64,000 nt of DNA from Myxococcota bacterium (GTDB lineage Bacteria; Myxococcota_A; UBA796; UBA9615; JAKLKC01): positions 62,001 through 126,000 of the forward strand of contig JAKLKC010000001.1 in assembly GCA_023150875.1 (NCBI GenBank), given 5' to 3'. Both the position numbers and the translations under genes were made by a program. How positions within the stretch are numbered: position 1 is the first letter of the stretch; each line of letters opens with the position of its first letter. This document shows positions 1 to 64,000 of this stretch, piece by piece. Under the pieces are notes generated by a model, which was given only the letters and a program-made list of their open reading frames with translations, ran no database searches and was not told where the DNA came from.

Positions 1-1113
1 GCCCCGGCTCAGGGTCCGAGCGTGCCCGTGCACCCGCCGGGCGATGCGACGGAGCCCGTCGGGCCCGTGCCACACGGCGTAGAGGCCGGCGACGACCGCC
101 AGCAGGACCTGGGCGGTGCACACGTTGCTCGTCGCCTTCTCGCGGCGGATGTGCTGCTCCCGGGTCTGGAGGGTCATGCGCAGCGCCGGCTGGCCCCGGG
201 CGTCCCGGGACACGCCGATGATCCGCCCCGGCATGGTGCGGATGTGCTCCGCCCGGGCGGACAGGAACGCGGCGTGGGGACCGCCGTACCCCATGGGGAC
301 GCCGAACCGCTGGGCGCTGCCCACGCAGATGTCGGCCCCCAGCTCCCCGGGCGGCGTCAGGAGGGTCAGGGCGAGCAGGTCGACGGCGAAGACCACCTTC
401 GCCCCCCGGGCGTGGGCCGCCGCCACCAGGTCCCGGTGGTCCCCCACCTCGCCGTCGCTGGCGGGGTACTGGACCAGCACCCCGAAGACCCCCTCGGGGA
501 GGGCCCCCGGCGAGGGCTCCCCCACCACCACCTCGATCCCCACGGGGCGGGCGCGGGTCCGGACGACCTCGATGGTCTGGGGGTGGCAGTTGTCGGCGAC
601 GAAGAAGACCTCGCCGTCCCCCTTCCCCCGGAGCCGATGGGCCATGGCCATGGCCTCGGCCGCCGCGGTCCCCTCGTCCAGGAGCGAGGCGTTGGAGACC
701 TGGAGGCCGGTGAGGTCCGCCACCGCCGTCTGGAAGTTCAGGAGCGCCTCCAGCCGACCCTGGGAGATCTCCGCCTGGTAGGGGGTGTAGGCGGTGTACC
801 ACGCGGGGTTCTGGAGGACGTTGCGGAGGACCACCGGGGGGGTGACGCAGTCGGAGTACCCCATGCCGATGTAGGAGCGGAGCACGCGGTTCGCGGAGGC
901 GATCTCCTCAAGCTCCTGGAGCAGCTCGAACTCCCCCTTGGCCGGGGGGAGGTCCAGCGACCGACCCAGGCGGATCGCGGAGGGCACCACCGCCTCGACG
1001 AAACGGTCCAGGTCCGGGTAGCCCAGCTCGCGCACCATGGCGCCCACGTCGTCCTCGCTCGGCCCGACGTGCCGGGTGACGAAACGCTCGGGGGCAGGGA
1101 TCTCGTGGGCCAT
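1..1113 (-). CDS. gcvP: Glycine dehydrogenase (P-protein), N-terminal part; runs off the left edge
   Basis: PLP-dependent P-protein of the glycine cleavage system, which decarboxylates glycine and passes the aminomethyl group to the lipoyl arm of GcvH. The 371 codons present hold the opening RHVGPS motif near residues 14-19, then the conserved [16 protein letters not shown] and [16 protein letters not shown] blocks typical of P-proteins. The RHxGP opening is normal for the long single-chain form, so I expect one polypeptide and not a GcvPA/GcvPB pair. The C-terminal half with the PLP lysine lies outside the window. The ATG at 1113 begins the canonical N-terminus. The gene is last in gcvT-gcvH-gcvP, about 170 bases after gcvH. 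Confidence 0.93.
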
Positions 1114-1283
1114 GGGAGTCCTCGGCGACGGGGGCAGCGGCCCCCTTCGAGAAGATGAAGGTCGGGAGCGTCGAGGCGCACGGGCACCCGAGGGCGCGTC
1201 GCCGCCTTGGCGGGGCCCGGCCCTGGTAGGGCGACGGCGTGCCACCCGCGGAGTTGCGCGGGTAGACCCATCGGAAGAAGGCG

Positions 1284-1676
1284 CTACTTCTCGCCCTCGT
1301 CCAGCAGCTTCTTGTACTCCGCCGCGGGGAGGAGGCCCTCGAGCTCGTCGGGGTTGGCGACCTCGATCCGCACGATCCAGCCCTCGCCGTAGGGGTCCTC
1401 GTTGATGACGTCCGGCGAGTCCACCAGGTCCGTGTTCACCTCGAGCACCTTCCCGGTCAGGGGGGCGTAGATGTCGGATGTGGCCTTGGTCGACTCGACG
1501 ACCCCGATCACGTCCTCCTTCTCGACCTCGTCTCCCTCGTCCGGCAGGTCTCCGAGGTACACGATGTCCCCCAGGGCGTCCTGGGCGTGGTCGGTGATGC
1601 CGATGGTCGCCACGTCGCCCTCGACGCGGATCCACTCGTGCTCGGCGGTGTAGCGGAGGTCCTTCGGGAACTGCAT
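1284..1676 (-). CDS. gcvH: Glycine cleavage system H protein
   Basis: Lipoyl carrier of the glycine cleavage system, 130 residues, the usual family size. It shuttles the aminomethyl intermediate among the P, T and L proteins. The lipoylation site is Lys64 in the ESTKA motif, and the YTAEHEW opening is classic. An in-frame start lies 17 codons upstream, but the ATG at 1676 gives the canonical N-terminus ([10 protein letters not shown]). No L-protein or lipoate ligase gene is in the window. The gene sits 99 bases after gcvT and ahead of gcvP, so the three are probably co-transcribed. Confidence 0.95.
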
Positions 1677-1775
1677 CGTTGTGAACCCCGTTCTCTGGGT
1701 CGGGCGTCGAGCGGGCGTCCACACCACCGGACGGGCCCCGCGCGGATCCGACGAGCTGCGGCGAAAGGGCCCTAG

Positions 1776-2873
<1,098 letters not shown>

Positions 2874-2899
2874 GGGGCACTGCTCCGCGCGAGGCGGCC

Positions 2900-2928
2900 A
2901 TCTTGAGGACACCCCCCGGCGAAGTCAA
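2900..2928 (-). promoter_or_regulatory. Sigma70-like promoter for gcvT-gcvH-gcvP
   Basis: On the minus strand TTGACT (2928-2923) is followed after 17 bases by CAAGAT (2905-2900), placing transcription start about 20 bases ahead of the gcvT ATG. I looked for a glycine riboswitch in this 88-base gap and saw none; the leader would be too short to hold one. Confidence 0.55.
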
Positions 2929-2961
2929 CACGGGCGCGGGGCCGTGGGGGACGGGAGGGTT

Positions 2962-3855
2962 TCAGCCCGGGAGGGGCCCGTACCCGAGGGTCTTGGCGCC
3001 GGTGTAGGTCTCGTGCCCCGCCGCCAGGCGCGCCGCCCGCAGGGTGTTCAGCAGCAGCATCGCCACGGTCATCGGTCCGACCCCGCCGGGCACGGGCGTG
3101 ATGGCGGAAGCCCGGGCCCTCGCCCCCTCGAACTCCACGTCGCCCACGAGGGCGCCGTCCACCCGGTTGATGCCCACGTCGACGACCACCGCCCCGGGGC
3201 GGATCCAGTCGCCCCGGATCAGGCCCGGGCGCCCCACCGCCACCACCAGCAGGTCGGCGCGCCCCACCTCCCCCGCCAGGTCGGTGGTGTGGCGGTGGGT
3301 GACGGTGACGGTACAGTCGGCGGCGTTGAGCAGCATGGACATGGGGAGGCCGACGGTCCGGCTCCTCCCCACGATCACCGCCCGCCTCCCCGCGACGTCG
3401 ACCCCCGCCCTCCGGAGGATCTCCAGGATCCCCAAGGGAGTGCAGGGCACGAAGCGGGGGCGCCGGAGGGCGAGGAGGCCCACGTTGAGGGGATGGAAGC
3501 CGTCGACGTCCTTGGCGGGGTCGATGGCCGAGAGCACGCGGTTCTTGGCCATCCCCGAAGGCAGCGGGAGCTGCACCAGGATCCCGTCCACCTCGGCGTC
3601 GCGGTTCAGCCGGTCCACCAGGGCCAGCAGCTCCGGCTCGGTGGTGCTGGCGGGCAGGTGGTGGGGGAAGGAGCGGATCCCCACCTTGTCGCAGGACCGC
3701 TCCTTGTTGGCGACGTAGACCGACGAGGCGGGGTCCGCGCCCACGAGGACCACGGCGAGCCCGGGAGGGCGTCCGGCGAGGGCGCGGAACTCGGCGACTC
3801 CGGCGGCGACGTCCCTGCGGACCTCCGCGGCGATGGACTTGCCTTCCAGGATCAT
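2962..3855 (-). CDS. folD: Bifunctional methylene-THF dehydrogenase / methenyl-THF cyclohydrolase
   Basis: FolD interconverts 5,10-methylene-THF and 10-formyl-THF through methenyl-THF, in the cytosol. The 297-residue protein is of usual length. It carries the YxxxK active-site pair (Tyr47, Lys51), the VQLPLP block, the [10 protein letters not shown] block and the [12 protein letters not shown] nucleotide-binding loop, and ends in [11 protein letters not shown]. The ATG at 3855 ([12 protein letters not shown]) matches the family start. It lies 91 bases after the fmdB-like gene and directly ahead of the glycine cleavage genes, which make its substrate. Confidence 0.96.
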
Positions 3856-3946
3856 CGGCGTTCCGCCTGCGCCGGGGCGCGGAGCCTCCCGCGGGGGGAG
3901 GAGGGGTGTCCAGGGTCCGGCTCGCACCGGCGCCGACGGCGGGCCG

Positions 3947-4285
3947 TCAGGCCGCGGCGGTCCCTCCGGGGGGCTTGGAGGGCGCGGGGCTGGCCGGGGC
4001 CGGCGCGGGCGAGGGCGTCGCGGGGGCCGCCGCTCCGGCGTCCGGCGAGGAGGCCGCGGGCTCCGCGGCCTTGGAGGCGGTCCCGCCACCCTTGTCCGCG
4101 CCCTTGCGGGCGTAGTCCGTGACGTACCAGCCCGAGCCCTTCAGGTGGAACGCGCTCTCGGAGATCCGCCTCTTGGGGGAGGCGGCGCCGCACGCGGGGC
4201 AGGTCTCGGGATCGGGGTCCGAGAACCGCTGGATGCGCTCGAACCGATCGCCGCAGGCGGAGCAGTCGTACTCGTAGATCGGCAT
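3947..4285 (-). CDS. FmdB-type zinc-ribbon protein
   Basis: Small protein of 112 residues starting MPIYEYDC, the hallmark of the FmdB/CxxC_CxxC_SSSS family. Two CxxC pairs (CSAC and CPAC) fall in the first 40 residues and should bind one zinc. The [20 protein letters not shown] block that follows is also typical. The rest is an Ala/Pro-rich, probably disordered tail. The precise role of the family is unsettled; links to regulation and to C1 metabolism have been proposed. The gene leads a likely fmdB-folD unit transcribed from the promoter at 4388-4415. Confidence 0.85.
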
Positions 4286-4387
4286 GCCATCACCCGAAAG
4301 ATCGCGCCGGTGGACCCGGGGGGAGGGCACCATCCCCGGCGCCGGCGAGGGCACGGGAAACCCGGGCCGGAAGCGGTGACCGGCCGC

Positions 4388-4415
4388 ATGATAGTCACCG
4401 ATCCCCCGATGTCAA
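4388..4415 (-). promoter_or_regulatory. Sigma70-like promoter for fmdB-like/folD
   Basis: Minus-strand TTGACA (4415-4410), 16-base spacer, TATCAT (4393-4388): the best consensus match in the window. It is back-to-back with the plus-strand promoter at 4467-4495, so the two units are divergently transcribed from about 50 bases apart. Confidence 0.7.
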
Positions 4416-4466
4416 CGGAAGCGATCGGGCGTCGGAGGCGACCGACCCGCCCCCGGAGGACCGACG

Positions 4467-4495
4467 TTGACAGGTCCCGGACCCGATGTTACTTC
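4467..4495 (+). promoter_or_regulatory. Promoter with internal palindrome, for the hydrolase-ArsA operon
   Basis: TTGACA (4467-4472), 17 bases, TACTTC (4490-4495). The spacer contains the palindrome GGTCC-C-GGACC (4473-4483). The promoter at 53291-53319 has nearly the same spacer, ending GATGTTAC in both. Predicted transcription start falls within a few bases of the ATG at 4505, so the message is nearly leaderless. Confidence 0.55.
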
Positions 4496-4504
4496 CGGCC
4501 GGCC

Positions 4505-5401
4505 ATGCGCGCGTTCCTGATCCTGTGCCTCGTCGCCTTCGCCGCCGCCCTGTCGGCGACCGGCCTCGGCCGCGCGCTGCGCCGGTACGCCGAGGGGGCC
4601 GCTCCCCCTCCCGCCCCTCCAGGCGGCCCTTCGCCGTGGCTCCGGGAGGCGGCCGTCGCCTTCTGGGGCCTCGTCACCTGGCCGCTGGGCCTCGTCCCCG
4701 GCCTCGGCCCCTCCTCCGGGGAGGGCTCCCGCCCGGTGGTGCTCCTCGCCGGGTGGGGCCACACCCGCGCCTCCCTCTGGCCGATGCACGCGTGGCTGGT
4801 CCGCCGCGGCGCCGGCCCCGTGTTCTCCGTGGCTCCCCGCCCCCTGTTCGGGGGCCCCGGCGACCGGGCCCGTGAGCTTCCCGGGCGGCTCCGGGCCATC
4901 TCGTCCCTCCACGGCGGCTCGCCGGTGGACGTGGTGGCCCTGGGCACCTCGGGCCTCTCCCTCGGCGCCGCCCTCGCCGCCGCGCCCGACCTCCCCGTGG
5001 GCCGGATGGTGGGGGTGGCGGTCCCCTGGCAGGGGGCGCGGGCCGGGGCCCTGCTCCCCGCCATCGCCGCCGCCGAGCTGGCCCCGGACAGCGCCTTCGT
5101 CCGCGAGGCCAACGCCGCGTTCGAGGACGCGGCCGGCCGGGTCGCGCCCCCCCTCGTCTCCATCGCCGCCGGGGACGACGACTGGGTGCTCCCCACCGAG
5201 TCGCGCCCCCCCGCGGGGGCGGAGGTCCGGGTCGTGCAGGGCCAGGGACGCCTGGGCCTCGCCGTGTCCCTGGGCGGGTGGAGGGCCATCGCCGACGGCC
5301 TCGGCCTCGCGGCCGCGCAGGTCCCGCCCGCGGCGGTCGCGGACGCCCCGGCGGCGGGGGGCGGGGGGGCCGTCGAGGTGCCGGGGGACGGTCCGGCGTG
5401 A
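4505..5401 (+). CDS. Alpha/beta-hydrolase-like protein with the catalytic His replaced
   Basis: 298 residues: a signal-anchor-like hydrophobic N-terminus, a Pro-rich linker, then a lipase-like alpha/beta-hydrolase fold. The oxyanion region reads PVVLLAGWGHTRASLW. The nucleophile elbow is GLSLG with Ser152. The acid region is AAGDDDWVLPTES (Asp224-226). Where relatives have GHLGL with the catalytic His, this protein has GRLGL (Arg249, codon CGC at 5249-5251), one base from His. It may therefore be a non-enzymatic binding protein. Its stop overlaps the GTG start of the first ArsA-like gene, so the two are translationally coupled. I cannot name a substrate. Confidence 0.75.
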   Translation: MRAFLILCLVAFAAALSATGLGRALRRYAEGAAPPPAPPGGPSPWLREAAVAFWGLVTWPLGLVPGLGPSSGEGSRPVVLLAGWGHTRASLWPMHAWLVRRGAGPVFSVAPRPLFGGPGDRARELPGRLRAISSLHGGSPVDVVALGTSGLSLGAALAAAPDLPVGRMVGVAVPWQGARAGALLPAIAAAELAPDSAFVREANAAFEDAAGRVAPPLVSIAAGDDDWVLPTESRPPAGAEVRVVQGQGRLGLAVSLGGWRAIADGLGLAAAQVPPAAVADAPAAGGGGAVEVPGDGPA

Positions 5402-6339
5402 TCTCCCTCCTCTCCCACAGGGTCGTGTTCGTCGGCGGCAAGGGCGGCGTGGGGCGGTCCACCATCTCCGCCGCCCTCGGCCTGGCCGCCTCCCGCCGGG
5501 GCCTCCGCACCGTCATCGCCGAGATGAACGGGTCCGAGACCATGGCCGACATCTTCGGGAGGGGACCCGTGGGCTACGCCGGCGGGGAGCTCCGACCGGG
5601 CCTGCACGCGGTGAGCATCACCCCCTCCGCGGCGGTCGAGGAGTACCTGGTCCGCCAGCTCAAGTTCCGGGTCCTGTACAACCTGGTCTTCGGCAACCGC
5701 TTCATCGAGCCGTTCATGAACGCGGTCCTGGGCCTCTCCGACCTGATCTCGGTGGGGAAGGTGATGGACCTGGAGTGGATGGTCGACGCCACGCGGCCGA
5801 GCGGCCTGGCGTGGGACCTGGTGGTCGTGGACGCGCCGGCCACCGGCCACAGCCTCTCCATGCTCCGGACGCCCCGGACGATGATGGACATTACCCGGGT
5901 GGGCCCCCTCTACCAGAACGCCCGCCTGATCCGCGACCTCCTGGAGGACCACCGCCGGACCTGCTTCCTGGGGGTGTCTCTGGCCGAGGAGATGCCGGTG
6001 CAGGAGATGAGCGAGATGGTGGCCCGCCTGAGGGCCGAGGTGCCCATCGAGCTGACCGGCATCGTCGTCAACGGGGTGCGCCCTCGCCCCTTCGACGGCG
6101 ACGAGCTGGCCGCCTTCCGGGCCTTCGAGCGGTGGGCGGCGCGCCACCACGGCCCCGCCGAGGACGCGGCCCGCACCGCTCGACGCATGGTCCACCGGAG
6201 GGCCCGCCACGAGGCGCAGATCCGCCAGCTCGCGGCCACGGCGGACCTCCCCCTGGTGGAGGTGCCCCTCCTGCCCCATGGCCGCCGGGCCGAGGACCTC
6301 CTGGACCCCATCGCCCTCCGCCTGGAGCCCTGGCTGTGA
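5398..6339 (+). CDS. ArsA/Get3-like ATPase, subunit 1 (P-loop Lys replaced by Arg)
   Basis: Deviant-Walker-A ATPase of the ArsA/GET3 family, 313 residues. The P-loop is GGKGGVGRST: the signature Lys15 is present but the phosphate-binding Lys is Arg20. The switch-II region VVVDAPATGHSLSML corresponds to the ArsA DTAPTGHTLR signature. Family members couple ATP hydrolysis to metalloid export or to targeting of tail-anchored membrane proteins. No ars genes are nearby, so arsenic transport is unlikely. GTG start at 5398 overlaps the preceding stop (GTGA), and its own stop overlaps the next GTG, giving three tightly coupled genes. It probably forms a heterodimer with the next product. Confidence 0.85.
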   Translation: MISLLSHRVVFVGGKGGVGRSTISAALGLAASRRGLRTVIAEMNGSETMADIFGRGPVGYAGGELRPGLHAVSITPSAAVEEYLVRQLKFRVLYNLVFGNRFIEPFMNAVLGLSDLISVGKVMDLEWMVDATRPSGLAWDLVVVDAPATGHSLSMLRTPRTMMDITRVGPLYQNARLIRDLLEDHRRTCFLGVSLAEEMPVQEMSEMVARLRAEVPIELTGIVVNGVRPRPFDGDELAAFRAFERWAARHHGPAEDAARTARRMVHRRARHEAQIRQLAATADLPLVEVPLLPHGRRAEDLLDPIALRLEPWL

Positions 6340-7511
6340 GCGCCGGCGACCGCCCCCCCGGGGCCCGGGAGCTGCTCGCGGGCAAGTCGGTGCTGGTGTG
6401 CTGCGGCACCGGGGGCGTCGGGAAGACCACGGTGTCCGCGGCCCTGGCCCTGCTGGCGGCCCGCTCCGGGAGGCGCGCCCTCGTCCTCACCGTGGATCCC
6501 GCCCGGCGTCTCGCCGACTCCCTGGGGGTGCGGAGCGAGCTCCACGAGGCCACGCGGATCCCTATCCCCGGCGAGGTCGCCCCCGGGGGGGAGCTGTGGG
6601 CGATGATGCTCGACCCGAAGCGCACCTTCGACGGGCTGGTGGAGCGCTTCGCCCCCAGCGCCGAGGCGAGGAGGCGCATCCTCGCCAACCACTACTACCA
6701 GAGGGCCAGCGAGAGCCTCTCCGGGTCCCAGGAGTACATGGCGATGGAGAAGCTGCTGGAGGTCGCCACCGACGGCCGCTTCGACCTGGTGGTCCTGGAC
6801 ACGCCCCCGACCCGCAACGCCCTGGACTTCCTCGACGCCCCCCGCCGCCTCCTGGCGGCCCTGGAGGAGGGGGCCCTGAAGTGGCTGATGATGCCTCGGT
6901 TCTCCGCCGCCCGCGCCGGACTGCGGGTCTTCGGGCAGGGGGGCGCCAAGCTCTTCTCCTTCTTCGAGGGCCTCACGGGCTCCGAGGTGGTGGCGGGGAT
7001 CTCGGAGTTCGTCTCCTCGTTCTCCACCCTGCTGGAAGGCTTCCGGGGGCGGGCCGCCGACGTCCAGTCCCTGCTGCGCTCCCCCAGCTCCGCCTTCGTG
7101 ATGGTGGCGAGCCCGACCCGCCTCTCCCTGTCCGAGGCGGTGTACTTCCACGACCGGCTGAGGGAGGGGGGCCTCCCCCTCGGGGCCTTCGTGATCAACC
7201 GCGTGCGCCCCCGCCCGGCCTCCGGGGCCCTCCCCGAGACCCCCTGGGCCGCCGGGCTCCCGCGGCGCCCCCCCGAAGGGGTGGACGCCGACCCCGACGC
7301 CTGGGGTGCGATGCTGTCCCAGACCTGGGAGCACCTCCGGGAGGAGATCCGCGGGGCGGAGATCGACCGCCAGAACGTCCGCCTGCTCCGCCGGCGCTGC
7401 GGCGACGACGTCCCGTACCTCCTGCTGCCGGAGCTGGACGACGACGTGCATGACGTCGAGGCCCTGGATCGGCTGGCTCCGTGGCTGGGAGGATCGCGGA
7501 TCGAGGAGTGA
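6336..7511 (+). CDS. ArsA/Get3-like ATPase, subunit 2 (lacks the signature Lys)
   Basis: Second ArsA-family ATPase, 391 residues. The P-loop CGTGGVGKTT keeps Lys30 and Thr31, but the signature Lys is Thr25. DPARRLADSLG follows, and switch II is VVLDTPPTRNALDFL, a form common in paired ArsA homologues. The C-terminal half is rich in hydrophobic helices, as in the client-binding part of Get3-like proteins. Start GTG at 6336 overlaps the previous stop. The two genes carry opposite lesions, so a heterodimer with one composite or asymmetric active site is the natural reading. Actinobacteria encode a similar adjacent pair (Rv3679/Rv3680 type). Confidence 0.87.
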   Translation: MSAGDRPPGARELLAGKSVLVCCGTGGVGKTTVSAALALLAARSGRRALVLTVDPARRLADSLGVRSELHEATRIPIPGEVAPGGELWAMMLDPKRTFDGLVERFAPSAEARRRILANHYYQRASESLSGSQEYMAMEKLLEVATDGRFDLVVLDTPPTRNALDFLDAPRRLLAALEEGALKWLMMPRFSAARAGLRVFGQGGAKLFSFFEGLTGSEVVAGISEFVSSFSTLLEGFRGRAADVQSLLRSPSSAFVMVASPTRLSLSEAVYFHDRLREGGLPLGAFVINRVRPRPASGALPETPWAAGLPRRPPEGVDADPDAWGAMLSQTWEHLREEIRGAEIDRQNVRLLRRRCGDDVPYLLLPELDDDVHDVEALDRLAPWLGGSRIEE

Positions 7512-7516
7512 GGGCG

Positions 7517-7546
7517 CTCCGGCGCGCTCCCGTCCCCCGGCCGGAG
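7517..7546. terminator. Possible hairpin terminator between convergent genes
   Basis: Arms CTCCGGC (7517-7523) and GCCGGAG (7540-7546) pair perfectly across a 16-base loop, between the converging ends at 7511 and 7560. There is no U tract, so this is only a candidate. Confidence 0.3.
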
Positions 7547-7559
7547 GGCGGCGGAGGGA

Positions 7560-8645
7560 TCAGGCGTCGGTGACCGTCGATGGCCCCGAGCTGATCCGGT
7601 ACTCGACGTGGATGGTGGCACCCCGGGGCGGGATCGCGTCGTTCCAGAAGGTGATGAAGTTCGTCTCGGGGTCGAAGGTCCAGCCGCTGGCCCCCTCGGC
7701 GTCTCCCTTCATCTGGACGGTCCAGGGCTCGCCGGAGTCGGGCTCGACGGTGACGACGATGGTCTCCACGGCGGCGGTCCGGGAGAGCTGGAATCGGTCC
7801 CGGGGGCGGCCCACGGAGACGCCCAGGTCGTCCATCAGCTCGTAGAAGTCGTCGCAGATCGGCAGCACCAGGCCCCCCATCAGCTCGGTGACCTGGCGGT
7901 AGCGGAGCCCCGGGTAGGACTCGGGACAGGCGGCCTGGTCCTCGGTGGCCTCCACGCCGATGATCGACGAGAACACCACCTGGCTGGAGTCCTCCTTCAG
8001 GCTTCGGAAGGCGCTGACGAAGTCCGCCACCGGCACGAGGAGCTCGGAGTGGGCGGAGCAGTCCTCGCTGGAGTTGCCCGGGATCGCCCCGTCGTCGGAG
8101 CAGTCGTTCTCGTCGCTGACGACGATGATGGCGACGGCGGCCTCGGCCCGGAGGAAGCCCTCGTTCTCGTGGTTGATCAGCGGCGGCGTGAGGGCGAAGC
8201 GGGCGGCGTCGAGGCCGCGTTCCAGCTTGCTCCCGGTGGTGCCGACGTGGACCATGCGGCTGAAGATCTCGACGTACTCCGTCCGGGGGAAGGCGGGGGT
8301 GAGGACCTTCACCAGGGTCGAGCTCGGGTTGCTCCCATCCCGGGGCACCGCGATCAGGCGGCCCCGCTGCGCCGGATCGACCATGTCGGTGGTGACCACG
8401 CCGACCTGCCAGTCGGTGTTGCTCTCCTCGATCTGGTCCATGAAGCGGATGAAGTTCTCGGCGACGGCCTCCTGTTCCTCGTTCATGGACTGGGAGTTGT
8501 CCACGACGAACAGGATGTCGACCTTGTTCTCGGCGGCCTGCCGGAAGACGTCGGTGAAGGTCTGCTGGGAGAGGCTCTGGTTGCTGCAGGAGCCCACCTG
8601 GGCGGCGGCGAGCAGCGCGGCCACCAGCGCGGCGTGACGGCCCAT
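7560..8645 (-). CDS. VWA-domain lipoprotein
   Basis: Exported lipoprotein of 361 residues. The signal peptide ends in a VGSC lipobox with Cys20. A von Willebrand factor A domain follows, with the metal-binding DNSQS motif (Asp49, Ser51, Ser53) at the end of a hydrophobic strand. The remaining Cys residues (for example in NDCSDDG and SEDCSAH) could form disulphides outside the cytoplasm. VWA lipoproteins of this form are numerous in myxobacteria and their ligands are mostly unknown. The ATG at 8645 is favoured over a start 34 codons upstream because it opens a proper lipoprotein signal. It faces the ArsA operon tail to tail. Confidence 0.82.
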   Translation of the reverse strand: MGRHAALVAALLAAAQVGSCSNQSLSQQTFTDVFRQAAENKVDILFVVDNSQSMNEEQEAVAENFIRFMDQIEESNTDWQVGVVTTDMVDPAQRGRLIAVPRDGSNPSSTLVKVLTPAFPRTEYVEIFSRMVHVGTTGSKLERGLDAARFALTPPLINHENEGFLRAEAAVAIIVVSDENDCSDDGAIPGNSSEDCSAHSELLVPVADFVSAFRSLKEDSSQVVFSSIIGVEATEDQAACPESYPGLRYRQVTELMGGLVLPICDDFYELMDDLGVSVGRPRDRFQLSRTAAVETIVVTVEPDSGEPWTVQMKGDAEGASGWTFDPETNFITFWNDAIPPRGATIHVEYRISSGPSTVTDA

Positions 8646-8746
8646 TTCGAGCGCTCCGTGGGCGCCGGTGGGGACCCCGACCGTCCCGTCGCGGGACCGG
8701 CGGACCCGCCCGCGATCCGGCGCGGCGGGAGACCGCGGGCAGGACA

Positions 8747-8752
8747 ATCATA
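8747..8752 (-). promoter_or_regulatory. Possible -10 box for the VWA lipoprotein gene
   Basis: Minus-strand TATGAT (8752-8747) in an otherwise GC-rich stretch, about 100 bases ahead of the ATG. The -35 region (GTCGGA, 18 bases upstream) is a poor match. Confidence 0.35.
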
Positions 8753-8793
8753 GCACCCTTTCCCGCCGGTTCCGACCCCTGGGTCCGCGGAGT

Positions 8794-10470
8794 TCAACCC
8801 CGGCGGTGGCGCCCCCTCCCGGACCAGAGGGAGCGCCCCACCAGCGCGGCGAGGGCGCACAGCACCAGCGAGAACGGTGGGATCCCCCAGAGGACGGGAC
8901 GTCCGTGGGGGAGGGCCAGGGCGGCGGCCACCACCAGTCCGGCGAGGGCCACCGCGGCGACGACCCGGTCCGCCCGCCTCTCCGCCGCCGCGGCGGCCTT
9001 CTCGCCGGGCAGCAGCTCCACGGGCACCTTCAGGCGCCCCTCCTGGTAGTCCGACAGGACCTGCCCCAGCGCGATGGGGAGGCGCCGCGCCGCGTACTGG
9101 AAGGAACCGAGGTAGAGCAGCGCCTCCTGCTCCAGCCGGTCCCGGGAGTAGCGCGCCCTCACCAGGCGGGTGATGAAGGGCATCATCTCCTCCACCGGGT
9201 CCACCTCGGGGACCAGCATCCGGGCGAGGCCCTCGGTGGTGATGAGGGCCTTGAACAGCATGGTGTAGCTGGTGGGCACCTGGATCCGGTGCCGCAGCGC
9301 CCCCTGCATCAGGTCCCGGAGAAAGCCGCCGATCCGGATCTCGCTCATGGACGTGCCCACGAAGTGGTGGTCCATCACCTCCAGGACGTCGGCCTCGAAG
9401 CGCGGGTAGCTCACCTGCTCGTCCTTGATCCCGATCTCCCAGAAGATCCGGGCGATGGTGCGGAAGTCCCGGCGGTGCAGGGCGAACATCAGGCCGACGA
9501 CGTGGTCCTTCATGTCGTCGGTCAGTCGCCCCACCATCCCGAAATCCAGCAGGCCCAGGCGGTCCCCCGGGAGGACCAGCACGTTCCCCGGGTGGAGGTC
9601 GCTGTGGAAGAAGCCGTGCTCGTAGAGCATCCGGGACGCGGCGTGGAGGTAGAGCTCCCCCACGCGCCGCATGTCGGAGCCGTTCTCCCGGGCGAGGCGG
9701 AGCTTCACCCCCGGCAGGTACTCCAGGGTGAGCACCCCCGCGGTGCTGCACGCCCGGTACACGGTGGGGACGACGATGTCGTCGTCGCCCTCGAAGTTCG
9801 ACCGGCACCTCTCGGTGTTGCGAGCCTCCACCCGCAGGTCGGTCTCCGACTCCATGGACTTGTCGAACTCCCGGACGATCCCCGAGAGGTCCAGGAGCTT
9901 CGCCTCGGGGAACTGCGCCTCGGTCTGCCGCGCGAGGAAGTAGAGGATGTTGATGTCGGTGGCCACCCTCTCCCTCACGCCGGGCCGTCGGACCTTCACC
10001 ACCACGTCCTCGCCTCCCCTGAGGCGGGCGCGGTGGACCTGGGCGATGGAGGCGGTGGCGATGGGCTCCGGGTCGATGGACTCGAAGCTGGCGTCCAGGG
10101 CCGGTCCCAGCTCCCGCTCCATCTCCGCGCGGATCTCCTCCCAGGGCACCTGGGGGACGCTGTCCTGGAGGGACTGGAGCTCGGCGACGAACGCCTCGGG
10201 GATCAGGTCGGGGCGGGTGGAGAGCACCTGGCCCAGCTTGATGAAGGTCGGCCCCAGGTCCTCCATCGCCAGGCGGGCCCGCACCGGCATGGGCCGGTCC
10301 TGCCCGTCCCCGGAGCGGAGTCGGGCGATCCCGGGGACCTCGACGTTCGCCACCAGGAACCCGAACCCGTGGCGGACCAGCACCTGGGCGATCTCCCGCA
10401 GGCGCCGGATGTCGCGCACCGCCTGGACGGCGCCGCGGGTGGTGTTGACGACGTCTCTGACGATGGGCAC
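8794..10470 (-). CDS. UbiB/AarF/ABC1-family protein kinase-like protein
   Basis: 558 residues with the full ABC1-family signature: the KxGQ motif at Lys78-Gln81 (FIKLGQVLSTRPDLIP), an AQVHRA block at the Ala-rich loop, a catalytic loop HSDLHPGN and a metal-binding LDFGMVG. Two hydrophobic segments near the C-terminus should anchor it in the inner membrane. Family members act as ATPases supporting ubiquinone or other isoprenoid-lipid biosynthesis, but no quinone genes are nearby. The start is GTG at 10470 with a GGAG ribosome-binding site about ten bases upstream. It lies 42 bases beyond the truncated gene copy at 10513-11092. Confidence 0.9.
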   Translation of the reverse strand: MPIVRDVVNTTRGAVQAVRDIRRLREIAQVLVRHGFGFLVANVEVPGIARLRSGDGQDRPMPVRARLAMEDLGPTFIKLGQVLSTRPDLIPEAFVAELQSLQDSVPQVPWEEIRAEMERELGPALDASFESIDPEPIATASIAQVHRARLRGGEDVVVKVRRPGVRERVATDINILYFLARQTEAQFPEAKLLDLSGIVREFDKSMESETDLRVEARNTERCRSNFEGDDDIVVPTVYRACSTAGVLTLEYLPGVKLRLARENGSDMRRVGELYLHAASRMLYEHGFFHSDLHPGNVLVLPGDRLGLLDFGMVGRLTDDMKDHVVGLMFALHRRDFRTIARIFWEIGIKDEQVSYPRFEADVLEVMDHHFVGTSMSEIRIGGFLRDLMQGALRHRIQVPTSYTMLFKALITTEGLARMLVPEVDPVEEMMPFITRLVRARYSRDRLEQEALLYLGSFQYAARRLPIALGQVLSDYQEGRLKVPVELLPGEKAAAAAERRADRVVAAVALAGLVVAAALALPHGRPVLWGIPPFSLVLCALAALVGRSLWSGRGRHRRG

Positions 10471-10508
10471 CAGGGGACTCCAGGGCGCGCGGGGGGGGCT
10501 TCTCCGAC

Positions 10509-11092
10509 GGGTCTAGGGGGTGGCCGTGCGGGAGCGGCGCCGCCGGGACGCGGCGAGGAGGAGCAGCGCCGCCGCCGGCGCCCGGCCGGGTCCCCCCGCG
10601 GAGTCGCACCCCTGGCAACCCGATGTCGGCTCGTCCTCGCCGGACGCCGAGTCGTCGTCGTCGGCGGGGTCCGGCGCCCGGAGCTCGGCCACCAGCTCGA
10701 AGCCGCGACGCTCGGGTTCGTCCTCGGCGTCGAGGCCACTGGGACCGAGGTTGGCGACCCCTACCAGCACCCGCTCGGCCCCCTCCAGGTCGACCTCCAC
10801 CGCCACGGCCTCCCCCGAGGGGCCCCGGGCGGAAGCGAGCCGGGCCGGTCCGTCCCCCAGGAGCGCGGCGGCGACCACGCCCCACCTCGCCCCCTGATCG
10901 CCGGTGGCGGCGAGCCGAAGGGTGCCGGTGGCGCCGTTCCCGGGGGCGATCTCCCAGTAGCTCGCGCCCAGGTCGTATGGAGGTTCCGAGGGGGTCATGG
11001 GGGAGGCGACGGCCTCGTCCAGGGTGGGCTCCCCCTCCAGTAAGACCCGGGCCCGGTCCGGCCAGAGGCCGCCTTCCTCGAAGTGGGCGCCG
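10509..11092 (-). repeat. Direct repeat copy 1 (about 585 bp), matching 14525-15109
   Basis: This stretch matches 14525-15109 in the same orientation with about 23 differences by hand count, so roughly 96% identity. Similarity begins just outside the stop codon and ends abruptly at 11092, where the sequence changes from metalloprotease-like coding DNA to unrelated DNA. The two copies bracket the three-gene cassette at 11419-14218. Confidence 0.9.
10513..11092 (-). pseudogene. Truncated 3' copy of the metalloprotease-like gene at 14518-16041
   Basis: Encodes only the last 190 or so residues of the neighbouring protein, from GAHFEEGGLWPDRAR through the Cys motif and Arg-rich tail. The HExxH catalytic half is missing. 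The frame is still open, and upstream sequence reads on in frame to about 11328, but those extra residues resemble nothing in the intact gene and have no convincing ribosome-binding site. A one-base difference near the end gives an earlier stop than in the intact gene. I treat it as a remnant of duplication or cassette insertion; expression of a short secreted tail cannot be excluded. Confidence 0.8.
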
Positions 11093-11418
11093 GAGGATAG
11101 AACGGACCAGGCCGCGATGTCGAGGTGGGTGTGGGGGATGGGGCGAGGCCCCCTGGGTTCGTTCGGAGCGATCCCCTGCGGAATCCGAGCCCCGTGTGGT
11201 CCTTGTAGCGCATTGTCTGGACACCTGGAGGGGCAGGGAGGGTGCTGCGAGCGCTGGCCGGGGGGGGGCGCCGGGGTAGACCGCGCAAGTCGGGCGACGG
11301 ACGAGGTCCGGGCCTGGGTGTGCCCCACAGAGTGAAGTCCACCTGGGGTGGCCCTGGGCGCTCCGGTCCAGTTGTGCTCGTCGGAGTCGGGGCCCGCGCG
11401 GGGTCTTCACCCCATGGG
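11093..11418. other. Junction region without a recognisable gene
   Basis: Between the truncated copy and the cassette lipoprotein gene. Open frames run through it but none has a start signal or a recognisable domain. Its base composition is more even than that of the flanking genes, like the cassette. It probably holds the left breakpoint of the insertion. Confidence 0.4.
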
Positions 11419-12189
11419 TCAGTAGAGCGAGTCGGAAGCGATGGCGAGGCAGACGATGCTGTAGTCGGCGTCCACGCAGTCGGGGTCGCTCTGAGGGGTC
11501 CTGTCCTCCGCCTTGAAGAGCATGACCCGGTTCCCGCCGAGGATTGCCTCCTCGCCCTGGTAGAGGGTCGCGCTTTCCCCGTCCACGGTGAACTCGACCG
11601 GGAAGTTGACCACGGAGTCGACGCAGTGCCACTCCACCTGCCGGGGCGTACAGGTAGAGGCGAGGTTCTGATAGCTCCATCGGGAGTAGGTCTGGTGAGA
11701 CCAGCCGGTACTCGACAGGAAGAGCAGGAGAGGGGTCTCGTCCGGCGGCGTTCCCCGATACACGTACAGGGACTTCCCGGGCAGGAAGACCTCGACCCCG
11801 CAGGTGCCTCCCCCATCCACCATGGTGACCTCCCCCGCCCGCGAGAGGTCCGGCAGGAGGGCCCAGATGTCGGGGTCGAAGTCCGCGTACTCGTAGTCAA
11901 CGACGGTGCCCTCCAGGGCGGTGAAGGTGACGTGGGTCCGCTCCCACCGCGTGAACTGACCCGTGTAGGGGATCCCGGACGGAAGATCGTAATGGCAGAG
12001 GGCGGAGGACCCCGTCGCCTCGTTCGCGCACACGCCCGTCGGCACGGGCTCCGGATCGTCCGTCACCGGCCTGTCGGGCACGCAGCCCGCAACCAGCGAC
12101 CACAGGCTCCACGCGAACAACCCCGGGGAGGGGCGATGGGGGGACGGCGGGACGCCTGTTCCCGATCGAGCTGGACTCCGGTGAACCAT
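11419..12189 (-). CDS. Cassette lipoprotein, unknown function
   Basis: 256 residues with a long basic leader, then a hydrophobic run ending in a LVAGC lipobox, so probably a lipoprotein. The mature part is acidic, contains several Cys and is rich in aromatic residues. I recognise no domain. The ATG at 12189 overlaps the upstream stop as TGATG, so translation is coupled to the HEMGH protein. It is the last gene of the three-gene cassette and shares its lower-GC codon use. A role as membrane-tethered partner or inhibitor of the protease-like protein is speculation. Confidence 0.65.
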   Translation of the reverse strand: MVHRSPARSGTGVPPSPHRPSPGLFAWSLWSLVAGCVPDRPVTDDPEPVPTGVCANEATGSSALCHYDLPSGIPYTGQFTRWERTHVTFTALEGTVVDYEYADFDPDIWALLPDLSRAGEVTMVDGGGTCGVEVFLPGKSLYVYRGTPPDETPLLLFLSSTGWSHQTYSRWSYQNLASTCTPRQVEWHCVDSVVNFPVEFTVDGESATLYQGEEAILGGNRVMLFKAEDRTPQSDPDCVDADYSIVCLAIASDSLY

Positions 12190-13526
12190 CAGTCGGCGAC
12201 TCCGTTGTAGGAAGACCAGACAGCCCACGGAATGGGAAAGCCGAGGGTGGTCGCCGCCGAAGCGAACCGCGACGCGGGATCGTTGACCGCATTGCAGGGA
12301 GCGATCACGCAGTCGACGTCGTTGGCGTTCCAGTCATGGGGATCCGCCTCGTCCCACATGTCGAAGACGTCCCCGACCGAGAGCCCGCCAAACGAGACCA
12401 TGTCCCACCAGAAGCGGAGCCAATCGTACGGCGTGGCGCGATTGCCGACGGCGTTCCCCACGGAATAGTACCCGGAAAAGCACCGGGCATGGAAGTAGTC
12501 CGCGGCTTCGACCGCGGGGCTGACATGGGCACCGTCGGCGCAGTCGACCAGGCCCGTCTGCTCGTCCGCCTGGCGGACCCGGTCCAGGTTCCAGTCGATC
12601 CAGCTCTGCCAGTATCCGAACCAGCAGTCCTGACCCGGCGCGTTCCACGCGGCGGCGGCGAAGAAGTGGGCCAGTCCCTCCACGGCGGCGGCGCTCTGGT
12701 ACTCCCGGGAGTTCATCTCGTGGGAACCCTGGTCGCTCTCGCCGAACCAGGAGTCATGGTCGATGACCGAATCGCCATCCACCTCGTCCACGCGGTCGTT
12801 GAAGCAGTTGATGGGCCGGGAATCGTAGTCCTTGACGTTGCCCCCCTCCGGATTCGCGTAGCGCTGCACCGCGTGACCCATCTCGTGGGTGATGAGGTAC
12901 TTCCTTCCGGTGCTGAACTCCGTCAGGTACACCGCCCCTTCGCAGAAGCAGGTGCCACCGTCCTGGTACGCTTCGTCGAAGAACTTGTATGTCTCCCCCG
13001 CCAACCCCGCATTGCTCCGATACAGCGCCCAGATGGCCGCGCCGAGGATGTTCCAGTGCCTGCGCACGGGCGTCGTCGCGTAGACCGTCGATCCCGCGGC
13101 GTAGTCGTCGGGGTCGAAGTATTGCCACAGGTTCGTGTAGAAGACCTGGTTGTGGTTCGGGTTGTTGTAGACATAGACGTTGTTCAGGTTCACCCATGCG
13201 TAGCTCCAGAAGCTGATCAGGTAGGTCTGGTCGTCGTCGAGGGTGAGTACGGGGGTGCATCCGTGGTAGGGTGGGGTCACGCTGTTCAGCTTGTCGTCGA
13301 ACGGAACGTCTGGCGTCTGGTTCGACTCGACCTTCACATGGACGCCGATGGCCGGATACGTTCCCGGGGCGTTCAAGTAGTCGTCCCCCACCCAGGCATC
13401 GCCATCCTCGAAGTCGAGGTTGAGCTCAAAGCAGAGACGGAGGTCCCGGGTCGCGGCGTGGGACACTCCCGCCGGGAGGCACACGACGGACGTGAGGAAG
13501 AGCAACAGGATCTCGAACCTTCGCAT
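12189..13526 (-). CDS. Secreted gluzincin-like putative metallopeptidase
   Basis: 445 residues with a clear Sec signal peptide (cleavage after VSHA). The zinc motif is His214-Glu215-Met-Gly-His218 in ITHEMGHAVQRY. A later VEGLAHFF block resembles the EGxA motif that supplies the third ligand in gluzincins. The chain is rich in Asn, Trp, Tyr and Asp and has several Cys pairs, fitting a folded extracellular protein. The ATG at 13526 follows a strong GGAGGG site. The gene sits between a secreted hypothetical and a lipoprotein. No family name can be given, and activity is inferred only from the motif. Confidence 0.72.
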   Translation of the reverse strand: MRRFEILLLFLTSVVCLPAGVSHAATRDLRLCFELNLDFEDGDAWVGDDYLNAPGTYPAIGVHVKVESNQTPDVPFDDKLNSVTPPYHGCTPVLTLDDDQTYLISFWSYAWVNLNNVYVYNNPNHNQVFYTNLWQYFDPDDYAAGSTVYATTPVRRHWNILGAAIWALYRSNAGLAGETYKFFDEAYQDGGTCFCEGAVYLTEFSTGRKYLITHEMGHAVQRYANPEGGNVKDYDSRPINCFNDRVDEVDGDSVIDHDSWFGESDQGSHEMNSREYQSAAAVEGLAHFFAAAAWNAPGQDCWFGYWQSWIDWNLDRVRQADEQTGLVDCADGAHVSPAVEAADYFHARCFSGYYSVGNAVGNRATPYDWLRFWWDMVSFGGLSVGDVFDMWDEADPHDWNANDVDCVIAPCNAVNDPASRFASAATTLGFPIPWAVWSSYNGVAD

Positions 13527-13576
13527 CCGACCCTCCACACCAGGCCGCCGGAACACCGGCGCCGGACCGAGCCCGT

Positions 13577-14218
13577 TCAGTATCCGGCCACCCCATCCAG
13601 GGAGGGACCGCCGTCGAAAACGGCACCGACGACGTTGGGATCTCCCTCCGGGGGCGCCGCCTCGACGAGTTCCGGCGGGAGGGACGGGTCCTCTCGCCAC
13701 GCCGAAGCCAATTCGTCTCCCTGGATCGCGGTCAGGCTGCCATCCGCGTCGAAGGAGGCATGCACGACGGGAAGGCGGTGGCGCAGGGCGATCACGTCGG
13801 CCTCCACGTCCACCCCGAGCACGGTCGCGATCACGTCGCTCGGGCGGGTGGTCTGGGCGTCGTGGATCAGCGCGTCCCACGGCGGGGTGACGTCCACCCA
13901 CGCCGTCTCCGCAGGGGACAGCGTGAAGGGGCCCTCGGACCAGCTATACTCCAGGTCGAAGAAGACGAGCCTGCACTGGACCCAGTACTCGTACGTCCTG
14001 GTGTCCGCCGCCCGGATCTCGACGAGGGGCAGCAGCCTGGAGTCCTCGTCCGCGACGAAGGCGGCCGTCAGCCCGCCGAGGTCGGCTCCCTGGGGATCGA
14101 GGTCACCTTCGACGACCTCGGCCCGCGCGGCGGGCAGGATCGTGATGAGGAACACGGGGATGGCGATCCGAATGATCGGTCGCCCGGTACGGGCGGGACG
14201 AGCGGCGGGGGGGGGCAT
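13577..14218 (-). CDS. Secreted hypothetical protein, first gene of the cassette
   Basis: 213 residues, with a basic then hydrophobic N-terminus ending in ARA, consistent with a Sec signal peptide. The mature protein is acidic with mixed beta-strand-like patterning. I recognise no domain. The ATG at 14218 has an AGGAGG ribosome-binding site ten bases upstream and a good promoter at 14266-14295. It is 50 bases ahead of the HEMGH gene, so the three cassette genes probably form one transcript. Confidence 0.65.
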   Translation of the reverse strand: MPPPAARPARTGRPIIRIAIPVFLITILPAARAEVVEGDLDPQGADLGGLTAAFVADEDSRLLPLVEIRAADTRTYEYWVQCRLVFFDLEYSWSEGPFTLSPAETAWVDVTPPWDALIHDAQTTRPSDVIATVLGVDVEADVIALRHRLPVVHASFDADGSLTAIQGDELASAWREDPSLPPELVEAAPPEGDPNVVGAVFDGGPSLDGVAGY

Positions 14219-14265
14219 TAGATTGGCGCCTCCTGTGCTCTCCGGCTGGGGACCCAGCGGACGCT

Positions 14266-14295
14266 ACTGTAGGAGGGTCGGAGGGTTCGCGTCAA
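14266..14295 (-). promoter_or_regulatory. Sigma70-like promoter for the three-gene cassette
   Basis: Minus-strand TTGACG (14295-14290), 18-base spacer, TACAGT (14271-14266), about 48 bases ahead of the first cassette start codon. The cassette therefore carries its own promoter between its first gene and the right-hand repeat. Confidence 0.55.
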
Positions 14296-14517
14296 CGTCC
14301 ATCGGAGAAATCCATGACTTTCCAGTCCGCTCCGTGGCGCATGGGGATCTCACGTCCGACGGCGGTGGGCGGCCCCGGGCAGGCGGCGGTGGCGAAGGGG
14401 CCGGAGGAGGGGGTGTGGGCCTGGTGGGGAGCGCGGGACGTGGATCTGGAGAACGTCCCCGACGACCCCGCCAACGTCCAGGAGGACCGGGGACTCCGGG
14501 ATGCGCGGTGGGGCCCG

Positions 14518-16041
14518 CTACGGGGGGTCTAGGGGGGTGGCCGTGCGGGAGCGGCGCCGCCGGGACGCGGCGAGGAGGAGCAGCGCCGCCGCCGGGGCCC
14601 GACCGGGCCCCCCCGAGGAGTCGCACCCCTGGCAACCCGATGTCGGCTCGTCCTCGCCGGACGCCGAGTCGTCGTCGCCGGCGGGGTCCGGCGCCCGGAG
14701 CTCGGCCACCAGCTCGAAGCCGCGACGCTCGGGCTCGTCCTCGGCGTCGAGGCCACTGGGACCGAGGTTGGCGACCCCCACCAGCACCCGCTCGGCACCC
14801 TCCAGGTCGACCTCCACCGTCACGGACTCCCCGGAGAGGCCCCGGGCGGAGGCGAGCCGGGCCGGGCCGTCCCCCAGGAGCGCGGCGGCGACCACGCCCC
14901 ACCTCGCCCCCTGATCGCCGGTGGCGGCGAGCCGGAGGGTGCCGGTGGCGCCCTCGCCGGGGGCGATCTCCCAGTAGCTCGCGCCCAGGTCGTAGGGGGG
15001 TTCCGAGGGGGTCATGGGGGAGGCGACGGCCTCGTCCAAGGTGGGCTCCCCCTCCAGGAAGACCCGGGCCCGGTCCGGCCAGAGGCCGCCTTCCTCGAAG
15101 TGGGCGCCGTCGTCCCGGCTGGACACGAACATCCTCCAGGAGGCGAACTCCAGGTACACGTCCCCGAAGTCCCCCTCCGGGGCGAACAGCACCTCCGCGG
15201 CGTCGAGGAAGTCGGGGTCGTCGGTGGGGTGGGCGTCGGCCAGGGCCAGCCAGAGGTCCCGGAGGGTGGTGCCGTCCCACAGGCCGTAGCGCTGCTCCAG
15301 GAAGTGGGAGAAGATGCAGCCTCCATATTCATAGTAGGAGTAGGGCGCGTGGTCCGCGACGGCGTCCTGGTAGCTGTCGTGGAGTATCGAGGCGAAGGGG
15401 AGCGAGTTGAAGTCGGCGATGTCGTAGTAGTAGTAGTCCTTCTCGTCGACGACCACGTCCTCCATCCCCTGGGCGGTGGATTCCCACACGAACACGCGGT
15501 ACTCCCAGCCGTCGATGCCGTACTGGAGGACGTGGTTGAACTCGTGGGCGACGTACACCGGCATGTCCGACGCCGTCAGGGACTCGTCCAGCGCGACGTA
15601 GGCGGGCAGGCTGAAGAGGTCGTCGCTCGGATCGGCGTCTCCCCCGGTCCCCCAGGTGTAGGCCCCGCCGTAGGTCTGCTCGTTGGTCAGGTAGAAGTCG
15701 ATGCGGTCGTCCCCGCCCAGGGGCTCGTCCCCCGGGGGCTGGGGCCAGCCCATCTCCTCCACCTGGACCCTCCAGGCGTGCTCGGCGTCCTCGAGGATGG
15801 CGGGGCCGCGGTCCGCGTCGGAGTCCCTCCGCCAGTGCACCCGCAGCGGGTAGATCGCGGAGTCGATGGAGCCGACGCTGGTGGGGCGGAAGGCGGCTCC
15901 CCGGGGGACGCCGGAGTGGGGGATCTCGCCCCTCTCCTCCAGCAGGATCCGCGGCGTATGGCACCGGACGCCCGCCCGAGCGGAAGGGGCCGCGCCCAGG
16001 GCGACCGCGGCGGCGCAGAGGGAGAGGGAGAGACGGGTCAT
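14518..16041 (-). CDS. Secreted MXAN_6640-like putative metalloprotease with C-terminal sorting tail
   Basis: 507 residues with a Sec signal peptide (ARA cleavage). The zinc motif is His166-Glu167-Phe-Asn-His170 (VAHEFNHVLQYG), followed by WESTAQGMED, where the Glu would be the third ligand as in myxobacterial proteins annotated as the MXAN_6640 family. A beta-rich C-terminal domain follows. The tail is a MYXO-CTERM-like tripartite signal: a CQGC motif, a short Ala/Leu hydrophobic run, then an Arg cluster. The ATG at 16041 has a GAGGAG site. Its last 0.58 kb is duplicated at 10509-11092 beyond the inserted cassette. Confidence 0.83.
   Translation of the reverse strand: MTRLSLSLCAAAVALGAAPSARAGVRCHTPRILLEERGEIPHSGVPRGAAFRPTSVGSIDSAIYPLRVHWRRDSDADRGPAILEDAEHAWRVQVEEMGWPQPPGDEPLGGDDRIDFYLTNEQTYGGAYTWGTGGDADPSDDLFSLPAYVALDESLTASDMPVYVAHEFNHVLQYGIDGWEYRVFVWESTAQGMEDVVVDEKDYYYYDIADFNSLPFASILHDSYQDAVADHAPYSYYEYGGCIFSHFLEQRYGLWDGTTLRDLWLALADAHPTDDPDFLDAAEVLFAPEGDFGDVYLEFASWRMFVSSRDDGAHFEEGGLWPDRARVFLEGEPTLDEAVASPMTPSEPPYDLGASYWEIAPGEGATGTLRLAATGDQGARWGVVAAALLGDGPARLASARGLSGESVTVEVDLEGAERVLVGVANLGPSGLDAEDEPERRGFELVAELRAPDPAGDDDSASGEDEPTSGCQGCDSSGGPGRAPAAALLLLAASRRRRSRTATPLDPP
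14525..15109 (-). repeat. Direct repeat copy 2 (parent copy), matching 10509-11092
   Basis: The 3' end of the intact metalloprotease-like gene. See the partner copy at 10509-11092. The distance between repeat starts is about 4.0 kb. Confidence 0.9.
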
Positions 16042-16743
16042 GGGCTCCTCGGGCGGTGGGCGGCGGCCGGGTGCGGTCAGGGCGGGGGAGGCGGGGGACT
16101 GCGCCTTCCCGGTCCCCCAGTGGGGGGGCGCCCGCAGTGTATTTCGACTTTCGACCCGCCGCACCCCGCCTGCGCTCCGGGGCCCCTTCCCGGTCCCCCG
16201 GGGGTCGGGCACGGGCACGGGCACGGACGGGACGGGGCTGCCGGCAGTGATGGATGGCGGGACTCGGGTGTACGGGGGGGACTGGATCACGCCCGGAAAG
16301 TGGGTTAACCTTTCTTCCTCTCCCGCAGGACATCCTCCATCCTCTCCTCCCCGCGGCATCCCGCGTGACCGACGCGCGGCGGGGAACCGGAGGTCGAGCA
16401 GACCCGCCCGGCCGGGGGCCGTACGGAGCTGCCCGGCACCGGGGGCGGCCCGACCGCGGGCTGCCTGGGGCGCGAAGTCGAACCCGAGACCGGATCCTGA
16501 CGGGGGATCTTCCAGAGCAAGGCAGAGCGTGATCCGATTGAGCCCGGGTACGAGGGGGGCCGTCGCGTGGGGTGGGCCCCCAGCCACGAGGGTGCGGCCC
16601 GGGGCGGCGAATCTCACACCGAGGACGGAGGGGGCCGAACCGGCGGAGTCCGGGGCTCCCCCCGAGGGGCCGCGGCGACGATCGCCGCGGTGATGGCGCT
16701 CCGGCCCCGCAGTCGGCGCCGGCATTTCGCGCAGGAGGTCCAC
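16042..16743. other. 700-bp gap without a convincing gene
   Basis: Long frames run through this GC-rich gap, but none has a start signal or a domain. It contains a 15-bp direct repeat (CCTTCCCGGTCCCCC at 16104-16118 and 16185-16199), a short (GGGCAC)3 run at 16207-16224, a GGTTAACC palindrome at 16303-16310, and a minus-strand TACACT at 16141-16136 that could be the -10 box of the gene starting at 16041. It probably holds two divergent promoters. Confidence 0.4.
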
Positions 16744-17418
16744 ATGGAGGATCAGAACCGGGTGGGCGACGGCCGCCGGGGGGGAGGCCCGCCCCCGGGT
16801 GGGCGTAAGCGTCGGCGGAGGCGGCGCCGCGGGCGTGGCCCGGACGAGAACGGGCTGGAGCAGGGAGGTCCGCGTCCCGCCGAGAACGGCCGCGGCGGAG
16901 CCATCCGACCCTTCGACCTGTTCTGCGCGCTCCACCTCGGCATCACGCCCCACAACACGTTCCGGCCCACGAACCTGGCCCAGGTGGCGCGGCGCTTCAA
17001 CACGACCCCCGAGGCGATCCGCGCCCTGCTCACCCGGTACGCCCTCGACACGCCGGACCTCGCCCGGGCGCGGTTCGACATCGGCCTCGCCCAGCTCGAC
17101 ATGCAGGTCCTCCCCGACGGGATCGACCGCACCGAGCAGGCGAGGATGCTCTGGGAGGACCTCCTGGACGCCAGCCCGGCGACCCGGCGGGCGGTGGAGC
17201 AGTCCACGGGCGGTTACGCCGGGGCGGCGGACGAGGACGAGGAGGGGGACGACGAGGACCTGGGAGACGACGAGGACCCCGACGACGCCGACGGCGACGC
17301 CCGAGGCGGACGCGGGGAGGGAGCCCACGCCACGGCGGAGGCTCCGGCATCCCCCGCGCGGCGCGCCGGAGCGCGGCCGACCGACGCGGACGGATCCACC
17401 GACGATCCGGCTCCCTGA
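16744..17418 (+). CDS. Hypothetical protein with Arg-rich N-terminus and acidic tail
   Basis: 224 residues in three parts. First is a disordered Gly/Arg-rich segment with a run of about nine basic residues (near 21-30). Next is a helical core of about 90 residues starting RPFDLFCALHLGITP, with a helix-turn-helix-like stretch (NLAQVARRFNTTPEAIRALLTRY). Last is a strongly acidic Asp/Glu tail and an Ala/Pro end. The layout suggests a nucleic-acid-binding protein with a self-masking acidic tail, but this is inference. The ATG at 16744 follows a clear GGAGG. I do not recognise the family. Confidence 0.7.
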   Translation: MEDQNRVGDGRRGGGPPPGGRKRRRRRRRGRGPDENGLEQGGPRPAENGRGGAIRPFDLFCALHLGITPHNTFRPTNLAQVARRFNTTPEAIRALLTRYALDTPDLARARFDIGLAQLDMQVLPDGIDRTEQARMLWEDLLDASPATRRAVEQSTGGYAGAADEDEEGDDEDLGDDEDPDDADGDARGGRGEGAHATAEAPASPARRAGARPTDADGSTDDPAP

Positions 17419-17457
17419 CCGGGCTTCGGGCGACTCGAGCGGGGGCGAAGGAGCGCC

Positions 17458-17486
17458 TTGCCGGCTCCGTCCGCCCGCGGTATGTT
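17458..17486 (+). promoter_or_regulatory. Sigma70-like promoter for the ASH-repeat lipoprotein
   Basis: TTGCCG (17458-17463), 17-base spacer, TATGTT (17481-17486). It lies about 67 bases ahead of the start at 17553, leaving room for the GGTGGAG ribosome-binding site. Confidence 0.55.
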
Positions 17487-17552
17487 GTCGGCTTCCGGGG
17501 GGCACCGTTCATTCGCGGACCTGCGCCTTCCCGGGAGGTGGAGCCCGCGGAC

Positions 17553-20054
17553 ATGTCGCCGCCCCTGAAAAGCGGTCTGGCCCGCCCCCTGTGCGCCCGT
17601 GCGTTCGTCGCGTGGGCCCTCCTCGCCGTCCCCGTCCTGGGCTGCTCCGACAACGAGCTCGCCGCCGTCCCCCCCGACATCCAGGTGGATCCCACCGAGG
17701 TGGTGATCGGCACGGTCACCCTGGGGGTCGTGGAGGAGGAGGCGCTCAACCTCAGGAACGTCGGGAGGGGCACGCTCCACGTCGAGTCGGTGACGTTGAA
17801 GTACCCCGAGCGCATCGCCTTCTCGGTGGAGGACTTCGCCGGGGACCTGGTCCCCGACGAGACCTCCCAGGTCCGGCTGACCTTCGACGCCCTGGAGCTC
17901 GGCGAGGCCGAGAACGTGGTGGTGGTCGCCAGCGACGACCCCGACGAGCCCATCGTCGAGGTGCCCATCCGCGTGGCCGCCGTCGTGCCCGAGCCCGTGC
18001 CCGCCATCCAGGTGGAGCCCCTGTCCCTGGCGTGGGGCGCGGTGCCCACCGGCGCCGCCCAGCCCCGCACCGTGCTGATCCGGAGCGTGGGCACCGCGGA
18101 CCTGGACCTCTCGTCGGTGTCACTGTCCCCGGGGACCTCCTTCGACTTCTCCCTGAGCGGCGACCCCGCGCCGGTCCTGCTGGAGCCGGGCGCCGAGACC
18201 GTGGCCGAGGTCGTCTACGCCCCCACCGACGACACCGACGACGTCGGGTCCTTGCTGGTGGAGAGCGACGACCCCGACTCCCCCCTCGTCGAGGTCCCCC
18301 TCAGCGGCAGCCGGACGGTCACCCCGGACATCGAGGTCGACCCGACCCTCCTGGACTTCGGCGTGCTGGCGCTGGGGGCGGCGGCGACCCGCTCCGCGGA
18401 GATCCGCAACGCCGGCGGCGCCGACCTGACCCTGGGCTCCCTCTCCCTCAGCGGGGCGACGGCGCCGGGCTTCGCCATCACCGCCGACCCCGGCGGATCC
18501 GTGCTCGCGCCCGGGGAGTCGGCGCAGGTGGAGGTCACCCTGGTCCTGGCCCAGACGGGGGCGAGCACGGGGCAGGTGGTCATCCCGTCGGACGATCCCG
18601 ACGAGGACCCCGTGTACATCGACCTCGTCGCCCTGTACGACGCGGTCCCCGAGATCGACGTCTCCCCGACAGTGGTGGACTTCGGCACCCTCGAGGTGGG
18701 CACGACGGCGAGCCAGGTGGTGGAGGTCCGGAACATCGGCGCCGCCACCCTGGACGTCGGGTCCCTCAGCCTCTCGGGGAGCGCCGACTTCTCGTTCTCC
18801 GCCCTCGCCTTCCCCGGCGCCGTCCCTCCGGGCGGGGTGGTGGACGTGACGGTGAGCTACTTCGTCTCGGACGAGGTCGCCGACTCGGGGATCCTGTCGA
18901 TCCCCAGCAACGACGCCGACGAGCCGGTGGTGGAGGTCGCCCTGTTCGGGGAGGCCACCCTCCACCCCGACATCGAGGTGGTGCCGACCACCCTGGCCTT
19001 CGGGAGCGTCCCCGTGGGATCGGCGTCGTCGCTGACGGCGACCATCTCCAACGTCGGGAGCGCGGACCTGGACCTGACCTCGCTGACCCTCAGCGGATCC
19101 TCGGCCTTCGGCCTCACCCTGAACCCCGCTCCGAGGACCCTCCTCCCCGGCGAGAGCGTGTTGATGCAGGTCACCTACACGCCCCCCGCGGGGACCAGCC
19201 ACACGGGGGTGGTGGCCGTCGCCAGCGACGACCCCGACGAGCCCATCGTCAACGTCAGCCTGAACGGCACGGGAGAGGTCATCGTCCTGGAGGAGCCGCC
19301 GGTGGCCGACGCCGGCCCCGACCGCACGGAGGTCCCCCTCGACACCATCACCCTGGACGGCACCGGCAGCTACGACCCCGACGGCGACATCCCCCTCACC
19401 TACGCCTGGACGCTGGTGAGCCGCCCCGCGGGGAGCACCACCGCCCTGGGGGCCTCCACCAGCGCCCATCCCACCCTGTACCTGGACCTCGCGGGGACGT
19501 ACGTCGTCGGGCTGGTGGTGACCGACACCACCGGGCTCTCGTCGACCCAAGACCAGGCGGTGATCACCGTGACCCCGTGGCAGGACTTCCACGTCCAGCT
19601 CACCTGGGACACCGACGGGGTGGACCTGGACCTGCATCTCCTCCAGGCGGGTACCGCCCTCTACGACCGCCCCAACGACTGCTGCTGGTGCAACGAGACC
19701 CCCTCGTGGCATGGCGCCTCCACCGGCGACGACCCGACCCTCGACATCGACGACCTCAACGGCTTCGGCCCCGAGAACATCAACATCGTCTCCCCGGCCA
19801 ACGGCGACTACGCCATCGAGGTCGTGTACTACGGCGAGTTCTGGAGCGGCGCCTCCCACGCGACGTGCAGCGGGGCCTGCGCGTCGACGACGGCCACCCT
19901 CCGCCTCTACCTGAACGGGATCCTGGTCCACTCCGACACCCGCCTGATGAACTCGGCGGGGCAGGTGTGGTACGTCGGCGACGTCGATTGGCCCACGGGC
20001 GTCGTCTCCGCGGTCGACACCGTCTCCACCACCACCCGCACCGGCTGCTACTGA
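17553..20054 (+). CDS. Lipoprotein with five ASH/choice-of-anchor-D repeats, PKD-like and DUF2135-like domains
   Basis: 833 residues, anchored through a VLGC lipobox. The body has about five Ig-like repeats of the ASH/HYDIN/choice-of-anchor-D type. Each opens like xPDIEVxPxxLxFGxVxxG and closes with a SDDPDEPIVEVPL-like strand. Next is a PKD-like domain (ADAGPDRTEVPLDTITLDG). The C-terminal domain (QLTWDTDGVDLDLHLL, then NINIVSPANGDYAIEVVYYG) resembles DUF2135/YfaP. This is an adhesive or structural surface protein by architecture. A GTG 15 bases upstream is an alternative start, but the ATG at 17553 has better spacing from the ribosome-binding site. Confidence 0.85.
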   Translation: MSPPLKSGLARPLCARAFVAWALLAVPVLGCSDNELAAVPPDIQVDPTEVVIGTVTLGVVEEEALNLRNVGRGTLHVESVTLKYPERIAFSVEDFAGDLVPDETSQVRLTFDALELGEAENVVVVASDDPDEPIVEVPIRVAAVVPEPVPAIQVEPLSLAWGAVPTGAAQPRTVLIRSVGTADLDLSSVSLSPGTSFDFSLSGDPAPVLLEPGAETVAEVVYAPTDDTDDVGSLLVESDDPDSPLVEVPLSGSRTVTPDIEVDPTLLDFGVLALGAAATRSAEIRNAGGADLTLGSLSLSGATAPGFAITADPGGSVLAPGESAQVEVTLVLAQTGASTGQVVIPSDDPDEDPVYIDLVALYDAVPEIDVSPTVVDFGTLEVGTTASQVVEVRNIGAATLDVGSLSLSGSADFSFSALAFPGAVPPGGVVDVTVSYFVSDEVADSGILSIPSNDADEPVVEVALFGEATLHPDIEVVPTTLAFGSVPVGSASSLTATISNVGSADLDLTSLTLSGSSAFGLTLNPAPRTLLPGESVLMQVTYTPPAGTSHTGVVAVASDDPDEPIVNVSLNGTGEVIVLEEPPVADAGPDRTEVPLDTITLDGTGSYDPDGDIPLTYAWTLVSRPAGSTTALGASTSAHPTLYLDLAGTYVVGLVVTDTTGLSSTQDQAVITVTPWQDFHVQLTWDTDGVDLDLHLLQAGTALYDRPNDCCWCNETPSWHGASTGDDPTLDIDDLNGFGPENINIVSPANGDYAIEVVYYGEFWSGASHATCSGACASTTATLRLYLNGILVHSDTRLMNSAGQVWYVGDVDWPTGVVSAVDTVSTTTRTGCY

Positions 20055-20094
20055 CCCGCGGTCGGGCGGCGCCGGTGGGGGACACCGAGGGTCG

Positions 20095-20904
20095 ATGGCC
20101 TCCCCTACCCCACCGCCGCCCGCGCCCGGACCGACCCTCCTGCTCCCCCCTCCGCCCCGGCGCACGGGGCTCCGCTACACCATCGCCCTCATCGACGCCG
20201 GGGAGGCGGGCCCCCCCCTGGTCGCCCTCGCCGCCCTCTCCGCCGTTCTCCTGGGGATCGCCGCCGCCCTGCTGTCCCCGGACCTGAGGGTGTGGGCCGT
20301 GGGCCAGCCCGGCCAGGCCACCTGGGTGGGGACGGACCCGTGGCCCGCTCCCGGCGCCGGCGGCACCTCCTGGGTGTCGGTGACGGCACGCCTCCCCGGG
20401 GGCGAGGTGCTGAGGCAGGTCGTCCCTTCGGCGGCGGCCCGGTCCCTGGCGGCGGATGGCCCGGTACCCGTCCGCGTCCTGCCCGGAGCCCCCGGCGTCG
20501 CCCGCCTCCTGGCCTTCCCCGTCTCCGCGGGAGGGAGCATGTGGGCGGCGGCGGTCGCCCTCCCGGGCCTCGCCTGCGGGATCGCCGCGGCGGCTCGGTT
20601 GGCCCGGAACCGCTGGCGGACCACCCTGTGGCTCCGGGGCGGCGAGAGGGCGGGGGTGGTCCTCCGGGGGGGCGTGGCGCGGATCGGACCCGGCGGCGCG
20701 CCGGGCCTCTACCGGGTGAATGCCACCTGGGAGGTCCCCCAGGGGAGCGGCAGGCCATGCAGCGGCGCGGTGAGGGGGTTCGTCGCGGACCGGATGCCCC
20801 TGCTGGAGGCGGAGCGGCCCCTGGTGGTGCTCCTGGACCCGGAGACCGGCCGCGGCCTGCCGGCCCACCTCGTGCCGCGGGGGTGGCCCCGGGGCGCGGA
20901 GTAG
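20095..20904 (+). CDS. Two-helix membrane protein, unknown function
   Basis: 269 residues: a Pro-rich N-terminus, a transmembrane helix near 42-62, an extracytoplasmic domain of about 85 residues, a second helix near 143-165, then a basic C-terminal domain of about 100 residues. The plan recalls DUF3592-type proteins, but I cannot confirm the family. The ATG at 20095 has GAGGG just upstream. It starts 40 bases after the ASH-repeat lipoprotein and may share its transcript, and it converges on the OmpA lipoprotein gene. Confidence 0.65.
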   Translation: MASPTPPPPAPGPTLLLPPPPRRTGLRYTIALIDAGEAGPPLVALAALSAVLLGIAAALLSPDLRVWAVGQPGQATWVGTDPWPAPGAGGTSWVSVTARLPGGEVLRQVVPSAAARSLAADGPVPVRVLPGAPGVARLLAFPVSAGGSMWAAAVALPGLACGIAAAARLARNRWRTTLWLRGGERAGVVLRGGVARIGPGGAPGLYRVNATWEVPQGSGRPCSGAVRGFVADRMPLLEAERPLVVLLDPETGRGLPAHLVPRGWPRGAE

Positions 20905-20932
20905 GCCGCCGCCGCGGGCGGCCCCCAGCCTA

Positions 20933-21790
20933 TTAGTCCGCCGCCGGTGCCGCCTGCTCGGCCCCGACGAGGGCCGACAGGTCCGGGAGCTCGTCGAGGT
21001 TCGGGAGGAGGACGACCTCGATGCGACGGTTCAGGGCGCGGTTCTCCGGGCCGTCGTTGGGGACGAAGGGCTGGAACTCCGCGAAGCCCGAGGCGGAGAT
21101 CCGCCCCGCGGGCATCCCCTGGTCCACCATGAACTTCACGACCTCGGTGGCCCGAGCGGTGGAGAGCTCCCAGTTGCTGGGAAAGCGGGCGGTCTTGATG
21201 GGCTGGTCGTCGGTGTGGCCCTCGACCTGGAAGCTCCGGTCGGGGATCTCCGCCAGCACCTGGCCGATCCGCGTCAGCACCTCCTTGCCCTCGGCCTTGA
21301 TGTCGGTCTTGCCGGAGTCGAAGAGGATGGAGGAGGGCATCTTCACCACCATCCTGCCCCTCTCCACCTTCACCTCCACCTGTCCGCTCTCGATCATGGA
21401 GCGGAACCGGTCCAGGAGGCGCCGGAAGGTGTCGATGCGGGCCTGGGCGAGCTGCTTCTGGCGCTCCAGCTCCCGGGCCCGGCTCTCGGCCATCTCCAGG
21501 TCCATGGAGAGCTGGGACCTCTCCTCCTCGAGGTTGCGGACGTCCTGGTTCAGCGCCTTGAGCCGATTGATGAGGGAGTCGATCTGCGCGAGAGCCTCCT
21601 CCCGGGCGGACCGGCACTTGCCGAGGTCGCGGCCGAGCCCCTCATTCTCGGCGCGGCATGCGGCGACGTCGTCCCGGAGCTGGGCGATGTCGGCGAGGGC
21701 GACCTCGTACTTGGACTTCTGCACGCAGCCCGTGGCGAGCACGGTGGCCACGACGAGGGCCGCGGCGGCGGCGCACCTGGCGAGATTCAT
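20933..21790 (-). CDS. OmpA-family lipoprotein with coiled coil
   Basis: 285 residues. The signal peptide ends in a LATGC lipobox (Cys22). A long coiled coil runs from about 25 to 120, and a C-terminal OmpA/MotB peptidoglycan-binding domain from about 140 to 270 (SILFDSGKTDIKAEG, QVEGHTDDQPIK, ENRALNRRIEVV). It should link the outer membrane to the cell wall. The ATG at 21790 has a GGAGGAGG site. The start region is back-to-back with the ketosynthase operon. Confidence 0.92.
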   Translation of the reverse strand: MNLARCAAAAALVVATVLATGCVQKSKYEVALADIAQLRDDVAACRAENEGLGRDLGKCRSAREEALAQIDSLINRLKALNQDVRNLEEERSQLSMDLEMAESRARELERQKQLAQARIDTFRRLLDRFRSMIESGQVEVKVERGRMVVKMPSSILFDSGKTDIKAEGKEVLTRIGQVLAEIPDRSFQVEGHTDDQPIKTARFPSNWELSTARATEVVKFMVDQGMPAGRISASGFAEFQPFVPNDGPENRALNRRIEVVLLPNLDELPDLSALVGAEQAAPAAD

Positions 21791-21942
21791 GGGGATCCTC
21801 CTCCCTTGCGGCGCCGGCACGACCCGCGGCGCGGAGCGCGCCCTCCCTCGGCGGAGCCACGGCGGGGGAGGATGGCACAGGACCGCCAGGCCGTTCAACC
21901 GCCCCCTCCGGACGCGGGCCGGGAGGGAGGCGGGATCGGCAG

Positions 21943-21971
21943 TTGAACGCGCCGGGGGCCGCTGGTACGGT
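21943..21971 (+). promoter_or_regulatory. Promoter giving a probable leaderless message for the ketosynthase operon
   Basis: TTGAAC (21943-21948), 17-base spacer, TACGGT (21966-21971). The GTG start codon at 21978 is seven bases past the -10 box, where transcription should begin. No ribosome-binding site lies between, which supports leaderless translation. Confidence 0.6.
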
Positions 21972-21977
21972 GCCGCC

Positions 21978-23159
21978 GTGCACAGAGTCGCCGTCACGGG
22001 CCTCGGAGTCGTGAGCGCCGCGGGGATCGGCCTGCCGGCGATGCGCGCCGCCCTGGCGGCGGGGGACGACGTCTCCAGCCCCCTCGGGTGCTACTCCGAC
22101 CGGGGGATCACCATCGCCCGGGCGATGCGGTGCGCCGATCCCGGACCGGCGGATCCGGGGACCTGCCGCGCGGATCGGGTCGCGCGGCCCGCCCTGGAGG
22201 AGGCCCTGGCGGCCATCCCCGACCCGGTCCGACGCGGTTCGGCCCTCTTCCTTGGCGGGGCGTCCGCGTTCCTGCAGGAGGCGGAGGAGGAGTACCTCGC
22301 CGCCCCGGTGGCGGGCCGGGGACCCGCGGACGCGGCGTCCTTCGCGCGGCGCGCTCCCGGCGCTTCCGCCGACTCCCTCGCCGGGGCCGCTGGAATGGCG
22401 GGTCCGCGGGTGGCGGTGGCGACGGCCTGCTCGTCGGGGTTGAACGCCCTGGGGGCCGCGTTCCGGGCGGTCCGGGCCGGACGGGTACCCGCCGCCGTCG
22501 CCGGCGGCGTCGAGGTCCTGGGCTGGCTGACCTGCGTGGGGTTCCGCTCCCTGGGGGTGTTGGGCGCCGGCCCCCTGCGCCCTTTCGACGCCCATCGGGA
22601 CGGGATCGTGCTGGGTGAGGCGGCGGCCTTCCTGGTCCTGGAGCGCGAGGAGGACGCGCGGGCCCGGGGAGCGGAGGTGCTGGGCTACGTCCGCGGGTGG
22701 GCCTGCCTCGGGGAGGGCTGGCACCCGACCCAGCCGGAGCCCACCGGGGCCTGCGCCGCGAGGGTGATGGGCCTGGCGCTCCGGGACGCGGGGCTCCGGC
22801 CCGACGACCTGGGGTGGATCAAGGCCCACGGCAACGGCTCCCCCTCCTCGGACCTTGCCGAGGCCCGAGGGGTGGAGCGACTCCTGGGGCGCGGGGCCGA
22901 TGCCGTGCCCGTCACCTCCATGAAGGGTCTGCTGGGCCACACGCTCGCGGCGTCGGGCGCCGTGGAGGCGGTCGCCGTCCTGGACTGCCTGAGGGAGGGG
23001 AGGCTTCCCCCCACCTGGGGGCTCTCCACGCCGGACCCGGAATGGCGCCTGGACCACCACCCTCCCGGCTCGGCCCCCAGGGCGGCCCGGGGCCCGGCCC
23101 TGATCAACGCCTTCGCCTTCGGGGGCAACGACGCCTCGGTGGTGGTGGAGGGCGCGTGA
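21978..23159 (+). CDS. Beta-ketoacyl synthase (FabF-like)
   Basis: Thiolase-fold condensing enzyme of 393 residues with the full triad: Cys151 (VATACSSG), His284 (KAHGNGS) and His321 (KGLLGHTLAASG). It should catalyse decarboxylative Claisen condensation of an acyl chain with malonyl-ACP. The GTG at 21978 gives the family N-terminus (HRVAVTGLGVVS). It overlaps the next gene by four bases. No ACP, ketoreductase or dehydratase gene is adjacent, so its pathway is unknown. Together with the next gene it looks like a ketosynthase/chain-length-factor-type pair. Confidence 0.9.
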   Translation: MHRVAVTGLGVVSAAGIGLPAMRAALAAGDDVSSPLGCYSDRGITIARAMRCADPGPADPGTCRADRVARPALEEALAAIPDPVRRGSALFLGGASAFLQEAEEEYLAAPVAGRGPADAASFARRAPGASADSLAGAAGMAGPRVAVATACSSGLNALGAAFRAVRAGRVPAAVAGGVEVLGWLTCVGFRSLGVLGAGPLRPFDAHRDGIVLGEAAAFLVLEREEDARARGAEVLGYVRGWACLGEGWHPTQPEPTGACAARVMGLALRDAGLRPDDLGWIKAHGNGSPSSDLAEARGVERLLGRGADAVPVTSMKGLLGHTLAASGAVEAVAVLDCLREGRLPPTWGLSTPDPEWRLDHHPPGSAPRAARGPALINAFAFGGNDASVVVEGA

Positions 23160-24034
23160 GGGGTTCCGTCGCCCTCTCCCCGCCCTACGAGGCCGCCGTC
23201 ACCGGGATCGGCGCCGTCTCTCCCCAGGGGATCGGCGCCGGGGCGCTGGCGGCCGGGATCGCCGCGGGGGTGCGGGGGACGCGGATCCGGGTCGAGCCCA
23301 AGGGATCCGCGCTCCCCCCCGCCCTGGCCCGCCGCATGGACCTGACCTCCCGCCTGGCCGCCTGCTGCGCCCTGGACGCGGCGGCGGCGGCGGGCCTCGG
23401 GGCCGTCGCCCCGGAGGACGTGGGCGTCTCCTTCGGGACCACCTACGGGGACCTGGAGGGGGTCCTCCGCTTCCTGGACCGGGTGGACGCGAAGGGTCCC
23501 CACCTCGCCCCCCCCGCCGACTTCCCGAACCTCGTCGTCGGGGCCTCGGCGGGCCACCTGTGCCTCGCCGGCGGCTGGCGCGGCCCCCAGTCCTCCGCCT
23601 GCGGGCCGGGCGTGGCCGGTCAGCAGGCCATCGCGTGGGCCCTGGACCGCCTCGCCGACGGGGACGCCGCGGCGATGGTGGTGGTGGCGGGGGACGTGCT
23701 GTCCGCGGTCCGGGAGGCCCACCCCACGTCCGACGGCCCCCCCGGGGAGGGGATGGCGGCCCTGGTGCTGGAGGCGCCCGGGGCGGCCCTGAGCCGCGGG
23801 GCGCCGGTGCTGGCCCGGATCTCCGTCTCCGACTTCGCGGACGATGGCGGGGTGCCGGGCCTGGACCTGGGGGATCCCTGGGGCATCGTCCCGTCGGACG
23901 GGGTGCTCCGGGCGGTGGTGGCGGTGCTGATGGTCTCGGGGCGGGTGCCCCTCGCCGCCCCCGATCGCCCTCCGACCCTCGTCGTCCGGCCGCGGCGCCC
24001 CTGGGGCGCGACCCTGCGGGTCCGCGGCGCCTGA
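23156..24034 (+). CDS. Short ketosynthase-like protein (chain-length-factor type)
   Basis: 292 residues, covering mainly the N-terminal half of a beta-ketoacyl synthase. It opens like one (YEAAVTGIGAVSPQGIG), has a nucleophile-like SSACGPGVAG with Cys149, and an ACGPG-AGQQAI helix, but lacks the two His motifs of the C-terminal half. This resembles the short chain-length-factor-like proteins paired with FabF enzymes in aryl-polyene clusters. It is probably a non-catalytic or modulating partner of the upstream enzyme. GTG start overlaps the upstream stop (GTGA). recD2 starts two bases after its stop. Confidence 0.78.
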   Translation: MRGSVALSPPYEAAVTGIGAVSPQGIGAGALAAGIAAGVRGTRIRVEPKGSALPPALARRMDLTSRLAACCALDAAAAAGLGAVAPEDVGVSFGTTYGDLEGVLRFLDRVDAKGPHLAPPADFPNLVVGASAGHLCLAGGWRGPQSSACGPGVAGQQAIAWALDRLADGDAAAMVVVAGDVLSAVREAHPTSDGPPGEGMAALVLEAPGAALSRGAPVLARISVSDFADDGGVPGLDLGDPWGIVPSDGVLRAVVAVLMVSGRVPLAAPDRPPTLVVRPRRPWGATLRVRGA

Positions 24035-24036
24035 GG

Positions 24037-26349
24037 ATGTCCCGGGAGCAGCGTCCCCTCTTCCCCTCCGCGGACCGCGGTCCTCGGGACCCGGCGGCCA
24101 CCGGGGACGGGGCGAGGACGGTGGTGCAGGGGGTGGTCGAGAGGGTGATCCACACCCACCCCGACGACGGGTGGACCGTGGCCCGCCTGGAGGCCGACGA
24201 CGGTCGCGCCATCACCGTCGTGGGGTTCCTGGCGGGGAGCCGGGCCGGCGAGGAGCTCCGCTGCGAGGGCCGCTGGGTTCGGGATCCCCGGTTCGGCGAG
24301 CAGCTCCGAGTGGAGTCCTGCGTGACCGTGGCGCCTTCGACCCTCACCGGCATCGAGCGCTACCTGTCCTCTGGGATCGTCCGCGGGCTCGGTCCCAAGC
24401 TCGCCGCCCGGTTGGTGCAGCGCTTCGGACTCGCCACGCTGGACGTGATCGAGGGCCAGCCCGAGCGCCTGGCCGAGGTGGAGGGGCTGGGGCCGAAGCG
24501 GATCGCCGAGCTCCGGGGCGCGTGGACGACGGGCCGGGAGGCGCGGCAGGTGATGGTCTTCCTCCAGGGACACGGCGTGTCTCCCGCCTACGCGGGGCGG
24601 ATCGTGAAGCGCTACGGCGCGGGGGCGCTGGCCGTAGTGCGGTCCAACCCCTACCAGCTCGCCGACGAGGTCGCCGGGATCGGGTTCCTCACCGCCGACC
24701 GGATCGCCCTCTCCCTGGGCCTCCCCGAGGACGCCCCCGCCCGGCTGCGGGCCAGCCTGCTCCACCACCTGGCCGAGACCGCGGAGCACGGCCACACCTG
24801 CTTCCCCGCCGACGCCCTCCTCCGGCGCGCCTCCGACCGGATCGGCGTCCCCCGGGAGGCCCTGGAGCCGAGCCTCCGGGACCTGGTGACCGAGGGGAGG
24901 GTGGTGGAGGGGCCGGACCCGTCCCAACCGGGCGGCCGCCTGGTGGCCACCGCCGAGCTGGACGCCGCCGAGCGCGCCGCCGCCGCGGTCCTCGCCCGGC
25001 TGCTGGGCGCTCCCCCCGCGCCGCCTCCCCCGCCCGCCCTCCTCGCCTGGGCCCAGGCCCGGCTGGGCCTGAGCCTCGCACCGGCCCAGCGGGACGCGGT
25101 GACCCTGGCCCTCTCCGCGCCGCTGGCGGTGGTGACCGGTGGGCCCGGGACGGGCAAGACCACCCTGCTCCGGGCCCTCCTCGCCGTCAGCGAGGGGCAG
25201 GGGATCGACGTCGTCCTCGCGGCCCCCACCGGGCGGGCGGCGAAGCGCATGACCGAGGCCACGTCGGCCCCCGCCAGCACCCTCCACCGCCTCCTGGACT
25301 ACTCCCCGGCGGACGGCGGGTTCCGCCGGGGGCCGAGGCGCCCGCTGGAGACCGGACTCGTGGTGGTGGACGAGGCGTCGATGCTGGACCAGCCCCTCTT
25401 CACCGCCCTGGTCGCGGCCCTCCCCATCGGCGCCCGGCTGGTCCTGGTGGGGGACGTGGACCAGCTCCCCTCGGTGGGGCCCGGGCGGGTCCTCGCCGAC
25501 CTCATCGGGAGCGGCGCCGTGCCGGTCGCGCGGCTGGAGGACGTCTACCGGCAGCGGGAGGGCAGCCTGATCACCGCCAACGCCCACCGGATCCGGTCCG
25601 GGGAACCCCCGACCCTCCCCGCAGGCGGCGGCGGGGGGGACTTCTTCATGGTCGCCCGGGAGGACGCCGGCGCCGTGGCCCGGACGGTGGTGGAGCTGGT
25701 GGCGGAGCGGATCCCCCGCCACTTCGGCCTCGATCCCCGGGCGGACATCCAGGTCCTGGTCCCCATGCACCGGGGCGTGGCGGGGGCCGTGGCCCTCAAC
25801 CAGGCCCTCCAGGAGGCCCTGAACCCCCCGGATCCCGCCAAGGGGGAGGTGCGGCGGGGAGGAAGGGTGTACCGGGCCGGGGACCGGGTGCTCCAGGTGC
25901 GGAACGACTATGACCGGGAGGTCTGGAACGGCGATCTCGGGCGCGTGGCCTCGGTGGACCCAGGCGCGGGAGAGGTGCGGGTCGCCTTCGACGACCACGA
26001 GGCCACCTACGAGGTCGGGGACCTCGACGCCGTCCAGCCCGCCTACGCCATCACCGTCCACAAGAGCCAGGGCAGCGAGTACCCCGCGGTGGTGGTCCCG
26101 CTGCTGACCGAGCACGCCGTGATGCTCCGGCGGAACCTGCTCTACACCGCGGTCACCCGGGCCCGGCGGCTGGTGGTGCTGGTGGGCTCCCGCAGGGCCC
26201 TCGGACTGGCATTGCGGGAGGGGGAGGGTGACGGGAGGCGCACGCGGCTGGTGGAGCGGATCCAGGAGGCGGTGGCCGTAGGGGACGCCCCCGAGACCCT
26301 CCGCCTGCCCTTTCGGGGGGTCACCCCTCCGCGGCGTGGGCCTCGATGA
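24037..26349 (+). CDS. recD2: RecD2-type DNA helicase
   Basis: 770-residue SF1B 5'-3' helicase of the RecD2 class, which works without RecBC. An N-terminal OB-like domain (about 25-110) is followed by helix-hairpin-helix motifs (GLGPKLAARL, GLGPKRIAEL). The helicase core has Walker A GGPGTGKTT (Lys374), the VVVDEASMLD motif II, a GDVDQLPSVGPG motif III, and the C-terminal AITVHKSQGSEY and YTAVTRARR motifs. It likely acts in DNA repair or replication-fork processing. It is the third gene of an operon with two ketosynthase-like genes, an odd pairing. Its 3' end overlaps the convergent PilZ gene by 29 bases. Confidence 0.95.
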   Translation: MSREQRPLFPSADRGPRDPAATGDGARTVVQGVVERVIHTHPDDGWTVARLEADDGRAITVVGFLAGSRAGEELRCEGRWVRDPRFGEQLRVESCVTVAPSTLTGIERYLSSGIVRGLGPKLAARLVQRFGLATLDVIEGQPERLAEVEGLGPKRIAELRGAWTTGREARQVMVFLQGHGVSPAYAGRIVKRYGAGALAVVRSNPYQLADEVAGIGFLTADRIALSLGLPEDAPARLRASLLHHLAETAEHGHTCFPADALLRRASDRIGVPREALEPSLRDLVTEGRVVEGPDPSQPGGRLVATAELDAAERAAAAVLARLLGAPPAPPPPPALLAWAQARLGLSLAPAQRDAVTLALSAPLAVVTGGPGTGKTTLLRALLAVSEGQGIDVVLAAPTGRAAKRMTEATSAPASTLHRLLDYSPADGGFRRGPRRPLETGLVVVDEASMLDQPLFTALVAALPIGARLVLVGDVDQLPSVGPGRVLADLIGSGAVPVARLEDVYRQREGSLITANAHRIRSGEPPTLPAGGGGGDFFMVAREDAGAVARTVVELVAERIPRHFGLDPRADIQVLVPMHRGVAGAVALNQALQEALNPPDPAKGEVRRGGRVYRAGDRVLQVRNDYDREVWNGDLGRVASVDPGAGEVRVAFDDHEATYEVGDLDAVQPAYAITVHKSQGSEYPAVVVPLLTEHAVMLRRNLLYTAVTRARRLVVLVGSRRALGLALREGEGDGRRTRLVERIQEAVAVGDAPETLRLPFRGVTPPRRGPR

Positions 26350-26731
26350 ACCGTTCCAGGAGCGCCCGTCCGCTGGCGGTCAGGTCGACGAACTCGAAAC
26401 CGTTGCCCGAGCGGGGCACCCCCTCACCGTCCGCGTGGAGCTCCGACACCACCCGGCCCCGCACCTTCATCGACTCCGGGATCCCCGGGAGGCTGAACTC
26501 GATCTGGACCTCCTTGCCCTTGGGGTACGGCGGGTCGGTCTCGATGAAGATCCCCCCCACCGACAGGTTCGTGCAGTAGTGGGGGTCCACCCTCCCGTCG
26601 ACGCGCCCCTCCGTCCAAAGGCGCAAGGGCAATCGGTACCAACGGCGCCGTTGGACCGCCGGCTGCCCCTGCGGGGTCACGCCCGTGGACCCCGCCGGGA
26701 GCGCGTCTTCGCTCTCGCGTGAACCGGTCAT
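26321..26731 (-). CDS. PilZ-domain protein
   Basis: 136 residues with a C-terminal PilZ domain, the usual cyclic-di-GMP receptor. An RRRWYRLPL segment supplies the RxxxR motif and NLSVGGIFIET supplies the (D/N)xSxxG motif, so both ligand-binding motifs are present. The first 25 or so residues are low-complexity. ATG at 26731. The protein is small and single-domain, so it probably relays c-di-GMP levels to a partner; the partner is not evident here. Its promoter is at 26798-26827, and its end overlaps the recD2 end. Confidence 0.88.
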   Translation of the reverse strand: MTGSRESEDALPAGSTGVTPQGQPAVQRRRWYRLPLRLWTEGRVDGRVDPHYCTNLSVGGIFIETDPPYPKGKEVQIEFSLPGIPESMKVRGRVVSELHADGEGVPRSGNGFEFVDLTASGRALLERFIEAHAAEG

Positions 26732-26797
26732 GAAGACCCCGGGAGTTGTGGGAGGATGGACACGGGCGCCGCCCCCGCCCGGTGTGCCGCCGGACGG

Positions 26798-26827
26798 ATG
26801 GTAACCCTCGCCATGGGTTGGCGTCAA
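26798..26827 (-). promoter_or_regulatory. Sigma70-like promoter for the PilZ gene
   Basis: Minus-strand TTGACG (26827-26822), 18-base spacer, TACCAT (26803-26798), about 65 bases ahead of the ATG at 26731. Confidence 0.5.
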
Positions 26828-26994
26828 CGCCGATCTCAGGCAGCAGGCATGGTGAAGGGGACGGCCCGCACGTCCCGATCCGGTACGGACCCCCTCCCCT
26901 CTGGCCGCGGGCGAGGTCCATGGGATACCCTCCGGGGGCGCGGTGGCTGCATCCCACCGGTCCCCGCCCCGCCGCGCCCACCCCGGAGCGTCCC

Positions 26995-27729
26995 GTGCCG
27001 CCTGACCCCGATCCCCTGGAGGGCGCCCGCGAGCGCCTGGTGGTCGCCCTCGACCTCGACACGCCTCAGGAGGCCCTCGCCGCGGGCCGGGACCTGGCGG
27101 GGACCGTCTCGCGGGTGAAGGTGGGGAGCCGACTCTTCCTCGCCGGTGGGCCCGACGTGGTGCTCCGCCTGGTGGATCTCGGCCTCAGGGTCTTCCTGGA
27201 CCTGAAGTTCCACGACATCCCCGACCAGGTCGCGGGCGCCTGCGCCCGGGCGGCCTCCCTGGGAGTCGACCTGCTCACGGTCCACGCCTCGGGAGGCGGA
27301 GCCATGCTCCGGGCCGCGTCCGCGGCCGTGGGGGAGGCGGGGGCGGCGCGCCCCCGGGTCCTGGCGGTGACCGTGCTCACCAGCCTCGCCGAGGCGGACC
27401 TGGGGGTCCTGGGGATCTCCCGCTCCCTGGGCGCCCAGGTGACGGGCCTCGCCGAGCTGGCCCGGGCCTCGGGAGTGGACGGGGTGGTCTGCTCCCCCCG
27501 GGAGCTGGCGGCGCTCCGGCCGGCCCTCCCCTCCCCCTTCCTGCTGGTCACGCCCGGGATCCGCGGTGCGGGGGAGGAGGCCCAGGACCAGGCCCGCGCC
27601 CTCCCGGCCCCGGAGGCAGTGCGCCGCGGCGCGGACCTCCTCGTGGTGGGGCGGCCGGTGCTGAGGGCCCCCTCCCGGGCGGACGCCGCCCGCGCACTGC
27701 TCCGGCAGATCTCCGAGTCCCTCGGGTGA
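26995..27729 (+). CDS. pyrF: Orotidine-5'-phosphate decarboxylase
   Basis: Last step of de novo UMP synthesis. 244 residues with the active-site DLKFHDIP signature (Asp69, Lys71, Asp74) and the VTPGIR phosphate-binding block. The N-terminus LVVALDLDTPQEAL is typical. GTG at 26995 has GGAG seven bases upstream and fits family length; an in-frame ATG at 26920 would add 25 unlikely residues. It overlaps the next gene by four bases (GTGA). Confidence 0.93.
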   Translation: MPPDPDPLEGARERLVVALDLDTPQEALAAGRDLAGTVSRVKVGSRLFLAGGPDVVLRLVDLGLRVFLDLKFHDIPDQVAGACARAASLGVDLLTVHASGGGAMLRAASAAVGEAGAARPRVLAVTVLTSLAEADLGVLGISRSLGAQVTGLAELARASGVDGVVCSPRELAALRPALPSPFLLVTPGIRGAGEEAQDQARALPAPEAVRRGADLLVVGRPVLRAPSRADAARALLRQISESLG

Positions 27730-28751
27730 GCGAGGACCGCTCCGCACCGGACGACGTGGCGCGGGAGGTCGCGCGGCTGCGGCTCGACCTCGCCGTCCAG
27801 CCGGACCGCTGGATCCGCCAGCACGTGGTCGCCGAGCGGATCCGGGAGCTGCCCCCGCCCCTGGCCGTGGAGGTGATGCACGCCCTGTGGGACGGGGCGG
27901 GAGCGGGGGAACCCGTGTCCCAGGAGATCCTCCTGGACCTCGCCACCACCCGCCCCCTGGAGGAGTCCCTGGGCTACGACAAGGTCCGGGCCCTCTACGA
28001 GGCCGCGGTCCTGGGGGGGCGTCCCGACGTCGCGCGGCTCTTCGTCGCCCGGGGGGCCGCGGCGGCCATGGTGTCGGACCCGGACCGCGAGAACGAGAAG
28101 CTGGCATCGGAGCCGTTGGGCCGCAGGCGCGCCATCGCCCGGGGGAGGGACCGGTTCCAGCTCGATCGCCTGCTCTTCGACCGGAACCCGGCCGTGGTCC
28201 GCAACCTGCTGGAGAACCCCCGGGTGACCGAGAGGGACGTGGTCCGGATCGCCGCGATGCGTCCCACGACCTCCGCCGTCCTGAACGAGGTCCACCGCCA
28301 CCCGCGTTGGATCGGCGCCTACCGGGTGAAGAAGGCGCTGGTCTTCAATCCTTACTCCCCCGCGGACATCGCCCTGTCGTTGCTGGTCCACCTGCTGCGC
28401 CAGGACCTGTACCAGGCGGCCCGCGCCGAGACCCTGCATGCCTCGGTGCGGGACGCCGCCCGCGACCTGCTGGCGCGGCGGGCCCTCGGCCGCGTGCCCC
28501 GACCGCTGGACCCTCCTGCGGCCCCGCCCCCCGAGCGGCCTTCCCGCCAGGACGTCATGCTCGCCTTGAGCCGATCCCGCCGCCGTACCCACGCCCCCGG
28601 GGAGGACGCCCGGGCCCGGCTGGACCCCGAGGAGCTGTCGCGGGTGCTGGAGGGGGCGCGCCGGAAGGGAGGCGTTCCCGGCGGAGGGACCGGGAGCGAG
28701 CCCCCGATGTCGGGGGGCGCGGGCGGGGACGGACGGGGATCCGAGGACTGA
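27726..28751 (+). CDS. Hypothetical helical-repeat protein, coupled to pyrF
   Basis: 341 residues, cytoplasmic, largely helical. The middle part has HEAT-like repeating helices (for example RNPAVVRNLLENPRVTERDVVRIAAM, in parts), then a disordered Pro/Gly/Arg-rich tail. I recognise no enzyme motif. The GTG start at 27726 overlaps the pyrF stop, so translation is coupled, but no functional link to pyrimidine synthesis is apparent. A scaffold or binding role fits the architecture. Its end is 27 bases from the converging tatA gene. Confidence 0.7.
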   Translation: MSEDRSAPDDVAREVARLRLDLAVQPDRWIRQHVVAERIRELPPPLAVEVMHALWDGAGAGEPVSQEILLDLATTRPLEESLGYDKVRALYEAAVLGGRPDVARLFVARGAAAAMVSDPDRENEKLASEPLGRRRAIARGRDRFQLDRLLFDRNPAVVRNLLENPRVTERDVVRIAAMRPTTSAVLNEVHRHPRWIGAYRVKKALVFNPYSPADIALSLLVHLLRQDLYQAARAETLHASVRDAARDLLARRALGRVPRPLDPPAAPPPERPSRQDVMLALSRSRRRTHAPGEDARARLDPEELSRVLEGARRKGGVPGGGTGSEPPMSGGAGGDGRGSED

Positions 28752-28778
28752 CCGGGCGCGGCGGGTCCGCCCGCCCGC

Positions 28779-29033
28779 TCAGCGGCGGCGGGCCCTGCCG
28801 TCGTCCGGCTGGAGCGCGGCGGAGTCCCCCGCGGGGCGCTCGATCTCGTCCGGCGGGGTGACGTCGATGGCGTCCTGCCCGCCCATCGCCTTGCGGAAGT
28901 TGTGGATCGCCTTGCCGAGGGCGGCGGCGGTCTGGGGGAGCTTCGGCGCGCCGAAGACGAACAGGATGATCACCAGGATGATCAGCAGCTCGCCGACGCC
29001 GGGGAAGCTCCACAGCGCGAGGGGGAAGGTCAT
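28779..29033 (-). CDS. tatA: TatA/TatE-family translocase subunit
   Basis: 84 residues: one N-terminal transmembrane helix (GELLIILVIILFVFG), the FGAPKLP hinge, an amphipathic helix (LGKAIHNFRKAMGG) and a polar tail. This is the standard TatA plan, the pore-forming part of twin-arginine export of folded proteins. The ATG at 29033 has GGAG six bases upstream and a good promoter at 29070-29098. tatC is not in the window. Confidence 0.9.
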   Translation of the reverse strand: MTFPLALWSFPGVGELLIILVIILFVFGAPKLPQTAAALGKAIHNFRKAMGGQDAIDVTPPDEIERPAGDSAALQPDDGRARRR

Positions 29034-29069
29034 GGGAAGACTCCGGCCGCCCGTCGGGACGGCCCGGGG

Positions 29070-29098
29070 ATGATAGTCATCGCGGAGCGCGGCGTCAG
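29070..29098 (-). promoter_or_regulatory. Sigma70-like promoter for tatA
   Basis: Minus-strand CTGACG (29098-29093), 17-base spacer, TATCAT (29075-29070). It lies between the tatA ATG and the target duplication (29103-29110) of the MITE-like element, which inserted only a few bases upstream of the -35 box. Confidence 0.6.
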
Positions 29099-29110
29099 CA
29101 GGGGATCGGG

Positions 29111-29284
29111 CATGCCTATCCGGATGCCACCCAGGGCGGTTCGTGACGACCGCCAGCCGTCGTGAATGGCTCGCCGTCCTTGGCTCGCCCACAGAGGCAC
29201 AGAGCGGCCCGTCCGGGGCCCACAGAGAACACAGAGGGAGGAGCGGGGAGGCCCGGAGCTTTGGGCGGCAAACGGATAGGCAGT
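29111..29284 (+). mobile_element. MITE-like element, copy A (174 bp, non-coding)
   Basis: Ends are inverted repeats: the left end reads CATGCCTATCCG and the reverse complement of the right end reads ACTGCCTATCCG. The pairing extends about 20 bases inward with few mismatches. The element is flanked by an exact 8-bp direct repeat, GGATCGGG (29103-29110 and 29285-29292), as left by transposition. A second copy of identical length lies inverted at 60814-60987. Inside are several CAGAG-containing units. It encodes no transposase and has no convincing coding frame, so it must be moved in trans. Confidence 0.85.
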
Positions 29285-29320
29285 GGATCGGGGACCGCCC
29301 CCCTTCCGAGGGGCCCTCCC

Positions 29321-30595
29321 TCACGACGGCCCGTCGGAGCGGAAGACGATCCGCCCGTCCTTCACCACCGCCGAGGCCGGCCGGTGGCCCAGGGCATAGA
29401 ACAGCTCCCGCCAGTCCGTCACCCGGAAGACCGCGAGGTCCGCCCGGGCGCCGATCCGGACCTGGCCCCGGTCACCCTCGAGGCCGACGGCCCGGGCCGC
29501 GTGGGCGGTGATCCCCGCCAGCGCCTCCTCCAGGGTCAGGCCCATGGCCAGGCAACCCAAGGTCCCCATCAGCAGGAGGTCCGGCGTGGGGGACGTGCCG
29601 GGGTTCCAGTCGGTGGAGACCGCCACCCTCACGCCCGCCCCCCGGAGCGCCCGAGCCGGCGGCGCCGCTGACCGTAGGAAGAGCATCGCCCCGGGCAGCA
29701 GGACGGCGGTGACCCCCGCACCCGCCAGGGCCTCCACGTCCGCCGCCTCCACCCGCTCCAGGTGGTCTGCGGAGGTCGCCCCCAGCTCCGCCGCCAGGGC
29801 CGCGCCGCCGGCGCGGGTGATCTGCTCGGCGTGTACCTTCAGCCCGAGCCCGAGGTCCCGCGCCCGGGTCAGGATCCGCCGGGACTCCGCGGCGCTGAAT
29901 GCCTCCCGCTCGCAGAACACGTCGCAGAACCGTGCCAGCCCCTCCCCCACGACCCGGGGCAGCATCTCCTCCACCACCTCGTCGACGTAGCGCCCGCGGT
30001 CGGAGCGCCTCTCCGCCGGGACGGTGTGGGCTCCGAGGAAGGTGGGTACCAGGTCCCAGGGCCCCTCCCGGTCCAGGTCCCGCACCACCCGCAGGATCCG
30101 GAGCTCCGTCTCGGCGTCCAGGCCGTAGCCCGACTTCACCTCCACGGTGGTGACTCCCCGGGACAGCAGGGACTCCAGCCGGGCCCGGGCCAGCGCCCGC
30201 AGCTCCCCGTCGGACGCCGCCCGGGTGTGCCGTACCGTGCCCAGGATCCCACCCCCCTGGCGCAGGATCTCGGCGTAATCCTCCCCCGCAAGGCGCCGGG
30301 CGAACTCCCCGGCCCTGGAGCCTGCGAAGACGATGTGGGTGTGGCACTCCACGAGGCCGGCGGTGATCACGCCCCCCGCCGCGTCCAGGACTTCGCATCC
30401 CGGCCCCGGGGCGAGGGCCTCGGGCCAGGCACCGTCCGTCCCCACCCAGGCGATCCGGTCCCCCGCGCAGAGCACCGCGCCCCCGGCGACCACCTCGGGG
30501 GGCCCCCCGTCCGGCGAAGAGACCACCTGGGAAGCACCCCGGATGACGAGGGACGTCGCCGCGGCGGGCGGTGTCGGGCTCGGGTTCGGGGTCAC
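29321..30595 (-). CDS. hutI: Imidazolonepropionase
   Basis: Third step of histidine degradation, hydrolysing imidazolonepropionate to N-formimino-glutamate. 424 residues of the amidohydrolase superfamily. The metal-binding HxH is His85/His87 in ECHTHIVFAGSR, followed by RLAGEDYAEILRQGGGI, VEVKSGYGLD, and STDWNPGTSPT, all highly conserved in HutI. The start is GTG at 30595. hutH, hutU and hutG are not in the window. It starts 55 bases after the upstream lipoprotein gene and could be read from that operon. Confidence 0.95.
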   Translation of the reverse strand: MTPNPSPTPPAAATSLVIRGASQVVSSPDGGPPEVVAGGAVLCAGDRIAWVGTDGAWPEALAPGPGCEVLDAAGGVITAGLVECHTHIVFAGSRAGEFARRLAGEDYAEILRQGGGILGTVRHTRAASDGELRALARARLESLLSRGVTTVEVKSGYGLDAETELRILRVVRDLDREGPWDLVPTFLGAHTVPAERRSDRGRYVDEVVEEMLPRVVGEGLARFCDVFCEREAFSAAESRRILTRARDLGLGLKVHAEQITRAGGAALAAELGATSADHLERVEAADVEALAGAGVTAVLLPGAMLFLRSAAPPARALRGAGVRVAVSTDWNPGTSPTPDLLLMGTLGCLAMGLTLEEALAGITAHAARAVGLEGDRGQVRIGARADLAVFRVTDWRELFYALGHRPASAVVKDGRIVFRSDGPS

Positions 30596-30650
30596 GGCGA
30601 CGGACCGGGTGGGCGGTGGGGGGCGGAGGAACGGAAGCCCTCCCGCGGGA

Positions 30651-33482
30651 TCAGGGAGGAGGCGCGTTCGCCTCGTCGTCCCAGGCCCCCGTGCCCGCGG
30701 CGACGCACTCGGGGTCCTCGGCGTCGATCAGGGCGTCGCCGTCGTTGTCCGCGCCATCGTTGCACTGTGCCGTGCCGGGGCCCACCTCGTCGGCGGCGGC
30801 GTCTACGCAGTCGGGGTCGGCGGCGTCGATCCAGCCGTCCCCGTCCTCGTCCGTCCCGTCGTTGCAGCCCGTGGTGCCGGGGCCCACCTCGTCGGCGGCG
30901 GCGTCCACGCAGTCGGGGTCGGCGTCGTCGGTCCACCCGTCCCCGTCGTTGTCGAGCCCGTCCTCGCACCCTCCCGGCGGAGCGTCTCCCTCGCCGCCGT
31001 CGGCCTCCACGCACTCGGGGTCCAGGGCGTCGATGGACCCATCGAGGTCGTTGTCCAGCCCGTCGTTGCACTCGGCGGTGCCGGGGCCCACCTCGTCGTC
31101 GCCGGCCTCCGTGCAGTCCGGATCCGCGGCATCGGTCCAGCCGTCCCCGTCCTCGTCGGCTCCGTCGTTGCATCCGGTGGTGCCGAGCCCCACCTCCCGG
31201 CTCTCGGCGTCGACGCAGTCCGGATCGTCCCCGTCGGTCCAGCCGTCGCCGTCCCCGTCCACGTGGTCGGAGCAGTTGTTGGAGTCCTCGTCGTCGTCCA
31301 GGCCGTCGTCGCAGCCCCGGTCGTCCTCGTCCACCTCGCCGTCGGCGTCGTTGTCCACGCCGTCGTTGCAGTCGTAGGCCGCGTTGGTGCCGCCCTCGGA
31401 CTCCAGCAGCGCGTCGTAGACCAGCTCGCCCGTCGCGTCGTCCACCCGGTAGCAGCCGGGGTCCTTCTCGTCCCTCCAGCCGTCGGCGTCGTCGTCGACG
31501 CCGTTGTTGCACTGCGTAATCCCCTCGAACATCCCGTCACCGAGCCCACAGCCGGGATCCGCGCCGTCCACGAGCCCGTCGCCGTCGTTGTCCACCGCGT
31601 CGTGGCAGTTGTCGGTGTTCGAGAAGATCGTCACGTCGAGGGTCTTCACGTCCACCACCATGTTGCCGAGCGCCGTCATGGGGATCTTCTGCACCCGGTG
31701 GTGGTTGATGTACAGGTAGGCGCTGTACCGGGTGGAGACGTACTCGTCGTCGGCGACGGTGGAACCGAACGGGAACATGGAGGGCGGCGCCTTGGCCAGC
31801 TCCCGTGCGGGGATGCAGAGCCCCCCGGAGCGGTGCCAGGCGAAGGCGGTCAGGCGGAAGACCTCGAAGGTCCCGAAGAAGTTGAACGGCATCATGTCGT
31901 CCCACACCCGGAAGTCCACGGTGTAGTAGTCGTTCTTCGACATCTTCCGCTCGCCCTCTTCGGTGTCCCAGCGCACCAGCAGCCCCGGACAGGTGCTGGG
32001 GGTCTCGGGATCGAAGGCGTCCCAGTCCACCTCCACGTCCTTGAGCTCGTCGAGGGTCCCCACGCCGATGTGAACGGCTCCGATGGTGGAGGCGAGGTTG
32101 CCCCCGTCGGGCAGCAGCGTGAGGTTGTTGACGCTGCCGATGTCCATGGGGGGGATGGTGATGGCCCCGGCGGCGTTGATGTCCTCGATCTTCTCCAGGC
32201 CCTGGGCGCACTCGGCCCCATAGTCTCCGGCCTCGAAGTTCACGCCGTAGGAGTAGGAGGCACCCCAGGACATGCACATCGGCTTGTCGAAGGGCGCGTT
32301 GTTGGGGCCGAGGAAGTCGTTGGTGTAGTACCGGATGTCGCCGTCCCAGCGCATGTCGATGCCATTCTGGCCGGGAAGGGTCACGCTCTCGGCCCCCGAA
32401 GAGAGCTCCAGGGCGGTGAAGGTCTCGTAGTCGAGGCAGTTCCCCTCCTCCAGGGGCCCGGAGGGCTGGTTGTTGAACCCCAGCTCCCTCTGGTCCTCGC
32501 AGACCTGGGCGAAGTAGCTGCCCCCCGGGAGTCCCATGACGGGCTCCTTGAAGTAGAGGGTCACCTTCCCGACGTCGCCGCCCCCGCCCTCGATCCCCTC
32601 CAGGGCGAAGAAGCAGTATCCGTCCACCTGGGTGGCGTCGGGGGTGTTGTCCCCGTCCGTGTCCACGTCCACGGGGTCGCAGTCCGCCCCGGGCGCCGCC
32701 ACCTGGAGCTGGAGCACTCCGGCGTCGGTCCCGATGGGGTCCTGCACGTTGTGCCTGTTCCGGTAGAAGCGGATGAGGTCGCCGGCCTGGACCCGGTTGA
32801 CGTCGGGGGGCGCGAAGGCCCGAGGGGGGATCTGGGCCCGGATCCCCGTCGTCGAGGCGACGCTGTCCGGGTTGCCTCCCCAGAAGGTCGCCCCCCGCGG
32901 GGACGGCTGGCTGTTCAGGAAGCCGTAGCCGCCGACGAAGGGCACGCCGCCGAAGAGGGTGCTGTCGTAGTACTGGAGGCTGAACGACCCGATCTCGTCA
33001 TCGAAGAGGCTGGCGTACTCCACCGCGGTGTTTTCGCTGCCGGGGATCCGGCTGGAGACCCGGTAGTCGTACCCGTCGTCCAGGCTCGCCACGCCGTGCT
33101 CGCAGCCGACCCGCACGTCGACCTTCCCGGTCTGGATCGGACCCGGCGGGGAGATCACCGTGATGACGTCGTCCCGGAGCTCCACCGAGGTGTCGCAGAA
33201 GTCCCGGAGGGCGTCGAGGTTGGCGTCCGTCACCACCGTGGCGTTGCGGTTCCCGAACACCACGGACGGCCGCTGGCACTGGCTCGGGTCGTCGACCTCG
33301 ATCCGGACCACGTTGCATCCGGTGATCCCGTCCTCGAAGGCGGGCGTCATCGAGACGATCTCGGGGGGATCGCCCGAGTAGTACGGCTCGGCCTCGCCGC
33401 AGCCCGCGAACGCGAGCCCGGCGGCCAGCGCCACCCGGCCGAGGCGGCGGGTGGGACGTCCCGGGGGGGAGGGATGTCGCAT
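30651..33482 (-). CDS. Large lipoprotein with nine Cys-bracketed calcium-binding repeats
   Basis: 943 residues, lipid-anchored through a FAGC lipobox. The N-terminal 600 or so residues form a beta-rich region with many Cys and no family I recognise. From about residue 626 to the end run nine acidic repeats near the pattern CNDGxDNDxDGxxDxxDPxC, related to thrombospondin type-3 calcium loops. Three of the later ones lie in near-identical 34-residue units. Such repeats are common in myxobacterial surface proteins and are thought to be calcium-stiffened stalks. The ATG at 33482 has GGGAG upstream. It is the last gene of the four-gene surface operon beginning at 40377. Confidence 0.82.
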   Translation of the reverse strand: MRHPSPPGRPTRRLGRVALAAGLAFAGCGEAEPYYSGDPPEIVSMTPAFEDGITGCNVVRIEVDDPSQCQRPSVVFGNRNATVVTDANLDALRDFCDTSVELRDDVITVISPPGPIQTGKVDVRVGCEHGVASLDDGYDYRVSSRIPGSENTAVEYASLFDDEIGSFSLQYYDSTLFGGVPFVGGYGFLNSQPSPRGATFWGGNPDSVASTTGIRAQIPPRAFAPPDVNRVQAGDLIRFYRNRHNVQDPIGTDAGVLQLQVAAPGADCDPVDVDTDGDNTPDATQVDGYCFFALEGIEGGGGDVGKVTLYFKEPVMGLPGGSYFAQVCEDQRELGFNNQPSGPLEEGNCLDYETFTALELSSGAESVTLPGQNGIDMRWDGDIRYYTNDFLGPNNAPFDKPMCMSWGASYSYGVNFEAGDYGAECAQGLEKIEDINAAGAITIPPMDIGSVNNLTLLPDGGNLASTIGAVHIGVGTLDELKDVEVDWDAFDPETPSTCPGLLVRWDTEEGERKMSKNDYYTVDFRVWDDMMPFNFFGTFEVFRLTAFAWHRSGGLCIPARELAKAPPSMFPFGSTVADDEYVSTRYSAYLYINHHRVQKIPMTALGNMVVDVKTLDVTIFSNTDNCHDAVDNDGDGLVDGADPGCGLGDGMFEGITQCNNGVDDDADGWRDEKDPGCYRVDDATGELVYDALLESEGGTNAAYDCNDGVDNDADGEVDEDDRGCDDGLDDDEDSNNCSDHVDGDGDGWTDGDDPDCVDAESREVGLGTTGCNDGADEDGDGWTDAADPDCTEAGDDEVGPGTAECNDGLDNDLDGSIDALDPECVEADGGEGDAPPGGCEDGLDNDGDGWTDDADPDCVDAAADEVGPGTTGCNDGTDEDGDGWIDAADPDCVDAAADEVGPGTAQCNDGADNDGDALIDAEDPECVAAGTGAWDDEANAPPP
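30705..31607 (-). repeat. Coding tandem repeats (calcium-loop units)
   Basis: DNA encoding the nine acidic repeats. In the part nearest 30705-31210 the units recur at about 102 bp (34 residues) with high identity, for example the CVDAAADEVGPGT block twice in succession, which implies recent tandem expansion. This region is prone to length change and to misassembly from short reads. Confidence 0.75.
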
Positions 33483-33511
33483 CTCTGTAGGCTCCCGCTT
33501 CCTCGTGGCGC

Positions 33512-35122
33512 TCACGGCTGGTACGCGAGGCGGCCGACCACCATGTGGGAGGCCCGCAGTCGGACGGGGTTGATGTCCGCGGCACCGCCCGTCTCGTTGC
33601 GGACGAGGGGCAACTGCACCAGGTCCTCCCGCGTGCGGCTGACCACCAGGATCGCGCCCCGGACGCGGCTCATGTCGACCCGGGCCTCCAGGGACTCCAG
33701 GTCGTCGGCGCCGATGGTGAAGCTGCCGTCGTCGGCGGCGGTGCAGACCAGCTCGCCCACGAAGCCGTCGGTGTCGCGGCTGCCCCCGGTGGGCTGACAG
33801 GTCAGGGCCTCGGGGTCGCACTGGGAGATGGGGTAGAGCCGCGGGCACTCGATGTCCGGCGGCAGCCACTCCCCCAGGGATCCGTAGCAGCCCGTGCTGT
33901 CGCAGCCCCCGTCACCGTCGTCGTCCAGGCCGTTGGCGCAGTCCATGGGATCGGTGGCCGTGGCGCCGAAGCCCTCGTGCCCGTCGTCGATGCCGGCCGC
34001 GGCGAGGGCGGCGTACTCGGGGTCGCAGTCGTCGACGGCGTTGCCGTAGACGTCCAGGACCGGCGCGCCGCTCCCGTCGGTCTCGATGGTACAGCCGCAC
34101 TGGCGACCCGGGTCGTCGGGGCACGGCACCGTCGTGCCGTCGGGCACGGAGCCGAGGAGCCGGACCGCGACGGTCACCTGCCCGCCCCCGTCCTCGTCCA
34201 GAGCCACCCAGCCGACGTTGAGGAGCGCGCCCGACGTTCCGTCCCAGGGACTCGGGAGACCCGGAGACTCGGCGTCGAACTCCACCGGGACGGCGCCGCT
34301 CCCGTCCTCGGAGGTCGAGACGACGAGGCCGTCCAGCTCCGAGGGCGTGGTGATGCGCGGGCTCTCCGCCGTGGTCTTCCCGGCACGCTCGTCGATGACG
34401 TCGCTGGGCAGGGGGATCGAGGCGACGGGCGCGTTCTCGGGCGGGATCCCCCCCCCGAAGTACAGCTCCATCTCCTCGTCGAACGCCCAGTTGGACGCCA
34501 GGTGCTCCTGGGCCCACCCCAGCGGGTCGGCGTCGATGTATTCCCGGGCCAGCCAGGGCTGGGCACCGATGTAGTAGATGAAGACGTCCGAGGTCCGCTC
34601 CGGGTAGTCCAGGGGGTTCCGATCCAGGGTGAATCGGGTCCGCTTGCCCGCCGACGCCCGGTCCCGGATCTGCATCCCGTCCCCGAGGTCCACGGTCGTG
34701 AAGCTGCCCAGGGGGCCCACGTTGTTGATCAGCGGGAAGCAGGTGTCGATGGCGTCGGGGCCCTTGGGGCTGACCAGGCTGACCTCGTCCGCGGCCGTCA
34801 GGGCGGGAGTGAACACGTAGGAGAAGCCGAACACCGCGTGGAAGGGATCCTCGGCGCTCGTGAACGCGTCCCCCGCCCCGTAAAGGCCGGTGATGGTCGA
34901 CCCGAAGTCCAGCCACCGTCCCCGCAGGTCGACGAGGGCGTAGTCGATCAGCCCCCCCCGCGGCTCGGGAGTGGACTGGATCTGCCCGGGTTCCAGCCCG
35001 ACGCCGATCTGCTTCGACCCCGCGGGGGAGGAGTCGTGCCCGCAGCCCCAGAGGGCCATGGCCGCGCCGGCCCCGGAGAGGGTGAGGCCGATCCGCGAGG
35101 CAGGGCGAAGAAATGAACGCAT
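33512..35122 (-). CDS. Surface lipoprotein, unknown function
   Basis: 536 residues with a signal peptide ending in a LWGC lipobox. The mature protein is beta-rich with scattered Cys and one short calcium-loop-like segment (CANGLDDDGDGGC), akin to the repeats of the next gene's product. I recognise no enzyme motif. It follows the 1360-residue fusion gene by 42 bases and precedes the repeat lipoprotein by 29 bases, so all are likely co-expressed. Probably a partner subunit on the outer membrane or cell surface. ATG at 35122. Confidence 0.75.
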   Translation of the reverse strand: MRSFLRPASRIGLTLSGAGAAMALWGCGHDSSPAGSKQIGVGLEPGQIQSTPEPRGGLIDYALVDLRGRWLDFGSTITGLYGAGDAFTSAEDPFHAVFGFSYVFTPALTAADEVSLVSPKGPDAIDTCFPLINNVGPLGSFTTVDLGDGMQIRDRASAGKRTRFTLDRNPLDYPERTSDVFIYYIGAQPWLAREYIDADPLGWAQEHLASNWAFDEEMELYFGGGIPPENAPVASIPLPSDVIDERAGKTTAESPRITTPSELDGLVVSTSEDGSGAVPVEFDAESPGLPSPWDGTSGALLNVGWVALDEDGGGQVTVAVRLLGSVPDGTTVPCPDDPGRQCGCTIETDGSGAPVLDVYGNAVDDCDPEYAALAAAGIDDGHEGFGATATDPMDCANGLDDDGDGGCDSTGCYGSLGEWLPPDIECPRLYPISQCDPEALTCQPTGGSRDTDGFVGELVCTAADDGSFTIGADDLESLEARVDMSRVRGAILVVSRTREDLVQLPLVRNETGGAADINPVRLRASHMVVGRLAYQP

Positions 35123-35164
35123 GCTCGCTCCGGTGTCCGTGCGGTCGAAGTGACGCCGCCGGTC

Positions 35165-38100
35165 CTACCAGCCCGTGCCGATACCGACGAAGAACCGCAG
35201 GCCCGCGGGCTCGGTCTCCGCCGAATTGGTGTTGATGTTCGGGTCGTCGGTGTTGGAGTAGACGTTGTCGCCGTCGACGTCGCCGAGGCCGCTGATCTTG
35301 TTGAACCCATACGCCAGGCGCATGTAGCAGTCCCAGGGCGACCGGTTGAAGAGGTTGGCCGAGAGGCGGACCTCGAGGCCGGCGTCGAAGAGCAGGTAGT
35401 TGCCGTTCTGGCTGGCCTTGTCGACGAAGGGGATCTCGCGTCGGACGTCGTCCGGGTCCAGGGCGACGTGATCGCTGAACACCGACTCCGTCTTCGCCCC
35501 GTCCCTCAGCCTGTAGCTCCAGAGGTTGCCCGCCGTGCCGAAGAACTGGGCGTACAGGCTGTCCAGGTAGAGGATGCCCACCTTCTTGTCGATGTCCCGG
35601 AACAGGGGGAACCGATAGGCGGCGTTGAGCATGATCATCGTCTCGCCCGCCAGCGAGTAGGGCGGGAACCCCGAGAAGAGGGAGTTGGACTGCCAGGGGT
35701 TCCGCGCGTAGTTCAGGCCACCGCCCCCCGCCCGGAACTCGTCGCTGTAGCCGACGTTGCGGTCGACGAAGCCCGCCCGGAAGTCGAGCTGGAGGGTGTG
35801 GTCCAGGGACTTGCGGGCAGTCCGGATCTCGATGGGGATGTACTCGGCGTATCCGAACTCGACCTCGTTGTACCAGTAGTCGTCGAGGTACTGGTAGTCG
35901 TCCACCTCGAGGCCGTTGGTCGCGGCGTAGAGGTTCTTGGAGTAGTTCACGGACCACGCCAGGGACAGCCGCCGGCCGCCCCGGGGGTTGATACGGAACC
36001 GGGGGCTGTAGAAGTAGTAGTCCGAGAAGCTGTTGAGCCCGGTGGAGATGGTGTTCCGGGCCTTGTAGGCGTAGGGGTCGTAGGCGTTGCCCTCGGACGT
36101 CCCCCGGAAGCCGTACGAGTAGCTGATGTGCCCGATCTCGAGCTGCCAGTTGGGGTTCAGGGGCACGTCCACGCTGGCGCCACCCACGACGAGGTACTGG
36201 GTGTTCTTGAGGTCCCCCGTGAACTGGTCGTCGGTGGTCGCCGTGTTCTCGTCCCGGTCGAAGAAGAAGCCATAGTCGTACTTGAAGGCCCCATAGGTCC
36301 CGAAGAAGGAGACGTTGGGCCAGAGGTGCTTGAGGGTCACACCGCCGGAGAGGTAGGTGACCTCCCCGAACAGGGCGAGGAAGTAGGCGCTGGTGTCATC
36401 GAGGTAGGTGTCGGTGAGGAGCTGGATGCCCGCGTTGACACCCATGTGGGACTGGAGATCGGCCTGCACGTCGATGATGGGGACCACGAAGGGGGGCCGG
36501 ATGTGGATCCCGCTGGTCTTCACCTCGCTGGTCTGGGCCTGGTACGAAGGGATCTCCTCCTGCACGTCGAGCTTCACCATCGTCAAGGGGAAGTCGAGGG
36601 CGGCGTCGTCGGCGATCCGCTCCAGGAAGGCGTGGCGGGGAAGCCCGTAGCCCTTCCAGCCGAAGGCGGTGTACCCGGAGTAGACGATGTTCCCCTGGGG
36701 GGTGAGCCAGGGGGTGAAGGCGCCACCGACCACGTTGGAGACCTGTACCAGTCGCGCCCGGCCGACGGCGCCCACGGGGGCCGCCGCCGTCGAGCGGGCC
36801 ATCGGGGCCGCGACGACCGGCTCCGGGGAGTTCTCCGCGACCGCCACCGGGGTCACCGTCTCGTCCCTCTGCAGGACCATGAACTGAACGCGCCGGTTCT
36901 TGGCCCGGGCGGCCTCGTCGGCGCCCTGGATGAGGGGGACGGACTTTCCGTAGCCCTTGGCCCCGAGGCGACCGGGATCGATGCCGACTCCGGAGACGTA
37001 GGTCCGCACCGCCTCGGCGCGGGCCTGGCTCAGCTTGAGGTTGTGGGCGTCGTTGCCCTGGTCGTCGGTGTGTCCCTGGATCTCCAAGGACTTCACGTCG
37101 GGGTACTGGCGGAGGATCGACGCCACCGCGTCCAGCACGCGATAGGACTCCGGCTTGATCGTCGCCTGGTCCAGGTCGAAGAAGACCTGCTCGGTGATGA
37201 CGATCTCCTTCCGCTCCGCGTCCAGGCGGGCGGGGGAGGCGTCGGGGCATCCGTCCTGATCGTCGATGCCGTTCACCGTCTCGGGATCGTCGATGCACTT
37301 GTCCTGGGCGTCCACCAAGCCGTCGCGGTCGGAGTCGTACGCCTTGGGGTCGTAGTACGGGTTGTGCCGGAAGATGTTGAAGATCCCCCCCACCCGGTCG
37401 CTGGAGAAGTAGATGTAGCCGTCGTGTCCCCAGTGGACGTCCCGGTCCTCGTACTTGTCGAACGTGATGGGGGTCAGCCCGGTCCCGTCCACGTCGATCA
37501 CGTAGACGTCAGCCTGGTTCTGGCGGAATCCGCCGAAGACGAGCTGCCGGCCGTCGGGCGACCAGTCGATGGTCTCCACCCGGTTGCCGTCCTTCCAGTG
37601 GGTGAGCTGCCGGGGCTCGCCGGTCGCCAGGTCGACGACGATCAGGTTCTGGGTACCGTCCTCGAACCGCGAGAAGGCCACCGACTTGCCGTCGGGGGAG
37701 ATCGCCGGGTCCTGGGGCCGCATGGTGCCCGGGATGTGTACCGGCTCGGTGAAGGCGAGCTGCGTCTCCTTGCCCTTCTTCTTCTCGTACAGGTCCGCGG
37801 TGCACAGCATGTTCAGCTCGAACCCGCCGTGGACGTTGGCGAAGAGGCCCGTCTTCCGCGCGAACTTGCCCATCAGGCGCTCGGGGCACACGAAGACGAT
37901 GCCGGATCCGTCGGGCTTCCAGTCGTACTGCGACGCGGCCGGGATCCCGCCCAGGTAGTCCGAGAGGTCCGCGGTCCGCTTCTGGCGCTCCTTGGCGACC
38001 TCGGCGTCCTCGCTGTTGCCCCACGTCCCCGAGAAGGCCGGCCAGGCGTCCTCGGGGACCTCCTGGACGGTGATCTGGCCGAAGTAGTCGTAGGAGCTGA

Positions 38101-39247
38101 AGTAGCGACCGTCGGGGCTGTATTGCTGGAACAGGTTGTGGCGCCCGTCGGCCTCCTTCTTCTTGCGCTTCTCGAGCTTCCGGTACTTCTCGAAATCGGC
38201 GCGCACCTGGGGATCGTCGCTGTCCCACGGCGGCCGGCTGAAGGCGAGTGGCTCGCCGATGGCGGGGGCCTTCATCACCTCCGCCTCGACCCTCTCGTAC
38301 TTCTCCGTCGCCCACTGCTTCCAGCCTTCGTAGAGCTCGTCGGCGCTGACGTGGAGGGTGTCCTCGATCACCGACATCCAGTCGGGCTCCCAGCCCTTCT
38401 TGGAGCGGTTCAGGGCGAAGCTCTGATACACCCCCTGCCCGAACTTCTCCTCGAGGTAGAGGGCGAAGTTGTATCCCTCGTTGTAGTGGCGCTCGCCGTC
38501 GAAGCCACCGTTGGCCCCGTAGTAGTCCTGCATGTCGCCGAGGGTCAGCAGCGTGCCCTGGAGGATGTCCATCCGCATGAACATGTCGCGGTTGGAGCTC
38601 CAGTTGTTGATGCCCGCGGTGTCGGTGTAGTACTCGGCGCCGCCCTCCACCCAGAACCAGGGAGGCCCGCCGGAGACGAAGACCTCGGCGCCGACGTCGG
38701 TATTGTTGGCGACGTCGAACCAGCGGGTCGCCAGGTACCAGCCGAAGCCCTCCTCGGCGTAGGTGCCCTCCGCCTTCAGGGAGACGACGTGGGCGTACTC
38801 GTGGTACAGCACGACCCGCAGCCAGTCGTGGTGTCCGCGCCACCTCCAGAGGAGGTCGCTGTGGTGCGTGGAGATCACGATCCAGTCCCAGTTGGGGACG
38901 GTGTAGCCCTCGAGCTCGTCGAGGTACTCCAGCATCACGATGTTGACGGTCTCCTTCAGGTAGAAGTTGAACTGGCCGCAGATCTTCGGGTACATCTCCT
39001 CCGCGACCAGCGCCGTCTTCCGGGCCGACCACTCGCCGTTGACGTAGTGCTCGTTGCCCTGCTCCCTCGTCTTCTTGCTCACGGGATAGAAGACGTTGAA
39101 GTGCTCGGTCTGGATGACGTACCAGTCGAGCCCCGGGTAGTTGTAGTAGGAGGTGAACTTCGCGGCGTGTGCCGGCGATTCGCCGAAGGCGAACACCGCC
39201 GCGACGAGCGCGACGGCGCCGAGCAGGCTTCGGAGGCGGCGGAGCAT
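35165..39247 (-). CDS. Giant exported fusion: gluzincin-type protease, beta-propeller, OmpA domain, outer-membrane barrel
   Basis: 1360 residues. Signal peptide with AHA cleavage near residue 28. A peptidase-MA-like domain has His149-Glu150-Tyr-Ala-His153 (LYHEYAHVV) and WVEGGAEYY (Glu201). A WD40/PD40-type propeller follows at about 525-625 (ISPDGKSVAFSRF, WSPDGRQLVFGGF). Next come a short thrombospondin-3-like loop (DSDRDGLVDAQDKC) near 640 and an OmpA-type peptidoglycan-binding domain at about 680-795 (VFFDLDQATIKPES, IQGHTDDQGN, AKNRRVQFMV). Further propeller-like strands lead into an aromatic-rich, alternating beta-barrel-like C-terminus (about 890-1360). The ATG at 39247 has GGGAG seven bases upstream; an earlier in-frame ATG at 39298 is less likely. 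Confidence 0.83.
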   Translation of the reverse strand: MLRRLRSLLGAVALVAAVFAFGESPAHAAKFTSYYNYPGLDWYVIQTEHFNVFYPVSKKTREQGNEHYVNGEWSARKTALVAEEMYPKICGQFNFYLKETVNIVMLEYLDELEGYTVPNWDWIVISTHHSDLLWRWRGHHDWLRVVLYHEYAHVVSLKAEGTYAEEGFGWYLATRWFDVANNTDVGAEVFVSGGPPWFWVEGGAEYYTDTAGINNWSSNRDMFMRMDILQGTLLTLGDMQDYYGANGGFDGERHYNEGYNFALYLEEKFGQGVYQSFALNRSKKGWEPDWMSVIEDTLHVSADELYEGWKQWATEKYERVEAEVMKAPAIGEPLAFSRPPWDSDDPQVRADFEKYRKLEKRKKKEADGRHNLFQQYSPDGRYFSSYDYFGQITVQEVPEDAWPAFSGTWGNSEDAEVAKERQKRTADLSDYLGGIPAASQYDWKPDGSGIVFVCPERLMGKFARKTGLFANVHGGFELNMLCTADLYEKKKGKETQLAFTEPVHIPGTMRPQDPAISPDGKSVAFSRFEDGTQNLIVVDLATGEPRQLTHWKDGNRVETIDWSPDGRQLVFGGFRQNQADVYVIDVDGTGLTPITFDKYEDRDVHWGHDGYIYFSSDRVGGIFNIFRHNPYYDPKAYDSDRDGLVDAQDKCIDDPETVNGIDDQDGCPDASPARLDAERKEIVITEQVFFDLDQATIKPESYRVLDAVASILRQYPDVKSLEIQGHTDDQGNDAHNLKLSQARAEAVRTYVSGVGIDPGRLGAKGYGKSVPLIQGADEAARAKNRRVQFMVLQRDETVTPVAVAENSPEPVVAAPMARSTAAAPVGAVGRARLVQVSNVVGGAFTPWLTPQGNIVYSGYTAFGWKGYGLPRHAFLERIADDAALDFPLTMVKLDVQEEIPSYQAQTSEVKTSGIHIRPPFVVPIIDVQADLQSHMGVNAGIQLLTDTYLDDTSAYFLALFGEVTYLSGGVTLKHLWPNVSFFGTYGAFKYDYGFFFDRDENTATTDDQFTGDLKNTQYLVVGGASVDVPLNPNWQLEIGHISYSYGFRGTSEGNAYDPYAYKARNTISTGLNSFSDYYFYSPRFRINPRGGRRLSLAWSVNYSKNLYAATNGLEVDDYQYLDDYWYNEVEFGYAEYIPIEIRTARKSLDHTLQLDFRAGFVDRNVGYSDEFRAGGGGLNYARNPWQSNSLFSGFPPYSLAGETMIMLNAAYRFPLFRDIDKKVGILYLDSLYAQFFGTAGNLWSYRLRDGAKTESVFSDHVALDPDDVRREIPFVDKASQNGNYLLFDAGLEVRLSANLFNRSPWDCYMRLAYGFNKISGLGDVDGDNVYSNTDDPNINTNSAETEPAGLRFFVGIGTGW

Positions 39248-39300
39248 GCGGACTCCCGGCACGGCGGTGCGGGTCATGGGCGGCGCGAGGCGACGCATGT

Positions 39301-40377
39301 TCAGAACCGGAAGGCGACGTCACCGCCGGCGGTGACGCCCCGGGACGGGCTGATGTCTTCGAGGGGCCAGTAGAAGGTCGAGTTCTTCCCCGCGAGCGTG
39401 TACGCGACGAAACCGTCGATCTGCAGGCGGTTGCTGGGCGACACGCTCACCCCTCCCCGAAGGTCGGACCAGAAGCCGGAGCTGCCCTCGATCTCGGCGC
39501 ACCCGTGGCAGGGGTCGATGTGCTTGGCGGTGGACCCCTGTCGGGTGGGGAGCCGATACTCGTTCTGGAAGTCCAGGCTCAGCGCCACGTAGGGCCCGAG
39601 CTGGCCGATCACGCCGATGTCGAACTCGATCCCGTCGCCGGGGTCCACCCTCATGTTGAACTGGTTCTCCTGGTCCTCGACGAGGTACTGCACCACGGAG
39701 CTGAACCGCGCGACGAAGCCCGCGCGGCCCTGGATGGCGATGGGACCGGCCTGCTGCCGGGCCAGGACGTCGAGGGTGAGGTTGTACGTCCCCGTTCCGA
39801 TGGGCACGTAGGTCAGGTTGCCGGGGGACGAGAGGTAGCTCCCGGGGGACTCGTTGCCGGTGGGCGTCTTGAGCTCGAGTCCGGCGGCGAGGGAGGCGTT
39901 GGCCTTGCCCTCGGGATCGATCCTGCGGGCGATCTGCTGCCTCACCCCCAGGCGGACGTCCCCCAGGCCCCAGGCGGTCAGGTCGGCCCCGTTTTCGTTC
40001 CCGACGTGGGCCCAGACGAACGGGATGCGAAGGAAGAGCTGGGAGTTCTTGGTGAACCCCCAGTCGACGTCGAGGTGGAACTGGCGGTAGGACCAGGTCG
40101 CGCCGTTGCTGTAGCTCCGCCAGTCCTCCCCCTCCTTCGCCCCGAAGTTCCACGGCTCGTCGTCGTCGCCGGTGAAGTAGGAGCTGGACTGCTTCCAGTC
40201 GAAGCCGGCGGAGAGCTGGAGCACCCCCTTGCCGACGACCAGCGGCCTCTCGACGAGGCGCAGGGGCAGGTCGGCCTGGTAGGTGTGCGTCTGGAACGCG
40301 CTCGCCTGGGCCGGTTCCGCGGCCAGGGCGGCGAGGGCGGCCACGACGAAGGCCGCGGCAGCTTTCATCGCTTTCAT
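39301..40377 (-). CDS. Outer-membrane beta-barrel-like protein
   Basis: 358 residues with a Sec signal peptide (MKAMKAAAAFVVAALAAL, cleavage near AQASA). The mature sequence alternates polar and hydrophobic or aromatic residues in strand-length blocks and ends in a strand closing with Phe (GGDVAFRF), a typical barrel C-terminus. It resembles transporter- or porin-like barrels, but I cannot assign a substrate. It is the first gene of the four-gene surface operon, 53 bases ahead of the giant fusion protein. ATG at 40377, with a second ATG three codons later. Confidence 0.78.
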   Translation of the reverse strand: MKAMKAAAAFVVAALAALAAEPAQASAFQTHTYQADLPLRLVERPLVVGKGVLQLSAGFDWKQSSSYFTGDDDEPWNFGAKEGEDWRSYSNGATWSYRQFHLDVDWGFTKNSQLFLRIPFVWAHVGNENGADLTAWGLGDVRLGVRQQIARRIDPEGKANASLAAGLELKTPTGNESPGSYLSSPGNLTYVPIGTGTYNLTLDVLARQQAGPIAIQGRAGFVARFSSVVQYLVEDQENQFNMRVDPGDGIEFDIGVIGQLGPYVALSLDFQNEYRLPTRQGSTAKHIDPCHGCAEIEGSSGFWSDLRGGVSVSPSNRLQIDGFVAYTLAGKNSTFYWPLEDISPSRGVTAGGDVAFRF

Positions 40378-40683
40378 CGACACGGCCTTTCCGTCCCGGC
40401 GGGCGGTCCTGCGAGGGGAGACGAGGGGGGCCCGGCGAGGGGGCGGGGTTCTCGATCCGTGGTGGGCAAGGGCGGCACGATCCTGGGGGGTGTCGCCGCC
40501 CGCGAACGTGGGCAGGGGGCCCCCCCGGCAAGGGCGGCGCCATGAAAACACCCGCCCCGCGACCTGTCAAGGCGCGCCGGCAGGTTCGTCGGCGCGTTCG
40601 CGGGGGCTCGGCGCTCGGGGGCGGGCAACGTCCGGATCCTCTCGTTCGGGCGACCTCCCCGGTACGTCGCGTCCGGGAGGCGT

Positions 40684-40714
40684 AATCTACCGGCCCGGGC
40701 CACGAGGGTGTCAA
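40684..40714 (-). promoter_or_regulatory. Promoter candidate for the surface operon, with tandem TGTCAA boxes
   Basis: Minus-strand TTGACA (40714-40709), a long 19-base spacer, then TAGATT (40689-40684). A second identical TTGACA sits 11 bases upstream (40725-40720), so the two are on the same helix face. The extra box may be an activator site or an alternative -35. The predicted leader to the ATG at 40377 is about 300 bases. Confidence 0.45.
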
Positions 40715-40785
40715 CCCGCTGTCAATTGTTTGTGAATCGGGTACTTGCAAGGATCCGGCTCCTCTCCCCGCCGCCGGGATCCACC

Positions 40786-40814
40786 TTGCTCGGCCCGGGG
40801 GGGTGTGTTAGCTT
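40786..40814 (+). promoter_or_regulatory. Sigma70-like promoter for the nucleotidase operon
   Basis: TTGCTC (40786-40791), 17-base spacer, TAGCTT (40809-40814). Transcription should start near 40821, about 110 bases ahead of the ATG at 40930. Confidence 0.6.
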
Positions 40815-40817
40815 GCG

Positions 40818-40843
40818 CCCCCTTTCGGCGCCCCGAGAGGGGG
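40818..40843 (+). promoter_or_regulatory. Hairpin at the 5' end of the nucleotidase operon message
   Basis: CCCCCTTTCGG (40818-40828) pairs with CCGAGAGGGGG (40833-40843) through 11 base pairs (one G-U) and a four-base loop. It sits at the predicted transcription start, so it could stabilise the mRNA 5' end or act in regulation. Confidence 0.45.
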
Positions 40844-40929
40844 GCGGGTCGGGGCTCCCACCCCTTCCGCCGCCCTCCGGGGAGCCGGCGTGGCGCGGCA
40901 CCAGCCGCGCCGGAGCGGGTCGACGCGCG

Positions 40930-42687
40930 ATGAAGCCCCCCCAGTGTCCCCCGGGTCCGCTCGCGGTCGTCGGTCTCGTGGCCGCGGTGGCCTCCGCCGG
41001 CTGTACGGTCCGGGGGTGGGACCCCGACCTCGCCGGTCAGGACGTCCGCCTGACCATCCTGCACACCTCCGACATCCACTCCCGCCTGATCCCGTACGCC
41101 TACACCCCGAACTTCACGGAGCAGGAGCAGCTCGGCCTCGACCCCGATCGCGGGCCGTTCGGGGGGATCGCGCGGATCGCCCACATCGTGGGGCGCGAGC
41201 GGGCGCGGGCGCAGCGGGTCCTTCACCTGGACAGCGGCGACTGCTTCCAGGGGGCCCCGATCTTCAACGTCTTCGGTGGCGAGGCGGAGGTCCGGGCCAT
41301 GAGCGAGCTGGGCGTGGACGCCGCCGTCGTCGGCAACCACGAGTTCGACCGGGGCGCGGCGAACCTGGCCGACCAGCTCGACCGCTGGCTGGGGTACCGG
41401 GCCCTCGCGGCCAACTACCGTTTCGACTCCGACGAGTTCCCCTGGAACACCACCCTCGACAGCCTGGTGGACGAGGTCGCCATCTTCGACCTCGACGGCC
41501 TGACGGTCGGGGTGATCGGAATGGCGAACCTCAGCTCCATCTCGAGCATCGGCGAGGGGGACAACTCCCTGGACGTCGAAGCCCAGGGGGACCTGGACAC
41601 CACCGAGGCGTGGGGCGCGGCGCTGGAGCCCCTGGTGGACCTCACCGTGGTGGTCAGCCACCTCGGCCTCGAGAACGACGAGGAGATCGCCCGCCGGTCC
41701 CGGTACGTCGACCTGATCATCGGCGGGCACCTCCACGTCGCCATCGACCCGCCCAAGGTCATCGAGAGCGAGGCGATCCCCGGCAAGCGGATCGTGGTGT
41801 GCCACTCCGGGGCCTTCGCCAAGTACGTCGGGCGCCTGGACCTCGTGATCCGGGACGGCGAGGTGCTCACCCACGACTACACCCTGTTCCCGGTCGACTC
41901 CACGGTGCCCGAGGACCCCGACATGCTCGACCTGATCCGCCCCTACGAGGTCGAGATGGCGCGGGTCATCGAGCTGGACCGCGTGATCGGCGTCGTGGGG
42001 GACCTGGACGGCGACGGCCAGGTCCAGGGCACCGACGAGGAGGAGTTCGAGCTGGACCGCTTCGCGCCGTCCGGAGGCGACTCCCCCCTCGGCAACCTCA
42101 TCGCCCACGCCATCCAGACCCGGAACCTCGTCGAGACCGACTTCGCGGTGACCAACAGCCTCGGGATCCGCACCAACATCCAGGCCGGCGACGTCACCCT
42201 GGAAGAGCTCTTCAACGTGCTGCCCTTCGACAACGCCATCACCACCCTGTTCTTGTCGGGGGAGGAGGTGCAGGAGCTGTTCGACTACGTCACGGAGCGC
42301 TCCGCCTCCCGGGGCTGCAACACCCAGGCGCAGATCGCAGGGGCCCGGTTCGTGATGAACTGCGAGAGCGGCCTCGCCGAGCAGGTGACCGTCGGCGGCA
42401 CGTGGCAGCCCTGCCAGTCCGACGGGGACTGCGACCTCCCCACCGAGCGTTGCTCCGCGGGGGCGTGTGGGGTGCCGGTCTTCCCGGGGTACGAGTACGA
42501 GCTCGCCACCAACGACTACATCGCCTACGGCGGATCGGGCTTCGACGTGCTCGAGCGGAACACGACGAAGGTGGACACCGGGATCTCCTTGCGGGACGCG
42601 GTGATCGACTACATCGAGGCCCACCCTCGACTGCCCGCGGACGCCCCGGCGGCGGAGTCCGACGGGCGCATCACCCCGGTCTACTGA
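40930..42687 (+). CDS. UshA-like 5'-nucleotidase/metallophosphoesterase lipoprotein
   Basis: 585 residues, anchored by a SAGC lipobox (Cys25). The N-terminal metallophosphoesterase domain has LHTSDIHS, a DSGDCFQG block, GNHEFDRG and GGHLH, the dinuclear-metal motifs of the 5'-nucleotidase/UshA family. The C-terminal domain has SLGIRTNI and LFNVLPFDN, matching the substrate-binding domain. Two insertions are unusual: a calcium-loop segment DLDGDGQVQGTDEEE between the domains, and a Cys-rich CQSDGDCDLPTERC segment near 495-515. It should hydrolyse extracellular nucleotides or related phosphoesters. First gene of a four-gene operon. Confidence 0.9.
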   Translation: MKPPQCPPGPLAVVGLVAAVASAGCTVRGWDPDLAGQDVRLTILHTSDIHSRLIPYAYTPNFTEQEQLGLDPDRGPFGGIARIAHIVGRERARAQRVLHLDSGDCFQGAPIFNVFGGEAEVRAMSELGVDAAVVGNHEFDRGAANLADQLDRWLGYRALAANYRFDSDEFPWNTTLDSLVDEVAIFDLDGLTVGVIGMANLSSISSIGEGDNSLDVEAQGDLDTTEAWGAALEPLVDLTVVVSHLGLENDEEIARRSRYVDLIIGGHLHVAIDPPKVIESEAIPGKRIVVCHSGAFAKYVGRLDLVIRDGEVLTHDYTLFPVDSTVPEDPDMLDLIRPYEVEMARVIELDRVIGVVGDLDGDGQVQGTDEEEFELDRFAPSGGDSPLGNLIAHAIQTRNLVETDFAVTNSLGIRTNIQAGDVTLEELFNVLPFDNAITTLFLSGEEVQELFDYVTERSASRGCNTQAQIAGARFVMNCESGLAEQVTVGGTWQPCQSDGDCDLPTERCSAGACGVPVFPGYEYELATNDYIAYGGSGFDVLERNTTKVDTGISLRDAVIDYIEAHPRLPADAPAAESDGRITPVY

Positions 42688-42706
42688 CCCCTGACGGAGC
42701 CCCGAA

Positions 42707-43987
42707 GTGGCCGGTCGCGCCCCCCTCGCCCCCCTCGCCCTCGCCGCCGCGGTCGCCGCCGCCTGCGGGGGATCCCCCGCGGCCCGCACGGCGCCCGAGG
42801 GGGTCGTGCGCTTCGAGGTCACCCTGGCGGAGTCCGGGGCGGCCGTCGGCGAGGGGACTCCCCTGCCCTTCGTGGGCGACAACTCGACGCCGGTGACGTT
42901 CACGGTCTCCGCCCGCGCGGTGGACGCCGAGGGCCGGACGGTGGAGTCCTACGCGGGCCCGGCGTACCTGAGGGTGGTGCCCGCCCTGATCGCGGGCGGG
43001 AACCAGGTCCCCTTCGAGGCCGGCACCGCGGAGTCCTTCCCCGTGTCCTTCGTCCGGGGGTTCGGGGACGTCCGGATCTGGGTGGAGGACCGGGGCACCG
43101 ACGAGTCCCCCGGCACCTTCGCCACCGGGATCTCCCCGGCGATCCACTTCGCGCTGCCCACCTCCGCGGACCTGCAGCGGACCACCAGCAGCCTCACCTC
43201 CCCCCTGGACGGCAGGAACGTCACCCTGCGGGCCGCCGACCGGGAGGTAGTGGTGACCGCCCTGGCCCAGGACGGCTTCTACGCCACGGACCTCTCCGAG
43301 CCCGGCGGCGAGTTCGCGTCGTTCTTCGCCTTCAGCTTCAACCGACCCCGGGACCTGGACGTGGGGGACCGCATCGGGTACCTCAACGGGAACGTCTACG
43401 AGTACCTGGGCTATACGGAGATCCAGTACCCGACGTGGAGGGTGGACGGGGAGGGCCTCGCACCGCCCGAGCCCGTCTCCATCGACGAGGCCCTGTGCTC
43501 CGCGGACGACCTGGACCTCGAGAAGTGGGAGTCGGCCCCGGTGGAGGTCTCGCGCCTGGTGTCGGCCTTCGACGACGGCGACCTCGCGGAGCTGTGCGCG
43601 TCCTACCGCGATTACGGCCAGTGGCCCGCTCGACTGGTGGGGGCGAGCTGCGGGAAGGTCATGGTGGTCAACCAGTACACGGTGCCGGACCTGCGCTTCG
43701 AAGCCTGCCTCGGCGAGACGGTCTCCGCCCCCGAGGCCGTCGAGCTGAACGGGCTCCGGGGTCACCTGCGGCAGAACGAGTTCGCCGACTACTCCCAGTG
43801 GATCCTCGAGGTGGGCGGCTGCGACGGCCTGACGGACCCCGCGGACCGCGCCCGGTTCTGCCCCGACGAGGAGGCGGCGGCGCGGACCGCGATGCACTAC
43901 GCCGGACCTCGCCCGGCACCCCGGCACTTCCACCGGGAGCACCCCGACTGCTCCGGCGTCTGGTACCCCCTCCACGACGAAGACTGA
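42707..43987 (+). CDS. Lipoprotein with OB-fold-like segment, unknown function
   Basis: 426 residues with a very short signal and an AAAC lipobox. The first half has beta-sandwich-like strands. The second half includes NVTLRAADREVVVTALAQDGFYATD and a DVGDRIGYLNGNVYEYLGYTEI stretch that resembles the OB-fold modules of secreted nuclease-associated proteins. Several Cys occur in the C-terminal third. GTG at 42707 has GGAG seven bases upstream, 19 bases after the nucleotidase gene. It probably works with the nucleotidase, though this is inferred from context. Confidence 0.72.
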   Translation: MAGRAPLAPLALAAAVAAACGGSPAARTAPEGVVRFEVTLAESGAAVGEGTPLPFVGDNSTPVTFTVSARAVDAEGRTVESYAGPAYLRVVPALIAGGNQVPFEAGTAESFPVSFVRGFGDVRIWVEDRGTDESPGTFATGISPAIHFALPTSADLQRTTSSLTSPLDGRNVTLRAADREVVVTALAQDGFYATDLSEPGGEFASFFAFSFNRPRDLDVGDRIGYLNGNVYEYLGYTEIQYPTWRVDGEGLAPPEPVSIDEALCSADDLDLEKWESAPVEVSRLVSAFDDGDLAELCASYRDYGQWPARLVGASCGKVMVVNQYTVPDLRFEACLGETVSAPEAVELNGLRGHLRQNEFADYSQWILEVGGCDGLTDPADRARFCPDEEAAARTAMHYAGPRPAPRHFHREHPDCSGVWYPLHDED

Positions 43988-44042
43988 CCTCCGCCGCGGG
44001 GGGCCCCCGATCCCCCGCGCCGCGACGAACAGGAGCCCCGAA

Positions 44043-45476
44043 ATGCCCCGCTTCCCCGGCCGCGCGGCCCCCTGGACCACCCTCGCCCTCCTGCTCGCGG
44101 GGTGGGCGTGCACCGACCTCGTCCCCCGGGACGACGACGACGGCGACGACGACGACGACACCACGGCGGACGACGACACCTCCGACGACGACACGTCGTC
44201 CGGGAGCACGACGGTCTACGAGATCCGGCGGGGGGATGTCACCGAAGGAGCCTTCGTCACGGTCCGGTCGGTCGTGGTGACGAGCCCCCTGTACGAGAGC
44301 AGCAGCGGCAGCGCCCGGGGGTTCTTCGTGCAGGAGGAGGCGGGGGGAGAGCACAGCGGGATCTACGTGTACACCTACGCCGACGTGGTGGACGCCGTTC
44401 CGGGGCTCGGGCGCGGGGCGGTGGTCACCCTCAGCGGCGAGTACAGCGAGTACCCCGAGGACGACCCCGCGGGCTCCCTCAGCGAGCTGACGGTGAGCAG
44501 CGCCGACGGCCTGGTCATCGAGAAGACCGGGGTGGAGTTGACCCCCGAGACGGTGGCGACCTCGGTCCTCGCCGATCCCGCCACCGCCGAGCCCTGGGAG
44601 TCGGTCCTCCTCCAGGTGTCGGGCACGGTGAGCGCCGGTGCCGACGACCACGGCCAGTGGGCGGTGGACGGCGTGATGGTCGACGACCTCTTCTACCGGG
44701 CCGACCCCGATCCCCAGGTGGGGGCGACGGTGGCCAAGGCCGCCGGCCCCTTCAACTTCTCGTTCGGGGCGTTCAAGATCCTGCCCCGGGACGCCGCGGA
44801 CCTCGAGGTCGACGGGTCGACCGTGGTGCCGACCGTCGTCACCGTGCCGGAGATCCAGGGGGGGACCGTGGCGGAGGGGACCCGGGTCCGCCTGGAGGGG
44901 GTGATCGCCACCACGGGGCTCACCGAGCCTTACAGCGAATGCACGCGGCGCGCCTTCTGGGTGCAGGACCCCGCGGGCGGCCCCCGCTCGGGGATCTCGG
45001 TGAACGTCCTGGAAGAGCAGGTCGGGACCCTGGCCGTCGAGCCCGGCGACGTGCTCACCGTCGAGGGCACCTACGGCGAGTACTACGAGCTCAGCCAGGT
45101 CACCATCGACTCCGGGGCCGCGGTGACCAGGACCGGCACCGCCAGCGTCCCCGAGCCGGTGACCGTCGCCGACGCCTGCTCCATCGCCACCGGCGGCGCC
45201 GACGCCGAGGACTACGAGGGGGTGCTGGTCCGGGTCGGCCCGGTGTCGGTGACCGGCACCGTGGACGAGATCGGGTTCGGCCAGTTCGAGGTCCAGGAGT
45301 GCCTCCTGGTGGACTCCCTCTTCTTCGAGTTCTCGGACTGCGGCGACGACGACACCACGCCGGACCCCCCGTCGGGGCAGGAGATCTCGACGCTGACCGG
45401 AGTCCTGCACTACGGCTTCGACGCCTTCAAGTTGGAGCCCCGCTCCGCCTCCGACTTCGGCGGGTGGACCCCCTAG
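44043..45476 (+). CDS. Lipoprotein with Asp-rich linker and repeated OB-fold-like modules
   Basis: 477 residues, lipobox GWAC, followed by an extremely acidic linker (over 20 Asp in about 30 residues) that would hold the rest off the membrane. Then come two or three OB-fold-like modules, each with a GxxVTVRGVV-like strand and a FFVQEEAGGEHSGIYVY or FWVQDPAGGPRSGISVN strand. This is the pattern seen in modules attached to extracellular endonucleases. No nuclease domain is present here. The ATG at 44043 shares the GGAGCCCCGAA-type ribosome-binding region with the neighbouring genes. Confidence 0.77.
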   Translation: MPRFPGRAAPWTTLALLLAGWACTDLVPRDDDDGDDDDDTTADDDTSDDDTSSGSTTVYEIRRGDVTEGAFVTVRSVVVTSPLYESSSGSARGFFVQEEAGGEHSGIYVYTYADVVDAVPGLGRGAVVTLSGEYSEYPEDDPAGSLSELTVSSADGLVIEKTGVELTPETVATSVLADPATAEPWESVLLQVSGTVSAGADDHGQWAVDGVMVDDLFYRADPDPQVGATVAKAAGPFNFSFGAFKILPRDAADLEVDGSTVVPTVVTVPEIQGGTVAEGTRVRLEGVIATTGLTEPYSECTRRAFWVQDPAGGPRSGISVNVLEEQVGTLAVEPGDVLTVEGTYGEYYELSQVTIDSGAAVTRTGTASVPEPVTVADACSIATGGADAEDYEGVLVRVGPVSVTGTVDEIGFGQFEVQECLLVDSLFFEFSDCGDDDTTPDPPSGQEISTLTGVLHYGFDAFKLEPRSASDFGGWTP

Positions 45477-45568
45477 ATCCGCACGCCCACGGGCGCGACG
45501 GCGCTCTCCTGTCCGCTCCCCCCTCACCCGCCCTCGGTCGGCGCCGGCCGCGCCCGACGGAGTCCGAA

Positions 45569-47113
45569 ATGCCCCCGCGCCCCTTCGCCCGCGCCCTGCC
45601 CGCCCTGGCCGCCGCCGCGATCCTGATCCCCCGCGGCGCCGTGGCCGGCGAGTTCCTCCAGACCCAGCTCACCCTCTACTTCGGCGACGACAACGTGCTC
45701 GCCGGGGCGGAGGACGGATCCCCCGACGTGGGCCTGACCAACGCCTATCCCGAGCTGTTCTTCGACGGGCTCAACGCCCGCAAGAACATCGCGGTCACGG
45801 AGACGAACCTCGTCGCCTACAAGAAGCTGCCCGGGTTCGTGAAGAACTCCTTCACCGAGGCGGCCCTCGCCTTGAACGTCGAGTTCTACCGCGACCCCGA
45901 CGACGGCAAGCCGGCGATCCGCATCGAGGACAACGGCTCGTACCTTCGGCCGGTCTGGTACTTCTCCGAGGCGGACATGGAGAAGGGCAAGGGGGGCCGC
46001 AACTTCGCCATCACCGCCTTCCCCTTCGACTCCGACCGATTCCGCCTGGGGTACACCTACGACCTGAGCTGGGGCGGCAAGCGGATGTTCACCAAGAACA
46101 CCGATCCGGTCCCCGGCGTGAGCCTCCAGCTCGACCTCGGGCCCTTCCGCGCTTTCGCCGGCTTCAAGACCGCCCTGGGCCTGCGCTCCGACGTGAACAT
46201 GCCCGACACCCAGTACGGGGTCCTCGCCGGGGTGCGGGGCCAGTTCGGCGGCCAGGACCCGGCCAAGGTCGGGGTGGCCGTGGACGCCGGCTTCGGGTGG
46301 TTCGACCGGGGACGATTCGAGGACCCCTCCTTCGACGACACCACGATCTACGCCTGGGGGACCTGCGCCCAGGTCAGCGTGTTCCGCGGCGGGGACATCG
46401 GCACCTCCGTGGACTTCCGCCTCTTCCGCGAGGACCCCGCCCAGGCCCAGTCCTGGCTCTATCCGGTCAAGTACTCCAAGGGCGTGCACTTCTGGTTCGG
46501 TAGCGAGTTCAACCTGCTCCGCCAGACCCTCATCGACGTCGACCACGCCAACTCCACCACCTGGCAGAGCGCCATCGCCGCCGACGCCAACCTCAAGCTG
46601 CGGGTGGACAAGATGCGGGTGAACCTGGACGTGGTGTACCGCGACGCCGCGTTCCTGCTGTTCAACACCCCCTCCCTCTACCCGTTCCACAGCTTCGGCG
46701 AGGACTCCAAGACGTCCTCGCAGCTCTACTTCGCGGTGAACGTCGACTACTTCGTCGAGAAGGCCCACTGGACCCCCGGCGTGATCTTCGGCGTGATGCT
46801 CCCCGCCAGCTACCTCGGGCCCAGCTACGAGGAGGGGGGGATCCCCTCCCTGGTGATCATCCGGGGCGAGAACGACCTGGACATCCTCCCCTCGGAGCGC
46901 CAGGACCCCTTCACCGTGCTCTCGGTCAAGACCACCCACAAGGTGGAGCTCAGCCCCATGATGGCGATCATGGGCGAGGTCTCCTGGACGACGGACTACA
47001 ACCGCTCCAAGATCGTCGCCGGCGGCGAGGACCCCAGCGGCGCCGTCCGCGTCCTGGACGAGACCGTCGCCAACGCCCTCGGCCTCAACCTGCTGCTCCA
47101 GGCGCGGTTCTGA
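45569..47113 (+). CDS. Outer-membrane beta-barrel-like protein of the nucleotidase operon
   Basis: 514 residues with a Sec signal peptide (AVA cleavage) and a mature sequence of alternating strand-length segments rich in Tyr, Phe and Trp, ending LLLQARF. That terminal strand with Phe is a barrel hallmark. I cannot place it in a named porin family. Being last in an operon with a nucleotidase lipoprotein and two OB-type lipoproteins, it may be the channel or anchor for that set. ATG at 45569 with GGAGTCCGAA upstream. It ends 21 bases from the converging kinase gene. Confidence 0.78.
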   Translation: MPPRPFARALPALAAAAILIPRGAVAGEFLQTQLTLYFGDDNVLAGAEDGSPDVGLTNAYPELFFDGLNARKNIAVTETNLVAYKKLPGFVKNSFTEAALALNVEFYRDPDDGKPAIRIEDNGSYLRPVWYFSEADMEKGKGGRNFAITAFPFDSDRFRLGYTYDLSWGGKRMFTKNTDPVPGVSLQLDLGPFRAFAGFKTALGLRSDVNMPDTQYGVLAGVRGQFGGQDPAKVGVAVDAGFGWFDRGRFEDPSFDDTTIYAWGTCAQVSVFRGGDIGTSVDFRLFREDPAQAQSWLYPVKYSKGVHFWFGSEFNLLRQTLIDVDHANSTTWQSAIAADANLKLRVDKMRVNLDVVYRDAAFLLFNTPSLYPFHSFGEDSKTSSQLYFAVNVDYFVEKAHWTPGVIFGVMLPASYLGPSYEEGGIPSLVIIRGENDLDILPSERQDPFTVLSVKTTHKVELSPMMAIMGEVSWTTDYNRSKIVAGGEDPSGAVRVLDETVANALGLNLLLQARF

Positions 47114-47134
47114 CTCCCGGAGCGGACCCGCGGA

Positions 47135-49381
47135 TCAGGGGACCCGGAAGCGGAGGGGGCGGGAGTCGCGGCCGAAGGAGCCGCGGGGGGCGTCGTCGGG
47201 TCGGGACACGTCGATCCAGTACTCCACCTCCTGGACGTCCGGGGGGACCCAACCCGAGAGGGGCAGGGCGGCCAGGAGGGTGCCGCCGGACCCCGCCATC
47301 ATCTCGATCCGGGACCAGGCCGTCGCGCCCCGGGGGCGGGCGTGGACCGTGCCCCGGGCGGGGCCGCCCTGGTGGAGGGTGACGGTGAGGAGGACGGCGC
47401 CGTCCCGGGGTGCCGACTCCACGGGGCGGTGCCCCCAGGCCACCCCCGGCCCCTCCACCCGGACCTCCGGTCCGAAGCGGACGACGGCCGGCTCCGGGGC
47501 CTCGGTGGGACGCAACGGCGAGGGCGCCGGGGGGCGGACGCCCGCCTCCCCCACCCTTCCCGAGGGCGCGGCCGGCTCCAGGATCCACGACATGGTGAAG
47601 AAGGTCACCACCAGCGCGCTCACCAGCACCGCTACCCCGGCCAGGAGGATGCGGTCGGTGAGGTCGCCGACGCGGCGGGGCGGCTCCGCGGGCGCGCCAT
47701 CCCACGCACGGGCCCACTCGGCCTCGGCCTCGGCGGCGGTGACGGGTTCCGTCGGCCTCCCCAAAGGTGTCCCGGCGGCGGGGGGATCGGGAGGGCGCGG
47801 GGGCGGCGGGGCGATCCGGGGCAGGGGCGGCGACGGTATGGGATAGCGATCCCCCGGACCGGGCGCGGGGGCCCGGCCGGCTCCGCCCCCCGGCGGACCC
47901 GCCGTGCCTGGGAATGACGGCGCGGGCCCGGGGATGGGGGCCTCGGCCTCCCCTCCGTCGATGTCGTCCCGGGCGGGCGGGGCCTCGTCCTCTACGGGAG
48001 GGGGCGGAGATGAGACTTCCCCCTGGGGCGGAGATGGGGGCCGGGGATCGGCGAAGTCGGGGCCCCCCTGGGGATCCTGCTCCTCGTCCTCGGGATCGGG
48101 GAGGAACAACGGGGGCGGCAGCGCCGCGGGAGCCTCCCCCGCCGCACCCCCCTTGCGAGCCCCGGGGGCGTGGGGGCGGGCCGGCGCGGCGACCCGGGCG
48201 ACCGCCGCCGCGGCCACCTCCGACACGTCCTCCAGGGTGAGGTCGGGGAGCTGGGGCAGCTCCAGGGAGATCTCCGGCAGGGTCGGGGCGGGCCGCATCG
48301 CCGCGAGCTGCTCGATGGTCCGGGTCCCCGCGGGATCGACGTCCAGCTCCATGGGTCCGCCGGCCGGGGCCTCCATGTGGGGGAGGGTGCTGAAGAACGC
48401 GCGGGTGCTCCGGGCGGCGGCGAGGTCGTCCCGTTCCGGCGCGTCCAGGAGGTCCAGGTCCACGTGGGCGGGGGAGAGGCCGGCGAGCAGGGACGAGAGG
48501 CGCCCCCCCCAGGGGTGGCGGGGCTTCAGGGCGGTGAGCTCGGCGGCGAGGGCCTCGGCGGTGGGCTGGCGGTCGCCGGGTTCCTTGCTGAGGCAGCGCC
48601 TCAGGATGGGGACGAGGTCGGGGAAGGCGGCCTCGACGCGGGCGAGCCCGGGTTCCACGTCGCAGCGGAGGGCCCGGTTGAGGATCGCCATGAGGTTGTC
48701 GTCCTCGAAGATGGGGCGGCCGCAGGCCAGCTCCCCGAGGACGGCACCCAGGGCGAAGATGTCGCTCCTCCGGGTGAGATCCCCCCCGGCGATCTGCTCG
48801 GGCGACATGTACAGGGGCGTGCCGCGGGTGATCCCGCCGGGCGCCGTCTGGTAGGCGTTCAGCCGCGCCTTGGCGATCCCGAAGTCCATGATCTTCAACA
48901 GGTCGTGGCGGGAGATCATGAAGTTGTCGGGCTTGACGTCCCGGTGCACCAGGTCCAGGGCCCGCCCCCCCTGGCTGACCTGGTGGGCGTGGTGCAGCCC
49001 CCGGCAGCCCTGGATCCCGATGTCCAGGACGGCCCCCCGGGGGAGCTTTCCGGCGCGGGCGACGACCTCCCGGAGGCTGACGCCGTCCACGTACTCCATG
49101 GCGATGTAGCAGCGGTCCCCCACCTGCCCGCACTCGTACACCTCGATGATGTTGGGGTGCTTGAGGAGGCCCCCCAACCGAGCCTCGTTGACCAGGGAGC
49201 GGAAGAAGCGCTCGTTGGCCGCCGAGATCCGGTGGTGGACCACCTTCAGCGCGACCTCCTTGCGGAAGTTCCAGGGCCCCTGGAACTCCGCCCGGTACAC
49301 CCGGGCGAAGGAGCCCTCTCCCAGCGACTCGCGGATGCGGTAGGGGCCGAACTGCACGGGGATGGGGCCCGGGTCGGGCAT
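47135..49381 (-). CDS. Membrane Ser/Thr protein kinase with extracytoplasmic C-terminal domain
   Basis: 748 residues. An N-terminal Hanks-type kinase domain (about 13-275) has the Gly-rich loop LGEGSFARVYRAE, Lys46 (VALKVV), HRDVKPDN (Asp148), DFG (Asp166) and GTPLYMSPEQ, so it should be active. A long Pro-rich linker follows to about residue 570. One transmembrane helix lies near 573-598 (GVAVLVSALVVTFF). A beta-rich domain of about 120 residues would lie outside the cytoplasm as sensor. The ATG at 49381 gives the standard start. About 165 bp around the start codon are duplicated at 50152-50311. Confidence 0.92.
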   Translation of the reverse strand: MPDPGPIPVQFGPYRIRESLGEGSFARVYRAEFQGPWNFRKEVALKVVHHRISAANERFFRSLVNEARLGGLLKHPNIIEVYECGQVGDRCYIAMEYVDGVSLREVVARAGKLPRGAVLDIGIQGCRGLHHAHQVSQGGRALDLVHRDVKPDNFMISRHDLLKIMDFGIAKARLNAYQTAPGGITRGTPLYMSPEQIAGGDLTRRSDIFALGAVLGELACGRPIFEDDNLMAILNRALRCDVEPGLARVEAAFPDLVPILRRCLSKEPGDRQPTAEALAAELTALKPRHPWGGRLSSLLAGLSPAHVDLDLLDAPERDDLAAARSTRAFFSTLPHMEAPAGGPMELDVDPAGTRTIEQLAAMRPAPTLPEISLELPQLPDLTLEDVSEVAAAAVARVAAPARPHAPGARKGGAAGEAPAALPPPLFLPDPEDEEQDPQGGPDFADPRPPSPPQGEVSSPPPPVEDEAPPARDDIDGGEAEAPIPGPAPSFPGTAGPPGGGAGRAPAPGPGDRYPIPSPPLPRIAPPPPRPPDPPAAGTPLGRPTEPVTAAEAEAEWARAWDGAPAEPPRRVGDLTDRILLAGVAVLVSALVVTFFTMSWILEPAAPSGRVGEAGVRPPAPSPLRPTEAPEPAVVRFGPEVRVEGPGVAWGHRPVESAPRDGAVLLTVTLHQGGPARGTVHARPRGATAWSRIEMMAGSGGTLLAALPLSGWVPPDVQEVEYWIDVSRPDDAPRGSFGRDSRPLRFRVP

Positions 49382-49419
49382 GGGGGAGCCTCGGCGGTGC
49401 CGCGGGGATCATAGCGGAT
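49254..49419 (-). repeat. Parent copy of the kinase 5'-end duplication
   Basis: Covers the first 43 or so kinase codons and the -10 region. A diverged copy in the same orientation lies at 50152-50311, beyond the Uma2 gene. Confidence 0.8.
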
Positions 49420-49448
49420 CCGGCCTCCACCCGGACAGTGGAGGCCGG
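49408..49448 (-). promoter_or_regulatory. Kinase promoter with a perfect palindrome around the -35 box
   Basis: Minus-strand TATGAT (49413-49408) is a good -10 box. The expected -35 position (49436-49431) lies in the seven-base loop of a perfect 11-bp inverted repeat: CCGGCCTCCAC (49420-49430) and GTGGAGGCCGG (49438-49448). The -35 sequence itself is weak, as expected for a promoter needing an activator or blocked by a repressor bound there. Confidence 0.5.
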
Positions 49449-49544
49449 AAGGACGAGGCGCCGCGGCCACGCGGCGTCGCGGCGACCTGGGCGCCCGACG
49501 ACCTGGGGCCGGGACGGGCCCTGATTCCGCCCCGGCCCGCGGGC

Positions 49545-49573
49545 TGGCTGCGCGCCCGGGCGTGCGCTATGTT
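49545..49573 (+). promoter_or_regulatory. Promoter candidate for a leaderless Uma2 message
   Basis: TATGTT (49568-49573) is a strong -10 box with a weak -35 (TGGCTG, 17 bases upstream). The ATG at 49580 is seven bases downstream, at the expected transcription start. Confidence 0.45.
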
Positions 49574-49579
49574 GAGACC

Positions 49580-50119
49580 ATGCTGGCCCACCGCATCGAC
49601 CTTGTGAGCGAGGAGGAGTTCCTCTCTCTCCCCGAGACCGTGGACAAGGTGGAGCTCCTGGACGGGGAGGTGATCCTGGCACCCGCACCGGCGCTGTCGC
49701 ACCAGAGGGTCGTTCTCGAGATCGCCGTCGCGCTCCGCGCCTGGGCCCTCCAGCAGTCTGCGCCCTGGACGGTGGGGATCGCTCCCCAGGACTTCCGATT
49801 CGCCCGGAGCCGCATCCTCCAGCCCGACGTCTGGGTCCTACGGGGCCGGATCCCCCTCGACCACATGGGCCCCATCGATCAGGTCCCCGATCTCTGCGTC
49901 GAGGTGACCTCCTTGGACCGCGCCTACGACCGCGTCACCAAGCGCTTCGTCTATGCAGCCGGGGGGGTGAAGGAGTACTGGGTGACCAGCCCCCGGGGGC
50001 CCGTCGAGCGGTTCTTCGGCGAGGGACTCGCGGAACGAGAGGAGGTCACAGGCCGCCTCGTCTCTGCGGTCCTTCCCGGCTTCGAGCTCGATCTGGACGC
50101 GGTCTTCTCCGCGGACTGA
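49580..50119 (+). CDS. Uma2-family (DUF820) restriction-endonuclease-like protein
   Basis: 179 residues with the Uma2 plan: EEEFLSLPETVDKVELLDGEVILAPAP opens the fold (in parts), then SHQRVVLEIA, the PD-(D/E)XK-like LQPDVWVLR and LCVEVTSLD, and YAAGGVKEYW. The conserved acidic residues for metal binding are present. Members are fast-spreading genes of unsettled function, often in accessory DNA. I chose the ATG at 49580 over a GTG 18 bases upstream because the -10 box at 49568 lies between them. It lies between the kinase gene and a duplicated fragment of it. Confidence 0.85.
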   Translation: MLAHRIDLVSEEEFLSLPETVDKVELLDGEVILAPAPALSHQRVVLEIAVALRAWALQQSAPWTVGIAPQDFRFARSRILQPDVWVLRGRIPLDHMGPIDQVPDLCVEVTSLDRAYDRVTKRFVYAAGGVKEYWVTSPRGPVERFFGEGLAEREEVTGRLVSAVLPGFELDLDAVFSAD

Positions 50120-50151
50120 CGCCCCCCGAGGTCCCTTCCGCCCCTGTCCCC

Positions 50152-50311
50152 CATCTCCTTGCGGGACTTCCGGGGCCCCTGGATCTCCGCCCCGTACACC
50201 CAGAGCCATCTCCCAGCGACTCGCGGATACGGCAAGGGCCGAACTGCCCGGGGATGGGGCCCGGATCGGGCATGGGACAGCCTCGGCGGTGCCGCGGGGA
50301 TCATGGCGGAC
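50152..50311 (-). pseudogene. Degenerate copy of the 5' end of the kinase gene
   Basis: Matches 49254-49419 in the same orientation, including the start codon, the PDPGPIP opening and RIRESLG. Then small deletions break the frame before the kinase Lys. The -10 box has changed from TATGAT to CATGAT. It is more diverged than the other gene-end duplication in this window, so it is probably older. It marks the far border of the Uma2 cassette. Confidence 0.8.
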
Positions 50312-50467
50312 CGCGGCCCCGGCGGGCGGACCACGCGCTCACCGCGCGGAGGGCGCTCCGGCGGCCCCTGGACGACCCGGTGGCGCCGGACATGTTCTCC
50401 CGGACCGGGGGCGCCGCGGCCGGAGCCCGCAGGGGTGCCGCCCCCTCGTTCCCGCGCCGCGGCCCGC

Positions 50468-50497
50468 CTGACAGGCCGGCGGGGGTTCTGGTATGGT
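50468..50497 (+). promoter_or_regulatory. Sigma70-like promoter for the P-loop/TPR gene
   Basis: CTGACA (50468-50473), 18-base spacer, TATGGT (50492-50497), about 70 bases ahead of the ATG at 50568. Confidence 0.55.
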
Positions 50498-50567
50498 GCG
50501 CCCCTTCGTCGGCCGGGGCGCGATCCCGAAGACGCCCGCCACCCCGCGGCGACCGGAGCCTTTCCCG

Positions 50568-53129
50568 ATGACCCAGCCCGCAGAACGCCCCTTCGTCGGC
50601 CGGACCGACTCCCTGCTCGCCCTGCGTGAGGAGAAGTCCCACGCCGCCGCCGGACCACGCTTCGTGCTCCTGTCCGGGGGGCTGGGTTCGGGGCGGAAGC
50701 GGCTGGTGGGTCGCTTCATGGAGGAGGTGGTCCCCGAGGCCATCGCCGTACGCCTCGCCCCCGCCGAGGGGGAGGACGGCGTCCGCACCCTCCTGCGCCT
50801 GTACGGCACCTTCGTCGCCTCCCTCGCCCGGGGCGACTCCGTGGGGGGCCGCGCCCTGGACGCGCTGCGCTCCGCCGCCGAGGCGGCCGACGAGAGACGG
50901 AAGGCGTGGCTGGAGGGGCTGGTGGCCACCGTCCAGAAGGCCAGCGGCCGGCCCCAGGGCGAGAACCTGCAGATCCAGCTCCCCCGGGACAACCCCTACC
51001 TCGCCCTGGTGGAGGGGATCGGCGCAGTGGCGGCGAAGGTGCCGGTGGTCCTGGAGCTCCAGGACCTCCTGCACTCCACCTCCCCGGCGTTCTGGGCCGC
51101 CCTGTCCGCCCTCTTCGCCGAGGCACGGTCCCGCGGCCTGCCCCTGCTGGCGATCCTCAGCGCCGGCGAGAGCGGGTTCTCCGGCGCTCCCGACGAAGCC
51201 CAGCCCGGGCCCGCGACCTGGCTCCACGACCTCACCCGGGCCACCGAGCCCCGGGTGATCGACCTGCCGCCCTTCACCCTGGCGGAGGTGGAGGACCTGC
51301 TCCGGGTGACCTACCGGCCCCACGCCTTCCCGGAGGGGTTCGCGGAGCGCCTGCTGAAGCTCACCGGGGGTCGCCCCGGGGTCCTGGCCGAGGTGCTCAC
51401 CCACCTGGAGGACGACGAGGACATCGTCTCCGACGCCAGCCGCGGGTACTACCTGGACACAGACCTGGACGACCTCGCCTGGGACGCCCTCGTCCCCTTC
51501 CCCTGGGAGTCGGCGGAGGGAGGGGAGCCCACCACCGCGGACGAGGCCACCCGGGACCGCATGGCCCGGGCCCTCCACGTCGCCGCCATCGAGGGGGAGG
51601 TCTTCTCGTCGGGGGTGCTGGCGGAGGCCCTGTCCCTCTCCCGGGACGAGGTCGACGACCTCCTGGACGAGATGCCCGGGGTCGTGGAGGAGGTCCAGTT
51701 CGTCGAGGCCGCCAACACCTGGCTCTACCGCTTCCGGCGGACCTTCTACCGGGACTGGTTCCTGCGGAACCCCCCGGGGGGGAAGGTGGAGCGGGACCTG
51801 CCCGTCCAGATCGCCGGGATCCTGGTCCGGGGTTACGCGCCGGTGGTCTTCGACTACCTGGCCCGGGCGGCGCGGCTGTTCTCCGAGGCGGGGGAGCGGC
51901 GGAAGGCCCAGAACCTGCTGACCCTGGCCCTCACCGCCGACCGCCCGGAGGTCGCCCGCTTCGGCCTGGAGGTCCTCGAGGAGAGGGCCGACGTCCCCTT
52001 CCCCACCGGCCTCGCCTCGCTGGCGTTCACGGGGGTCGCGGACCGGGCCGTGAACGCGCTGGCGGACGCCGAGGCCGAGGACTTCGTCTCCCGGGCCGAG
52101 CGGTACGCCGACCGGGCCGGGGACGGCGCCGCCCGCGACTTCGCGCGCCTGCTCCGCAGCCGCCTGGCGCTGCGCCGAGGGGATCTCCCCGGCTCCCGGC
52201 AGCACGCCGAGGCCGCCCTCGCGGGCGCCGAGGCGCGGCGCGACGCGGTGAGGCAGGCCGAGGCCCTCAACCAGCTCGCCATCCTCTCCCTCCACGCCCG
52301 GGACCTGGAGGCGGCCCGGAAGGCCGTCGACCTCGCCGGAAAGGCGAGCAACATCCCCCCGGTCCGCGCCCACACCCTCTTCGTGAAGGGCCTGCTCCAG
52401 AAGGCGGACCGCAAGGTCGGAGGAGCCGCCGACAGCTTCCGCCAGGCCGCCGACCTCGCCCTCCAGACCGGGAACCTGGCCCTGGTGCTGGAGGCCACCG
52501 TCAACGCCGGCGAGGCGCTGCTGATCTCGGGCCGACCCAAGGAGGCCGCCAGGGCGCTGCGGCAGGCGCGGCAGATGACCCGCGGCTCCCGGAGCCCCAG
52601 GCGGGACCGGGGGATCCTCCAGCTCCTGAGCCAGGCGGAGGCCGCCGCGGGCAACCCCGCCGAGGCGCTGGATCTCGCCCAGGAAGCCCTCCAGCTCACC
52701 CGGGACCTCGGCCTCAAGCAGCAGGAGCAGATCGACCTGTACCACTGCGGCCTGTTCAGCCTCGCGGCGGGCCGCGAGGAGGCGGACAGCTACCTCAAGG
52801 AGGCCGCCCGGGTGGCCCGCGAGAACAAGGACCGGGCCATCCTGAAGGAGGTCCTGTTCAACCACGGGCAGCTCCTCCACTCCCGGGGCGACGATCCCCA
52901 GGCCATCGCCGCCCTGGAGGAGGCCCTGGGCCTCTGCCGCGAGCTGAACGACCGCTGGAAGGCCAACCGCTCCCAGCTCGTGCTGGGAATGGCCCACGAG
53001 CGCGCCGGGCAGCGGGACCAGGCCCTCGTGCGCTACCGGGAGGCGCTGGCGGGGCTGGAGGGCCCCACCGCCGCCGACGAGAAGAAGCGGCTCGAGCAGA
53101 AGGTCCTGGAGCTGGAGGCCACCGCCTGA
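50568..53129 (+). CDS. AAA/STAND-like ATPase domain with TPR array; Walker A degenerate
   Basis: 853 residues. The N-terminus (RPFVGRTDSLLALREE) is typical of AAA-16/STAND proteins with a FVGR motif. The P-loop, however, reads GGLGSGRKR (residues 37-45): the Walker Lys is Arg43 and the Ser/Thr is Lys44, so ATP hydrolysis is doubtful. A winged-helix-like region follows. From about 420 onward is a TPR superhelix with many A-rich helix pairs. Such proteins act as signalling scaffolds or transcriptional regulators, but no DNA-binding domain is seen. An in-frame GTG at 50493 lies inside the -10 box, supporting the ATG at 50568. Confidence 0.82.
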   Translation: MTQPAERPFVGRTDSLLALREEKSHAAAGPRFVLLSGGLGSGRKRLVGRFMEEVVPEAIAVRLAPAEGEDGVRTLLRLYGTFVASLARGDSVGGRALDALRSAAEAADERRKAWLEGLVATVQKASGRPQGENLQIQLPRDNPYLALVEGIGAVAAKVPVVLELQDLLHSTSPAFWAALSALFAEARSRGLPLLAILSAGESGFSGAPDEAQPGPATWLHDLTRATEPRVIDLPPFTLAEVEDLLRVTYRPHAFPEGFAERLLKLTGGRPGVLAEVLTHLEDDEDIVSDASRGYYLDTDLDDLAWDALVPFPWESAEGGEPTTADEATRDRMARALHVAAIEGEVFSSGVLAEALSLSRDEVDDLLDEMPGVVEEVQFVEAANTWLYRFRRTFYRDWFLRNPPGGKVERDLPVQIAGILVRGYAPVVFDYLARAARLFSEAGERRKAQNLLTLALTADRPEVARFGLEVLEERADVPFPTGLASLAFTGVADRAVNALADAEAEDFVSRAERYADRAGDGAARDFARLLRSRLALRRGDLPGSRQHAEAALAGAEARRDAVRQAEALNQLAILSLHARDLEAARKAVDLAGKASNIPPVRAHTLFVKGLLQKADRKVGGAADSFRQAADLALQTGNLALVLEATVNAGEALLISGRPKEAARALRQARQMTRGSRSPRRDRGILQLLSQAEAAAGNPAEALDLAQEALQLTRDLGLKQQEQIDLYHCGLFSLAAGREEADSYLKEAARVARENKDRAILKEVLFNHGQLLHSRGDDPQAIAALEEALGLCRELNDRWKANRSQLVLGMAHERAGQRDQALVRYREALAGLEGPTAADEKKRLEQKVLELEATA

Positions 53130-53199
53130 GCGCCGGTCCCCGACCCGTCCCGTCCCGTCTCCCCTCCACCTCCCTCCTCCCCGCCCTCCACCGGGCGCT

Positions 53200-53224
53200 G
53201 CCCCGCTCCGGCCCGCCGCGGGGC
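53200..53224 (+). terminator. Possible terminator hairpin after the P-loop/TPR gene
   Basis: GCCCCGC (53200-53206) and GCGGGGC (53218-53224) pair perfectly over an 11-base loop. No U tract follows, though an AT-rich patch begins about ten bases later. Confidence 0.3.
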
Positions 53225-53230
53225 CTGCGT

Positions 53231-53277
53231 GCCTTGCGAAATCATTAATACTATCCAGTAGATACAGGTTCGCAGGC
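53231..53277. promoter_or_regulatory. AT-rich patch enclosed by an inverted repeat
   Basis: GCCTTGCGAA (53231-53240) and TTCGCAGGC (53269-53277) are inverted repeats with one bulge, enclosing about 28 AT-rich bases that stand out sharply here. The block ends 13 bases ahead of the -35 box at 53291. It may be an UP-element with an operator, or a protein-binding site. Confidence 0.45.
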
Positions 53278-53290
53278 GACCGGCCTCACG

Positions 53291-53319
53291 TTGACGGTCC
53301 CGGGGACCGATGTTACCGT
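53291..53319 (+). promoter_or_regulatory. Promoter with internal palindrome for the transglutaminase/TPR operon
   Basis: TTGACG (53291-53296), 17-base spacer, TACCGT (53314-53319). The spacer region contains CGGTCCC-G-GGGACCG, perfect apart from its central base, followed by GATGTTAC as in the promoter at 4467-4495. Confidence 0.6.
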
Positions 53320-53374
53320 GCGTGGGAGGGGCCGCGGTCCCCGCGCCCCCGCCTCCTCTCCCCCGGAGGCCCGT

Positions 53375-56300
53375 GTGCGTACCGCCCTTCGCGGTCGTCC
53401 CGAACTCGGCGTGCCGAGCGTGCTGCTCGGGATGCTGCTGGCGGTGCTGCTGGCACCCGTCGCCGCGGGGGCGGCGGATCCGGTGGACGCGGCCCTCGCC
53501 CTGGACGCGTCGGGACGCCACCAGGAGGCCCTCGCCCGGCTGCTGCGCCTCACCGTGGACGGGCCCGCTGCCCAGGCGGCGAGGGCGGCGGCGGCGGCGG
53601 CGCGGATCCAGGTGGAGCGCCGGGATCCGGAGGCCGCGGAGTCCCTGGCCCGGACCGCGCTGGGCCGGGATCCGGGCCTGGCGGAGGCGAGGCGGGTGCT
53701 GGCCCGGATCGCCCGGGAGCGGGGAGATCCGGCGGCGGCGACGGTGGAGCTCCGGGCCGCGTTGGAGGAGACCGGCGATCCCGGGATCGCTCGGGAGCTG
53801 GCGGAGGCCCTGCTGGCGGACGCCCGCCCCCGGGAGGCCGCGGACGTGCTGGCGGGACCCGCCGGCGCGCACCCCGAGGACGGCGAGACCCACGCCCTCC
53901 TGGGACGCGCCCGGGCGGCTTCGGGGGACGCCGCGGGGGCGGAGGCGGCCTTCGCCCGGGCCGCGGGGGCGGTCGGGACCCCGGCCCCGGTGCGCCTGGA
54001 GGCGCTGGTGGCCCTCGGGCACCTCCGTCTGGGAGGGGGGGATCCCGAGGGGGCGAGGGGGGCGTGGCTCCGGGCGCTGGAGCTCGACCCCGCCGACGAG
54101 GCCGCCGCCCGGGGCCTCGCCAGCGTGGTCCCCGATCCCAGGCTGCGGGCCGCGATGGTGGACGCCCTCCATCCCGCCCCGGGGGACCTCACCGCGGTCG
54201 ACCTGGCGGGGATCGCGTCCCTGCCCCAGCCCGGGGTGGCCCTCCCCGCCCAGGTGGTCCTGGACGAGCGCGTCTTCGCCGTCGATGGCGAACGCCTGGC
54301 CCGCCGGACGGTGCATCGGATCGTGAGGGTCGGCACCGAGGCGGGGGCCCGGTCCCTCTCCGAGCTCTACCTCCCCTTCGATTCGGCGGCGGAGGAGCCG
54401 GTGATCCACCGGGCGCGGACCGTCACCCCCGACGGGGCTGAGCACGTCTTCGACCGGAGCACGGCCTTCCGGACCTCGCCGCCCGGGCGGGAGGAGGGGG
54501 GGCTGCACACCGATCAGAGGCTGCTGGTGCTGGCCCTTCCCGCCGTGCACGCCGGCAGCGTGCTGGAGGTGGTGGTCACGTTCGTCAGCCGGGGCCCCCT
54601 GCCGCCGGTGCGCTGGTCCGACGAGATGTCGGCCCTCCACCCCTTCCCCGTGGGCCTGGCGCGCTACGTCGTCCGCCTCCCGCCGGGGCTGGAGGCGCGG
54701 TTCTCCCTCCCCGCGGGTTGGACCGAGGTGAGCGAGGGGGCGACGGCGGGCTCGCCGCCGGGGCGGGTCTTCGAGAGGCGCGCGGTGCCCGCATTCGGCG
54801 CGGAGGACGCCATGCCCCCCGCGGACGTCGTGCACCCGGGGGTGGTGGTGACCCCCGCGGTGGGCTGGAGGGAGGTGGCCTCCTGGTTCCACGCCGGTTT
54901 CGCCCCCCGCACCTACGCCAGCGCCGAGGTGGCCGCCCGGGCGCGGCGGGCGGTGGAGGGGGCGGGGAGCGACCGGGAGAGGGTGGCCCGGATCCTCCAC
55001 GCCGTGGAGCGGGACGTGCGTTACGTGGGGCTGGAGTTCGGCGAGGGCGCCTTCGTCCCGGTACCGGCCCACGAGGTCGCCACGCGCCGAATGGGGGACT
55101 GCAAGGGCAAGACGGCCCTGCTGGTGGCGATGCTGGACGTGGTGGGGATCCGGGCGGTCCCCGCGCTGGTCCGCTCCGGCGGACCCGCGGACCTGGACCG
55201 GGGATCGCCGGCGGTGCGGCAGTTCAACCACGTCGTGGCGTGGGTCCCCGACGTGGAGGGGGGGCTCTTCGTGGACCCCACCTCCCGGGACGGCACCGTC
55301 GGCGTGGTCCCCCCCGGGATCGCCGGGAGGGAGGCCCTGATCGTCGACGGTGGGACCGGAAGCGCCCGGCTCCTGAGGATCCCGGCCCCGTCGGCGGAGG
55401 ACCACCGCTTCGAAGAGTCGGTCCGCATGCGCCTGGCCGAAGACGGGACGGCCTCCGGCGAGGAGGTCACCGTCGCCACCGGCTGGCTGGGCGCGATCTA
55501 CAAGGACCTGTACCGCTCCCTGGGCACCCCCGAGGTCCGGGCCCGGATCCGCCCCTACGTGGACTCCTACTACGGGGAGGGTTCCCTGAGGGAGCTGGAG
55601 GTCCTGGACGCCGATCGGCCCGAGACCGACTTCCACATGCGGCTGACCTTCGACGGGGGGAGACCCGCGGCGGCGGCCCGGGACCGGCTGCGGCTGGACC
55701 TCCCGCCGGACTTCCTCGAGGAGACCCTGCGGGTGCCCGGGAAGCCCGCCCGGCGGTGGCCGGTGTGGCTCGACGTGCCCCGGCAGGTCCGGCGCGTCGT
55801 CCACGTCACCCTGCCCGAGGGCTGGGCGATGCCCCGGGTGCCGGATCCCGTCGTCCGATCGGGCCCCGCGGGGACCTATGCCCTGACGGTGCAGGCGCGG
55901 GGAAGAGAGGTGGAGGTCGCCTACGCCCTCACGCTGCGGGAGGTCCACTTCCCCGCCGAGGCCTGGCCGGGCTTCCTGGCGTTCGTGGACGACGTGAGGG
56001 CCGCGAGCCGCCTGGTGCTGAACTTCGCCCGGGACGACTCCCGGGCGGACCTGGCCCACCTGGAGGACCGGCTGGAGGTCAACCCGGCGGACGCCGAGGT
56101 CCTGTACCGGGTGGGCCTGGTGCACCTCCGTTGGGGGCGGTTCGAGCAGGCCGTCCAGGCGTTCCAGCGGTCCCTCGTCATCGACCCCGGGTCGGTGGCG
56201 GCGCACATCAGCCTCGCCAGCGCCCTGGAGTCCCTGGAGCGGATCCCCGAGGCCATCGCGGAGCTGAGGTGGGTGGTGGATCGGCGTCCCCGGGACTTCC

Positions 56301-56467
56301 GGTCCTGGACGCGCCTGTCGACCCTGTGCGAACGTCAGGGGGATCTGGACGCGGCGGTGGAGGCGCTGGAGCGGTCCGTGGCCGCGAACCCCTACCTCGA
56401 CGAGACCCGCCACCAGCTCGTCCGCGTGACCGCGCTCCGGGACGCGCTGACGGAGGAACACCCCTGA
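53375..56467 (+). CDS. Exported DUF3857/transglutaminase-like protein with TPRs
   Basis: 1030 residues. Signal peptide (LLAPVAAGAA). An Ala-rich TPR-like helical region runs from about 35 to 230, a DUF3857-like beta domain from about 280 to 440, and a transglutaminase-like domain has the triad Cys576 (MGDCKGKT), His619 (FNHVVAWV) and Asp634 (FVDPTS). A DUF2569/DUF3858-like region and C-terminal TPRs (about 890-1030) follow. Members are thought to be periplasmic peptidases or cross-linkers. GTG at 53375 has GGAGG six bases upstream; the TTG at 53291 is the -35 box, not a start. It overlaps the next gene by four bases. Confidence 0.88.
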   Translation: MRTALRGRPELGVPSVLLGMLLAVLLAPVAAGAADPVDAALALDASGRHQEALARLLRLTVDGPAAQAARAAAAAARIQVERRDPEAAESLARTALGRDPGLAEARRVLARIARERGDPAAATVELRAALEETGDPGIARELAEALLADARPREAADVLAGPAGAHPEDGETHALLGRARAASGDAAGAEAAFARAAGAVGTPAPVRLEALVALGHLRLGGGDPEGARGAWLRALELDPADEAAARGLASVVPDPRLRAAMVDALHPAPGDLTAVDLAGIASLPQPGVALPAQVVLDERVFAVDGERLARRTVHRIVRVGTEAGARSLSELYLPFDSAAEEPVIHRARTVTPDGAEHVFDRSTAFRTSPPGREEGGLHTDQRLLVLALPAVHAGSVLEVVVTFVSRGPLPPVRWSDEMSALHPFPVGLARYVVRLPPGLEARFSLPAGWTEVSEGATAGSPPGRVFERRAVPAFGAEDAMPPADVVHPGVVVTPAVGWREVASWFHAGFAPRTYASAEVAARARRAVEGAGSDRERVARILHAVERDVRYVGLEFGEGAFVPVPAHEVATRRMGDCKGKTALLVAMLDVVGIRAVPALVRSGGPADLDRGSPAVRQFNHVVAWVPDVEGGLFVDPTSRDGTVGVVPPGIAGREALIVDGGTGSARLLRIPAPSAEDHRFEESVRMRLAEDGTASGEEVTVATGWLGAIYKDLYRSLGTPEVRARIRPYVDSYYGEGSLRELEVLDADRPETDFHMRLTFDGGRPAAAARDRLRLDLPPDFLEETLRVPGKPARRWPVWLDVPRQVRRVVHVTLPEGWAMPRVPDPVVRSGPAGTYALTVQARGREVEVAYALTLREVHFPAEAWPGFLAFVDDVRAASRLVLNFARDDSRADLAHLEDRLEVNPADAEVLYRVGLVHLRWGRFEQAVQAFQRSLVIDPGSVAAHISLASALESLERIPEAIAELRWVVDRRPRDFRSWTRLSTLCERQGDLDAAVEALERSVAANPYLDETRHQLVRVTALRDALTEEHP

Positions 56468-58875
56468 GCCCCTACTGCCGCCTCGTCTTCCCGGTCACCG
56501 CCGCCGCGGTGGCCGTCCTCGGGATCTCCGCCTGCGCCCACCTCCCCCGGGGCGCCGGGAGCGGGCTGCCCCCGGTGCGGGCCCGTGCCGTCGAGCTCCC
56601 CTACGACGCGGGGGCCGAGACGGCGACCACCTACCGGGTGCTCAGCGAGACGGTGCTGACCTTCGAGAGGGGCGAGGGGAGCACCGAGCGGCTCTACCAG
56701 AGGGACGAGGCCGTCTTCGACGCGGTCCTCCGCCCGGATCCCGGGATCGGGCGCCGCATGGTGCTGGAGGTCAAGCAGCTCCGGGTGGGGATGGAGGGCC
56801 CGGATCCCGCCCCCGAGACCCTCGCCCTGGAGCGGACCGCCGCGGGCCGGCACCTGCTGGTGCTGGTCTCGCCGGACTGCGGGTCCAAGCAGGTCCTGGG
56901 GCTGGAGAGGCTCTTCGACGACCGGACCGCCGCCCGGGGCCTGGACTCCTTCCTGCTGCCCCTCCTCCCCTGCGTCCCCCAGGGCACCGTGCAGCCCGGG
57001 GGGCGCATGACCGACCCGACACGGACCTACCGGGCCGCGGAGGACGGGGACGCGGAGACCTCCTGGGACGTGGACTGGCGCCTCTTGGGGCACGAGAGGG
57101 GAGCGGAGCCGCGGGTGGCGCGCTTCGCCGCCACGGGGACCGCCCGCACCCGGGAGTCGGGGGAGAGGGACGGGCAGGAGATCGAGCTGACGGTGGAGGG
57201 GCCGGTGGAGGGGTGGCTGCGGTGGCGGGCGGACCTGGCGCGGCCCGAGGCCATGGAGCTGCGGGTGTCGGGACGGGGCCAGGTGACGATGGTGGACCCC
57301 GTCGCCGGCGAGAGCCGGGAGATCCCGGTGCACTCCGAGCAGACCTATCGGGTCGAGAGGCTGGAGGCATTCCCGGCGGCCGAGGCCACGGCGCCGTCCC
57401 CGGACGAGGAGGCCCTGTTCGCGGTGGGGGAGGGCATGGCGCTGCTCCAGGCGGACCGGTTCGCCGAGGCGGCCTCGCGGCTGGAGGCGGCCCTCGCGTC
57501 CCCCCTCCCCCTGCGACAGGAGCTGATCGCCCGGATCTCCCTGGGGACGGCCCTCTACCTCCAGGGTCGGCCGGACGAGGCGCTGCTCCACCTGGACCGC
57601 GCCCTCCAGGTCGCCCCGAACCACCCCCTGGCGCTGAAGGTCCGGGATGCGGCCATGGCCATGGCCCTGGGGGGGCAGGCGGCGCCGGGCGAGGACGCCC
57701 GGTCCCCCGAAGCCACCGTACGGGGGTTCATCCAGGCCTGCTTCTCCGCCGACGGCGCGGCGCGGACCCGCTGGTTCTCCCGGCGGATCCCCGAGGCGCT
57801 GGTCCGGAACCGGGTCGCGCCCCTGTGGGACCTGGGTTCGGGGCTCGGGAGCGAGGCCCAGCGGCGCTCGGCGGCGGCGATGGTGGAGGCGTCGGTCCGG
57901 GTGGACGTGAGGGAGGAGACCCGGGGCACGGCCCGGGTGGAGGTGACCGGGGAGCCGGGGGCGGGCGCGCCCCTCCACCTGGTGTTCTACCTCGTCAAGG
58001 AGGACGAGCGGTGGGCCATCCTCGCCACCGAGGGCCCGGCGGGGGCCCTGATCCTGGCCACCCTGCTGGGTGCGTCGGAGACGGCGGGGGACGAGGAGCT
58101 GTCCACCCTGCTGCGACTCGTCGAGGAGAACCTGGGGGAGGTGGGCGCCGGCGGGCGCTACGAGGGGTTGGACCTGCTGTCGTGGCAGGGCGTCCCCCTC
58201 CTCGCCCGGGCGAGGTTCGCGCGGGGGCTCATCGAGCTGGGCCTGGCCGAGGGGGCCGAGGTCCCCACGCCCGCGGCGCTGGAGGCAATGCGCCGGGACG
58301 ACCCGGGGGGGATCCCCACCCGCTACCTGGAAGCCATGCTGCGGGCGTCCCGGGGGGAGTCGGCGGAGGCCCGGGCCCTCCTGGAGGGCCTCCGGGCCGA
58401 GGGGATCCCCCTCGGCTCCGTCGAGTACCAGCTCGCCCGGCTGATGCTCCGGGGGGGCGAGAAGGAGGCCGCCGCGGGCCTGCTGGAGGGGCTGCGGAGT
58501 CGGGACGGGGCGAGCTGGGACGTGCTCCACAGCCTGGGGGACGTGTACGGGCAGTCCCGGGACTACGACCGCGCCGTGGCCTCGTACCGGGCCGCCTTGG
58601 AGGTGGACCCGGGCCGCGCCGTCACCCTCAACAACCTGGCCTGGCAGTATGCCCAGCGGGGAGAGAACCTGGACGAGGGGATCGCCCTGGTGACCGACGC
58701 CATCAGCCAGGAGCCCGACAACGTCGCCTTCCTGGACACCCTCGCCGAGCTCCTCTACCGGAAGGACCAGCCCCGGGAGGCCCTGCGGGTCATCGAGCAG
58801 GCCCTCACCCTCCAGCCCGGCGCGGTCCACCTGCTGGAGCAGAGGGACCGGTTCCGCGAGGCGGCGCGGCGCTGA
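56464..58875 (+). CDS. TPR lipoprotein, probably started at CTG
   Basis: 803 residues if begun at CTG 56464. That start gives a proper lipoprotein signal ending ISAC (Cys24), has GGAGGA five bases upstream, and overlaps the upstream stop as CTGA. The nearest standard start (GTG 56509) would leave too short a signal. The N-terminal 300 or so residues are beta-rich. From about 320 onward are TPR-like helices, ending in clear TPRs (RAVTLNNLAWQYAQRGENLD). A NTF2-like block (ATVRGFIQACFSADGAART) lies in the middle. It probably forms a periplasmic complex with the transglutaminase-like protein. Confidence 0.82.
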   Translation: MSPYCRLVFPVTAAAVAVLGISACAHLPRGAGSGLPPVRARAVELPYDAGAETATTYRVLSETVLTFERGEGSTERLYQRDEAVFDAVLRPDPGIGRRMVLEVKQLRVGMEGPDPAPETLALERTAAGRHLLVLVSPDCGSKQVLGLERLFDDRTAARGLDSFLLPLLPCVPQGTVQPGGRMTDPTRTYRAAEDGDAETSWDVDWRLLGHERGAEPRVARFAATGTARTRESGERDGQEIELTVEGPVEGWLRWRADLARPEAMELRVSGRGQVTMVDPVAGESREIPVHSEQTYRVERLEAFPAAEATAPSPDEEALFAVGEGMALLQADRFAEAASRLEAALASPLPLRQELIARISLGTALYLQGRPDEALLHLDRALQVAPNHPLALKVRDAAMAMALGGQAAPGEDARSPEATVRGFIQACFSADGAARTRWFSRRIPEALVRNRVAPLWDLGSGLGSEAQRRSAAAMVEASVRVDVREETRGTARVEVTGEPGAGAPLHLVFYLVKEDERWAILATEGPAGALILATLLGASETAGDEELSTLLRLVEENLGEVGAGGRYEGLDLLSWQGVPLLARARFARGLIELGLAEGAEVPTPAALEAMRRDDPGGIPTRYLEAMLRASRGESAEARALLEGLRAEGIPLGSVEYQLARLMLRGGEKEAAAGLLEGLRSRDGASWDVLHSLGDVYGQSRDYDRAVASYRAALEVDPGRAVTLNNLAWQYAQRGENLDEGIALVTDAISQEPDNVAFLDTLAELLYRKDQPREALRVIEQALTLQPGAVHLLEQRDRFREAARR

Positions 58876-58908
58876 TCCCCTCCGCCCGCGAGGCGGGGGG
58901 CCGGGCGG

Positions 58909-60669
58909 TCAGCGCCGCCGTCGGCCCGCCGTCCAACCCAGCAGCAGGAGGGCGAGGCCCGCCCGGGCCGCCGCTCCGCCCGCGGCGGCGTGGGAGCAGC
59001 CCCCTTCGCACCCCTCCTCGCCGCAGCCGGAGTCACCGCCACACCCGGCGTCACCGCCGCAGCCGGCGTCGCAGCCCTCTCCCCCGCACGCCCCGGCGAG
59101 GTCGATCTCCAGGGGGACGGCGGCGGTCGCGTCGAGACCGGCGTAAGCGACGAGCCAGTCCCCTTCCCCCTCGGCGGCGAAGCGGAGGTCGGCGACGGCG
59201 ATGCCCTGGAAGCCGGGCACGCTGAAGGACCCGAGGAGGTCGTCCCCCAGGAGCGCGCCGACCGCCGCGTCGAGCATGGTGGGGACGACGGCCGCGAGGG
59301 CCTCGACGTCGTCCGGGAAGGGCTCGGCGTAGACCACCTCCGCCGCCACGGAGCCCACGTCGACGGCCACCACCGGGGTGATGGCGCCGCCGGTGAGGTC
59401 GACGTCGAGCTGGGCGGGGATCGCGGGCAGTTCCAGGCCGAAGGCGCGGGCCATGCGGGCCTGGCTCATCACCAGGATGTCCAGGGCCACCCCCTCCAAC
59501 TGGAGCGTCACCAGGGGATCCCCCGAGAACGTCGCCCGGGGCGGGGCGAGCACCGCCACGTCCGCCCGGACCGGGGCGTCGTCCCCGTCGGCGAAGTCCA
59601 GCAGCGGTGGGAAGAGCAGCCCCAGGAGGCCGGCGGGGGCGGCGTCGTCCAGGCCGAGGCACAGGGCCCCGGACCGCCAGGCGGCGAGGAGGAGCTGGTC
59701 CACGAGGTCGTTCGGGACCATCAGCGCCGCGGCGTAGGGAGCGCCGGCCCCGTCGGTCGCCGAGAAGGCGGGGGGAGGCCCCGCGGCGGCACCGACGTCC
59801 ACGGGCACGTCCTCGGGCAGGCAGGACGCGGGGACCTCCACGGCGATGGATCCGCCGAGGGTCAGCTCCAGCCCCTCGGCCTCGGTGATGGCGAGGGCGG
59901 AAGGGGCGAGGCGCACCGAGAGGGGGCTCTCGGCGCCCAGGTCGAGGGACGTGTCCATGACCAGCGACGCGAAGGCGCCCTCCACCGCGTCGGCGACCGC
60001 GTCCGGGAGGCCGCCGAGGGCCTCGTCCAGGAAGGGGCCCAGGAGGACCTCCTGCAACGGGACGTCGAAGAGCTCCTCAGCCTCCAGCAGGTACCCGAGG
60101 AGGCAGGCGTCGGGATCGAGGGGGTTGGGGATGGGCAGGAAGTCCACGGCCACGGTCGCGCCCCCCTCGGGCACGACCACGGCGGAGGTCGTGGGGTCCA
60201 GGGCGAGGGCGAGGCCCAGGTCCACGCGGAGGGGGGCGGGATCGAGGGCGAAGGGGCACGCGTCGCTCCCCAGGGGGAGCAGGCAGGTCCCGGAGACGTC
60301 GAGGCTCCCCCCCGCCCCCGACAGGGTGAGGGCGAGGGTGACGTCCAGGCGGCCTTCCCCGGGGGCGATGGAGACCTCGTCCACCGCGACGTCCACGACG
60401 ATCCCCGCCAGGGCGTAGGTCAGGGGAGGATCCCCCTCCACGCAGACCGCCTCCCCGGCGATCCCGTCCAGCGGCAGCGATGTGGGCACCAGGGCGGCGA
60501 CGGCCTCGGCCAGGTCGGCAAAGCCCCCCGGCGGCACCCTGAGCACCGCCGCGCGCTCCAGGTCCAGGGGCAGCCCGATCCCCCCCTCGGCGCGGGCGAT
60601 GCCCCCATCGGCCCCCACCGCCGCCACCCCCACCAGGACCGCCCACCCGCACCGCCACCCGAAGGACAT
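58909..60669 (-). CDS. Secreted protein with Cys-rich MYXO-CTERM-like tail
   Basis: 586 residues with a Sec signal peptide (ARA cleavage near 29). The mature protein is a long acidic beta-rich chain with strand patterns like V(D/A)VxLxxx and several Cys pairs; I recognise no named domain. The C-terminus is unusual: repeated GCGGDxGCG units with about ten Cys in 30 residues, then a hydrophobic Ala/Leu helix and a final RRRR. It looks like an expanded MYXO-CTERM sorting signal. The ATG at 60669 has GGAG upstream. MITE copy B lies about 145 bases upstream, in its promoter region. Confidence 0.75.
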   Translation of the reverse strand: MSFGWRCGWAVLVGVAAVGADGGIARAEGGIGLPLDLERAAVLRVPPGGFADLAEAVAALVPTSLPLDGIAGEAVCVEGDPPLTYALAGIVVDVAVDEVSIAPGEGRLDVTLALTLSGAGGSLDVSGTCLLPLGSDACPFALDPAPLRVDLGLALALDPTTSAVVVPEGGATVAVDFLPIPNPLDPDACLLGYLLEAEELFDVPLQEVLLGPFLDEALGGLPDAVADAVEGAFASLVMDTSLDLGAESPLSVRLAPSALAITEAEGLELTLGGSIAVEVPASCLPEDVPVDVGAAAGPPPAFSATDGAGAPYAAALMVPNDLVDQLLLAAWRSGALCLGLDDAAPAGLLGLLFPPLLDFADGDDAPVRADVAVLAPPRATFSGDPLVTLQLEGVALDILVMSQARMARAFGLELPAIPAQLDVDLTGGAITPVVAVDVGSVAAEVVYAEPFPDDVEALAAVVPTMLDAAVGALLGDDLLGSFSVPGFQGIAVADLRFAAEGEGDWLVAYAGLDATAAVPLEIDLAGACGGEGCDAGCGGDAGCGGDSGCGEEGCEGGCSHAAAGGAAARAGLALLLLGWTAGRRRR

Positions 60670-60813
60670 CGCCAACTCCACAGCTCCCCGCGCCAGGGGA
60701 CCACACCCGCCCCCAGGGAGCAAGGGGCGCGCTGTGCCCCGGGGGACCGAAGGGCCGCGGTCCTTCCCCTGCCGTCCAGCCCTCGACGGGGTCCGCATGC
60801 AGGAAGAACGTAG

Positions 60814-60987
60814 CTTGCCTATCCGTTTGCCGGCCAAAGCCCCGGGCCTCCCCGCTCTTTCCTCTGCGTTCTCTGCGGGCCCTGGACGGGCCACTCTGCG
60901 CCTCTGCGGGCGAGCCAAGGACGGCGAGCCATCTACGACCGCTGGCAGCCATTACGAACCGCCCTGGGCGGCGTCCGGATGGGCATG
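60814..60987 (-). mobile_element. MITE-like element, copy B (174 bp, inverted relative to copy A)
   Basis: Same length as copy A (29111-29284), and its reverse complement aligns along its whole length with scattered substitutions. The left end (TGCCTATCCG at 60816-60825) and right end (CGGATGGGCA at 60976-60985) are inverted repeats with one mismatch. It is flanked by GAACGTAG (60806-60813) and GAATGTAG (60988-60995), an 8-bp target duplication with one change. It sits between the secreted protein gene and the pentapeptide-repeat gene and is non-coding. Confidence 0.85.
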
Positions 60988-61016
60988 GAATGTAGAAGTG
61001 TTGGTACGCGACCCCC

Positions 61017-61553
61017 TCAGATGGGGGGCAGTGGCGGCGGGGGATCGGTGGTCCAACGGACGGTGGCCGCCTGGTCCGGGTCCAGGGCGAGGTCGCTGCG
61101 CTGGGACTCGTGGGCGGTGGCGCCCCGCAGGTCCGCGCCGTCGAAGGAGCATCCGCCGAACGCGCAGCCCCGCAGGTCGGCGCCCCGGAGGTCCGCGCCG
61201 TCGAAGGTGCAGCCCTCGAAGGCGCTCCGCCTGAGGTCGACGTCCCGGAGCACCGCCCGGGAGAAGTCGCACTCGTCGAAGGTGGACTCGACGAGGGCGG
61301 CGCCGCTGAGGTCGCTGTCCTGAAACGCCGTCACGTCGACCTGGCAGCGGACGACCAGCCAGCCGGGCATGGAGAGGCCGGAGAGGTTCCGGTCGTGGAC
61401 CTCGGCGCGCCGGATGGCCATGCGGTCATCGGCGGGAGGCGGGCGGCTCAGGTCGCGGCGCCCGGCGGGGGGAGCGGGGGTGTCGCCCTGGACGAGGTCG
61501 AAGGCCTGGAGCATGCCCCACGAGCTGGCGAAGTCGAGTCGGCGCACGAACAT
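61017..61553 (-). CDS. Pentapeptide-repeat protein
   Basis: 178 residues. About residues 75-145 consist of pentapeptide repeats with central Leu/Phe (DLSGAAL, CDFSRAV, VDLRRSAF, ADLRGADL, CSFDGADLRGA), which fold as a right-handed square beta-helix. No signal peptide is present, so it is cytoplasmic. Some members mimic DNA and protect gyrase, but the array here is short and mixed, and nothing points to that role. The ATG at 61553 follows a strong GGAGG. Confidence 0.85.
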   Translation of the reverse strand: MFVRRLDFASSWGMLQAFDLVQGDTPAPPAGRRDLSRPPPADDRMAIRRAEVHDRNLSGLSMPGWLVVRCQVDVTAFQDSDLSGAALVESTFDECDFSRAVLRDVDLRRSAFEGCTFDGADLRGADLRGCAFGGCSFDGADLRGATAHESQRSDLALDPDQAATVRWTTDPPPPLPPI

Positions 61554-61738
61554 CCGGTACCTCCAGCCTCCCCGGGGCTCCCGGGGGCGGCGCGGATGGT
61601 GCCACACGGGGCCCGCCGCGGCGAGCCCCCGGTGGACCGCGCCCCCGGCCTTGCCCCCGGGACGGGGAGGCGGTACACCCTGGGGGGTCGGCGGCGGTCG
61701 GCGGCGCCCGCAGGCGCGGCCCGCCCCGGCGAGAGACG

Positions 61739-62695
61739 GTGAGCGCCCACCCCTCCCATCCCCTCCCCCTCTCCGCCGCCGGCGCCGATCCCGAGGGGCA
61801 GCGCTGGGTGCGCCGGGCGTGGAGGGCGATGGGGGCGACCGCGGCCGCCCTGGCCCTGATGGCGGCGGTGGCATCGGCGACCCGGGACGCCCTGGTGGCG
61901 CGGGCGGTGCTGGGGGACGCCCTGGGGGCCGCGGAGGCGCGGCGCGCCGCCGCCGACCGGGCCCTCGCCGAGGCGGCGGACCTGAGGGCGGAGGTCGCCG
62001 CCCTGGGGACGCGGCGGGCGGAGTTCGGGGGGCGCGTCGACGGAGACCCCGCCGCCCTGGTGGTGGGGTCTTTGGAGCTGAGCGCCCGGGGCGCCGGCCT
62101 CCAGGTGGTGGCTGTCGAGAGGGCGATCCCCCGGGCCGAAGGCTCCCTCCCCCTCCATCCGGTGACGGCCCGCTTCCGCGGGGATCCCGATCTCGTTCCC
62201 CGGCTGGTGGACGACCTGCTGGACGCCCTGGCCCCCGCGGGGCCGCTGGCCCGGATCTCGGCGCTGGAGCTGGAGCTCCGGTCCTTCCGCCACGAGGAGG
62301 TCGACGGGTGGATCCTGGTGGAGGTCGCGGGAGCGCGTCCGGCACCCCGCCCCGACGGGAGCACCCTGGCTCCGTTTGCCCCCCCTCCCCTGCCACCCGC
62401 CGCCGGGGACCCTCCCCTGCTGGCCCGCGGCCTCGCCGCCCGGCTGGAGGGGGAGAGGAGCCTGCTGGCGGCTCGCCTGGACGCCCTGCTGGACCGAGAG
62501 GCCCTGCTGCTGGCGCGGGATCGGATGCGGGAGGAGGAGGAGGCCGCCGGGGCGTGGATCGCCGCCGCCGCGGACGAAGCCGCCGCCACCCGCCGCGCCA
62601 CTGCCGCCGCCGTGGTCCGCCTCCAGACCTCGGCGATGGGCAAGGCCGGGTTCCGCTTGGAGGGGGGCGAGCGGCGAGTCTACGACGACGACTGA
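61739..62695 (+). CDS. PilO/GspM-like inner-membrane protein
   Basis: 318 residues: a short cytoplasmic N-terminus, one transmembrane helix (MGATAAALALMAAVAS near 31-46), a coiled coil (about 60-95), a ferredoxin-like alpha/beta segment (about 100-200) and a second Ala/Arg/Glu-rich helical stretch. The order of helix, coiled coil and small alpha/beta domain recalls PilO or GspM of type IV pili and type II secretion, but no pil or gsp genes are visible, so this is tentative. GTG start at 61739. Confidence 0.6.
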   Translation: MSAHPSHPLPLSAAGADPEGQRWVRRAWRAMGATAAALALMAAVASATRDALVARAVLGDALGAAEARRAAADRALAEAADLRAEVAALGTRRAEFGGRVDGDPAALVVGSLELSARGAGLQVVAVERAIPRAEGSLPLHPVTARFRGDPDLVPRLVDDLLDALAPAGPLARISALELELRSFRHEEVDGWILVEVAGARPAPRPDGSTLAPFAPPPLPPAAGDPPLLARGLAARLEGERSLLAARLDALLDREALLLARDRMREEEEAAGAWIAAAADEAAATRRATAAAVVRLQTSAMGKAGFRLEGGERRVYDDD

Positions 62696-62723
62696 GGCGC
62701 TGTCCGGACGGGCTCGGGCTCGG

Positions 62724-64000
62724 TCAGAGCACCTGGACCCGGTAGGGGTTCGCCAGCGAGCCGCTGGATCCCTCCCCGCAGCCCCGGACGCGGACGTAGT
62801 ACGACAGGCCGCCCTCCATCGCGGCCGTCACCTTCAGGCTTCCCCAGTACTCGCCACCCCCGGCGGGGACGAGTCGCAGGGGGGTGCTGGGGCCGCCGGC
62901 GACCCGGTAGATCACCTCGACCTCGCAGCCGGTCCGTCCCGGGACGGTCACGCTGAAGGCGAGGGGGCTGCCGCCAATGACGGCGCTGCGCTGGGGATCG
63001 TGGAGGATCCGCGGGGGCGCGCGGGAGGGATCGGCCGCGGGAGGGGGTGCGGAGGTCGCCGGCGTGGGACGGCGCTCGCCACCGTCCGCCGCCGGTCCCG
63101 GGCCCGGCCGTGGGCCCGAGCCGGACGCATCGATGGCTGCCGGGGGACCCCCGGCCGAGGGAGGCGGACCCCGGGGGGGATCGGCCGCCCCCACGCCCAC
63201 CGGGGTCAGCACGGTGGGCCGCCCCTCCGCGATCCGGGGCAGGCGGGCCGCGGGGGAGCCCTCCGGCCCAGGAGGGGCGTCCGGTGCGGGGGCTTCCCCA
63301 CGCGGATCTCCAGAGTCGCCGCCTCCACCCCCGTCGACGGGGCCTTGGGCCTCTTCGCCCCACGGCGACGCGGGGGGGAGGCCGGTCACCGGGTCCGGCC
63401 CGGCCGGAGTCCTGAAGAACACGGCCCACACCATCACCGCCAGCGCGAGGGCCGCGGCGCCCACCATCGCCACCGCCCGGCCCCGGCCCCGCCCGACGCC
63501 GGGCAGGTCCAGGGGCTCCTCCCACTCCCCGGTGTCCAGCCGCGCGGGAGGCGGGCTCGAACGGGGAGGCTCCGGGGGCGAGGGCGGCCCCGCGGACGGC
63601 GCGCGCGGCAGGGGAGGACTCGGCGGAGCGGAAATCCGGACGGGAGCCGGAGCCCCCGCGGAGCCTGGACCGAAGGTCGGGAGCGAGCCCCAGGCCGCCG
63701 GGGCCGGGCCGCCTCCCCCTGGGCTCGGAGCCGTGCGCGCGGGCAGCGCGGCCCGGGGACGGCCGCTGGAGGGTCGCTTCCCCAGGATGTCCCGGGTACG
63801 CACCTCGCGGGCGGTGTCGACATCGTCCCGTACCGCCGGGGCGTCTATCGACCGGGGGCCGAACTCGTCGTCCCGCCAGGGGTCCGCTGCGGGGGAGGCA
63901 CCTCCGGCGGCTCCCCCTCTGGGCGCACCGGATCCGGGCGCCGGGGGCGTAGATGGGGCGGCGGGGCGGGAGGTCTCGACGTCCCCGACCGCCCCTCCCC
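62724..64000 (-). CDS. Proline-rich membrane protein with C-terminal beta domain; 5' end outside the window
   Basis: The frame is open from 62724 to the right edge with no convincing start, so about 425 codons of the C-terminal part are seen. Order: Pro/Ala/Gly-rich disordered region including a DPWRDDEFGPRSIDAPAV segment, one transmembrane helix (MVGAAALALAVMVWAVFF), a second Pro-rich linker, then a domain of about 90 residues (GCEVEVIYRVAGG, GGEYWGSLKVTA, GLSYYVRVRGCG). The last two-thirds match the layout of the Ser/Thr kinase at 47135-49381, so the missing N-terminus may be a kinase; that is inference. A GTG at 63803 is a weaker alternative start. Confidence 0.65.
   Translation of the reverse strand, partial: GGAVGDVETSRPAAPSTPPAPGSGAPRGGAAGGASPAADPWRDDEFGPRSIDAPAVRDDVDTAREVRTRDILGKRPSSGRPRAALPARTAPSPGGGGPAPAAWGSLPTFGPGSAGAPAPVRISAPPSPPLPRAPSAGPPSPPEPPRSSPPPARLDTGEWEEPLDLPGVGRGRGRAVAMVGAAALALAVMVWAVFFRTPAGPDPVTGLPPASPWGEEAQGPVDGGGGGDSGDPRGEAPAPDAPPGPEGSPAARLPRIAEGRPTVLTPVGVGAADPPRGPPPSAGGPPAAIDASGSGPRPGPGPAADGGERRPTPATSAPPPAADPSRAPPRILHDPQRSAVIGGSPLAFSVTVPGRTGCEVEVIYRVAGGPSTPLRLVPAGGGEYWGSLKVTAAMEGGLSYYVRVRGCGEGSSGSLANPYRVQVL

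Follow-up and report, generated by a model that had tools for sequence, protein, structure and literature searches.

What is the short element that lies between a hutI-like amidohydrolase gene and tatA in this Myxococcota bacterium, and how did it come to be there? The window, a stretch of 64,000 nucleotides, contains two copies of the element, A and B (Table 1). A sequence-only reading had described copy A as a 174-bp element with inverted ends and exact 8-bp borders, and this description is confirmed, with GGATCGGG present on both sides. The inverted ends of copy A, at 29113-29133 and 29262-29282, are 86% complementary over 21 nt. That the element sits beside the tatA promoter holds as a statement of position only, in that copy A falls between the stop codon of the hutI-like gene (29321) and the start codon of tatA (29033), 77 bp from the latter and on its upstream side, with 28 bp between the end of the hutI-like gene and the right duplication. 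Copy B was correctly read as being of identical length, but its duplications match at seven of eight positions (GAACGTAG / GAATGTAG) rather than exactly; its orientation is opposite to that of copy A. The element had also been read as lacking a transposase, which is borne out, given that 174 bp is too short for one and that no recognised gene and no RNA family were found inside it.

Table 1. Coordinates in the window of both copies of the element, their repeats and the adjacent genes
Feature	Position	Strand	Remarks
tatA (context)	28782..29033	-	Pfam TatA_B_E, E=1.3e-14
Copy A, left target-site duplication GGATCGGG	29103..29110	.	same letters as 29285-29292
Copy A, 174-bp IS1595-type MITE, family A	29111..29284	+	best of at least 40 substantial genome copies
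Copy A, left terminal inverted repeat CATGCCTATCCGGATGCCACCCA	29111..29133	+	TGCCTATCCGG common to IS1595-family ISs
Copy A, core with four CACAGAG units as two pairs	29190..29236	+	
Copy A, right terminal inverted repeat, reading inward ACTGCCTATCCGTTTGCCGCCCA	29262..29284	-	
Copy A, right target-site duplication GGATCGGG	29285..29292	.	
Amidohydrolase gene, hutI-like (context)	29321..30595	-	Pfam Amidohydro_3, E=1.2e-20; hutI label from sequence reading
Copy B, left target-site duplication GAACGTAG	60806..60813	.	
Copy B, 174-bp IS1595-type MITE, family A, CGCAGAG variant	60814..60987	-	
Copy B, right target-site duplication GAATGTAG	60988..60995	.	one mismatch

A genome-wide search of the 6.9-Mb host genome gave at least 41 matches to the 174-bp element, at least 40 of which are 141 bp or longer; 40 of 103 first-look candidates were scored in the underlying search, and the true number may be higher. 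Identity among the aligned copies ends exactly at an NN-TGCC...GGCA-NN boundary, beyond which the flanks are unrelated. The element is more than a chance resemblance and is not part of a longer repeat. The duplications were scored in 34 complete copies of family A, the family with the CACAGAG core: 11 are perfect, 12 match at seven of eight positions, and 2 match at six of eight. A match of at least 6/8 is therefore found at 25 of the 34 copies, compared with 4.1% of mispaired left and right flanks, and a match of at least 7/8 at 23 of the 34, compared with 0.8%. Across the 35 elements with recognisable duplications, agreement between left and right flanks is 83-100% at exactly eight positions and 20-49% on either side of them. 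In the duplicated sequence, positions 1 and 8 favour G and C, respectively, and positions 2-3 and 6-7 favour A or T. Duplications tend to be poorer in copies that have diverged further (Spearman -0.38, p 0.02; the set includes L036, later assigned to the other core family).

Precise insertion is evidenced by one paralogous empty site. At L015, on contig C114, a MITE is found between GTACGTCG and GTGCGTCG, whereas the paralogous repeat at L029, on contig C103, is free of the MITE, reads GGACTAGTACGTCGTTCCAGAG with a single GTACGTCG, and is identical at 78 of 80 positions across the junction. Exact 8-bp duplications, taken together with this empty site, require insertion. The element is short, has terminal inverted repeats, carries no transposase, and occurs at many unrelated sites with duplications and with an empty site, which are the properties expected of a MITE. 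The sequence-only reading had seen the marks of transposition and proposed a MITE-like element, which is supported by the fixed ends and by 8-bp duplications that are near-perfect in most copies. Variable ends without duplications, or conserved flanks, had been named as signs to the contrary; instead the ends are constant and the flanks differ.

These results also bear on whether the element is a structured RNA or a regulatory intergenic element, such as a terminator, a riboswitch or a REP-like sequence, that spread by recombination rather than by transposition. The + strand of the element does fold better than shuffled sequences (z -2.9), and its core has repeated CACAGAG units, but the advantage in folding disappears when the right-hand end is excluded and only the first 150 bases are considered (z -0.99). 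Rfam has no family in the window, and covariation across 29 copies contributes a term of just -0.14 kcal/mol. Given no covariation across the copies, the RNA-structure reading was rejected. The 8-bp duplications and the empty site refute recombination as the mode of spread, though not a secondary function, and this explanation is very improbable.

The surroundings of some copies merit description. C114:132443 (L015) and C103:146715 (L029) lie in copies of a further dispersed repeat, which is at least 208 bp long and 97% identical, and into which MITEs have inserted at two different points. At C147:122315-122810 (L050), two MITE copies lie 324 bp apart with a shared left flank, and the pair is probably a tandem duplication that took in the MITE. 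A short repeat of the type TTTCGCGTGTTTCGTAGTTTCAAC serves as insertion host in the left flanks of L005, L020, L026, L030 and L042 and in the right flank of L021.

One pair of ends encloses two different cores. In addition to family A, there is a family B of at least seven elements (L031, L034, L036, L041, L043, L044 and L045). These are 162-182 bp long and have good duplications, and their core is a GTGCCCGAGCCCGTG-type sequence unrelated to that of family A. L033, at 153 bp, has only short pieces in common with the family B core, and L146 is a diverged copy of family A. On C152 and C95, elements of both families are found in tandem with a shared duplication. The CACAGAG units change in step within family A copies, such that all four read C-A-C in 21 copies, all four read C-G-C in 8, and the units are mixed in only 3; this concordance across the four units would be explained by a single ancestral replacement or by a coordinated change. 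Environmental viral contigs (L157-L236 and further contigs) also contain CACAGAG arrays (CACAGAGNCACAGAGNNCACAGAG), in 109 stretches altogether, some of them in facing pairs spaced 30-150 bp apart, which is far more than chance would give for 21 fixed bases. No paper that names the CACAGAG repeat was found in the open-access literature.

The parentage of the element can be approached via its ends. The full end pattern of the MITE is NN-TGCCTATCCG[G/T][A/T]TGCC[A/G]CCCA, and ends of the type TGCCTATCCGGTTGCC-CCCA also border autonomous ISs of the IS1595 family, namely ISAcr1 of Acidiphilium, an ISAcr1-like IS carried by a Rhodobacteraceae MAG, and one from another genome within the host's class. 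A DDE_Tnp_IS1595 transposase is encoded by the complete ISs among them, and 8-bp duplications flank those that were checked. Only 4 occurrences of the exact pattern TGCCTATCCGNTTGCCRCCCA were found in a collection of 84,980 genomes, from which the host's own records were possibly left out. Two of these places are contig ends of the Rhodobacteraceae MAG, where the pattern forms the left terminus of a multicopy IS that reads MDVAARSDLPFPQSLPEFQRVFPDD... The N-terminus encoded by this IS matches Zn_ribbon_IS1595 (E=2.2e-13), and the transposases closest to it, at 87% identity, carry the annotation ISAcr1 of the IS1595 family. On plasmids, complete ISAcr1 copies are bounded on both sides by TGCCTATCCGGTTG, encode a DDE_Tnp_IS1595 transposase (PF12762, E=5.3e-40), and are flanked by 8-bp duplications, for instance GAATCAGC, GTTCAACG and ATATATTG. 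An intact IS1595 element from the same class as the host (L117, on contig 1 of G022) carries TGCCTATCCGGTTG at each end, encodes a 339-aa PF12762 transposase, and has the 8-bp duplication TCAGGCAT. Similar ends are found on other IS1595 elements of the phylum (L113, L116, L119 and L127).

Duplications in the IS1595 family are usually 8 bp (PMC8101967). The MITE has both this feature and ends common to autonomous elements of the family, as represented by ISAcr1, the Rhodobacteraceae IS and L117. The sequence-only reading knew of no name for the element and suggested a search for a transposase with matching ends; IS1595-family elements of this description have now been found outside the host, and, by its ends and duplication length, the parent family can be named.

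Descent from the IS4 family, in which the IS231 and ISH8 groups have known mobile cassettes and conserved ends that, like those of the MITE, begin with CAT, is hardly credible. Duplications of 8-10 bp do occur in the IS4Sa subgroup (PMC2266710), but those of IS231 and ISH8 are 10-12 bp (PMC2266710, Table 1), compared with exactly 8 bp for the MITE, and the end sequence of the MITE itself is found on IS1595 elements, such that an IS4 origin is largely refuted. The host has one intact DDE_Tnp_1 element, but its ends (CTCATAGGTAGG...) are unrelated to those of the MITE, and an IS4-family parent (PF01609) was rejected given that this sole intact element has different ends. This DDE_Tnp_1 element, which is IS4-like, is located at C178:10497-11183 (L051), with CTCATAGGTAGG... 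at one end and CACTCATAGGTAGG... at the other.

The ends might instead derive from a TnpB (RNA-guided nuclease) element, as TGGGCGGCAACCGGATAGGCA directly follows tnpB in one environmental viral contig. In this contig (L085, 11278-12398), an exact IS1595-type end at 11278 comes immediately after the stop codon of tnpB, and an imperfect copy with 4 mismatches lies just ahead of the start codon at 12376; close TnpB relatives keep a CGGATAGGC-like sequence at the same place. The downstream motif, however, sits at the expected end of the guide-RNA scaffold, and it is the only one of the two found with the related tnpB genes, which have no left copy. More distant TnpB elements have different ends, no 8-bp duplication is visible at L085, and the TnpB elements L087-L093 have no terminal inverted repeats. 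Elements of the IS200/IS605 type make no target duplications and have no terminal inverted repeats, whereas the MITE has both. A TnpB parent was rejected, given that the host has no match to the TnpB TNB domain and that the relatives lack paired ends, and we regard such an origin as extremely unlikely.

Ends common to IS1595-family ISs, together with 8-bp duplications, argue strongly for a MITE that is mobilised in trans by an IS1595-type DDE transposase, and this is very probably what the element is, with a role for such an enzyme in the host lineage that we infer. The transposase would recognise, in trans, the ends of about 21 bp (NN-TGCCTATCCG-NTTGCC-CCCA) and would insert the element into targets that resemble G(A/T)(A/T)NN(A/T)(A/T)C. 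A staggered cut of 8 bp followed by fill-in would then generate a duplication of the same length. No recognisable coding content is present in the core, which would need only to keep both ends a short distance apart.

The host assembly (97.99% complete, in 180 contigs) has no match to DDE_Tnp_IS1595 (PF12762) at E<=1. Therefore, either the family has been orphaned or its partner is unassembled: the parent may have been lost, or a longer repeat may have failed to assemble. Several host contigs end inside or near MITE elements. Unpaired ends in the host, which might have belonged to a longer autonomous element, proved to be only other MITEs, truncated ends and copies at contig edges. No similarity beyond the ends was found between the MITE and autonomous IS1595 elements, so that descent by internal deletion is unsupported; prokaryotic MITEs in general share only their ends with autonomous elements (Kamoun et al., PMC3852290). 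At the search thresholds used, the whole element was not found outside the host in plasmids, phages and 57 relatives, and the end pattern gave no such MITEs in 70 other genomes of the class. When 71 genomes of the class were searched with the terminal inverted repeat pattern, two weak single matches appeared, L061 and L062, neither of which has a convincing partner. Solitary, unpaired ends are also found at L082, in Thiorhodococcus, and at L083, in Maricaulis, where the end lies inside an open reading frame.

The presence of at least two unrelated cores and no resident transposase raises the idea that IS1595-type ends could serve as a general signal for packaging, through which short dispersed intergenic repeats were captured repeatedly. 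We consider this doubtful; if it were true, the CACAGAG units of environmental contigs would have spread partly as MITE cargo. The common CACAGAG core provides a concrete handle on how a widespread intergenic repeat moves. With a family and a likely mobilising enzyme assigned to the element, its copies become open to annotation in this lineage. The IS1595 family, in which reports of MITEs seem to be few, gains a large group of them that lacks a resident partner.

The comparison with known systems places the element as follows. ISAcr1, found in Acidiphilium and Acidithiobacillus, resembles the MITE in its TGCCTATCCGGTTG..CCCA ends on both sides and in 8-bp duplications that fit the target preference of the MITE, such as GTTCAACG. 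Unlike the MITE, it is about 1.1 kb in length and encodes a 338-aa transposase, the inner part of its ends differs (GACTCCCA / GTTACCCA), and its interior has no similarity to that of the MITE. L117 also has the same ends and an 8-bp duplication, but it is autonomous through its PF12762 transposase, and its genome has one pair of such ends only, with no MITEs seen. The kind of element is ordinary and already known, such that only the specific family is new: the IS1595-family MITE of ISHwa6 in Haloquadratum walsbyi is 165 bp, with 25-bp inverted repeats, 8-bp duplications and 7 copies (Kamoun et al. 2013, PMC3852290, Table 4). That MITE is archaeal and has ISHwa6 as a putative partner, in contrast to the host family, which numbers at least about 40 copies and whose partner is absent from the assembly. 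By description, rather than by end sequence, the two are alike as short IS1595-type elements with 8-bp duplications.

Follow-up and report, generated by a model that had tools for sequence, protein, structure and literature searches.

The window analysed here, a 64,000-nucleotide stretch of a Myxococcota bacterium contig, carries on its minus strand an open reading frame (window positions 39247-35165) that translates into 1360 amino acids followed by a stop codon; with a start at the in-frame ATG at 39298, the product would instead be 1377 aa long. The N-terminus (MLRRLRSLLGAVALVAAV...SPAHA) reads by eye as a Sec signal peptide, and is followed by a putative gluzincin-type protease domain (HEYAH...E), a TolB-like propeller carrying a TSP3-like and OmpA module, and a predicted Omp85-fold barrel. 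These parts and the neighbouring genes are located as follows:

39301..40377, minus strand: P0003, upstream partner, small outer-membrane barrel
39161..39247, minus strand: signal peptide (residues 1-29), with a charged start, a hydrophobic core and an AHA-A end, read by eye from the translation
38258..39160, minus strand: putative gluzincin-type protease domain (residues 30-330), from HEYAH 149-153 and E201, with profile matches in relatives only
38789..38803, minus strand: HEYAH zinc-binding motif (residues 149-153)
38633..38653, minus strand: WVEGGAE (residues 199-205) with the third zinc-ligand glutamate E201, from motif and column conservation
37355..38140, minus strand: TolB-like beta-propeller, first part (residues 370-631), from PD40 and TolB fold matches
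36755..37354, minus strand: inserted module (residues 632-831) where the relatives have a three-residue turn, from alignment with them
37232..37339, minus strand: TSP3-like Asp-rich segment (residues 637-672), by motif, with TSP_3 found in the paralogue G000:C159
36893..37183, minus strand: OmpA/Pal-like peptidoglycan-binding domain (residues 689-785) with D728 and R743, PF00691 at 6.7e-18
36608..36754, minus strand: rest of the propeller (residues 832-880), from alignment, model and fold matches
35168..36499, minus strand: predicted Omp85-fold outer-membrane barrel of about 16 strands (residues 917-1360), from an AlphaFold2 model and fold matches
33512..35122, minus strand: P0002, downstream partner, putative lipoprotein
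30651..33482, minus strand: P0004, next gene, putative lipoprotein with acidic double-disulfide repeats (NF033662, 9 stretches, 6.7e-48)

Every domain named in the first-pass annotation was recovered in the order it gave (HEYAH, PD40, calcium loop, OmpA, barrel). An assembly artefact or gene-fusion error was ruled out because the same insert recurs at the identical site on open frames in six genomes, and chance similarity of the OmpA domain was excluded by its E-value of 6.7e-18.

The HExxH motif and downstream glutamate of the gluzincin-type MA clan are present, with H149, H153 and E201 as predicted ligands and E150 within HExxH. The H-E-H residues were found in 79/79 covering copies among 80 named relatives, partly by construction since the scan pattern itself required HE[FY][AGS]H[VI][VI]SL; the E201 column, which lies outside this pattern, was likewise glutamate in all 79, and HExxH was present in 20/20 distant homologues found by profile without the pattern. 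Peptidase_MA_2 and Peptidase_M9 each matched 4 of 19 family members; the window protein matched neither, nor any Pfam peptidase family at the listing threshold. Comparison by sequence with solved structures gave weak collagenase matches for this part (best 0.012). The fold class rests on the motif and on weak profiles in relatives, since no reported row of the fold search covers the protease part (rows span 303-848 of the model), and we describe the N-terminal domain as a putative gluzincin-type (MA clan) protease.

An AlphaFold2 model of residues 345-1360 (mean pLDDT 82.3) places about 16 strands from residue 920 onwards, so the C-terminal barrel that had been proposed is also predicted by structure. 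In a fold search with this model, the barrel matched BamA/Sam50 structures at Z 19-21 over ~280-325 residues, with BamA itself at Z 20-21 over ~300-320 residues, including the proteins of D. radiodurans (Z 20.9 over 316 residues) and E. coli (Z 20.3 over 319 residues). Of 19 family members, 2 matched PF01103 (Omp85), the best at 4e-8; the window protein had no match to it at 0.1 and none to an Omp85 Pfam family at the listing threshold. The conserved Omp85 motif is of the (V)RG(F/Y) type; at the corresponding position, located by eye, the window protein has FSGFP and the family consensus FAGYP, which retain G and F/Y but not R. The C-terminus is assigned as a predicted Omp85-fold barrel on the fold model and on relatives. 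The propeller matched PD40 (1.4e-6, 28.5 bits against a cut-off of 20.9) and TolB folds at Z 21-24 over ~233-249 aligned residues, the matches at Z 23-24 covering 236-249 residues and passing over the insert; TolB chains from the TolB/Pal complex are among them. The score to the TolB equivalog TIGR02800 was 68.2 bits, below the cut-off of 343.15. An N-terminal WD40/TolB-like propeller, as in the WD40-Omp85 type, is present by these matches (TolB Z 23-24, PD40).

The OmpA domain matched PF00691 at residues 689-785 with 65.3 bits against a cut-off of 27.2, and is preceded at ~637-672 by a calcium loop (DSDRDGLVDAQDKC...) that is TSP3-like by motif; no TSP_3 match was listed among the Pfam matches of the window protein, and the paralogue G000:C159 has one. 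The location of the OmpA domain between propeller segments, as first described, could be refined to a turn within one blade that joins its last two strands and has three residues in the relatives, indicating that a module of ~200 residues is acceptable within a single propeller turn. The GHTD aspartate (D728) and an arginine (R743), at a spacing of 15, are present in 6/6 inserts; in A. baumannii OmpA, Asp271 and Arg286 bind diaminopimelate (PMC5974059).

The parent architecture of protease, propeller and barrel without OmpA is widespread, with 80 named loci from Deltaproteobacteria/Myxococcota, Oligoflexia, Neomarinimicrobiota, Calditrichota and KSB1 records. At the insertion site, 72 of 77 named loci have 0-4 residues and five carry the insert, a further 3 being cut; the five insert-bearing loci correspond to contigs from the order to which the window belongs. 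Within that order the insert occurs in 6/6 complete copies, and 29/29 others have three residues. It is absent from all 20 distant homologues, which were hand-picked from a list of matches in 101 of 377 phylum genomes, and from G000:C91, a 1034-aa paralogue encoded by the window's genome. Scanning 135 family ORFs (20 + 35 + 80, the unnamed and named sets overlapping) with the OmpA-module profile returned 11 matching rows, corresponding to six genes of which five are present twice. The built-in wall anchor, called unusual at the outset, is indeed rare and found in one order only, and it is dispensable for the core function of the family because the parents do without it.

In a core tree of 57 rows, which took in the window protein, every complete copy in the range L059-L115 and 5 more distant copies, the insert-bearers formed one clade with SH-aLRT 100. 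For structure alignments, 13 of the 80 named loci were excluded as cut or gappy, and two of the alignments were also thinned of 8 near-copies, which kept 59 relatives. The closest paralogue of the inserted module is G000:C159 (56-57% identity), and in a module tree with 40 OmpA paralogues selected from longer lists, the window insert grouped with this paralogue (99/94) and the other five inserts grouped apart (100/100); a single clade of all six was not rejected (AU p 0.188). The insert may have been gained once and later replaced, or two insertions may have occurred at one site. The upstream barrel gene was considered as the source of the module and rejected, P0003 and the barrel of G000:C159 having no significant BLASTP similarity (E 0.34).

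The gene neighbourhood is conserved. Directly upstream, 53 of the 54 loci with room for it have a homologue of P0003, whose relatives give weak Phenol_MetA_deg matches; directly downstream, 42 of the 49 with room have a homologue of P0002, whose relatives mostly have a cysteine after the signal peptide (by eye). In the remaining 7/49 no P0002 homologue was found adjoining, and near loci L117-L138 (mostly Neomarinimicrobiota) neither partner gene was found, which weakens the guess that a neighbouring lipoprotein is the substrate. The barrel-protease-lipoprotein cassette conserved in Myxococcota-type genomes offers a lead on the envelope biology of uncultured lineages. The genome of the window also encodes a separate TolB (395.7 bits), Pal (127.5) and BamA (527), all above cut-off.

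Comparison establishes the domain content, insertion site, single clade, conserved catalytic and wall-binding residues and gene cassette. The reading that we consider probable is an outer-membrane metalloprotease of a protease-propeller-Omp85-barrel family; in the ancestor of a single order, one of its propeller turns would have taken up a TSP3-OmpA module, making the protein a wall-tethered periplasmic protease for envelope proteins. After Sec export and BAM-mediated folding, the outer membrane would house the barrel, from which protease and propeller would extend into the periplasm, and the OmpA module would bind peptidoglycan and so keep the catalytic part between the outer membrane and the wall. 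Substrate selection or gating might fall to the propeller, and the protease might clip or mature envelope proteins; misassembled outer-membrane proteins, or the lipoprotein(s) of the adjoining gene, are plausible candidates. A further elaboration, in which OmpA would dock onto the chain's own propeller whenever it cannot reach the wall, and let go on binding peptidoglycan so that the spacing of outer membrane and wall toggles the protease, is a long shot; if true, one chain would be both sensor and effector of envelope integrity, combining TolB and Pal with a zinc protease and an Omp85 barrel.

Peptidoglycan is periplasmic, and the N-terminal domains of Omp85 proteins lie on the periplasmic side. 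Since the Asp/Arg pair is kept in 6/6 inserts, the periplasm, not the cell surface, is the most likely side for protease and propeller, which disfavours the 'surface protease' of the first-pass annotation. Protease and propeller would in that case pass through the outer membrane to act on external proteins, leaving OmpA as a non-binding structural spacer, an arrangement we regard as unlikely: the pair persists although the window insert is merely 44-47% identical to the other five. Heinz and Lithgow do leave open the side of the outer membrane on which enzyme domains fused to Omp85 barrels lie, and cite PlpD as surface-delivered (PMC4104836); the N-terminal domain could in principle pass through the barrel, as proposed for PlpD (PMC4104836), and the protease fold says nothing on sidedness. 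Within the propeller, the wall-binding insert marks topology naturally. Should it bind peptidoglycan, a periplasmic position would follow for the propeller throughout the family and probably for the protease too; the sidedness of this broad, little-described protease-propeller-barrel family thereby becomes testable.

The earlier proposal of a Tol-Pal-like machine held for the folds (TolB propeller at Z 23-24, OmpA/Pal-like insert) but not for replacement of Tol-Pal, which is unsupported because the genome retains its own TolB, Pal and BamA. The same retention of separate TolB and Pal makes it quite unlikely that the protein is a covalent TolB-Pal unit, with OmpA docking on the propeller, alternating with the wall and sensing or regulating the outer membrane-wall distance; TolB structures, TolB/Pal complex chains included, are the best propeller matches, yet the module is closer to the TSP3-OmpA porin G000:C159 than to Pal (TIGR02802, 77.6 bits, below the cut-off of 125.35). 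Very doubtful, too, is a barrel-assembly or secretion factor with the protease secondary, acting as a wall-anchored Omp85 translocator for the adjoining lipoproteins. The Omp85 fold and the small barrel and lipoprotein as conserved neighbours would suit such a factor, but the catalytic residues are kept in all covering copies and HExxH in the distant ones, and at the position matched by eye the arginine of the VRGF/Y-type motif is missing.

For the preferred wall-tethered protease, no known family with this exact domain order was found, and a literature search by title and abstract, covering few subscription journals, returned no description of a protease-propeller-OmpA-barrel protein. The parent resembles the published WD40-Omp85 subfamily (PMC4104836), in which a TolB-like propeller likewise precedes an Omp85 barrel and POTRA is unmentioned, and the OmpA-bearing form would be a variant thereof; the section on this subfamily describes neither a protease domain nor an OmpA insert for it, the 'Metallo' subfamily of the same paper is PF00149, and the words 'peptidase' and 'OmpA' are absent from its main text. 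PorE of type IX secretion (PMC7192894) is also periplasmic and outer-membrane-linked and combines a propeller with an OmpA_C-like wall-binding domain, but it is a lipid-anchored TPR-propeller-CRD-OmpA protein with OmpA at the C-terminus and, as described there, no protease or barrel; the window protein scored 78.4 bits to PorE NF052230, below the cut-off of 600. The TolB-Pal complex shares the TolB propeller fold and an OmpA/Pal-type domain, divided between two proteins, whereas here one chain holds both plus protease and barrel. BepA carries TPR, not a propeller. In action it is similar, being a periplasmic M48 zinc protease at BAM (PMC8423444), the Omp85 machine, that handles outer-membrane proteins, but it is a separate soluble protein, and the M48 assignment is not common to both. 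TSP3-OmpA porins (such as the paralogue G000:C159 and L189) represent the source-type of the inserted module, which in them is C-terminal and follows a small barrel, unlike its position here within the propeller.

The 1360-residue protein encoded by window positions 39247-35165 (minus strand) carries the protease motif HEYAH at residues 149-153, with the third-ligand glutamate at residue 201, and Pfam matches to PD40 (1.4e-6) and OmpA (residues 689-785, 6.7e-18). In NCBIfam it best matched the OmpA portions of several families, as well as TolB over residues 514-627; none among the matches listed reached a whole-protein cut-off. Among 141 related genomes, the best homologues outside the window's bacterial order aligned to residues 1-631 and 832-1360 with only about three codons between. 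Across a first set of 35 family ORFs from related genomes, the insert site (reference 632-831) held 192-240 residues in all six complete copies from the order and three residues in 29/29 ORFs outside it; the order has seven genomes, and in the seventh (G006) the contig breaks off short of the site. The protease alignment was also used to scan named genomes, and the best 80 of the 120 relatives found were kept as loci; 5 of the 77 site-spanning loci carried the insert and 72 had 0-4 residues there (three loci were cut). These five correspond to the copies of the order's genomes G001-G005. The three residues in insert-free relatives were mostly turns, e.g. ETG, ATR and ATG, followed by a strand of type xxxQLTNV. 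The first-pass annotation of protease, propeller, OmpA domain and barrel in one chain is borne out. Chance similarity was rejected on the strength of the OmpA match, and an artefact on that of the shared insertion site in 6/6 complete copies.

AlphaFold2 models of two overlapping pieces spanning the chain, residues 345-1360 (pLDDT 82.3, pTM 0.70) and 29-905 (pLDDT 86.0, pTM 0.79), were compared with known folds. The predicted propeller resembled TolB structure 2ojh (Z 23.8-24.2, 247-249 residues) and E. coli TolB (1crz; Z 23.3-23.4, 236-237 residues), and the predicted barrel resembled P. gingivalis BAM (Z 21.1, 297 residues), D. radiodurans BamA (Z 20.9, 316 residues) and E. coli BamA (Z 20.3, 319 residues). 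The insert matched OmpA/Pal structures with a target-normalised TM-score of up to 0.86. Since modelled strands flank it on both sides (residues 622-628 and 833-835), the module is predicted to sit in the turn joining the final two strands of a single propeller blade.

On a core tree excluding the insert (57 rows, 1129 columns, quick method), the six insert-bearers formed one clade (SH-aLRT 100). On a tree of 46 TSP3-OmpA modules, the window insert grouped with a paralogue on contig C159 of its own genome (L145, L189; bootstrap 99, SH-aLRT 94), and the inserts of the other five genomes formed a group of their own (100/100). A tree with all six inserts in one clade scored 8.8 log units lower (AU p 0.188). 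Because the C159 product combines a small barrel, TSP3 repeats and an OmpA domain, the inserted module is of porin type. The window insert (36755-37354) is thus nearer to its own-genome paralogue than to the sister-genome inserts, hinting that this lineage's copy was replaced or that a second, separate insertion occurred.

The parent family is broad. Record titles among the best 80 of 120 relatives name Deltaproteobacteria, Myxococcota, Proteobacteria, Oligoflexia, Bdellovibrionales, Neomarinimicrobiota/Marinimicrobia, Calditrichota and KSB1, and the protease profile matched 101/377 genomes of the window's phylum at 1e-20. The window's genome encodes a second, insert-free member of 1034 aa (L209, contig C91:58500-63500). 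The family also occurs in three public MAG records that bear the title Klebsiella pneumoniae (L070, L075, L087); they were placed among Deltaproteobacteria/Myxococcota records on the core tree, and their titles look wrong.

The window protein lies in a conserved cassette (30651-40377) of small barrel, protease-propeller-barrel, lipoprotein and acidic double-disulfide-repeat protein, in that order; in the window, about 30-55 intergenic bases separate neighbouring genes. Other window genes are:
28779-29324, minus strand, TatA/B/E protein
29321-30595, minus strand, amidohydrolase
40771-42687, plus strand, 5'-nucleotidase with metallophosphatase domain
47135-49381, minus strand, Ser/Thr protein kinase
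Within loci L059-L116, a homologue of the small barrel (P0003) stood directly upstream in 53/54 loci with room, and one of the putative lipoprotein (P0002) directly downstream in 42/49; neither was found in the neighbourhoods of loci L117-L138. Phenol_MetA_deg was weakly matched by 4/5 scanned P0003 relatives. Many downstream proteins share the N-terminal pattern ...C...VKxVGVGxNPDEIGPxP, and 27/52 passed a strict lipobox test; many failures show the cysteine by eye and miss an early Lys/Arg.

OmpA C-terminal domains bind diaminopimelate via one Asp and one Arg (PMC5974059). Each of the six inserts contains GHTD and, 15 residues further along, an Arg, which matches the Asp271-Arg286 spacing in A. 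baumannii OmpA. Since the window insert is no more than 44-47% identical to the other five, the pair has been kept under divergence. Given that peptidoglycan lies in the periplasm, the propeller most likely faces that compartment, as does the protease by continuity; this disfavours the surface protease suggested by the first-pass annotation.

That annotation's alternative, a Tol-Pal-like machine in one polypeptide, fits the predicted folds, but the protein does not replace TolB, Pal or BamA, since the genome retains separate copies of all three. The window protein is a form, specific to its lineage, of a broad and poorly described family, and our best guess at its role is the handling of envelope proteins. 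A WD40-Omp85 subfamily that has a TolB-like propeller was described by Heinz and Lithgow, who left the topology of Omp85 enzyme fusions undecided (PMC4104836). PorE combines a propeller and a wall-binding OmpA_C-like domain but, as described, has neither protease nor barrel (PMC7192894), and BepA is a periplasmic zinc protease acting at BAM (PMC8423444). The window protein unites features of WD40-Omp85, PorE and BepA in a single chain.

Follow-up and report, generated by a model that had tools for sequence, protein, structure and literature searches.

ISAcr1, an element of the IS1595 family found in Acidiphilium and Acidithiobacillus, is 1080 bp long, encodes a transposase and carries CTTGCCTATCCGGTTG at both ends, exactly abutting its 8-bp target duplications. 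These duplications agree at 8 of 8 positions in four of five copies (GTTCAAAC, GAACGTTC, GCTGATTC and ATATATTG). A Sphingopyxis insertion sequence that is 69% identical to ISAcr1 and ends in CGTGCCTATCCGGTT shows the same in-register likeness to the ends described below and likewise makes 8-bp duplications. Among bacterial miniature elements, the BrickBuilt MITE of Porphyromonas gingivalis is intergenic and has inverted-repeat ends and short internal repeats, which are 23-bp tandem repeats (PMC4596501). Short internal words also recall the loci of GxxExxY genes (TIGR04256, PF13366), where purine-rich words (CACAGAG, CGCAAAG, CACGGAG and others) form direct arrays that are often inverted and placed on both sides of the gene.

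Here, we analysed a 174-bp element, copy B, within a window of 64,000 nucleotides from a Myxococcota bacterium, and its relatives in the whole genome. The element shares with ISAcr1 the terminal repeat C[AT]TGCCTATCCGGTTG in register, the 8-bp duplications and similar-looking target octamers, whereas it contains no transposase gene and no recognisable similarity to the ISAcr1 interior. It resembles BrickBuilt in general build, but its internal units are 7 bp long and number four, grouped in two pairs, its ends are ISAcr1-like and its target duplication is 8 bp. Compared with GxxExxY loci, its four units lie in one orientation inside a transposon, and the gene is absent. Copy B is very probably a non-autonomous transposable element (MITE) with ends of the ISAcr1 type, IS1595 family.

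The preliminary description of copy B was accurate in its geometry: the length is exactly 174 bp, the element is inverted relative to copy A (88% identity), its flanking octamers agree at 7 of 8 positions, and the gene of a predicted secreted protein begins 145 bp downstream of it (minus strand, position 60669, a start set by eye as the ATG ahead of a signal-peptide-like stretch). On its other side, copy B lies just downstream of a pentapeptide-repeat gene, also on the minus strand, which ends at 61017. Both window copies are intergenic, and each has its own target duplication, with 8 of 8 positions identical for copy A; the independent insertions already proposed are confirmed. The features are listed in Table 1.

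Table 1. Coordinates of the two MITE copies in the window and of the IS4-family insertion sequence elsewhere in the genome
Feature	Coordinates	Strand	Remark
MITE copy B (family 1), 174 bp	60814..60987	-	full element
Target duplication GAACGTAG, 8 bp, of copy B	60806..60813	.
Target duplication GAATGTAG, 8 bp, of copy B (7/8)	60988..60995	.
Copy B terminal inverted repeat, L end (CATGCCCATCCGGACGCCGCCC)	60966..60987	-	ISAcr1-like end
Copy B terminal inverted repeat, R end (CTTGCCTATCCGTTTGCCGGCC)	60814..60835	+	first 12 bases = ISAcr1 end
Copy B array unit 1/4, CGCAGAG	60902..60908	-
Copy B array unit 2/4, CGCAGAG	60894..60900	-
Copy B array unit 3/4, CGCAGAG	60871..60877	-
Copy B array unit 4/4, CGCAGAG	60862..60868	-
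MITE copy A (family 1), CACAGAG array type, 174 bp	29111..29284	+
Target duplication GGATCGGG of copy A, left	29103..29110	.
Target duplication GGATCGGG of copy A, right	29285..29292	.
Single IS4-family insertion sequence, ends CTCATAGGTAGG	L184 1209-2645 (contig C178)

Across the whole genome (6.92 Mb, 180 contigs), 40 near-full-length copies of this family, family 1, were scored among 149 first-look candidates, and thus copy B is not a chance match. Three contigs (~745 kb) were read almost completely; they hold 11 full copies, all of which were already within the 40, so a genome total of about 40 full copies plus fragments is a fair one. The 37 aligned copies have a mean pairwise identity of 85%, and the best pair reaches 98.3%, indicating that some copies moved fairly recently. 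At least three MITE families occur in the genome, sharing their terminal repeat but differing in their interiors: family 1, whose interior has conserved blocks; family 2 and the like (L034-L037, L041, L043, L047, L099, L102 and L106), whose interior includes inverted CGTGCCCGAGCCC arrays; and family 3 (L038, L040 and L048). The terminal inverted repeats are imperfect and about 20 bp long. Short size (174 bp), the lack of an internal transposase gene and the high copy number are among the features that define MITEs; the mobile element is apparently an undescribed repeat family of this known kind.

Several lines of evidence demonstrate transposition. When flanks were compared over exactly 8 bp in 44 full copies of the three families, their identity was 77.6%, against 35.5 +/- 2.4% in a control with flanks paired at random, and agreement over 6, 7, 9 or 10 bp was near the control. 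Duplications of at least 7/8 were found in 34 of the 44 copies, with 1.9 expected, which bears out the 8-bp duplication first noted at copy B. The target sites show a weak preference, T.GWW..WWC.A. Moreover, locus L012 reads CGTAGTTTCAAC-MITE-GTTTCAGCATCCTGCAGGCC and locus L031 reads CGTAGTTTCAACATTCTGCAGGCC, a matching empty site that is paralogous, within the same genome, rather than orthologous. On contigs C95 and C152, family 1 stands beside family 2 and one octamer occurs three times; the relative orientation of the two elements differs between the contigs, and these double insertions are therefore separate events. On contig C142, a family 3 element, an ACGAAA hairpin and a family 1 element form a chain bounded by CTTCGCTC and CTTCGTTC, suggesting that such chains can move as a unit. 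With some 40 copies, terminal repeats, 8-bp duplications and no transposase gene inside, the original reading of copy B as MITE-like stands, and we regard it as a genuine but ordinary MITE.

The mobile element itself is of a known kind, and its unexpected part is the concerted array. The interior of family 1 holds four C[G/A]CAGAG units in one orientation, arranged as two pairs spaced at 8 and 9 bases. At the second position of the unit, 21 copies have A in all four units, 12 have G in all readable units and 4 are mixed. Only four of the 175 alignment columns separate the two array types perfectly, and each of them is the homologous position of one unit. Since these four columns also served to define the groups, what matters is that none of the remaining columns follows them. 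When 630 column pairs are ranked by linkage, all six pairs among these columns are within the first seven. The four units switch between G and A in concert, and because the fixed differences all lie at the homologous base of the unit, a non-independent origin is called for.

One explanation is that the array is a functional module, with a single protein, possibly a GxxExxY-type nuclease, reading every unit; the word would then have to change in all units together. The column linkage favours this idea, as does the best tree built without the array columns, in which the G label changes six times (6-8 in bootstrap trees) and a single G clade is rejected by the AU test only at p 0.04; GxxExxY genes are, furthermore, flanked by short-word arrays in many genomes. 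However, two array haplotypes might have been spread among copies by recombination, which would produce equally tight linkage, support for the tree is weak and its well-supported (starred) branches are by themselves compatible with a single origin of the G label, and the GxxExxY genes of this genome carry a different word, ACGAAA. We consider the functional module rather unlikely; it is compatible with the MITE reading and would add to it. At another family 1 copy, in locus L033 (contig C6), the segment at ~593-1141 has inverted CGCAGAG-type arrays at its two sides and appears to have been inserted; its right array merges into that of the MITE, and the GTTTCAAC duplication on the outside is retained.

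That arrays accompany GxxExxY genes was a lead tested on loci in other genomes of the phylum. In one set, inverted-array flanks exceeded the 99th percentile of shifted controls at 9 of 21 GxxExxY loci, and in another 5 of 16 loci lay above the control maximum of 15; a one-sided periodicity score alone did not separate GxxExxY loci from controls. Across the phylum, these PD-(D/E)XK genes often lie between inverted arrays of purine-rich words of 8-10 nt, the word being specific to the locus (L031, L060, L073, L066, L168, L173, L176 and others). A repeat-word search of the open literature returned no description of such arrays, and GxxExxY is scarcely mentioned there by name. This genome contains one intact GxxExxY gene, which lies between inverted ACGAAA-word arrays, and two truncated ones directly followed by family 1 copies; hairpin-only derivatives of the ACGAAA arrays adjoin MITEs. 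Beside the intact gene, a nucleotidyltransferase and HEPN-like gene pair (L031, 610-1244) resembles, by eye, an MNT/HEPN toxin-antitoxin system. More speculatively, and with a somewhat lower likelihood than the functional module, short-word arrays might be an exchangeable, putative recognition module common to transposons and GxxExxY nuclease elements, with one word per element that differs between elements; a switch would affect every unit simultaneously, since all units would be read by the same cognate protein, possibly GxxExxY.

We next consider which transposase moved these MITEs. The family 2 end CATGCCTATCCGGTTGCCACCC matches the ISAcr1 ends in register at 17 of 20 bases, and the copy B ends CTTGCCTATCCGTTTGCC and CATGCCCATCCGGACGCC do so at 13-16 of 20, below the family 2 end; the terminal repeat of these MITEs is also written CATGCCTATCCGG / CATGCCTATCCGGTTGCC. 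Once ISAcr1-type ends are set aside, other 20-mers of the surveyed insertion sequence loci reach at most 14 of 20. Searching 7.3 Gb of plasmids with the terminal repeat gave five matching records, four of them at ISAcr1 termini. More distant IS1595 members do not have these ends in common, and several yielded no convincing ends. The preliminary description had proposed IS66, ISL3 or IS256 as movers, though with ends that did not obviously match any of them, a view now superseded by the in-register ISAcr1 ends with their 8-bp duplications. Mobilisation by another family of this sort is highly improbable: IS66, ISL3, IS256 and IS6 also generate 8-bp duplications, but the terminal repeat matches ISAcr1 termini in register, which account for four of the five plasmid records, and the MITE ends appear to lack the starts typical of IS66 (GTAA) and ISL3 (GGC). 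Three other candidates were set aside: the IS4-family element on contig C178, which has the sole DDE_Tnp_1 transposase of the genome and the ends given in Table 1; a likeness of the terminal repeat to IS231 (IS4 family), which found no confirmation in papers and was overtaken by the ISAcr1 match; and GxxExxY itself, whose locus lacks the terminal repeat.

A profile search assigned the ISAcr1 protein to PF12762/PF12760, a positive control for the model, and returned no PF12762 match in this assembly; nor was a long element with these terminal repeats found in the genome. Hence we infer the mover from the ends alone, and the family is orphaned, cross-mobilised or separated from a partner that was not assembled. 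An autonomous partner in the same genome is not a defining feature of a MITE. We propose that all three MITE families were moved by an IS1595-type DDE transposase, absent from the assembly, that recognised their terminal repeats. Copy B would have landed in the gap between two same-strand genes, its interior, including the four CGCAGAG units, being carried as putative cargo.

The terminal repeat was found in no other of 377 genomes of the phylum and in no viral contig, and the whole element in no plasmid or phage. Among 58 relatives, family 1 was represented by just fragments shorter than 40 bases, in two of them. A scan of GTDB with the terminal repeat gave one exact match, in Thiorhodococcus mannitoliphagus, and a second near-match in the same organism; no autonomous element was recognised at either.

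An RNA role for the element had also been suggested, with folding and compensatory changes as the proposed check. Single-sequence folding gave z-scores of -0.29 and 0.13, no excess over expectation, and folding of the 37-copy alignment gave an energy of -32.9 versus -28.7 +/- 4.6 after column shuffling; the covariation term was unfavourable and no compensatory changes were seen; Rfam returned no match. That the element is a structured non-coding RNA or regulatory repeat under selection instead of a mobile element has next to no chance of being correct, since its intergenic location at both window loci and its conserved interior blocks are outweighed by these results, by the precise 8-bp duplications and the empty site, which show transposition; nor were conserved orthologous positions seen. 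A scan for terminators and for promoters, the latter covering sigma-70-like sites, found neither in the element; copy B may nevertheless affect the downstream secreted-protein gene.

Two further repeats were observed in the window. A 300-base direct repeat (10516-10815 and 14533-14832; 97% identical, 4 kb apart) suggests a recent duplication, and six tandem 102-base repeats in a probable coding region (30601-31355) perhaps encode Asp-rich repeats of a calcium-binding surface protein.

Taken together, a repeat family of a poorly known bacterium has been given a definite mover type, IS1595, from its ends alone. The concerted array, with its likeness to the arrays at GxxExxY loci, provides a testable lead on a little-studied nuclease family.
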